A stretch of 28,923 bases of DNA from positions 1 through 28,923 of the IMG/VR virus record IMGVR_UViG_3300009068_000141, one strand, 5' to 3'. Each line of letters opens with the position of its first letter. Position 1 is the stretch's first letter. Below, piece by piece: positions 1 through 28,923 of this stretch. Both the position numbers and the translations under genes were made by a program. This DNA comes from a virus. The notes beneath the pieces are model-generated. The model worked only from the letters and a program-made list of their open reading frames with translations. It ran no database searches and had not been told where the DNA came from.

Positions 1-2
1 GT

Positions 3-896
3 AGTATTGCATCTCGAAACATCGGAATAACTGCAGGCGTAGAGACAGATAGATGCCACTCAGTCTGGACAGACAGGATCAAGGACAGAGTTAGCGAGGT
101 CATAGTACCATCAGAGTTCACAAAGAAGACGTTTGTGAACACAGATCCTTCGATCTCAGAAAAGATATTTGTAGTCCCCGAAGCACTCTCCATCGACCCG
201 AGTCTAGAATGTGAAGACTTCTTATCAGAAGTAAAGACAAAGAATAACTTTTTAGTTATAAGTCAGCTCACTGCCGTTGATAGGTCTCAGGATAGAAAGT
301 GCATCGCTGACACACTTGAAGTGATATCAAAGTGCATTAAAGACAAGCCTGATTGGGGCGTGATTATCAAAACAAACGTTGGAAGAGGAACTGAGAAAGA
401 TCACCTTGAGACCCTTCACATTCTTGGCCAGTTTAAGGGACTAAAAGGAAAGACGCATCTTCTTCATGGAATTCTAAGTTCAAAACAGATGCTCGGTGTT
501 TACAAGAGCCCCAAGATCAGAGCTTTTGCTACTCTGACTCGCGGCGAAGGATTTGGTTTGCCAATCCTGGAAGCTGCTTCTTGTGATATCCCTGTTTTTG
601 CAACTGGGTGGTCAGCTCATAGCGAGTTTTTATCTCTTGGAAAGTACGGAAAAGTAAGCTGCACACTTGTTCCGATTCCAGAGACAAAAGAAGATCCAAG
701 AATATTCATGAAGGGATCGATGTGGGCTCATCCCGACAAGATTGATTTTGAGAAGAAGATAAATAAGTTCATCCAAAGCCCAGAGGTTCCAAAGCAGTGG
801 GCTAGAGAGCTAGGTGAGAAGTTAAGATCTCAGTATTCCCAACAAGAGATTGAAAAGAAGCTTAATAATTTTGCATCTGAGAGGCTTGGATGGTAA
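3..896 (+). CDS. GT4-like glycosyltransferase, 3' part only
   Basis: Probably transfers a sugar from a nucleotide-sugar donor. The acceptor is unknown and could be virion protein, phage DNA or host surface glycan. The frame is open from base 3, so the gene starts upstream of the window. The GTG at 135 is not the start, because the preceding 44 codons read as a good GT motif, including Trp-Thr-Asp followed by VPSEFTKKTF, the usual 'vpSefsk' region of GT4 enzymes. Near bases 546-572 there is a GEGFGLPILEA block with the GT4 E-x7-E donor-binding signature (Glu codons at 546 and 570). About 297 residues are visible, covering roughly the end of the N-terminal and the whole C-terminal Rossmann domain. 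No signal peptide or membrane segment is seen. The 3' end overlaps the next gene by 7 bases. The family call is confident; the substrate is unknown. Confidence 0.85.
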   Translation, partial: SIASRNIGITAGVETDRCHSVWTDRIKDRVSEVIVPSEFTKKTFVNTDPSISEKIFVVPEALSIDPSLECEDFLSEVKTKNNFLVISQLTAVDRSQDRKCIADTLEVISKCIKDKPDWGVIIKTNVGRGTEKDHLETLHILGQFKGLKGKTHLLHGILSSKQMLGVYKSPKIRAFATLTRGEGFGLPILEAASCDIPVFATGWSAHSEFLSLGKYGKVSCTLVPIPETKEDPRIFMKGSMWAHPDKIDFEKKINKFIQSPEVPKQWARELGEKLRSQYSQQEIEKKLNNFASERLGW

Positions 897-1216
897 TATT
901 TCTCTGCATCTGGTCTCTGATCTCTACAGCCTTGCTCGTTTTTTCTGCTTTCTATTGCTTAAAATTTGCAAAAATTATTCTATCTCTCGAAGAGAAGATT
1001 GAAGAAGCACTTGACATTCTCGACACCAAGTACAAATCTCTATCGGAGATAGCTGAGAAGCCTATTTTCTTTGATTCTGTTGAAATCAGACAGGTGATCT
1101 TCGAGATTAACTCTGCCAGGCAGATGATCCTCTACATCGCAAACAACCTTTCAAATCTGGAGTCTCTCGACCTTGACACCTTCAAGTCAGCCGAAAAAGA
1201 AGAAATCGGGGAATAG
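890..1216 (+). CDS. Small N-terminally membrane-anchored protein
   Basis: A 108-residue protein of unknown function. Residues 2-25 form one strongly hydrophobic helix (IFLCIWSLISTALLVFSAFY), followed by a charged, helical, probably coiled-coil stretch at about 28-52 and a second helical part to the end. The shape, one membrane anchor with a cytoplasmic helical tail, resembles small membrane proteins often carried by T4-like phages, but I cannot name it. The ATG at 890 overlaps the upstream stop by 7 bases. The 3' end overlaps the start of the sigma-factor gene by 44 bases, so the two are probably co-translated. It could take part in host takeover, lysis or membrane association of replication; nothing in the sequence decides between these. 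Confidence 0.7.
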   Translation: MVIFLCIWSLISTALLVFSAFYCLKFAKIILSLEEKIEEALDILDTKYKSLSEIAEKPIFFDSVEIRQVIFEINSARQMILYIANNLSNLESLDLDTFKSAEKEEIGE

Positions 1217-1895
1217 CTTAAAGCTGTACTTCCACGCTGGGACTCACGATGCAATCGTAAAGTTTCAAACTGAGGGTGATCCTAGGACTAGAGAGATCAT
1301 CTACATCTCAGAGATTCTGCCTGCCTTTGAGAAACTTGTTGAGAATCTGTTCTTCATACACAGTTTCTCTGCTGGTCTGCCTGTTACAGATGACATAAAG
1401 ACAGACTGCATCACGTTTCTCTATGAAACTCTTAAGAAGTTTGACGCTTCAAGAGGGTCAAAGGCGTTCTCGTATTTCAACGTTGTCGCAAAAAACTGGA
1501 TCATTGTTAAGACTCGCCAGCGAGCTAAGAACAATAGGAAGCACGTCAACATAGACGACAAGAATGCTGTCTCTGAGACCGAGATGTATGAGTTCGATCC
1601 GTCGCTCCAGAAGGCGGACCAGCTAGAGATTCTTTCAAAATCAGAACTCTCTCAAAACATAAGAAACGTCCTGCAGCAGATTAGATCTCGACTTGTTCAT
1701 GATCACGAGATCGTATGTCTCGACGCAATTCAGCAGCTCTTTGATCAAGCTGAAGATATTGACATCTTCAATAAGCGTGCAATATTTGTCTACGTTCGGG
1801 ACATGACCAACGTCACGCAGAAGCAGCTATCGTCTGCTGTCTCTATTATTAAGAAGCACTATAGAGACATAGTTTCAAAGGGAGGACTGTCTTGA
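1173..1895 (+). CDS. gp55-like: Late-transcription RNA polymerase sigma factor, gp55-like
   Basis: A 240-residue sigma-70-family protein, most like the T4 gp55 class that redirects host RNA polymerase to late promoters. Residues about 75-125 carry the region-2 pattern: Leu-Lys-Lys-Phe-Asp, then SKAFSYFNVVAKNW, then a basic segment (RQRAKNNRK), which corresponds to 'yDpsk..f.sYf...arn.....' in gp55. Residues about 197-232 (KRAIFVYVRDMTNVTQKQL onward) look like a helix-turn-helix and may act as a small region-4 equivalent. The TTG at 1173 is the only usable start: the frame has a TGA at 1125-1127 and no ATG, GTG or TTG between 1176 and the region-2 core. A GGAG at 1159-1162 gives a weak ribosome site. 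The N-terminus has a Lys run (KKKK, residues 8-11). The C-terminus ends IVSKGGLS and lacks the hydrophobic clamp-binding tail of T4 gp55. Confidence 0.85.
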   Translation: MTPSSQPKKKKSGNSLKLYFHAGTHDAIVKFQTEGDPRTREIIYISEILPAFEKLVENLFFIHSFSAGLPVTDDIKTDCITFLYETLKKFDASRGSKAFSYFNVVAKNWIIVKTRQRAKNNRKHVNIDDKNAVSETEMYEFDPSLQKADQLEILSKSELSQNIRNVLQQIRSRLVHDHEIVCLDAIQQLFDQAEDIDIFNKRAIFVYVRDMTNVTQKQLSSAVSIIKKHYRDIVSKGGLS

Positions 1896-2269
1896 TGGCA
1901 AAAAAAGACCTAACAGATGTTGCAAAATCGCTCGAAGCACTTGACAAGAAAGATCGCAAGATTCTTGGATTTAGACAGCTTCTTGAGTCAATTGAGACGA
2001 TAGACGAGAAGAAGAAGACTCTCTGGAAGGAGATCTACGAGAACGCTCTTCAAGACAGAGAGTCAGCTTCAGTGCTTTTTACAGATGTCTGGATGCAGAT
2101 TAGAGGCAATGCTGCAAATCACAACTTGCTCGGACCTGTTGCTGCCAAGTACATCGAGAGGATGAGCAGAGCAAACGATCAGATCATAAAACTCGCGGAG
2201 ATGATCACCGCCGAGGACAATAAGTCGATCAACACTGACGACGTCTTTAGCATGATAGGTGGTAACTAG
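1895..2269 (+). CDS. Small helical protein next to the sigma factor
   Basis: A 124-residue, almost entirely helical, charged protein without membrane segments. I do not recognise it by motif. A TTG lies just upstream at 1892, but the ATG at 1895 is preferred. It overlaps the sigma stop as TGATG, and a strong GGAGGA at 1881-1886 sits 8 bases before it. Residues about 35-105 contain LWKEIYENALQDR, then an internal Gly-Pro ahead of KYIERMSRANDQ, a pattern suggesting a compact four-helix fold. The C-terminus (about residues 112-124) is acidic then hydrophobic (DDVFSMIGG). Position suggests either a transcription partner of the sigma factor, comparable in size and role to T4 gp33, or a small packaging or assembly factor. 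Direct overlap with the sigma gene slightly favours the first. That is inference from context only. Confidence 0.7.
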   Translation: MAKKDLTDVAKSLEALDKKDRKILGFRQLLESIETIDEKKKTLWKEIYENALQDRESASVLFTDVWMQIRGNAANHNLLGPVAAKYIERMSRANDQIIKLAEMITAEDNKSINTDDVFSMIGGN

Positions 2270-3567
2270 TGGCAGATAGAGCGATAGAGGAGATTGTCTA
2301 CGAGATCATGAGAGACATGACTCTCTTTAGATCTGTTGTTGTCACGGACTACCTAGAGAATCCTCAGGGCCTGACAAGTGAACAACTCCAGATCCTCGAA
2401 GGGACGTCTACGTTTCCTGCATCGATGATCAAGAAGTCACCTCGAGGTACTGTCATCGGTCAAGAAGACAACAATCCGAGGCGCTTATACTATCCTTTCT
2501 TTTCTAGTCACATCTCACTTCCTGTCAAGCCTTCGGAAAAAGTTTGGGCTTTTGAGACCAAAGAGGGAATATCTTACTGGCTTTCTAGGAAAGTCTCAGA
2601 TTTTGGGTACGAAGACGCGTGTTTCACACGAACTTCAAACTCCAACGTGGCTCAAATTCCTACATCTTCACCGTCTCCTTCGACAGCTTTTCTAGGAAGT
2701 CAATCTACTGATTTAACCGGTAGACAGACACAGTCCATGGGTCTTCCTGACGATCTTACGCAGAATAATCTGCCTGCAGGACTGACCTACAATCAGATAG
2801 AATCTCAGGCCGTGGCATCCAAAGATGTCGTTCTTGAGCCAGTTCCTGTTGTACCATCGCTCTGTAATGAGCTCACTTTACAAGGTAGCAACAACGCTGT
2901 TGTAACTCTTGGAACAGGATTTGACGGCTCGAGAGATGCAAATCATGGATTTGTCGATATCTCTACTGGGCGAGGCCGAGGTGGCACTGATCTAAACAGC
3001 GTCTTTGTTACCACAGACTCGAGAACCAACAGAGAGATCGCAAGTAGAGAGAACTTAAATCCAAGAGAAGGATCTGTCGACGTCTCAACAGACGCAAGTA
3101 GAATACTTGTAACAACTCAGGTAGACCCTGACGGTCTCTTTTCATTGTCTCTACCTTCTGGAACAGTTGCAAGTTCACAGTCTCCCAGTATCGTCCAGAA
3201 GTCAGACAAGATACGGATCATTGCTAGGCAGGACGTTGCCATCACAGTCGAGGGATCGTCGGGAGCATCTGTTGTGGTAAACAGCAACGGTGACATCTAC
3301 TTAACACCGTCAGCATCTGGCAAGGTGTATCTAAGCGGCCCTGAGAGTGATCAGGCTTATTTGCGGTATGATGACCTTAGAGAAGTAGTCAATGGAATTG
3401 AAGGAATTCTTAATTCGTTAATCGCGTCAATTAATCTGATAACTCAGGCGACTCCTGGAGCTACAGCGATCGCCACCCCCGACATCGCCGGCGCGATTGT
3501 TGATGATTTTACTAAAATTGAAAATGCAATGATCTCAATCAAGTCTGAAAAGATTCTCGGTAGCTAG
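2269..3567 (+). CDS. Baseplate central hub / spike-like protein
   Basis: A 432-residue structural protein, probably the central spike or hub piece of the baseplate (gp5/gpV-type position). Residues about 55-115 resemble the OB-fold start of such proteins, with RGTVIG, YYPFFSSHISLPVKPSEKVW and a short Trp-containing strand. The middle is low-complexity Ser/Thr/Asn-rich linker. Residues about 314-360 are short repeating beta strands (KIRIIARQDVAITVEG, then NSNGDIYLTP and GKVYLSGP), as in spike beta-helices and hub C-termini. Residues 361-432 are helical. No lysozyme domain is visible, unlike T4 gp5. The start is GTG at 2269, overlapping the upstream TAG by one base, with an AGGTGG Shine-Dalgarno just before it. 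It is followed by gp25-like and gp6-like genes, as expected for a baseplate cluster. Confidence 0.7.
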   Translation: MADRAIEEIVYEIMRDMTLFRSVVVTDYLENPQGLTSEQLQILEGTSTFPASMIKKSPRGTVIGQEDNNPRRLYYPFFSSHISLPVKPSEKVWAFETKEGISYWLSRKVSDFGYEDACFTRTSNSNVAQIPTSSPSPSTAFLGSQSTDLTGRQTQSMGLPDDLTQNNLPAGLTYNQIESQAVASKDVVLEPVPVVPSLCNELTLQGSNNAVVTLGTGFDGSRDANHGFVDISTGRGRGGTDLNSVFVTTDSRTNREIASRENLNPREGSVDVSTDASRILVTTQVDPDGLFSLSLPSGTVASSQSPSIVQKSDKIRIIARQDVAITVEGSSGASVVVNSNGDIYLTPSASGKVYLSGPESDQAYLRYDDLREVVNGIEGILNSLIASINLITQATPGATAIATPDIAGAIVDDFTKIENAMISIKSEKILGS

Positions 3568-3579
3568 TTCGACTCCAAC

Positions 3580-4077
3580 TTGACTAGTCCCATAAGTAAC
3601 ACAGTGGCTAGAAACTTTAGGTCAACTGGTCGGCAGTTCTCAGTACCGCCGCCCGCAAGCTTCCAGGTCCCAATCATTCCGGTTGGTATCAAGACTCCGA
3701 TGAGCTTCGGAGGAAACAGCGTATCAACTCCCTTTGAGATGAACACTAAGCTCGAAGACCAGATCGGAGACAACCTTAAAAACCTGATCTTGTCTAACCA
3801 CGGCGAGCGGCTCGGTCTCTACGACTTTGGTGCAAACCTACAGGAGCTTCTAACAGAGGCGATTCCAACAGAGAACTTAGTTCAGGCAGTCGAAGACAGG
3901 ATCAAGAGAGCTGTATCAAAGTTTATGCCCGGTCTAGAGCTTAACAGTGTCTCTATGATCACCAATAGATCTCCTGCAAAAGCTCTGGCATCTTTTAGCT
4001 TTGTAGTCGCGTACTCATACAGTCAAGCTGGAATTAGTAATAGAAAAATACAGATCAATCTTACGGTGGCAGGATGA
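3580..4077 (+). CDS. gp25-like: Baseplate wedge protein, gp25-like
   Basis: A 165-residue member of the GPW/gp25 (TssE-like) family, a wedge component that helps nucleate sheath assembly. The family core is at residues 58-90: a helix with LEDQIGDNLKNLI, then the GER motif at 75-77 and DFGANLQELL. An alpha/beta C-terminal part ends in a strand (KIQINLTV). It is about 30 residues longer than T4 gp25 at the N-terminus. The start is uncertain. TTG at 3580 gives the full length; GTG at 3604 would remove eight residues. Neither has a good Shine-Dalgarno. The gene lies in the same frame as the preceding one, only four sense codons after its TAG stop. The end overlaps the next gene as ATGA. Confidence 0.88.
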   Translation: MTSPISNTVARNFRSTGRQFSVPPPASFQVPIIPVGIKTPMSFGGNSVSTPFEMNTKLEDQIGDNLKNLILSNHGERLGLYDFGANLQELLTEAIPTENLVQAVEDRIKRAVSKFMPGLELNSVSMITNRSPAKALASFSFVVAYSYSQAGISNRKIQINLTVAG

Positions 4078-5924
4078 CAATAAGCAGCAATAGAAAAAAG
4101 CCGGTTTTGCAGAGAGATAGAGACTATCTTAACAGAGACTTTTCTTCGCTCCGTCAGGAGCTGGTAAGCTACGCATCTTTCTACTATTCAGACTACATAA
4201 AAGACTTCACGGAACCCTCTGTTGCATCGATGTTTGTCGATCTCGCAGCTTATGCGACAGATATCACGAACTTTTACTTAGACTATCAGTTTAAAGAGCT
4301 TAATCTAGAGACAGCCAAGGACTCTGCAAACATTCAGAGGCTGGTTAGACAGGCGGGATACAAGATACGTGGAGCGTCACCTGCCTTTTGCAACGTTGAC
4401 TTCTACATTTCGATCCCATCCCAGGTGCTACCTGATGGAACCTATGAACCTAGAAGGACCTACCTGCCTGTCATAAAATCAGGAACTTCAGTTCAGTCGG
4501 ACTCTGGTGTTGTTTTTGAACTATCCGAAGATCTTGATTTTTCAAAATTAGGATCTGATGGTAAGCTAGTTACAGAGTACAGAGTTCTCGAGAGAAACCC
4601 CGATACGACGCCGAAGACTTTTGCTCTGAGATTGTCTGGAATTTGCACATCTGGAAGAACCTACAGTGAGAGCTTTAACGTTTCGGGGCGAACGCCTTTC
4701 TTGCGAGTTTCTCTTGCGCAGCCTAACACCATTGAGATCTTGTCTGTCGCTGATACGAATGGAAACACATACTACGAAGTTGAATCTCTAACTCACGACA
4801 CAGTCTACACCAGAGATTCAAACCTGTTTGACGACAGCGATCAAGTAGAGGATTCTCTTGGAGTCGTTAGTGCTCCTTACAGATTTATCACAACTACTGA
4901 CCTCAATGGGTCTCAAACTACGCTGACATTTGGCGCTGGAACAGCTCAGTCTTTAGACGCAGATGTAATTGCTGATCCTGCAGATTTCTCTCTTCCGCTT
5001 TTTGGAGACAGAAAAACTTTCTCATACACTGCAATCGATCCAAATGAGCTCTTAAGCACCAGGACGCTTGGCGTCGCTCCCGAGAATACAGTTCTTTTAG
5101 TAAGGTACAGGGCTGGTGGAGGACTTAATAACAACGTCCCATCTCAAACACTCAGGAATGTCTTGTCTTTGCAGACTCAGTTCTCTGCTGTTGTGCCTCC
5201 CACTATTGTTGCAGCTTCAAGAGCGAGTGTAACCTGTAACAACACCTCAGCTGCTTTTGGCGGAACAGATGCTCCAACCATCGATGAGATTCGTTCTCTA
5301 GCTATACTCTACAGAAACTCTCAGTCGAGAATTGTAAGCAAGGAAGATCTCATTGCTAGGATCTACAGCATGCCAACAAATTTTGGAAGGATATTCAGAG
5401 TTGGCATATCTACAAACCCAGTCAATCCGCTGTCTTCTATCGTCTATCTAGTTTCAAGAGACAGTCAAGGAAAGCTCTCCACTACTCCTGACACGACAAA
5501 GAGAAATATTGCAAAATACATCAATGAATTTAGAGTGATAAGTGATGCATTTGACATACTGGATGCACCGATCATCAACTTTAACATTCAATACTCAGTC
5601 TCTGTGTCTAGAGATTACGACAAAGCGCTGGTTGTTTCTAACATAAACTCAAGGCTTACAAGCTTCTTTGAAATAACAAACTTCTACATTAATCAGCCAA
5701 TTGTTATTGCAGACATTCAAAACATAATACTTGCAGAACCGGGAGTTCTAGGGCTTGGATCTCTGGCGTTCAACAACCTTTCGGGATTAGTCAACGGTCT
5801 TAGATACTCAAGCTTTGTCTTTGATATTGATTCTGGAACTCGGAAGGGAGTCATCGTTCCTCCGAAGGGAGGAATTTTTGAGATTAAGTTTCCTGGAACG
5901 GATATCGTTGGGAGTGCATTCTAA
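4074..5924 (+). CDS. gp6-like: Baseplate wedge protein, gp6 / baseplate-J-like
   Basis: A 616-residue protein matching the gp6/J-family wedge that forms the inner baseplate ring. Residues about 15-100 hold the family N-terminus: RDYLNRDFSSLRQELVSYA, a Tyr-Tyr pair, DFTEPSVASMFVDLAAYATD, then a Tyr-Leu-Asp-Tyr helix and GYKIRG. Residues about 310-600 give the J-like domain, with GGTDAPTIDEIR near residue 395, a VSKEDLIARI stretch and a later MPTNFGRIFRV segment. Length is close to T4 gp6 (660 aa). The start ATG at 4074 overlaps the upstream TGA by four bases, and the stop overlaps the next ATG as TAATG. The middle third (about 110-310) is beta-rich and less conserved, probably the part facing peripheral proteins. 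Confidence 0.9.
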   Translation: MTISSNRKKPVLQRDRDYLNRDFSSLRQELVSYASFYYSDYIKDFTEPSVASMFVDLAAYATDITNFYLDYQFKELNLETAKDSANIQRLVRQAGYKIRGASPAFCNVDFYISIPSQVLPDGTYEPRRTYLPVIKSGTSVQSDSGVVFELSEDLDFSKLGSDGKLVTEYRVLERNPDTTPKTFALRLSGICTSGRTYSESFNVSGRTPFLRVSLAQPNTIEILSVADTNGNTYYEVESLTHDTVYTRDSNLFDDSDQVEDSLGVVSAPYRFITTTDLNGSQTTLTFGAGTAQSLDADVIADPADFSLPLFGDRKTFSYTAIDPNELLSTRTLGVAPENTVLLVRYRAGGGLNNNVPSQTLRNVLSLQTQFSAVVPPTIVAASRASVTCNNTSAAFGGTDAPTIDEIRSLAILYRNSQSRIVSKEDLIARIYSMPTNFGRIFRVGISTNPVNPLSSIVYLVSRDSQGKLSTTPDTTKRNIAKYINEFRVISDAFDILDAPIINFNIQYSVSVSRDYDKALVVSNINSRLTSFFEITNFYINQPIVIADIQNIILAEPGVLGLGSLAFNNLSGLVNGLRYSSFVFDIDSGTRKGVIVPPKGGIFEIKFPGTDIVGSAF

Positions 5925-7438
5925 TGTACAAGATTATTAACGCTTCTAAAGATGCCTACATCACCAACAAGATTGTTTCAAGCCTTCTTAGGGCTAAAGA
6001 TTCCAATACAGGTGGTGCTTCTTCAATAGACCTGTTCAAGCTGTATGATGAAAACACAATCGCAGGAGAGAGCACTCCGATTGAGATCAGTCGGGCTTTA
6101 CTCTACTTTGATCTTGCATCTCTTCGAGATCTAACAGCGTCTTACGTTGATATTTCTTCTCCGTCTTTTAGTGCAAACATCGTTCTACACGACATCTACG
6201 GCGGTCAAACATGCCCAACCAATTTCAAGCTTGCAGTCTTTCCTCTTTCTAAGTCATTTGACGAAGGAATAGGAAGAGATGTAGTAGAGCTTAGAGATGT
6301 TGATGTTTGCAACTTTTTAACTGCATCTGTCTCATCAGGGACACCAGTTACTTGGTCTCAAGAGGGTGCTGGAGCTGTTGGTGCTCTTGGTAGCAGCACC
6401 ATAGACGTCATTGATAGAGGAAACCTGAATGACGGACTCGGATTAAGGTTCCTATTCTCAGAGCAGACATTTTCAAAGGGAACAGAAGATCTAAACGTTG
6501 ACATTACTGATGTTATATCAGGGACTCTCGCAGGTCTAATTCCTGACTGCGGATTTTTAATTGCTTATAGCGGTACGCTTGAGACAGACAATCAGACGCG
6601 CTTTGTTAAGAGATTTGCCTCTAGAAACACTACAGCTGTAGATAAGCGGCCTAAGCTTGTAATCAAGTACGATGATTCAGTTATTGACTACACAAGAGAC
6701 TTCGTCTTCAACGTCTCCGGCAGCATATTCCTGACAAACTACGAAAGAGGAACACCTGCTAACATAGTTTCTGGGTCTTCTGGAACAAGGATATCAGGTT
6801 TAAACTGTGGAAAGCTAAGAATCATCTCAGGAAGCTACTCTCAGACAGTTAACTTTTCTCAGCATAGAAAGGGATCAGATTTCTTCAGCACAGGTCTATA
6901 CAGCGCTTCTTTTGCAATATCATCTTTCGATGCACCTCTTTTCACCTACTTGAAGAATTCATCTTCAGCATCTTTTGATGTCATATGGTCCTCTAATGAT
7001 CTCACAGTTGGGTACCTAACGGGTTCTCTCACAGTCTACAAATCTGAGACTGCTCTGGCAGACCTCGATCCTAAGAGAATATTCACAAACATTACCAACA
7101 TGAACTCGACCTACCTCGCATCAGAGACTATAAGGTTCAGGGTGTTCATTGAAGATCTTGCAAAGTCAATCAAGGCACAAAAGCTACCACTTGAAAATAA
7201 AGGAATATTCATCGAGAAGGTCTACTTTAGAGTTAGAGATCTTGAATCTTCAAAGGTTATAATACCCTTTGATGTTAATTCAACTAGAGTTTCAATGGAT
7301 GCAACGTCAGGATTCTTTGATGTAGATATGAGCTCTCTACCTGTAGGGAGAAATTACACATTTGACTTCCAGATACTTAAGAATGGATCGACGCAGACAA
7401 TTACCAATGTTGCTGCATCGTTTAGGGTGGTAGATTGA
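5924..7438 (+). CDS. Virion protein with N-terminal DNRLRE-like domain
   Basis: A 504-residue probable tail or baseplate-peripheral protein. Residues 1-250 fit the DNRLRE pattern, a jelly-roll known from bacterial surface proteins. The parts are a DAYIT opening, a RALLYFDL strand near residue 60, a central Trp, LNVDITDVISG near 190, a Gly-Phe strand, and the closing RPKLVIKYDD near 240. Residues about 255-385 and 390-504 look like two further beta-sandwich domains. The last contains FIEKVYFRVRDLES and a VIIPFDVNSTRVS strand pair. No enzyme motif is seen. It is coupled to the gp6-like gene (TAATG) and to the next gene (TTGA overlap), so it is likely made in step with the wedge. The role, perhaps glycan contact or decoration, is inferred. 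Confidence 0.7.
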   Translation: MYKIINASKDAYITNKIVSSLLRAKDSNTGGASSIDLFKLYDENTIAGESTPIEISRALLYFDLASLRDLTASYVDISSPSFSANIVLHDIYGGQTCPTNFKLAVFPLSKSFDEGIGRDVVELRDVDVCNFLTASVSSGTPVTWSQEGAGAVGALGSSTIDVIDRGNLNDGLGLRFLFSEQTFSKGTEDLNVDITDVISGTLAGLIPDCGFLIAYSGTLETDNQTRFVKRFASRNTTAVDKRPKLVIKYDDSVIDYTRDFVFNVSGSIFLTNYERGTPANIVSGSSGTRISGLNCGKLRIISGSYSQTVNFSQHRKGSDFFSTGLYSASFAISSFDAPLFTYLKNSSSASFDVIWSSNDLTVGYLTGSLTVYKSETALADLDPKRIFTNITNMNSTYLASETIRFRVFIEDLAKSIKAQKLPLENKGIFIEKVYFRVRDLESSKVIIPFDVNSTRVSMDATSGFFDVDMSSLPVGRNYTFDFQILKNGSTQTITNVAASFRVVD

Positions 7439-10400
7439 GATCAAACAACGGTCGACCTGCAACTATAACAGATATCGAGAGAAACCTTAGATCTCGATAT
7501 CCTGTAAAGTCACTTAGCAACTCTCAGCTAGGTTCGAACAACATTGCTTCGACTTCGTCTTTTAGATACGACCCGCTTGGAACCGGGCTTAGATCGACCC
7601 AAGAAGTTCCACTTGACTGGTCTAAGTTTGAGAATCATACTTTCTTTCACAGTGCAAAAGCAAAAGTAGATGAAGCCTTCTACAAGATCATCAACGAATA
7701 TCCCTTTGATGGAAGCCAGAGAGAAATCGAGTCTTTTGAGGACTCTCTAACAGGCTTTGAAAGCTACGTTATGGGAAGATTCCCTTACAACAAAGGATAT
7801 CTTTTATTTTCCGGTTCTGCCGGCTCAGGCGGAAACTACATTGCAGTTAAAAATAGAGCAGGATTTCTATTTGAGAACTCTAGAGACGATAGTGCAAATC
7901 CGGTTCTTGATCCTCCTGAGAGCTCTTTTACCCTGCAGACTCACCTTTTTATACCAAATGAGTCGAATGATAACGAAATAGTCTGTCAAAGACAGGGATC
8001 CGGTTGTGGTTATACACTTTTTGTATCAAGAAGCACATCATCTTCTGCTGAGGTTCACTTTTTAGTCACTTCCGGATCGAAATCTCTCCACATTAGTGGC
8101 TCTACTCCGAAGAACGGATTTGTCCATGTAGCAGCAGCTCTTAGCTCTAGCAATACTGAAGCTTTTGCTTCTCTTTTCTTCAACGGAGTTAGAGTAGCTA
8201 ATCAACAGAGGCTAACTGATTTTCAGCCGATAGTTCTTGGGTCTGCACAGTTGTTGATTGGATCAGGAACTGAGCACACATCTTCAGGCTTTACTTTCAC
8301 GCCAAAGATGACTCTGAGTGGATGCCTTGACGATCTTAGGTTCTACACCCGTGCAAGAACTGGAGAAGAGATCATTGAAGACTATCTTTCTCTGCCAGAT
8401 TTTGATCCAAGACTTTCTCTGCACTTTAAGTTCAATGAACCGACAGGATCTTTTGCAGGAAACAACATAGTCCTAGACTTCTCTGGAAAGTCTCTACACT
8501 CAGAAATTGTCAATTACACGACTGCATCGCGAGGTCTTTCGTCTCCTTTAAATCCGATGCTGGAAGAAGCGATCGATGACTGCATTGTTCTGTTCTCTAA
8601 CTACCCAGACATCCAGAATCTTCACCAGTCTTTTCTTGACGATGCACAATCTTACGACGATGAGAATCCAAATCTTATCACGAGATTAATTCCGCCGCAG
8701 TATTTGTCTCTTGGTGCTCAATCAGAAGGTCTTAACACAGATCTACAGAACGTAGGACAGTCTCTAAACCTTGAAGAGCTTAGGGGCGGACTGAGTCAGC
8801 AGCAACCTCAGGTAATTCTCGGTCTTTTGTTTGTCTATGCCAAGCTTTTTGATGAGATAAAGATATTTGTTGATCACGTTTCTAACTTAATGAACTTTGA
8901 TTACACAGCTTCTGAGCATATTGCAGATAAAATGATTCCTTTTATCGCAAAAGCAATGAAGATCGATTTACCAGATCTCTTTAGTACACCTTCAGTCAAG
9001 AGACTAGTGAAAGGAGTTGCAATATCAGATGACTATGTTCAGTCTGGTCTTTCTCTAAAGAAGCTTAGGGCTCAAATCTGGAGAAGAATACTAAGCGAGC
9101 ATCAAGGAATGCTCATGAGCAAAGGAACACATAGGTCTATTAGGTCTGCCTTTGCTGCCATGGGAATAGACCCCGATTCTTTCTTTCATATTCGAGAGTT
9201 TGGAGCCAACAAAGGGCGGACAATAGTAGATCTTCGTCACAGAAGAAACAAAGTGTCTTACTTTGCGGATTTTTCTGGTAGCATTAATGCATCTCCGACT
9301 CCTGTTAATTCACTTGGTTTTTCTTCAAATATCCCACGCGCTATAAGCGGATTTCTATCTGGCAGCAGAGTTGAACCCGGTTCTCCGACTATCCAAGGAT
9401 CTTTTGTTAGTGTTGGAAATGAGAGGCTAAGCAACAACAGGTCTGACGGTCTGTGGACTTCAGGCTCTTTCACAGTTGAATCGAGAGTTAGATTTTTACC
9501 ATCAACAAGTCACTCGACCACACAGAGCATAATCCGTCTATGCACAACTGGATCAAGTGTTCCTGCATCTACACATGCAGTGACATTTAACTTAATGGCT
9601 TTTGGCGGATCCAGTCCGTACTTCGAGCTAAGCGCCCGTCCCATTCAGTCGGTCTCATCAGCTGCAACTAGAGTCAGGATCGAAGCAGATCCATTTGATG
9701 GCGGGATCTGGAACCTTTCATTTGGAAAGGCTGCCGGAGAGACCCTAGGAACAGAGCTCGACGAAGTGTTTCTTAGAGTCTCTAGGCAGGTCGGCGGTCT
9801 ACTAACATTCTCTAGCGCGTCTAGTGTGACATTTGTCCCTAGCGATCTCGATGTCCTAAAGAACTATAGCGCTGGATACAACTCATCTGGATCTTTCTTG
9901 GTCATAGGATCTCAAAGCCTGGGGTCTAGCAACCTTTTCTTGAATGGCGACTCAGTCGGGTCTTATTCGAACTTCACAGGTCAGATCTCCAGTATCAGAT
10001 TTTGGTCAAGCTATCTAGATCTAAATGAGTGGATTGATCACTCTAAAGACTTTGAGTCGCTTGGTGTTAGAGATCCAAGAAAAAACTTCAACTTTGAAAA
10101 AAATCTAAGTGGATCCTTCGAAAAGCTTAGACTTGACACGTCGTTCTCTCAAGCATCAATAACAGCTTCAATCGATGGAAATTTCACAGGATTTGATTTC
10201 TCTCAGAGCGCAAAGAGCTTCTCAATGTCAGGATTTGAAGCAAACGAGAGAGTTATCTTCACAGCCGGAGAGACAGTAATGTCTCCTTCTCCCTACTTTG
10301 ATCTTCTAGAAAACGATCAAAAGACTAGAGTTCGGTCTTTGTCAAATCCCCAGCCTGACGAAGTTCTTGCACTTTCTTCTCCGGTATATCAGCTCCCTGA

Positions 10401-10842
10401 GAACGAAGAAGTTCTAGATGACAATAGGCTCTCAATAGAGTACTCATATTCAGCAAATCTGAATAGAGACATCATGAAGGCAGCGTCAAATCTTGACTTC
10501 TTTGATGATGCTTTAGGAAAGCCTAATTCTTATTTTGATAACACCTACTCAGACTTGGATGATTTCTCTAGAGTCTACTTTAACAGGCTTACATCAGATA
10601 TTGATCTTGATAGATTCTCTCGTCTGTATAGATGGCTTGACGGATCTCTCGAAGTCCTGGTCGGTCAACTTGTTCCTGCAAAGACTTACTTCTACGGAAT
10701 AAATCAGGTCATAGAGCCGCATGCACTTGAAAGAAGTAGGCACAGATTCTTTTTCGACGACATGTACTTAAACGAGAAAGACAGATTTACCTCAAGCAAT
10801 CTTGTATTGTCATCTCTTTTTGCGAGGCTTAGAGGATTTTGA
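7435..10842 (+). CDS. Tail-protein-I-like wedge protein with two LamG-like domains
   Basis: A 1135-residue chimeric structural protein. Residues about 460-580 are a helical segment resembling the gpI/gp7-type wedge domain, with VILGLLFVYAKLFDE, a KLRAQIWRRIL helix and the diagnostic Lys-Gly-Thr at 563-565 followed by SIRSAFAAMGI. Around it are two LamG/concanavalin-like beta-sandwiches. The first is at about 160-325, with SSFTLQTHLFIP, HVAAALSSS, FFNGVRV and CLDDLRFYTRA. The second is at about 670-865, with SGSFTVESRVRFLP, LFLNGDSVG and ISSIRFWSSYLD. The C-terminal 270 residues are partly helical, with DLDDFSRVYFNRL and a Trp-rich end. The start is TTG at 7435 in a TTGA overlap with the upstream stop, with AGGGTGG just before. 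It is probably a wedge protein carrying glycan- or host-contact domains. The hybrid architecture is clear; the exact T4 equivalent is not. Confidence 0.7.
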   Translation: MRSNNGRPATITDIERNLRSRYPVKSLSNSQLGSNNIASTSSFRYDPLGTGLRSTQEVPLDWSKFENHTFFHSAKAKVDEAFYKIINEYPFDGSQREIESFEDSLTGFESYVMGRFPYNKGYLLFSGSAGSGGNYIAVKNRAGFLFENSRDDSANPVLDPPESSFTLQTHLFIPNESNDNEIVCQRQGSGCGYTLFVSRSTSSSAEVHFLVTSGSKSLHISGSTPKNGFVHVAAALSSSNTEAFASLFFNGVRVANQQRLTDFQPIVLGSAQLLIGSGTEHTSSGFTFTPKMTLSGCLDDLRFYTRARTGEEIIEDYLSLPDFDPRLSLHFKFNEPTGSFAGNNIVLDFSGKSLHSEIVNYTTASRGLSSPLNPMLEEAIDDCIVLFSNYPDIQNLHQSFLDDAQSYDDENPNLITRLIPPQYLSLGAQSEGLNTDLQNVGQSLNLEELRGGLSQQQPQVILGLLFVYAKLFDEIKIFVDHVSNLMNFDYTASEHIADKMIPFIAKAMKIDLPDLFSTPSVKRLVKGVAISDDYVQSGLSLKKLRAQIWRRILSEHQGMLMSKGTHRSIRSAFAAMGIDPDSFFHIREFGANKGRTIVDLRHRRNKVSYFADFSGSINASPTPVNSLGFSSNIPRAISGFLSGSRVEPGSPTIQGSFVSVGNERLSNNRSDGLWTSGSFTVESRVRFLPSTSHSTTQSIIRLCTTGSSVPASTHAVTFNLMAFGGSSPYFELSARPIQSVSSAATRVRIEADPFDGGIWNLSFGKAAGETLGTELDEVFLRVSRQVGGLLTFSSASSVTFVPSDLDVLKNYSAGYNSSGSFLVIGSQSLGSSNLFLNGDSVGSYSNFTGQISSIRFWSSYLDLNEWIDHSKDFESLGVRDPRKNFNFEKNLSGSFEKLRLDTSFSQASITASIDGNFTGFDFSQSAKSFSMSGFEANERVIFTAGETVMSPSPYFDLLENDQKTRVRSLSNPQPDEVLALSSPVYQLPENEEVLDDNRLSIEYSYSANLNRDIMKAASNLDFFDDALGKPNSYFDNTYSDLDDFSRVYFNRLTSDIDLDRFSRLYRWLDGSLEVLVGQLVPAKTYFYGINQVIEPHALERSRHRFFFDDMYLNEKDRFTSSNLVLSSLFARLRGF

Positions 10843-11534
10843 AAACCTACAAAGACAGAGTCAACAACACCGGTCCTGTAAAGACAGGCAATAATAGGTC
10901 AGATAGACCTGATCTACTGCAAGGTATTGACGTTAAATCAAGTCAAACTGTTTTTTCTAGAGCCGGCGGTCTTTTGAGCCTGTCGAACAGAGAATCCTCT
11001 GAGCCCTTTTCTAACGAGATTGGAGTTTATTCATTTGACTCACACTTGAATGCAGCAGGCTTTGAGACTTACCACGACGTTGTGAAACCTCAGTCAGCTC
11101 ACGATCTTCTTGACACGTACTCTGCAGCCTATGCTACTGATTCTAGGCTTCCAAATAGTGAACCAATCGAGCCGCTTGATACGGTCTCTCTTTTTTATCG
11201 AGGTCTAAGGGCACGGGGTATCAATGGAAGTGCTTTTTTTAAGTGGTCTCGATTTGAAGGTGTCCGAGTTGAAACTGTGTCCAAACTCTCAAAAAACCCA
11301 GCTCAAGTCCTTGATAGCTCTAATTTCTTTGGAAATGTGAAATACGACGGATACATCAAAGAGTCTGTTAATTTTGAATTATTTGATGATTGCATGACGT
11401 ATGATACGGACGGAATCTTACAAAAAAGTGACAAGAGATCGAATGCAAGAGTTGAGGTTGTCGGAGGAACAGGTGGATCTGATAGAGCAGAAGCAGGTCA
11501 ATTCACTCTCTTCTACGGAGGTCTCTACAGATGA
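10839..11534 (+). CDS. Hypothetical virion-cluster protein
   Basis: A 231-residue protein I cannot assign. The N-terminal 60 residues are polar and probably disordered (KTYKDRVNNTGPVKTGNNR). The middle (about 75-150) is helix/turn-rich, and the C-terminus is Gly-rich and beta-like, with VVGGTGGSDR and a closing FTLFYGGLYR. No signal peptide, membrane segment or catalytic motif is seen. The start is TTG at 10839 in a TTGA overlap with the preceding stop, with AGAGGA at 10831-10836. The stop overlaps the next ATG as ATGA. Tight coupling on both sides suggests a small partner or adaptor for the wedge protein upstream or the large beta protein downstream. Confidence 0.65.
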   Translation: MKTYKDRVNNTGPVKTGNNRSDRPDLLQGIDVKSSQTVFSRAGGLLSLSNRESSEPFSNEIGVYSFDSHLNAAGFETYHDVVKPQSAHDLLDTYSAAYATDSRLPNSEPIEPLDTVSLFYRGLRARGINGSAFFKWSRFEGVRVETVSKLSKNPAQVLDSSNFFGNVKYDGYIKESVNFELFDDCMTYDTDGILQKSDKRSNARVEVVGGTGGSDRAEAGQFTLFYGGLYR

Positions 11535-13831
11535 AATCATTTAAGTCGCAGCCTGCTAGGGCTCTTTTAAGAGACAATGAAGCTTACGACGGCGTTGCAG
11601 GACGCATTGTAGGAACTGGTTACTCTACAAGAACTAAACCCCAAACGTTGATCTTTGATGACACTCAGACAGACTCTGGCGTAGCACAGACAAGGTCTTT
11701 TCCAACTCTGCAGATTACTGCATCTTCATCTCCAGGTATTTTGGCTAACATCGCGGTAGATCCTGGATCCATCTACTTGCCAGTACAAAGAATCTCTTCC
11801 CCGCAGGTATACAAAGATTCGGCAGGAACAAGAAAGGCTTCGTTTTCGAAGAACGAAGTAATTCTAGGATTCTCTACAAGCTCGTGGACAAAGACGCAGA
11901 TCGAAATAGACATCACGCCAAAGAGGACCAAGGATCTGTTTAGGCTTGATTCAAGCAATGCTCCTTCTGTGGGTCTTTCTTCTACTGGATTTTGCTATTT
12001 TAATTTCTCAAACAAAGTCTGGGAAGACATAGGGTACTACGATACAGCAACCAGAGCTACGGGAAGAGATAGTACGATTATCTTCATTGATCCTGCGATA
12101 ACCACTCAGCCTATCGTTGACAGGGATGTTCAAGGCGCGGCTGATAGAGTTTGCATGCAGTTTGCACTATCACCAAGCGTAGCGTACTCAGCCTCTCTTG
12201 ACCTCGAGGGAGCAAAGGCGATTGGATATCGACATATTGGTCTTCCGACAGCCATGTTCTCGGCTCCTGCTGCTCCAAGGTATCACGCTACAGCGTCTCA
12301 GTGCCTGAGACTCTCTGACTATATTGAGGAGCCTTTTCTACTTGAAAAGATCATCCTAAGAACCCAGGCTGCACCAGAAAGGTTGCAGAATTACTCAGGA
12401 GCAGTACCTGTCGGCGGAGCAGCGTGGGGGTTCTACAGAGATATTGACAACTACAACTTTTTCGTCTACCACCAGAGAAGATTCAGCACAAAGAAAGATA
12501 CAGTGCAGGACGTTAGCTCGTCAATTAGGTCAATAGTGACCAATGCTTCTCTTTGCTTCTTTAATGCTCCGAGTCTGTCAACTGCAGGCTATGAAGTTCT
12601 TCACAATCCAGAGTTTAAGGCTGACTTTAACATGGGAAATGCTGTCCGAGGAGTCGGAGTTAAGAACTCTGATATTGACATCTCTATGCCAGTTAAAAAC
12701 TATCCGAGGTATTTTGGAGGCGTATCTAACGTCGGGCTTATTAATCAGGCAGGAGAAAGAGCTTCTGGATTTTTCCAGAACTACTGGCCAGGCGGAAGGA
12801 CTATCTTAGATACAAGAGTCTCGTCTTCAAACTACACAGGAGTTGACAGATTTAGATACTATTTCAACGGATACTATCCGATATCACAGAAATCAGACAT
12901 TGATTTTCCGATAGATTCCACTGATAGATCTTACCTGACAAGGACTCCTAATTGCGATTCAACAGGCAGATCTTCTGCAAAGGTTGACTTTCTTGTTATG
13001 CCGGCATCTCCTGCAGGTCCCTTCTTGACCTCTGTTCAGCAGTTTTCATATGCTGCAGATCCTGAAACTTCTTATTCTCCATACCTTCTATTTCCTGAAG
13101 ATGAGCTTGTATTTGGATTTGACGTTGGCGTTCCATTTAATCGCAGGTACGTAACTTCGACAGCAAACTTCGATGGTCTTGATTATGCCAACGGCCTGGG
13201 AATTACAGGAAGTCACCTTGTTCTATCAGCATCGTCAGATGCAAAAGTTATTCTCGTAGGGTCTCTGCTTAGAGATAGCAGGCAGAAGCTCCCTAAGTCT
13301 TTAACTTTCTCCAGCGGTCCAGTCTCGAGCGTCTTCGAAGATACGAGTAGAGACCACGATGAGTTCGATATTGAGCCTGCAGAGATTCTAAGCGGCTCTA
13401 TCTTCACAGCAGTCATGTCAGGAAGAATGACCACTACAACCAATAGGTCTATTTCTGCAACTGTCGGTGTTACACCAGGTAGAAAGATGCTGTGTAGATC
13501 TCAGATTCTTCTGAGCCAGGATCTTGTCTACTTTGATTCTTTAAGAATACCACCTAGCAGCTATAGAAGCTACTTTAGGAGAGATAGATTTGGTCAGCTA
13601 AGAGACAGGCTTGAACAGGGACTTGATTCCAAGTTCTACGCTCGTCCCGGAACAGGGGGAGGGTCTGGAGTTCTTAATCCTGTCTTTATAAGCTCTTCTG
13701 CAGACTACTTGCACTATGTCACAAGCTCTGTTGCTTATCTAGATGCAATTCCCACCAGCCGAGCTACAAGTTTTTCAAGATTTACCATAGATCCTGACTT
13801 CTCGCCTTTCTCAAGATTCTTTGGACCCTAG
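11531..13831 (+). CDS. Large beta-rich virion protein
   Basis: A 766-residue probable tail or baseplate-peripheral protein of unknown fold. It is rich in Ser, Thr, Tyr and Phe with few helices. Recognisable stretches include GSIYLPVQRISSPQVYKD near residue 80 and LRLSDYIEEPFLLEKIIL near 255-275. GGAAWGFYRDIDNYNFFVY (about 295-315) resembles the ligand-facing strands of galactose-binding-like jelly-rolls, but I cannot confirm the family. A Gly-rich patch (PGTGGGSG near 700) precedes the C-terminus. No protease or hydrolase motif is visible. The ATG at 11531 overlaps the upstream stop as ATGA. A 22-base gap follows. It could be a receptor-binding or sheath-collar component; the sequence does not decide. 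Confidence 0.6.
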   Translation: MKSFKSQPARALLRDNEAYDGVAGRIVGTGYSTRTKPQTLIFDDTQTDSGVAQTRSFPTLQITASSSPGILANIAVDPGSIYLPVQRISSPQVYKDSAGTRKASFSKNEVILGFSTSSWTKTQIEIDITPKRTKDLFRLDSSNAPSVGLSSTGFCYFNFSNKVWEDIGYYDTATRATGRDSTIIFIDPAITTQPIVDRDVQGAADRVCMQFALSPSVAYSASLDLEGAKAIGYRHIGLPTAMFSAPAAPRYHATASQCLRLSDYIEEPFLLEKIILRTQAAPERLQNYSGAVPVGGAAWGFYRDIDNYNFFVYHQRRFSTKKDTVQDVSSSIRSIVTNASLCFFNAPSLSTAGYEVLHNPEFKADFNMGNAVRGVGVKNSDIDISMPVKNYPRYFGGVSNVGLINQAGERASGFFQNYWPGGRTILDTRVSSSNYTGVDRFRYYFNGYYPISQKSDIDFPIDSTDRSYLTRTPNCDSTGRSSAKVDFLVMPASPAGPFLTSVQQFSYAADPETSYSPYLLFPEDELVFGFDVGVPFNRRYVTSTANFDGLDYANGLGITGSHLVLSASSDAKVILVGSLLRDSRQKLPKSLTFSSGPVSSVFEDTSRDHDEFDIEPAEILSGSIFTAVMSGRMTTTTNRSISATVGVTPGRKMLCRSQILLSQDLVYFDSLRIPPSSYRSYFRRDRFGQLRDRLEQGLDSKFYARPGTGGGSGVLNPVFISSSADYLHYVTSSVAYLDAIPTSRATSFSRFTIDPDFSPFSRFFGP

Positions 13832-13853
13832 TATTGGCGATAAGTAGATATGC

Positions 13854-14747
13854 ATGTCAGGAATACTCAATCCGCGTAGCAGGATAGTCGACTTTGTATT
13901 GACCAGCGAGGGAAGGAAAGACCTCGCTGCAGGGCGTCTTGACATTTCTTTTGCGACATTTAGTGACAAGGGTACCTACTATTCATCTGGGTCAGACGGA
14001 ATATCTGTCCCGATGTCTCCGGCGCTCACCTTTGAGTCTTACTCTTCTGATGGCGACGTAATAACCCTTGAGAAGAACCTTGATGGTTCTCTTGGGAGGC
14101 TTTTAACCGCTGCCGGTGCTTATGCAGCCGCTGTCGTAGTCATCACAGGATCGTCCTCTCAGACCAGGACTGATGTGTTCGATGGCGTTTCTCTCAGGAC
14201 AGGAGAGATCCTTGATGGCCTGTCTCTGCTTCGAAGTGACACAACATTTCAGAGCTTTGATTCAAGTATTCTTCAAAGCACAGACACAGTTCCAATATCT
14301 CAGATTGACTATCTCTACGGTGAGACAGCTTCGATTGACGATGTTGCCTACGTTTTTGCAGACAATAGATTCAAAAACTTTGATAGCTTTAAGTTTCTAC
14401 CACCTGTAGTGGAGACACCAAGTGCTACAGAAGACGTCTTTGATTTCTCAGGAATTCCGGAGCTCTTCAGCTTTACTGCATTTGATCCGCAGACTATACT
14501 TTCTTATAGAAGCTTTGATTTTTATCCCCAGAGACAAGGTACAAAGCTGTCTGTTGCAGCACAGTTTTTTGAGTTCAACGAAGACGTTGAAGGCAAAAGC
14601 CAGTGGAGCAAGCTCGATATGTTCTATTACGGATCTGTCACGCTCGGTGACAACACTAATGCTCATGTTTTCTTCCTTGGAAAGAGAATACTAAGAGATT
14701 CTGCTTTCTCTTTTGTAACCCTATTCACAATGCTGGTGAGATATTGA
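13854..14747 (+). CDS. Tail-associated protein, 'LN..VDxVLTxxGR' N-terminus
   Basis: A 297-residue structural protein whose N-terminal 40 residues (ILNPRSRIVDFVLTSEGRKD, then LAAGRLDISFATFSDKGTYY) follow a pattern recurring in virion proteins of large phages. The same pattern opens the gene at 21706. The remainder is a beta-rich body with many Asp, Phe and Ser residues and a short hydrophobic C-terminus (FSFVTLFTMLVRY). The pattern may mark a shared docking element for baseplate-peripheral proteins; that is inference. The ATG at 13854 follows a 22-base gap without a clear Shine-Dalgarno. The 3' end overlaps the next gene as TTGA. Shorter overlapping readings on either strand inside it (14173-14694) are compositional shadows. 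Confidence 0.65.
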   Translation: MSGILNPRSRIVDFVLTSEGRKDLAAGRLDISFATFSDKGTYYSSGSDGISVPMSPALTFESYSSDGDVITLEKNLDGSLGRLLTAAGAYAAAVVVITGSSSQTRTDVFDGVSLRTGEILDGLSLLRSDTTFQSFDSSILQSTDTVPISQIDYLYGETASIDDVAYVFADNRFKNFDSFKFLPPVVETPSATEDVFDFSGIPELFSFTAFDPQTILSYRSFDFYPQRQGTKLSVAAQFFEFNEDVEGKSQWSKLDMFYYGSVTLGDNTNAHVFFLGKRILRDSAFSFVTLFTMLVRY

Positions 14748-16876
14748 TACAGGTCATACAGAGAGAACAGATCTTTGATCTGAATCAAAGCAAGGTCACT
14801 CTAATAAGAGATGAGAATTCAAGCTTTTTATCCTTCAGCTTGTTTCCTCTGGAAGGAAAGGAAAAACAGGTTGTCGGACTAAGCACGATTGAAGTCGTTG
14901 CAACTCAGTCGCCTGAGAGGCCTGTTTCAGCGTCTAGAGCTACCATAGACGTGAGGTCGACTTCACCGGTTAGCACACAGATATCAGCTAGAAAATCTCA
15001 AACAAACCTGGTAGGAACTGCAGAATCTCTAGGATCAATCGTAGTCCAGAGGCCTCGACTTTCCAACAAGAGATTTGCAATCAACAAGCCTGGCAGCACG
15101 ATCCTTCTGTATCAGACAAACGCAGGAAACGATTTTTCTGACATACTGTCTCAGTCTTCTCTTCTAGCATTTGATTCAAGATCAGGAATGGATGGTTCTC
15201 AAGCCGCGGGCACCATTGAGAGGTCACTTATTACCAAAAAGTGCATTCCAATAAAGATAGAACTTAGAGATTTCACTCTAGACCAGCAGCAGCTGTTCAT
15301 TACAGTCAAAGCTAGAGTACAAGGGAGAGTGGTATCGAACCAGCAATTGACAGTTACAGATCTTGAAGTTCTTGACCAAGAGCAGCTTGACTACAAGATA
15401 AACTGCCTGGGATACACGCGTATCGACGCAGGAAATTTGCAGTTCACTGCTTATCTTAATAGATCACTTCCATCATCTTCGGTGGTTTTTACTTCCAGGA
15501 CATGGAGTAACTCAGTATCAAAATCAAATCTTTCAAGGAAGTTACAAAGAGTCGATCAGACAACAAAAACTGCAACATTCTCAGTTCTTTGCACTCAAAA
15601 TGAGTACGCTGAGGTCATCGCTCAGGCGTTTGATGGAAAAAATCGACCTTGCGGTTATCCGACTAGGACGCTGATAAGATCAAGAAATCCAAGATCAGAC
15701 ATTCAGAGCATTGTTCTAAAGAGCTTAGACTCTGACGGGCTGACTGCTAGAGTACAGGGAATACCTGTAGGAACCGGTTCGATTAGAGTTTCTCGGAAAA
15801 ATATTTCAAATCTTTCTCTTCCCATAGAAGAGGTTGGAGTCTTTTCTGTAGCTGACGGATCTGTCGATTTTAAAGACGATAAAATTGTAGAGTCGAACTA
15901 TCCAAATACAAGAACTTCTTTTGAGTATGAAGTGCTACTAATAACGAACGGAACTCAGAAAAAGTCTGACCAGGTTCTTAGAGTCGACTACGGGCTAATC
16001 GATAACTCATACAGCTTCCAGACAGTCTTTAACGAGTCATCAGGTGCTTTGTCAGTTCAGGTTAGTCCTGAGAAGCCTGCGGAGATTCTTGATGGACTTT
16101 CAAGGTCTCTCGCAGAGAAGTCTTTAACAGATGCTTTTGCAGATCAAATAAAAGAGATAAGGTCGCAGACAGCTGAAGTATTCTTATACGATGCCTACCT
16201 TGTCAACCTGGAAACATCCGAGAGAACATATTTAGGAGAGTTTTCAGAGAATAGATTTTCTCTACCGCTTTCTACCAATTCAGTGTACTACATCTATCCA
16301 AAGACAGCAACACCTAGAAATCAGATTAGTGCAATAAAGCGCCTAATTGAGCAACCGCAGCTTGTGTCAAGAAGTAGAGCCTCCAGAGTGAGCCCAAGAA
16401 ATCTTGCTGCGAGTCTCGACTCTCAGGTTATCACTGAGGACGGGATAAAGCCTAAGCTCTTTAATCCAAGCGGTCTTATTGACGGAACTTTGTCAACGCA
16501 GTATGCATCTCTAACTTCTTATCCTACAGGACAAGTGATTACATACCAGTCGTCATCTCCTCGAGAAGCCCTCCGAGCTGGAAACTTTACGTGTAGAAGA
16601 ATACACAAAGAAAGAAACCTGATACAGTGGTCTTCACCGGCTGCCTCTGATGTATCTCACTTTCTACTAAAAGCTTCGACCGGAGAAGCTGCTCGAGCCA
16701 CTTTTTTACTGTGCATTTTGCAAAAGACTCAATCTTCTAGGTACATCTTCATAGATGAAGTTCTAGGAAAGTCTCCTGGGTTTATTAAGTACTATTTGAC
16801 ACCTGTCAACTCTAGGGGAATTGAGCAGACTACAATAACAGTAGATCTGCAGCCGGGAGAGGTGGAAATTGGCTAG
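14744..16876 (+). CDS. Virion protein with C-terminal fibronectin-III-like module
   Basis: A 710-residue protein, mostly repeated beta-sandwich segments. Residues about 605-710 resemble a fibronectin type III fold: NLIQWSSPAASDVSHFLLKA, a RYIFIDEVLG strand, then FIKYYLTPVNSRGIEQTT, the usual 'Y.v..vn..G' closing. Several similar segments upstream (about 190-330 and 330-430) may be divergent copies. A helical insertion lies near 470-500 (SRSLAEKSLTDAFADQIKEI). The start is TTG at 14744, in a TTGA overlap, with GGTGAG three bases upstream. It is likely a fibre, connector or wedge-extension protein. No enzyme motif is seen. The FN3 call rests on pattern only. Confidence 0.6.
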   Translation: MIQVIQREQIFDLNQSKVTLIRDENSSFLSFSLFPLEGKEKQVVGLSTIEVVATQSPERPVSASRATIDVRSTSPVSTQISARKSQTNLVGTAESLGSIVVQRPRLSNKRFAINKPGSTILLYQTNAGNDFSDILSQSSLLAFDSRSGMDGSQAAGTIERSLITKKCIPIKIELRDFTLDQQQLFITVKARVQGRVVSNQQLTVTDLEVLDQEQLDYKINCLGYTRIDAGNLQFTAYLNRSLPSSSVVFTSRTWSNSVSKSNLSRKLQRVDQTTKTATFSVLCTQNEYAEVIAQAFDGKNRPCGYPTRTLIRSRNPRSDIQSIVLKSLDSDGLTARVQGIPVGTGSIRVSRKNISNLSLPIEEVGVFSVADGSVDFKDDKIVESNYPNTRTSFEYEVLLITNGTQKKSDQVLRVDYGLIDNSYSFQTVFNESSGALSVQVSPEKPAEILDGLSRSLAEKSLTDAFADQIKEIRSQTAEVFLYDAYLVNLETSERTYLGEFSENRFSLPLSTNSVYYIYPKTATPRNQISAIKRLIEQPQLVSRSRASRVSPRNLAASLDSQVITEDGIKPKLFNPSGLIDGTLSTQYASLTSYPTGQVITYQSSSPREALRAGNFTCRRIHKERNLIQWSSPAASDVSHFLLKASTGEAARATFLLCILQKTQSSRYIFIDEVLGKSPGFIKYYLTPVNSRGIEQTTITVDLQPGEVEIG

Positions 16877-19800
16877 ATTTGGAAGACCAGACGCTGCTGT
16901 TGTGACGCGGCCGAGCACAAGCTTCTCTTCTGCAGCATTTACAGACGATGTAGATCCTCCAACCCGATCAACTTTCTCGTCTGTTGCCACAGAGAGCCGC
17001 CCTACAATCGTAGATTCTTTAACAGACTCGTCTGTGGTTCTAATTCCTGAGTCTGGGTACGACGATTTTATATCAGAGAAGAAGCTTTCTAGCAACAGAC
17101 CGCATGTCATAGCTGTTTATAATCCAAGAATTGATCCTACAAACGGATTTAAAGACCCGACATTTCAACTTTCTGAAGTCCAATATCTTCTGGATTCCGA
17201 TACTGTTTCAACAGCTGTCCAGGTCATCTCGTCTTCAATTCCTGCACAGCAGCTTGCTGAACTAACAGTTGATAATATCGCTCTTGCAGTTGAAGCCAAA
17301 AGAGCAATAGACGCTTTGCGGTCTGTCTATCTTGGAAAGAGGCAGTTCTCTAGAAATCTTTCCGGATTTGACTCTTCAGCAATCTCAGCTAGATCTTCAA
17401 GATTTATAAACTCCATTTCTTCTGATATCGGCATTGGTGGCTGGACTGCAAAAATTAGTAGAGCGCCCTTTTTCAATGAGAGAACAATTGATAGCTTTTT
17501 AGGCATCTATCCAACTGATCTTTCAAAATTTTCAAGCAAGACGATGGCATCAAAGATCTTGAATCTTGCTCTAATGTCGACTGATCTTGCTTTCTTTAGT
17601 AGAGATGTTGTAAAGACTTTCAAAGAAGATCCCTCTCTAGGCGAACGCCTAGGCAGTGCACTATACACCCGAGGCATTTCTTTTCCTGAAGAGATATCAG
17701 AGAATCCCGATTACATCTCATCGCCTGACGATCTATCTCTTGAAGATGCTATCAGAGGCCTTGGAAGAGCTCTAGCAGGCGGTGTTCTAAAGTCAGAAGC
17801 AAATCCTGCTACAACTTACGCTGCAGATGCAGACAGATCTCTACCTTCGTCTTTTGAACCAGTTCTTGATAGCCTTTTCTTTACAGATGCAAACCTGAAG
17901 AGAGTTGAGACCTTTGCAAACTCTAGCTTTGCTGCAACGAGCCCTGATGGCTACGTTACCTTTGAAGATAGCGTTCTTCTAAAGTGCTTTACTAAGCAGC
18001 AGAAAGATTCACCTGGGTTTTTAGAGGCATCCAGTCTTGCAAGCCAGGCTTCTCAAATCGTTCTTAGAAAGTCTGAGTCTCTAGTTGTTTCGTGTCGACC
18101 TTTTTCTTCTAATCTTCTTGATCCTCAAAAGCGGCTTATGAAATTTTTGGTTGCACTTCTAAGAGAGCTAGGATCAATTCTTGACATACTAAAGGAAATA
18201 GACACTGCGGCAGAGATCCAAGACGTTGAGTCTGTAGGTTCTCCAGGTTTTTCTAGCAGGTCTGGCGTCCCTAGAAATGCGCTGAGAGATCTTGCTGTGA
18301 TAGCTCAGTCTTGCACACAGTACGGTACTTCTGTTTTTGAAGTTTCTTTCATTGAAGGTGTTCAAGCTTCTTACACAACTAACGTCCAGATTGGAACTAT
18401 TCCAGATCCAGGTGCTGCGTTCCTCTATAGACATACTCGAATTGATGACTCAGAAGGTCAAGACTGGCTTGAAGCTAGACTGTATGACTCTGAAAATACA
18501 GAGATCCATCCGATTTTTGCAATGATCGATGCACAGATTACAAGTGTCCTCGGCTTTACTCAGGAAATTCAAGTGAGAGCTGCAAGGTCTGTTGCTGTGC
18601 AGTTTCTCTCAAGATCTCTTAGATCTGTATTTTTTGATTTTGAAACAAATGAAGCTGGCGGTACTTATTTTACCTTTTCCAGGACTGATCTTGCTGCCAT
18701 TCCTTTGGCGATAGATTCTATACTTTCTGGTGGTCTTGGCTTTCCAAGCAGGCCTGGTCTTTCGTCAGAAGAGATAGCCAGGATCAACAATATACGCATA
18801 AGCATTATTGACGATGCTTTGTCACCGATCAGAGCGATAACAGATCAAGTTGTTGCTTCTCTTGAGTTTGTAGACATGGTTGAGTCATACGCGTCCTCTC
18901 TTGCTTCATGCGACAACCTTTCCAGAAATCTTAGATCTGCATCTAGCACGCTCTCGTCAGTAACTAGAATTAAGGGAATTACTACTCCGCTTGCTCTTAC
19001 TAGAGATAGCTTAATAGCATCAAGTCTTTACTTCTTTACAAGGAGTGCAACTTCTGGGATTACTGGATATAGCACTCAAGAAGTTCTTAGTGAGAACGAG
19101 TACAAAACAATACTTTCTAGACTTCTGAAGATTTCACAAGAATCTACCAGCGAGGACGATCTGTCCTACTTTGTTGTAGGCTTTCCATTTGGACTCCTTG
19201 AAAGATGTAGAAATGAATCACCGTCAGATACTGATCTCTTTTTAGTTAACTTTAAGTTTGAAATAGACGGGATAGAGTCAACAGTCACGAAGACTTTTAG
19301 TCCAAATATTCGAAAAACTGAACTTTCTCCGGGTCAAGCAGCAGATCCAATCGAGCAAATAGACACAGACAAGGTAAAGACGCTTTCCTACATAGACGGA
19401 GTCCAAGACATTGTTAGAACGAGAAGCGGAGAAGCTTTCTTTTCCATCCAGGACACGTCTTACTTAGAGGCTTTCCGGATCGCTCTCACCAGCGGATGCT
19501 TGATTGACTTTATGTGGAATCTTCTAGGAATCGATCTATCAGAGACTGCTGTAAGAGATAGCGCAACATACGCTCCCTCCTCGAGGATTACTGACATTAA
19601 GAACGATCAGTCCAGATTTTTTGCACGTAGAATACAAGACCTGAGCATCCCTAGCCAAGCTCGACTTGGCAGTGCCTTTCAGAGAACCACACTTTTCGGT
19701 CAATCAAGAGCTGTAGACGATATTTTTGGATTCAAGTATATGGACTGCGTCTATGCGTTTCCAGTTAGATCTTCAGAGATTCCAGGTGTTTCATCTGGCC

Positions 19801-19877
19801 AATTCGTCGGCAAGGTCTTTGTGTCTGTTGAACCTTCTATATTCGGCTCAGTAAGAACACTAAGAGGAAACTTCTGA
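16869..19877 (+). CDS. Very large virion-cluster protein, unassigned
   Basis: A 1002-residue protein with no motif I recognise. The N-terminus (1-70) is Ser/Thr/Pro-rich and probably disordered. Residues about 100-350 and 640-760 are predominantly helical, for example LAELTVDNIALAVEAKRAID and DQVVASLEFVDMVESYASSL. The C-terminal 150 residues alternate strands and loops and end in a VGKVFVSVEPSIFGSVRTLR stretch. It has no membrane segments, no Cys clusters and no heptad pattern long enough for a tape measure. The start is TTG at 16869, overlapping the upstream stop by 8 bases, with GAGAGGTGG in front. The stop overlaps the next gene as TGATG. Lying between two FN3-bearing genes, it is probably a scaffold-like piece of the peripheral baseplate or a large fibre. 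Confidence 0.6.
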   Translation: MARFGRPDAAVVTRPSTSFSSAAFTDDVDPPTRSTFSSVATESRPTIVDSLTDSSVVLIPESGYDDFISEKKLSSNRPHVIAVYNPRIDPTNGFKDPTFQLSEVQYLLDSDTVSTAVQVISSSIPAQQLAELTVDNIALAVEAKRAIDALRSVYLGKRQFSRNLSGFDSSAISARSSRFINSISSDIGIGGWTAKISRAPFFNERTIDSFLGIYPTDLSKFSSKTMASKILNLALMSTDLAFFSRDVVKTFKEDPSLGERLGSALYTRGISFPEEISENPDYISSPDDLSLEDAIRGLGRALAGGVLKSEANPATTYAADADRSLPSSFEPVLDSLFFTDANLKRVETFANSSFAATSPDGYVTFEDSVLLKCFTKQQKDSPGFLEASSLASQASQIVLRKSESLVVSCRPFSSNLLDPQKRLMKFLVALLRELGSILDILKEIDTAAEIQDVESVGSPGFSSRSGVPRNALRDLAVIAQSCTQYGTSVFEVSFIEGVQASYTTNVQIGTIPDPGAAFLYRHTRIDDSEGQDWLEARLYDSENTEIHPIFAMIDAQITSVLGFTQEIQVRAARSVAVQFLSRSLRSVFFDFETNEAGGTYFTFSRTDLAAIPLAIDSILSGGLGFPSRPGLSSEEIARINNIRISIIDDALSPIRAITDQVVASLEFVDMVESYASSLASCDNLSRNLRSASSTLSSVTRIKGITTPLALTRDSLIASSLYFFTRSATSGITGYSTQEVLSENEYKTILSRLLKISQESTSEDDLSYFVVGFPFGLLERCRNESPSDTDLFLVNFKFEIDGIESTVTKTFSPNIRKTELSPGQAADPIEQIDTDKVKTLSYIDGVQDIVRTRSGEAFFSIQDTSYLEAFRIALTSGCLIDFMWNLLGIDLSETAVRDSATYAPSSRITDIKNDQSRFFARRIQDLSIPSQARLGSAFQRTTLFGQSRAVDDIFGFKYMDCVYAFPVRSSEIPGVSSGQFVGKVFVSVEPSIFGSVRTLRGNF

Positions 19878-21670
19878 TGTCGAGATCTTTTGAAACTTTT
19901 ATGATTCCTTACTTGAAGTTCACAGACTTCGACGCTAAGGCAGAATTTAAGTACAACTTCTATACGTCAGATGAAGTTATTAATGAAAATGCAAATACTC
20001 TGAATTCGAGCAATCTTTATGAGATCAGTCTATTCAGACGCCTCACTTCAGCAGGAGTGTTTCCTAGAGAAACTAGGCTAATCTCTTCTGCTCGAGGAGT
20101 CCCTGCAGCATCTTCCAGGATCGAGCTAGATCTTGCAAACACAAGTGTTCTCTATGAAGACTCAGCTGCTTCCTTTAGTACATGCGGACTTACAGTCTCT
20201 GATTCAGCAGTTAGCACAACAGCATATCAGCTATTAAGGCAAAATGCATCTCTCGGAGAGTCAATCACAGTGTCTCTCCCTGTGACACCAACTCTCTACA
20301 GAAGTGTTAGAAACTCTGAATTTAACGCTGGAATAAGCGTTTTTGATCTAAGGATTGATAGCACGTCTACCAAGGATCCGCTAGCTGATATTGCTGGACT
20401 TCCCGTTGACATTTCCTTGAGTAGACTGCTTGTGAGCGATCTTGTTTCGACAGCAAATAGAGATTACAGCAACATCTTTGCAGATGAGCTAGTGGCTCTT
20501 GCAGACAATGCCGCTGCAGTTCAATCATCAGCGCTTGCAACTGTCCAGCAGAGATCAATAATCTCACAAGAGATTGATTACATCATAGACGATCAGTACA
20601 TAAATCACGGATATGATTTCGATCAGATTCTCCACGCAGGATTTATTGTGGAGAAGCAGAGAATATCAAAAGATTCTGAGACAGGAGAAGACCAGTCTGA
20701 GTTAATCTCTACGACCTTCTATGGAACCCCAGGAGTCCTGGCACAAGTTGACAGGCTTGTTGCGATGGGATTTTCTTACGTTTATAAGATTAGATCAGTC
20801 TATGGTGTTCCTGTTGAAGTAACTGAATCTAACGTTACTGAAGCTGGAATAGAGTTTATTAGAAACGTAAAGAAGACTGTCTTCGTAGCCTCTGAGGGGA
20901 AGGTTTATCGAGTCAATCCTGCAGACACAAAGCCACCGCCACCTCCACCCGACGTTGTCATTGCACACCAGATTTACCCGAGATTTGGATTGATGACAAG
21001 CTGGAGGATGCCATCATCATCTCAATATGACGTTGTCGGCTTTTTAGTCTTTAGAAGAGACAATCTCTCACAGCCCTTCATGCAGATTGCGACAATTGAT
21101 TTTGACAAGACTCAGTCAAGAACTACAACGCTTTCAAAAATCTACCCATGTAAGAACATTATCATATCAGAATTTCCGGTACTCTCTTTTGTAGATGAGA
21201 CTGCAGCACCGGATAAAGACTACATTTATGCAATCTGTAGTGTTGATGCTCACGGAAATGTTTCAGGTTATTCAGTTCAAATAAAGTCTAGATACGTTAG
21301 AGCTTCAAACACAGTTATTTCAAGATCTGTGTCAAGATCTCTTGCGCCCCTTGCATTTCCAAACATCTTGATTGACGAAGACATTTTTACAGACTTGATC
21401 AAGCTCAAATCTATAAAGAGCATCTCAGTCGTTGCAAATCCCGATCTCAGGTACTTGGAAAATAACGGAGTTTCTTCTGAGATGCTCGCTGCTAACTCGC
21501 AGGGAAGGGACGTAACAAAGTACTATCGAATGAATCTGATAGACTTAAACGATCTATCTCAGAACAACTTCGATTTTAACATATCAGCTGCTTCGGCTAC
21601 ATTCATAGGTGTTGATGCATCAAACAAGAGCACAGAATCTATCAGAGATTTCATACAGTTTGAGCAGTAA
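19877..21670 (+). CDS. Virion protein with polyproline hinge and FN3-like domain
   Basis: A 597-residue structural protein. Residues 1-350 are mixed helix and strand. A run of six prolines (353-358) then acts as a hinge before a fibronectin-III-like domain at about 359-470. That domain contains FGLMTSWRMPSSSQYDVVGF, LVFRRD, a FVDETAAPDKDYIYAICSVD stretch and HGNVSGYS, all standard FN3 landmarks. The remaining 125 residues are beta-rich and may form a tip or docking domain. The ATG at 19877 overlaps the upstream TGA by one base and has AGAGGA in front. It is followed by the largest gap in the window (35 bases). The role is probably fibre or peripheral baseplate, with the FN3 mediating protein or glycan contact. 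Confidence 0.65.
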   Translation: MSRSFETFMIPYLKFTDFDAKAEFKYNFYTSDEVINENANTLNSSNLYEISLFRRLTSAGVFPRETRLISSARGVPAASSRIELDLANTSVLYEDSAASFSTCGLTVSDSAVSTTAYQLLRQNASLGESITVSLPVTPTLYRSVRNSEFNAGISVFDLRIDSTSTKDPLADIAGLPVDISLSRLLVSDLVSTANRDYSNIFADELVALADNAAAVQSSALATVQQRSIISQEIDYIIDDQYINHGYDFDQILHAGFIVEKQRISKDSETGEDQSELISTTFYGTPGVLAQVDRLVAMGFSYVYKIRSVYGVPVEVTESNVTEAGIEFIRNVKKTVFVASEGKVYRVNPADTKPPPPPPDVVIAHQIYPRFGLMTSWRMPSSSQYDVVGFLVFRRDNLSQPFMQIATIDFDKTQSRTTTLSKIYPCKNIIISEFPVLSFVDETAAPDKDYIYAICSVDAHGNVSGYSVQIKSRYVRASNTVISRSVSRSLAPLAFPNILIDEDIFTDLIKLKSIKSISVVANPDLRYLENNGVSSEMLAANSQGRDVTKYYRMNLIDLNDLSQNNFDFNISAASATFIGVDASNKSTESIRDFIQFEQ

Positions 21671-21705
21671 CTTGATGTCTAGCTTAGTTATGCCTAGGAG
21701 ACAAA
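21671..21705 (+). promoter_or_regulatory. Largest intergenic gap, with a strong ribosome binding site
   Basis: This 35-base spacer is the longest non-coding interval in the window. It carries TAGGAG at 21695-21700, five bases before the ATG at 21706, which is one of the best Shine-Dalgarno sequences here. I see no convincing -35/-10 pair, T4-type late promoter or terminator hairpin. The only symmetry is the short CCTAGG palindrome at 21693-21698. Independent translation initiation of the next gene is the simplest reading. Confidence 0.5.
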
Positions 21706-22395
21706 ATGGGCTTTCTTAACGGAACTACCAACAACATCGTTGTCGACGCAGTCTTGACTGACGTAGGTAGACAACTTCTTGCACGCAACGATGGAAGTTT
21801 TCAGATCTCCAAGTTTTCTCTTGGAGACCCTGAGATTGATTACACACGCATTAAGACCCATGGGATCCCTGTTGGCACAGACAACATCTCTATCTTGACG
21901 CCTATTTTTGAAGCACTTACAAACGCTTCTCTTGCAAATACGAGTCGACTGATTTCGGCTGCTGATCCAAGCCTTGTGTACCTCCCAGTCTTCAACACGA
22001 GCACGTCTGCTGTAAGTCTTGCTGAGGGATCGTCTAGAGGCGGCTCTGTATCGTTCTCTCTTGAGTGGGCTGGGTCTACGACTTCCATTCCGATAGAGCT
22101 ACAGGAGAGTACTTTTGAAGTTACCTGTAACAATCTGTTTGTCTCGATTCTTTCTAGCACTGGGACGGCTTTACCGCTAAGATACGTCACAGGAAATAAG
22201 TCAACTGCAATTTTGAGTGCATCAAGAACTGCGACAGGATCGACAGCGTCTTTTACGATTTCTTCTAAGTCGCTCTCTAGCACAACATTTGCTTCCTATA
22301 AATCATCAGATGGCAAGATTCACACTTTCGTAGATGTTGTAGGTCTCAACACTGGAATAAAGAGTCAGATCGAAGTCATCATAACGGAGACCTAA
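21706..22395 (+). CDS. Tail-associated protein, 'LN..VDAVLTDxGR' N-terminus
   Basis: A 229-residue structural protein. Its N-terminus (GFLNGTTNNIVVDAVLTDVG, then RQLLARNDGSFQISKFSLGD) is a pattern I associate with virion proteins of several large and marine phages. The second half is a compact beta domain (about 125-229) with SFTISSKSLSSTTFASYKS and a closing IKSQIEVIITE strand. It is related at the N-terminus to the gene at 13854 and unrelated after about residue 45. It has its own good ribosome site after a 35-base gap and is followed with one base of spacing by the next gene, with CGGAGA at 22385-22390. The antisense reading across 21840-22283 is a shadow. Probably a peripheral tail or adaptor protein. 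Confidence 0.7.
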   Translation: MGFLNGTTNNIVVDAVLTDVGRQLLARNDGSFQISKFSLGDPEIDYTRIKTHGIPVGTDNISILTPIFEALTNASLANTSRLISAADPSLVYLPVFNTSTSAVSLAEGSSRGGSVSFSLEWAGSTTSIPIELQESTFEVTCNNLFVSILSSTGTALPLRYVTGNKSTAILSASRTATGSTASFTISSKSLSSTTFASYKSSDGKIHTFVDVVGLNTGIKSQIEVIITET

Positions 22396-22396
22396 G

Positions 22397-23704
22397 ATGT
22401 ACAAAGAGATTTTACCGTCTGATATTCGGACAACAAGACAGGCTCTTAACCAGCTCATAGATGTCCCACAGAGCACTATAAGCTCGAGCGACAACAGACA
22501 GAATTACCTTAATTTCGTGTCGTCGTCGGTGAATGCTTACACTTCTTCGCTTTTTGTGACAGTCTTCGATCAGTCTCAGACTCTACAGACAGCTAATCCA
22601 GTATTTGATATGACTTTTGGTCTGTATCTAAGCGGAGCTGACGTTCAATCGGCAAAAACGGGTGATTCTGCTGATGGTCTCATGCTCTTTCCAACAAACC
22701 TTGCGATGGTTAGAGAGAAGATCAACATCTACAAGGAGATGTCATCCTATCTGCTGGGTGATCCTGATTCTTTCTTTACATCTCCCTACTCTGATCCTAG
22801 GACTCCCTACGCAGCTCCGGCAGCAGGCTTTCACTCAACTTCTACCCGTAGAATCGACTACGCTCTCTTTATCGCATTTAAGCGCCTCTTTGCGAGAGAC
22901 AGGATGAAGAGAGAGACTGTTGCCTTAAAGCTCTACACAACAGCAGCGCTTGACGGATCTCCAAACTCGACAACGATTGAAAAAGCAATCCTTAACGGAT
23001 TTACCGGTTCAAATCTGTATAGGATTACAGAATCGGGATCCTTCGTAGCCAGCGACGTTGGATCTTCTACGACGCTGCTGCTTGCTCCTGACGGATGTGG
23101 CATAGGAAACGTCTTCTCTTCAGCGAACACCAGCTATTCAGTTGGAACTGTCTTCTATGATAAGGGCATCATGGTTCTTGACATGGAGAAGGTCTTCGCC
23201 AGGCAGCACGTTTCTGGTGCTATTAGAAGCAGCCTGACAAACGGCGGAGCGCACACTGATGTTCCAAACGGATATTATCCAGTTGGAGATATTGACTCAA
23301 CCAACTTCCCGTTCGTCAACCGGTCAGCAACTTTCTTCCCAGATTTAATGCTCTCAGCTTCAATGCAGGACGTCCTCGACCACGTGTGCAGTGTTAGATT
23401 TAGCGGAAGTGATTCAACTGCGATAACCTTCCAGAACCAGACTGACGTCAACAGCACTCTTGTGTTCTGCAGAGCCGCAGCTGATGAATTCAACTACTCT
23501 TCTAATCCGACTTTTGTTGACGCTGATGGTCGCCTCGTCGTTATTGAAGAAGGGCAAGAGGGGATAGAGAGCTCTTTCGCGTTTGTTACTTCTATTGGAC
23601 TCCACAATGACGCAGGACAGCTCCTTGCTGTTGCAAAGCTTAGCAGGCCCGTCAAGAAGGATCAAGAGACAGATTACACGTTTAGAGTTCGCCTAGACTT
23701 CTAG
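22397..23704 (+). CDS. Virion protein with shared C-terminal module (copy 1)
   Basis: A 435-residue structural protein. Residues 1-200 are helical and mixed, with YLNFVSSSVNAYTSSLF and an RRIDYALFIAFKRLFARDRM stretch. Residues about 205-270 are a beta module ending in VGTVFYDKGIMVL. Residues 355-435 form the module shared with the next gene: Cys, then DEFNYSSNPTF, a loop, AFVTSIGLHND, LLAVAKLSRPV and a closing FRVRLDF. The paired 'FYxxG' and 'EFNxSxNPT' motifs occur in the same order in both genes. The ATG at 22397 sits one base after the upstream TAA. A ten-base spacer containing GGAG leads into the next gene. Probably a fibre or tail-tip component. Confidence 0.68.
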   Translation: MYKEILPSDIRTTRQALNQLIDVPQSTISSSDNRQNYLNFVSSSVNAYTSSLFVTVFDQSQTLQTANPVFDMTFGLYLSGADVQSAKTGDSADGLMLFPTNLAMVREKINIYKEMSSYLLGDPDSFFTSPYSDPRTPYAAPAAGFHSTSTRRIDYALFIAFKRLFARDRMKRETVALKLYTTAALDGSPNSTTIEKAILNGFTGSNLYRITESGSFVASDVGSSTTLLLAPDGCGIGNVFSSANTSYSVGTVFYDKGIMVLDMEKVFARQHVSGAIRSSLTNGGAHTDVPNGYYPVGDIDSTNFPFVNRSATFFPDLMLSASMQDVLDHVCSVRFSGSDSTAITFQNQTDVNSTLVFCRAAADEFNYSSNPTFVDADGRLVVIEEGQEGIESSFAFVTSIGLHNDAGQLLAVAKLSRPVKKDQETDYTFRVRLDF

Positions 23705-23714
23705 GAGTGAACTT

Positions 23715-25877
23715 GTGAGCATTGTAGAGATAAACTCTGCCAACTTTGAGACAAGCACGCTTGTTTTACGGCCGAGTGTCATTATTCTTTCCTCGTCGAG
23801 CGGAATTACAGGTTCTGCGCCTATTGTCGCTCGACCGAGCCCTATTGTCAAGGAAGTGTCTGGTTCAAACGACCTTCTAGATCCTGCGGCTGCGGGTGTA
23901 ACTGCATACCTGAGTGCTGTAGCAGCTGCTCCAACACCTAGAAAGAATTCTGAGTCTCTGTCTTTCACAAGGATAGACCAGCCCGTAAGATACACTGCAA
24001 ACTTCACAGCAAAGAGAATAATAACAGAAGTTCTATCAGACCTCTACAGGCCTATCAGGCAGAATCTTGACTTTGGATATTCGAACTACCTGTCTCTGTC
24101 CTTTAGAAAGAGTTCAAATCTTCCAACAAGCAGCGTACTAATATACCCAAATACAGGAAATACTTCTAATCGACAGTACACGCCTACTGGGAGCTTTACT
24201 ATTGACTTCTTTGTAAAGCCGCCTGACAACATTGGAAGAGAGGAAAATTACAGCGCTGGGACTATTCTGCACATTTCTTCAACTCTGGCAATTTCTCTCG
24301 TCACTGGTTCGAGCTACGGAACTGACGGGAATGTTTCCAAGTTTGGAATATGCTTGCAGCTGTCAAGAAGCGCAGACGTTGCACCGAATCTTATCGACCT
24401 CAGCGTCGCTAATGGTTCTAGGTCTCATCCGCAAGATCTCATCTTCGTTTCTCCTTTCACGCTTGAAACAAAGAAGTGGACTAGAGTCACCGTTAGATGG
24501 GATCCTGTGTCTGACCAGAGATCAGGAAGTATCGGATATGATCTCAGAGAAGTGACGGGATTCCAGGTTAATTCAGCTTCTTTGGCCACAAATGCTCTGT
24601 CTGAGGCACTTTTTGTAGGAAACTTCTACGATGGTGTTCCTGGACCTGGCGCTTTTTTCAATCCGTCAGTTGCAGCAAACGAAGGCCTGACTCCTAATCT
24701 TTCTTACTCTTCAGATCCTTCGAGCTTCTCGTTTAGATTTCCTTTCTACGGAGAGATCCACGATCTAAAGATATTCAAGCAGATCTTACCCTACAGGTCC
24801 TTGTTTGACTACAACGCTAAGGGCGACTTAACAGGTTCGGGTTGCTGCTTTTATCTCCCGCCTTTCTTTTCTTCTTACACTAGAAGTAGAAATACTCTAA
24901 TATCTCCGTTTGATGAAGCTTCGTCAGACACAGATTCACCATTTAACGTTGCACTTTCTTACGATTACAACGGCTACTACATCAATCTTGAGAACCACGT
25001 ACAGGAATTTGTCAACAGAGAGTTTCCTCGTCTCTACTCTTTAACAGGATCAGTCTATTCTGGTTTTGCGCTGGGTCAGACTGCAGATTCAATTCTCTAC
25101 AGAAATCCAGAAGTTGCCAAGCGCAACCTGTTGATATCCAACTGTGACCAGAGCGGGTTTGTTAGAAACTACGGATTCATGCGAGAGAGTGACCAGGCAA
25201 GGTCCTACAACGATCGGGGCCTATTCCAAGACGGGTTTGTGTCCCTCCAGTCTCTGGTTACGGCAAGCTATAGAGACTCAATCCTGACAGGGTCTGCTAG
25301 AGTCGGTAGATACACAATAGCAGATAGATTTGCAGACGGATCTTCGAACCAGGTCACCATCTTCTCAATTAGCAACATGCTGTACGGAGACAGGATAAGA
25401 CCAGGAACAGTTGTTCTAACTGATTTAAAGCCTACAGGATCAGACGGAACTTTTTCCAGCGTCCTAAGAGACAACCTAGCTGGAATGCTCTTCAGGTCAG
25501 ACGTTGATGCTCCGGACCTTTCGAACTGTGTTGGAAACGTCTTCTACGAAGAAGGGCTTGTTTTTATCAAATCTCCTTACCTTTCAAAGTTTGGGAAAGA
25601 CGGCGTCAAGATTCAGCTCGAAGGAGAGAGACAGTCAAATGTCTTGGTGATAAACGTTCCTTGCAAGGCTGAGGAGTTCAATGTATCTCCAAATCCGACG
25701 TACATTTCTTGTGCACCTACAGACGCTCCGTATGACGAAGGTGAATCTTTTGTGTATATTACAACCATGAACTTACACGATTCTAACTTCAACATAGTAG
25801 GAAGGGCCACCTACTCACAGCCCGTCATCAAGCGCTCAGGTCAGGACCTTCTCTTTAGAGTAAAGCATGACATCTGA
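23715..25877 (+). CDS. Virion protein with LamG-like domain and shared C-terminal module (copy 2)
   Basis: A 720-residue structural protein. Residues about 115-370 form a LamG/concanavalin-like sandwich: NYLSLSFRK, GSFTIDFFVKPPD, TKKWTRVTVRWDP and GEIHDLKIFKQILPYRS. A Cys-Cys pair then precedes CFYLPPFFSSY. Residues about 400-470 contain SPFNVALSYDYNGYYINLEN and a PRLYSLTGS strand. Residues about 560-720 parallel the previous gene, with GNVFYEEGLVFIKSP and then C-x3-EFNVSPNPTY, FVYITTMNLHDS and FRVKHDI. The start is GTG at 23715, seven bases after GGAG (23704-23707). The 3' end overlaps the RuvC-like gene by 11 bases. Probably a large fibre or receptor-side protein able to contact carbohydrate; that function is inferred from the LamG-like fold. 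Confidence 0.7.
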   Translation: MSIVEINSANFETSTLVLRPSVIILSSSSGITGSAPIVARPSPIVKEVSGSNDLLDPAAAGVTAYLSAVAAAPTPRKNSESLSFTRIDQPVRYTANFTAKRIITEVLSDLYRPIRQNLDFGYSNYLSLSFRKSSNLPTSSVLIYPNTGNTSNRQYTPTGSFTIDFFVKPPDNIGREENYSAGTILHISSTLAISLVTGSSYGTDGNVSKFGICLQLSRSADVAPNLIDLSVANGSRSHPQDLIFVSPFTLETKKWTRVTVRWDPVSDQRSGSIGYDLREVTGFQVNSASLATNALSEALFVGNFYDGVPGPGAFFNPSVAANEGLTPNLSYSSDPSSFSFRFPFYGEIHDLKIFKQILPYRSLFDYNAKGDLTGSGCCFYLPPFFSSYTRSRNTLISPFDEASSDTDSPFNVALSYDYNGYYINLENHVQEFVNREFPRLYSLTGSVYSGFALGQTADSILYRNPEVAKRNLLISNCDQSGFVRNYGFMRESDQARSYNDRGLFQDGFVSLQSLVTASYRDSILTGSARVGRYTIADRFADGSSNQVTIFSISNMLYGDRIRPGTVVLTDLKPTGSDGTFSSVLRDNLAGMLFRSDVDAPDLSNCVGNVFYEEGLVFIKSPYLSKFGKDGVKIQLEGERQSNVLVINVPCKAEEFNVSPNPTYISCAPTDAPYDEGESFVYITTMNLHDSNFNIVGRATYSQPVIKRSGQDLLFRVKHDI

Positions 25878-26388
25878 CTTTGTCTTGGGTCTGGATGTCT
25901 CTACTTCTTGCGTTGGAATTTGTGTAATGGACCAAGCAGGGAGCGTTGTTTGTCTCGACAATGTTGATCTTTCTAAGATCAAGTCTTTCAATGAAAAGTG
26001 TGACGCTGTTCAGAAAAGTCTCTCTCGGTTTTCTGGAAAGATAAAGCAGTTCTACATTGAAGAGTGCGCGAAGGCATTTAGACCTGGCCTCTCTTCGGCT
26101 AACACGTTAACGACTCTCTCGAGGTTCAACGGAGCAGTTTCTTGCATCTGCCACATTCTTTTTGGCGGCGACGAGAACTTAGTCAATCCTGTTGTCGCAA
26201 GAAGGTCAGCCGGAATCTTAATCAACTACAAGGATAAGTCCACTACCACCAAGGATAAGATCTATGAAGCTGTATCTTCTAGAGTTGAATTTGACTGGCC
26301 TAGGACAAAGACAGGAAAGGTCAAACCTCAGTGCTATGACATGGCTGATGCATACGTTGTTGCTTCTTTTGGCTTGAAAAACCAGTAA
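25867..26388 (+). CDS. ruvC-like: RuvC-like Holliday junction resolvase
   Basis: A 173-residue RNase-H-fold endonuclease of the RuvC type, expected to cut branched DNA arising from replication and recombination before packaging. The four acidic positions are visible: Asp10 in VLGLDVSTSCVGI, Glu65 or Glu66 in FYIEE, and Asp158 and Asp161 in CYDMADAYVVA (the D-x2-D pair). The length matches bacterial RuvC. A Lys/Thr-rich segment (NYKDKSTTTKDKI) before the final helix is the likely DNA-contact loop. The ATG at 25867 lies inside the end of the preceding tail gene (11-base overlap), so translation is probably coupled. A 21-base gap leads to the primase gene, with RuvC, primase and SbcDC in one direction. 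Confidence 0.88.
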   Translation: MTSDFVLGLDVSTSCVGICVMDQAGSVVCLDNVDLSKIKSFNEKCDAVQKSLSRFSGKIKQFYIEECAKAFRPGLSSANTLTTLSRFNGAVSCICHILFGGDENLVNPVVARRSAGILINYKDKSTTTKDKIYEAVSSRVEFDWPRTKTGKVKPQCYDMADAYVVASFGLKNQ

Positions 26389-26395
26389 AGAAGAT

Positions 26396-26413
26396 CCACA
26401 ATTTATACTGTGG
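26396..26413 (+). promoter_or_regulatory. Small hairpin over the primase start codon
   Basis: CCACA at 26396-26400 and TGTGG at 26409-26413 can pair around an 8-base AT-rich loop. The right arm contains the GTG start (26410-26412) of the primase gene. The only purine-rich tract nearby (AAGAAGA, 26388-26394) is too far for a normal Shine-Dalgarno. If the stem forms, it would mask the start and reduce primase translation. A five-pair stem is weak and could be chance. TATACT in the loop resembles a -10 box, but any start from it would fall inside the gene. Confidence 0.3.
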
Positions 26414-27372
26414 TTACACTAACTCAAAGAGTCGAAGCACTAAGAAAGGTCTTTCGGATAGCAAGAGTTTCCCGAGACGGATCCGACCTTGCTGTTCCAT
26501 GCCCTGCGTGCAAAGAATCCAACAAGACGAAGCTCTCTGTCAACATTGAGACGCTGCAGTTTCACTGCTGGGTCTGTGGAGTCAAGGGTTCAAAAATCAC
26601 CAGGCTTGTCAGAGAGCACATCGGAGAAGATGAAGCTAGCTGGCTTTCTCACGCTCTCGGAGAAGAGAACGACAAGTTCATCCAGATTGAAGAAGAGCAG
26701 GAAATTCTTCCTGACCTTCCTGAGAAGTCTACTCCGATAGTCATCTGTGACTCAAGAGATCCAAACTTTAGAGCTGTCAAAAGGTACTGCGAACGCAGAG
26801 GACTAACAGAGAAAGATCTTTGGAAGTACAGGATCTGCTGGTCGCCAGAAGACAAGTTCCAAAGAAGGGTCATCTTCGCCTCGGTGGACCTTGTAGGAGA
26901 TCTAAATTACTGGGTATCTAGATCGATAGATCCTGACACAAAGGTGCGGTACATTAACTGCCCAGTCCCAAAAGACAAGATCATCTTTAATGAGATTGAT
27001 GTTGACTTTTCGAAACCTGTTTGCATCTTTGAAGGCCCGTTTGATCTAATAAAGACAAAAGTAAACGGAACATGTTTGCTTGGATCTTCTGTCTCTCGTA
27101 CTTCTCGGCTTCTTTCGAGGCTTGTTGCATCTGAATCTGATGTTGTTCTTTGCCTCGACAGAGACGTTCAAGATAAGGAGAGTAGAATAGCTGATAGACT
27201 CTCTGAGTGGGGGCTCTCAGTTAAGATTGCTAAGCCTCCTGCAAAATATAAGGACTTTGGAGAGACTCCTCGGGAGGAAGCTTTGAAATGCATCGATAAA
27301 GCAAAACCGTGGAGCTACAACGCAAGCTTCACACACAAACTGTCTAAGATTTCAAGTGGATCGCTTCTATGA
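26410..27372 (+). CDS. DNA primase, zinc ribbon plus TOPRIM
   Basis: A 320-residue DnaG-superfamily primase that would make RNA primers for lagging-strand synthesis. The zinc ribbon is at residues 31-56: CPAC (C31, C34), then HCWVC (C53, C56), C-x2-C-x18-C-x2-C. The TOPRIM core has E208 in FEGPFDLI (E-G-x2-D) and the D-x-D of CLDRD (D250, D252). Length is close to T4 gp61 (342 aa), and no helicase domain follows. GTG at 26410 is chosen because no other ATG, GTG or TTG occurs in frame before the zinc ribbon and the frame has a stop at 26386-26388. The start sits in a small potential hairpin. The 3' end overlaps the SbcDC-like gene as ATGA. Confidence 0.88.
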   Translation: MVTLTQRVEALRKVFRIARVSRDGSDLAVPCPACKESNKTKLSVNIETLQFHCWVCGVKGSKITRLVREHIGEDEASWLSHALGEENDKFIQIEEEQEILPDLPEKSTPIVICDSRDPNFRAVKRYCERRGLTEKDLWKYRICWSPEDKFQRRVIFASVDLVGDLNYWVSRSIDPDTKVRYINCPVPKDKIIFNEIDVDFSKPVCIFEGPFDLIKTKVNGTCLLGSSVSRTSRLLSRLVASESDVVLCLDRDVQDKESRIADRLSEWGLSVKIAKPPAKYKDFGETPREEALKCIDKAKPWSYNASFTHKLSKISSGSLL

Positions 27373-28923
27373 AAATTGCACACATTGCAGACGTCCACAT
27401 TCGTGGATTCCAGAGACATGAAGAGTACAGAAAGAGCTTCGAAGATCTTTTCGCGTCTCTGTCTATCGAGCAACCAGACGTAATCTTGGTTGTTGGTGAC
27501 ATCGTTCATTCCAAGACTCACAACATCACACCCGAACTGATAGAGATCACAACCTGGTTCTTTAAGAGCCTTGCTGATGTTGCACCAGTTCACATGGTTC
27601 TTGGAAATCACGACGGCCTCATTCACAACAAAGATAGGCAAGATGCGATCACACCCATCGTCACTGCTATCAACTCAGAAAAGATCAAGCTCTGGAAGAA
27701 GAGCGGAGAGATCTTTGCAGACTGTAGCGAGCGCATCTCCATTCACAGCTTTTCCTGCTTCGACGAAGAGTCTTGGAGCAGCATCGCCCCGAGAGACGGT
27801 CATACAAATATCGCTCTGTTCCACGGATCTGTCAATAAGTGCCTAAGTGATCAGAACGTAGAGATGACAGGCGTCTCGATGTCTATGTTCGAAGGCTTTG
27901 ACTTTGGAATCTTTGGAGACATACACAAGAGGCAGTCTCTTGACGGCGAAGGTCGTTTTAAGTACTGTGGGTCTCTAATCCAGCAGAACTTCGGAGAAGA
28001 GACAGACAAGGGTTATCTTGTCTGGAACATAAAGGATCGAAGTGACTGGAGCTGCAACTTCGTCAAAGTTAAAAATGATCATCCATTTATCACTATAGAC
28101 GCAAATACTACTCCTGAGGACATCGAGTCAATACCTCTGTCAGCCAAAGTAAGAATCATTGCGAAGGACAAGAACGATCCAGATGTCTTGTCAATTGTTC
28201 GGCATCTCAAGAAAGACAAGAAAATCTCTGATGTCATCGTCAGAGAGACCGAATCTCAGCTAAGAACGTTGCAGGACACAGTTCTGTCCACCGGAGATGT
28301 AAGCTACCTGGATTACTTCAGCGAGTACGTTGCTAAGAACGTGGACGATCCTGCAATGAGAGAGAAGATCGTCCAAGAATTTAGCAAGTATCTTGAGCAA
28401 ACAGACTACTCTGAGTCGAGAAGCGTAGACCACTGGAGCTTAAAGTCTTTAAAGTTCAATAATCTCTTTAGCTACGGAGAGAGCAATTCTATAGACTTTG
28501 ACAAGCTTAGTGGAATTACTGGAATCTTTGCAAAGAACCGCGCAGGAAAGTCTTCTATTGTTGGCTCTCTCTGCTACGCTCTCTTCAACGAGGTCGACAG
28601 ATCTCTGCCCCGTTCTCACTTTATAATAAACTCAGATAGCGATTCCTGCGACGCTGAGGTTATCTTCTCTGCAAGGAGCAACGACTATCTGGTCAAGAGA
28701 TCGACTACAAGAGTTAAGACAAAGAAGGGCGAGTCTTCAACGACAAACGTTTCTCTAGGAAGATTCACAGAGTCAGGATCTGTCATGATGGACGATGAAC
28801 AGAGAAGAGAGACAGACAAGATCGTAAGAGGCATCATTGGATCTCCTTCTGATTTTTTTGAATCTGCAGTAGCTTCTCAAGGCCAGCTTCTAAATTTTCT
28901 TGATCACAAATCGACGAGTAGAA
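27369..28923 (+). CDS. sbcD-sbcC fusion: SbcD-SbcC (Mre11-Rad50 type) fusion, 3' end beyond window
   Basis: One open frame of 518 codons without a stop joins a metallophosphoesterase nuclease to the start of an SMC-like ATPase. The Mre11/SbcD half (about 1-220) shows D8-x-H10, GDIVH (D44, H47), GNHD (79-82), FHG (H152) and GDIHK (183-187), where most relatives have GHIH. CGSLIQQNFGEE follows. Residues about 300-360 are helical and likely correspond to the Rad50-binding part. From about residue 365 the Rad50/SbcC half begins: LKSLKFNNLFSYGES, a Walker A at 388-396 (AKNRAGKSS), and a probable Q-loop ASQGQLLNFL with Q504. The ATG at 27369 overlaps the primase stop (ATGA). T4 encodes these as separate gp47 and gp46. 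The coiled coil, hook and Walker B must lie beyond 28923. The expected role is processing of DNA ends for recombination-dependent replication. Confidence 0.88.
   Translation, partial: MKIAHIADVHIRGFQRHEEYRKSFEDLFASLSIEQPDVILVVGDIVHSKTHNITPELIEITTWFFKSLADVAPVHMVLGNHDGLIHNKDRQDAITPIVTAINSEKIKLWKKSGEIFADCSERISIHSFSCFDEESWSSIAPRDGHTNIALFHGSVNKCLSDQNVEMTGVSMSMFEGFDFGIFGDIHKRQSLDGEGRFKYCGSLIQQNFGEETDKGYLVWNIKDRSDWSCNFVKVKNDHPFITIDANTTPEDIESIPLSAKVRIIAKDKNDPDVLSIVRHLKKDKKISDVIVRETESQLRTLQDTVLSTGDVSYLDYFSEYVAKNVDDPAMREKIVQEFSKYLEQTDYSESRSVDHWSLKSLKFNNLFSYGESNSIDFDKLSGITGIFAKNRAGKSSIVGSLCYALFNEVDRSLPRSHFIINSDSDSCDAEVIFSARSNDYLVKRSTTRVKTKKGESSTTNVSLGRFTESGSVMMDDEQRRETDKIVRGIIGSPSDFFESAVASQGQLLNFLDHKSTSR

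Follow-up and report, generated by a model that had tools for sequence, protein, structure and literature searches.

The window analyzed here, one virus record of 28,923 bases from IMG/VR, ends inside a gene that appears to encode the nuclease Mre11 (SbcD) and the ATPase Rad50 (SbcC) as a single polypeptide. This raises the questions of whether the single chain is real, what in it is new, and whether it would work as an ordinary Mre11-Rad50 complex. Viral Mre11-Rad50 fusions have been published, as the sequence-only reading of the window had surmised: 13 fusions were described by Yoshida, Claverie and Ogata (2011; PMC3175470), with cases in Mimivirus (R555), Bacillus phage 0305phi8-36, plasmids, algae, some bacteria and eukaryotes. 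Homologues of R555 are abundant in aquatic metagenomes, where they probably belong to phages, and several of their scaffolds carry primases (PMC3175470). The fusion itself and the argument drawn from its short linker are thus not new, since both are in that paper, whose main text makes no mention of the hook, of its cysteines or of split genes. In the literature, we found neither a later paper devoted to Mre11-Rad50 fusions nor biochemistry on any member of the family of the window gene.

A Single Reading Frame for Nuclease and ATPase

The Mre11/SbcD-Rad50/SbcC fusion gene occupies positions 27369-28923 and is cut by the window end after codon 518 of 1015 (this gene, its parts and its two upstream neighbors all lie on the plus strand). 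Its frame (27369-28922) runs for 518 codons without a stop and exits the window. The uncut gene was found in L002 (IMGVR_UViG_3300017774_006867, positions 6001-9048), a contig from another metagenome that represents the same locus, with 100% identity over the 518 residues, and that encodes 1015 aa in a single frame. The single-chain SbcD-SbcC first read from the truncated sequence is thus borne out by one stop-free frame, by its motifs and by Pfam, and L002 provides the full chain, in which the C-terminal ATPase lobe that remained to be checked is whole and in frame to residue 1015.

When viral contigs were searched with the relative P0003 and with a hook pattern, about 190 additional loci came to light. 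Other single-chain Mre11-Rad50 proteins, for which a search had been proposed from the sequence, were indeed present, with 104 complete fused chains among the collected loci. Of the 177 loci spanning the nuclease-ATPase joint, 176 had it in a single frame. The gene of the remaining locus, L129 (L129:3424-6500), shows successive frame changes over its whole length, probably caused by sequencing or base-calling errors, and was set aside.

Since the metagenomic contig stops inside the gene, and since T4, the Moorella phage, cyanophages and T5-like phages carry the two enzymes as separate genes, one could suspect an assembly or sequencing artefact in which adjacent sbcD and sbcC genes were joined by a missed stop or a frameshift. 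However, the same joint is present in L002 and in L003, both from other metagenomes, in L004, a further independent contig, and in more than 170 loci, while in the isolated Microcystis phage Mel-JY01 the gene (L005:4953-8153) is annotated as a single CDS, described just as "AAA domain containing protein". We therefore rejected the artefact, whose probability is negligible.

Pfam detected Metallophos (4e-15), SMC_N (3e-12), AAA_23 (2e-8) and SbcC_Walker_B (3e-6) in the 1015-aa protein. Pfam, PHROGs and Foldseek assigned its first third to Mre11/SbcD and the remainder to Rad50/SbcC, and the halves matched the structures of E. coli SbcCD (7yzp), T. maritima Mre11:Rad50 (3qg5/3tho) and S. aureus SbcD (7dog). 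The AlphaFold model (pLDDT 84.5) has the domain order expected for Mre11-Rad50, with a pTM of 0.51 that makes the placement of the nuclease half relative to the ATPase half low-confidence. An SMC-type coiled-coil ATPase plus a nuclease might also suggest a different nuclease-ATPase or defense system, for instance an SMC system of the Lamassu or Wadjet type, and JetABC and MukB are among the Foldseek matches as well. We consider this very improbable because Pfam, PHROG and fold all identify the nuclease half as Mre11/SbcD, with the full Mre11 motifs, because the top structural matches are to Mre11-Rad50/SbcCD, and because in phage genomes the gene comes after that of a primase.

The Nuclease Half

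This half begins with a calcineurin-like nuclease domain (residues 1-233, positions 27369-28067; Pfam Metallophos 4.4e-15 and AlphaFold secondary structure). It continues with a capping domain (residues 240-293, 28086-28247, delimited by position and by AlphaFold strands and helices) and ends with a helix-loop-helix (HLH) that resembles the Rad50-binding element (residues 313-343, 28305-28397; AlphaFold helices 313-324 and 328-343). The sequence and fold features by which Mre11/SbcD is recognized are thus present, with motifs I to V in order. Conservation was counted over 61 representative homologues, in all of which (61/61) the following residues are invariant: D8 and H10 of motif I (D8-x-H10, 27390-27398), D44 and H47 of motif II (GDIVH, residues 43-47, 27495-27509), N80 and H81 of motif III (GNHD, residues 79-82, 27603-27614), His152 of motif IV (27822-27824), and D184 and H186 of motif V (GDIHK, residues 183-187, 27915-27929).

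In motif V, D184 occupies the position of the canonical Mre11 His (Pfu H206); R555 of Mimivirus has the same Asp for His206 (PMC3175470). Since D184 replaces a canonical metal-ligand His, the nuclease activity could differ, and one could go further and suppose that the fusion is no longer a nuclease and serves mainly as an end tether or as a loader of replication proteins. This we regard as unlikely: all ligand positions, D184 included, are kept in 61/61 homologues, whereas a decayed site would drift, and the split T5-like enzymes also show GDLH.

The Linker and the ATPase Half

AlphaFold places the linker between the two halves at residues 344-354 (28398-28430), and its 11 residues agree with the roughly ten that had been estimated from the sequence. 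It is followed by W356, the first Trp of the Rad50 part, which is found at the joint in 61/61 homologues. In the same set, linker length was 10-14 residues overall and 11-12 in 51 of 61, and the stretch corresponding to residues 210-356 was 133 to 172 residues long. In T. maritima, the Mre11 C-terminus lies about 28 A from the Rad50 N-terminus, a gap that a 9-12-residue linker spans (PMC3175470). A linker of this length is therefore compatible with the usual complex, and there is no need for it to create a different one. Of the earlier suggestion that it seems to lock nuclease and ATPase in a 1:1 arrangement, the constraint on length holds, but the case for a new arrangement is weaker, M2R2 being already 1:1.

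The N-terminal lobe of Rad50/SbcC (residues 355-518, 28431-28922) matched Pfam AAA_23 and SMC_N, PHROG phrog_77 (3.7e-62) and, with Foldseek, SbcCD and Mre11:Rad50. It contains the Walker A motif (AKNRAGKSS, residues 388-396, 28530-28556), whose K394 is invariant (61/61), and the Q-loop Gln504 (28878-28880), conserved in 59/61. Both motifs, like those of the nuclease (D8/H10, GDIVH, GNHD and GDIHK), are at the residues where they had been placed from the letters. Beyond the window, L002 carries the coiled coil, the SGMEKM signature, the IDEGFGALD Walker B/D-loop and the switch His; G928, D957 and E958 of the C lobe are conserved in 61/61 homologues, and S927 and D964 in 59/61. The AlphaFold coiled-coil arms consist of helices 529-697 and 708-866, interrupted at a few points, and the C lobe continues on to residue 1015. 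The chain thus combines Walker A, Q-loop, signature, Walker B, D-loop and an antiparallel coiled coil, as does Rad50/SbcC.

A C-X6-C Apex in Place of the CXXC Hook

Reading past position 28923 in L002 yielded the coiled coil, Walker B and D-loop that had been anticipated, but not the CXXC zinc hook, which has been described as highly conserved (PMC9569753). In the window family, the apex is C700-X6-C707 (VPCGDxFPxCxFI), with the clade consensus VPC[GED]xx[FY]xxCxF and conserved flanking aromatic and aliphatic residues; C707 is invariant in the 61/61 representatives. By its sequence, we class the C-X6-C apex as a variant of the hook that arose among the fused chains or their kin, all the other Rad50 features being present, and its replacement of CXXC in the window family is novel with respect to PMC3175470.

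We think that the C-X6-C apex is probably still bridged by a metal. The identity of the protein could also be as proposed while its apex acts as a disulfide or as a purely hydrophobic clasp, in keeping with a spacing unlike the published CXXC and with the conserved aromatic and aliphatic flanks. Such a clasp is possible but the less likely reading, given that both cysteines are present in every CX6C member, where they stand at either end of the loop that joins the coiled-coil helices at the apex, and that the sister clades of the fused family have CXXC at the same place.

The split phage enzymes that we checked had CPTC or CPVC hooks, except for Moorella phage MTATph1. The SbcC-like subunit of this phage (L199:2926-5058) has a similar wide hook (VPCNDKLKPSC) but is a stand-alone Rad50 encoded by a separate gene, with C-X7-C spacing. 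In a strict-motif scan (120 loci listed), the hook frames with an upstream stop were all fused or re-split, L129 apart. No stand-alone Rad50 with the strict C-X6-C motif occurred among the 120 loci listed, in a scan whose pattern was derived from the window family, so that other wide-hook forms may fall outside it. Within the tree, L069 (L069:4989-8153) is a fusion with a CXXC hook nested among the CX6C fusions. The C-X7-C apex of the Moorella phage and the CXXC of L069 suggest that a wide hook may already have existed before the two enzymes were fused; the hook has changed more than once, and its type has switched within the family.

Relatives Split Again Inside the Nuclease

In 16 relatives (L029, L030, L034, L038, L041, L048, L070, L071, L086, L087, L106, L110, L150, L159, L182, and L196), the chain is cut after GDIHK, around residues 188-199, that is, within the nuclease; locus comparison places the corresponding loop at positions 27930-27965 of the window, where it is intact. 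The N-terminal half of these relatives (about 220 aa) retains all the metal ligands, and the C-terminal half carries the end of the nuclease fold, the capping domain, the HLH and Rad50 in one chain. The latter starts with a basic strand, M-S/G-K-R-I-K-I-R, and in the 14 cases examined the halves had acidic tails (-3 to -11) and basic heads (+1 to +7). Several pairs overlap at TTGA or ATGA. Searches of Pfam and PHROGs with the tail peptides returned weak matches only.

The split forms appeared in at least three places in the tree. Two unsplit genes, L032:29-3184 and L115:708-3848, were nested in the re-split clade and had a longer loop at the site than most fused members; they may be either re-fused or never split. 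By sequence comparison, the renewed cut of a fused chain inside its nuclease is a second novelty with respect to PMC3175470, and we found no report of a split Mre11 nuclease in the literature searched.

An interruption of the gene by a group I intron was rejected, as seven loci gave no Rfam match. Recoded stops were also rejected for most split genes, in which the C-terminal half lies in another frame or has its own conserved start (M-S/G-K). The halves of L029, L034 and L038 are in the same frame, separated by one TAA, and were read through for folding only. In the AlphaFold model of L034 obtained in this way, the tail strands 188-200 and 211-218 adjoin the head strand 221-235 (pLDDT about 80-94), which supports, without proving, a docking of the two halves, as folding them in a single chain favors contact.

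Phage genes can be split by homing endonucleases, as in Aeh1 nrdA/mobE and T4 gene 60/mobA (PMC2988022); Aeh1 NrdA, which is still functional when split by mobE, is the nearest precedent (PMC2988022). As in these cases, the cut falls in a conserved region, and a candidate endonuclease ORF lies exactly between the halves in two loci. In L196, a 484-kb huge phage of the CXXC clade, this ORF (L196:3680-4597) matched an HNH PHROG (3.5e-15) and a TnsA-like one (5.8e-6), and in L041 (L041:1958-2845) it gave weak matches only, nothing firm. No endonuclease-like ORF was found between the halves of the other split loci. The likeness to the homing splits concerns the relatives only, unlike the window gene, which is uncut.

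Because the nuclease is repeatedly broken while the joint is unbroken in the 176 readable loci, a count whose statistical weight is weakened by the common ancestry of the loci, these comparisons suggest that it is the joint that selection maintains.

Genomic Context and Distribution

A gene for a DnaG-like primase with a zinc ribbon and a Toprim domain (26410-27372; PHROG DNA primase 2.6e-45) precedes the fusion, and a RuvC-like resolvase gene (25867-26388; PHROG RuvC-like 7.8e-9) lies directly 5' of the primase gene. The primase gene overlaps the start codon of the fusion (ATGA at 27369-27372, including the primase stop), and the two are probably translationally coupled. More generally, a primase was found at most 5 kb upstream in 100 of the 109 family loci with enough flank, with a median gap of 10 nt. 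In L002, terminase and portal genes follow the fusion, and the gp25 and baseplate-wedge genes of the window indicate a contractile-tailed phage. The window also encodes a 1135-aa structural protein with a Laminin_G_3/concanavalin-like domain (7435-10842), several other large proteins without Pfam match, and a glycosyltransferase group 1 gene truncated at its left end (3-896). A partial terminase duplicate in L003 (L003:3406-3530, a repeat of "AAFVRDFDTLWTGLYPTLSTGG") is probably an assembly error.

The same profiles detected no separate second SbcC/SbcD pair in 13 long phage records (127-484 kb), bearing in mind that very divergent copies could escape the profiles and that virus records may be incomplete. 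As a control, the SbcC profile had a match in 14/14 control genomes. In Mel-JY01, the SbcC profile had just two further matches, both weak. Some contigs of cellular MAGs also carry the fused gene. In at least one of them (L214; CP070664.1, 901217-913055), the "chromosome" of a candidate division WOR-3 MAG with N-masked stretches, the gene again has primase and RuvC-like genes as neighbors, along with phage-like ones; this is probably phage DNA, and phage contigs seem to have been merged into the MAG. A search of plasmids returned no fused relative spanning most of the query.

Discussion

The fusion of the window is real and of a kind already known; its hook is a variant, and in relatives the chain has had an unexpected later fate. 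In our preferred reading, to which we give a probability of roughly 0.78, the product of the gene is an entire phage Mre11-Rad50 machine in one polypeptide, acting in M2R2 end resection with a C-X6-C clasp. The order of the chain would be nuclease, capping domain, HLH, 11-residue linker and Rad50 ATPase with a coiled coil of medium length. Two chains would pair through their nuclease domains, their ATP-bound heads and the coiled-coil apex to form a normal M2R2, each HLH sitting beside the Rad50 root of its own chain. ATP would drive the gripping of DNA ends and the opening of the nuclease, and the ends of phage DNA would be resected and bridged for recombination-dependent replication. T4 gp46/47 has been described as acting in this way, and such a role has been proposed for R555 (PMC3175470). 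We infer dimerization, the nuclease and ATPase activities, the metal at the hook and the role in replication from homology.

The window protein resembles R555 and the aquatic-phage fusions of PMC3175470 in having the nuclease first and Rad50 second, a retained HLH, a linker of about 9-12 residues and Asp for His206, and in its occurrence in aquatic viruses with a primase on the scaffold. R555, compared here by its published description, differs in its 1351 aa and its coiled coil of cellular length, against 1015 aa in the window protein. Mel-JY01 (WWT39521.1) shares with the window protein the single nuclease-ATPase chain and the upstream primase, with about 31% identity over 77% of the chain, but has a canonical CXXC hook (DPKCKHC) and belongs to another clade. 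The T4 gp47/gp46 and T5 D12/D13 pairs are the same two enzymes of phage recombination and replication, but encoded by two genes and with CPTC hooks. In our tree, 7/7 split references fell outside the fused family, which was separated by a 98%-supported branch.

A wider and more tentative proposal, with somewhat less than even odds, is that this is a large virus-only subfamily with a selected joint and with the CXXC hook remade as a wide C-X6-C clasp, in which at least three lineages had their nuclease cut by mobile endonucleases, the halves re-docking into a working enzyme through acidic tail and basic head. The re-split relatives would then provide a naturally occurring split nuclease, together with its predicted docking peptides. 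The compact 1015-aa natural fusion, with its fixed stoichiometry and constrained linker, is a ready structural and single-molecule model for the gating of Mre11 by Rad50, and its C-X6-C apex tests how important the CXXC spacing is in the zinc hook. Aquatic phages carry this family in abundance, and in the 13 long genomes that we examined no other Mre11-Rad50 was detected.
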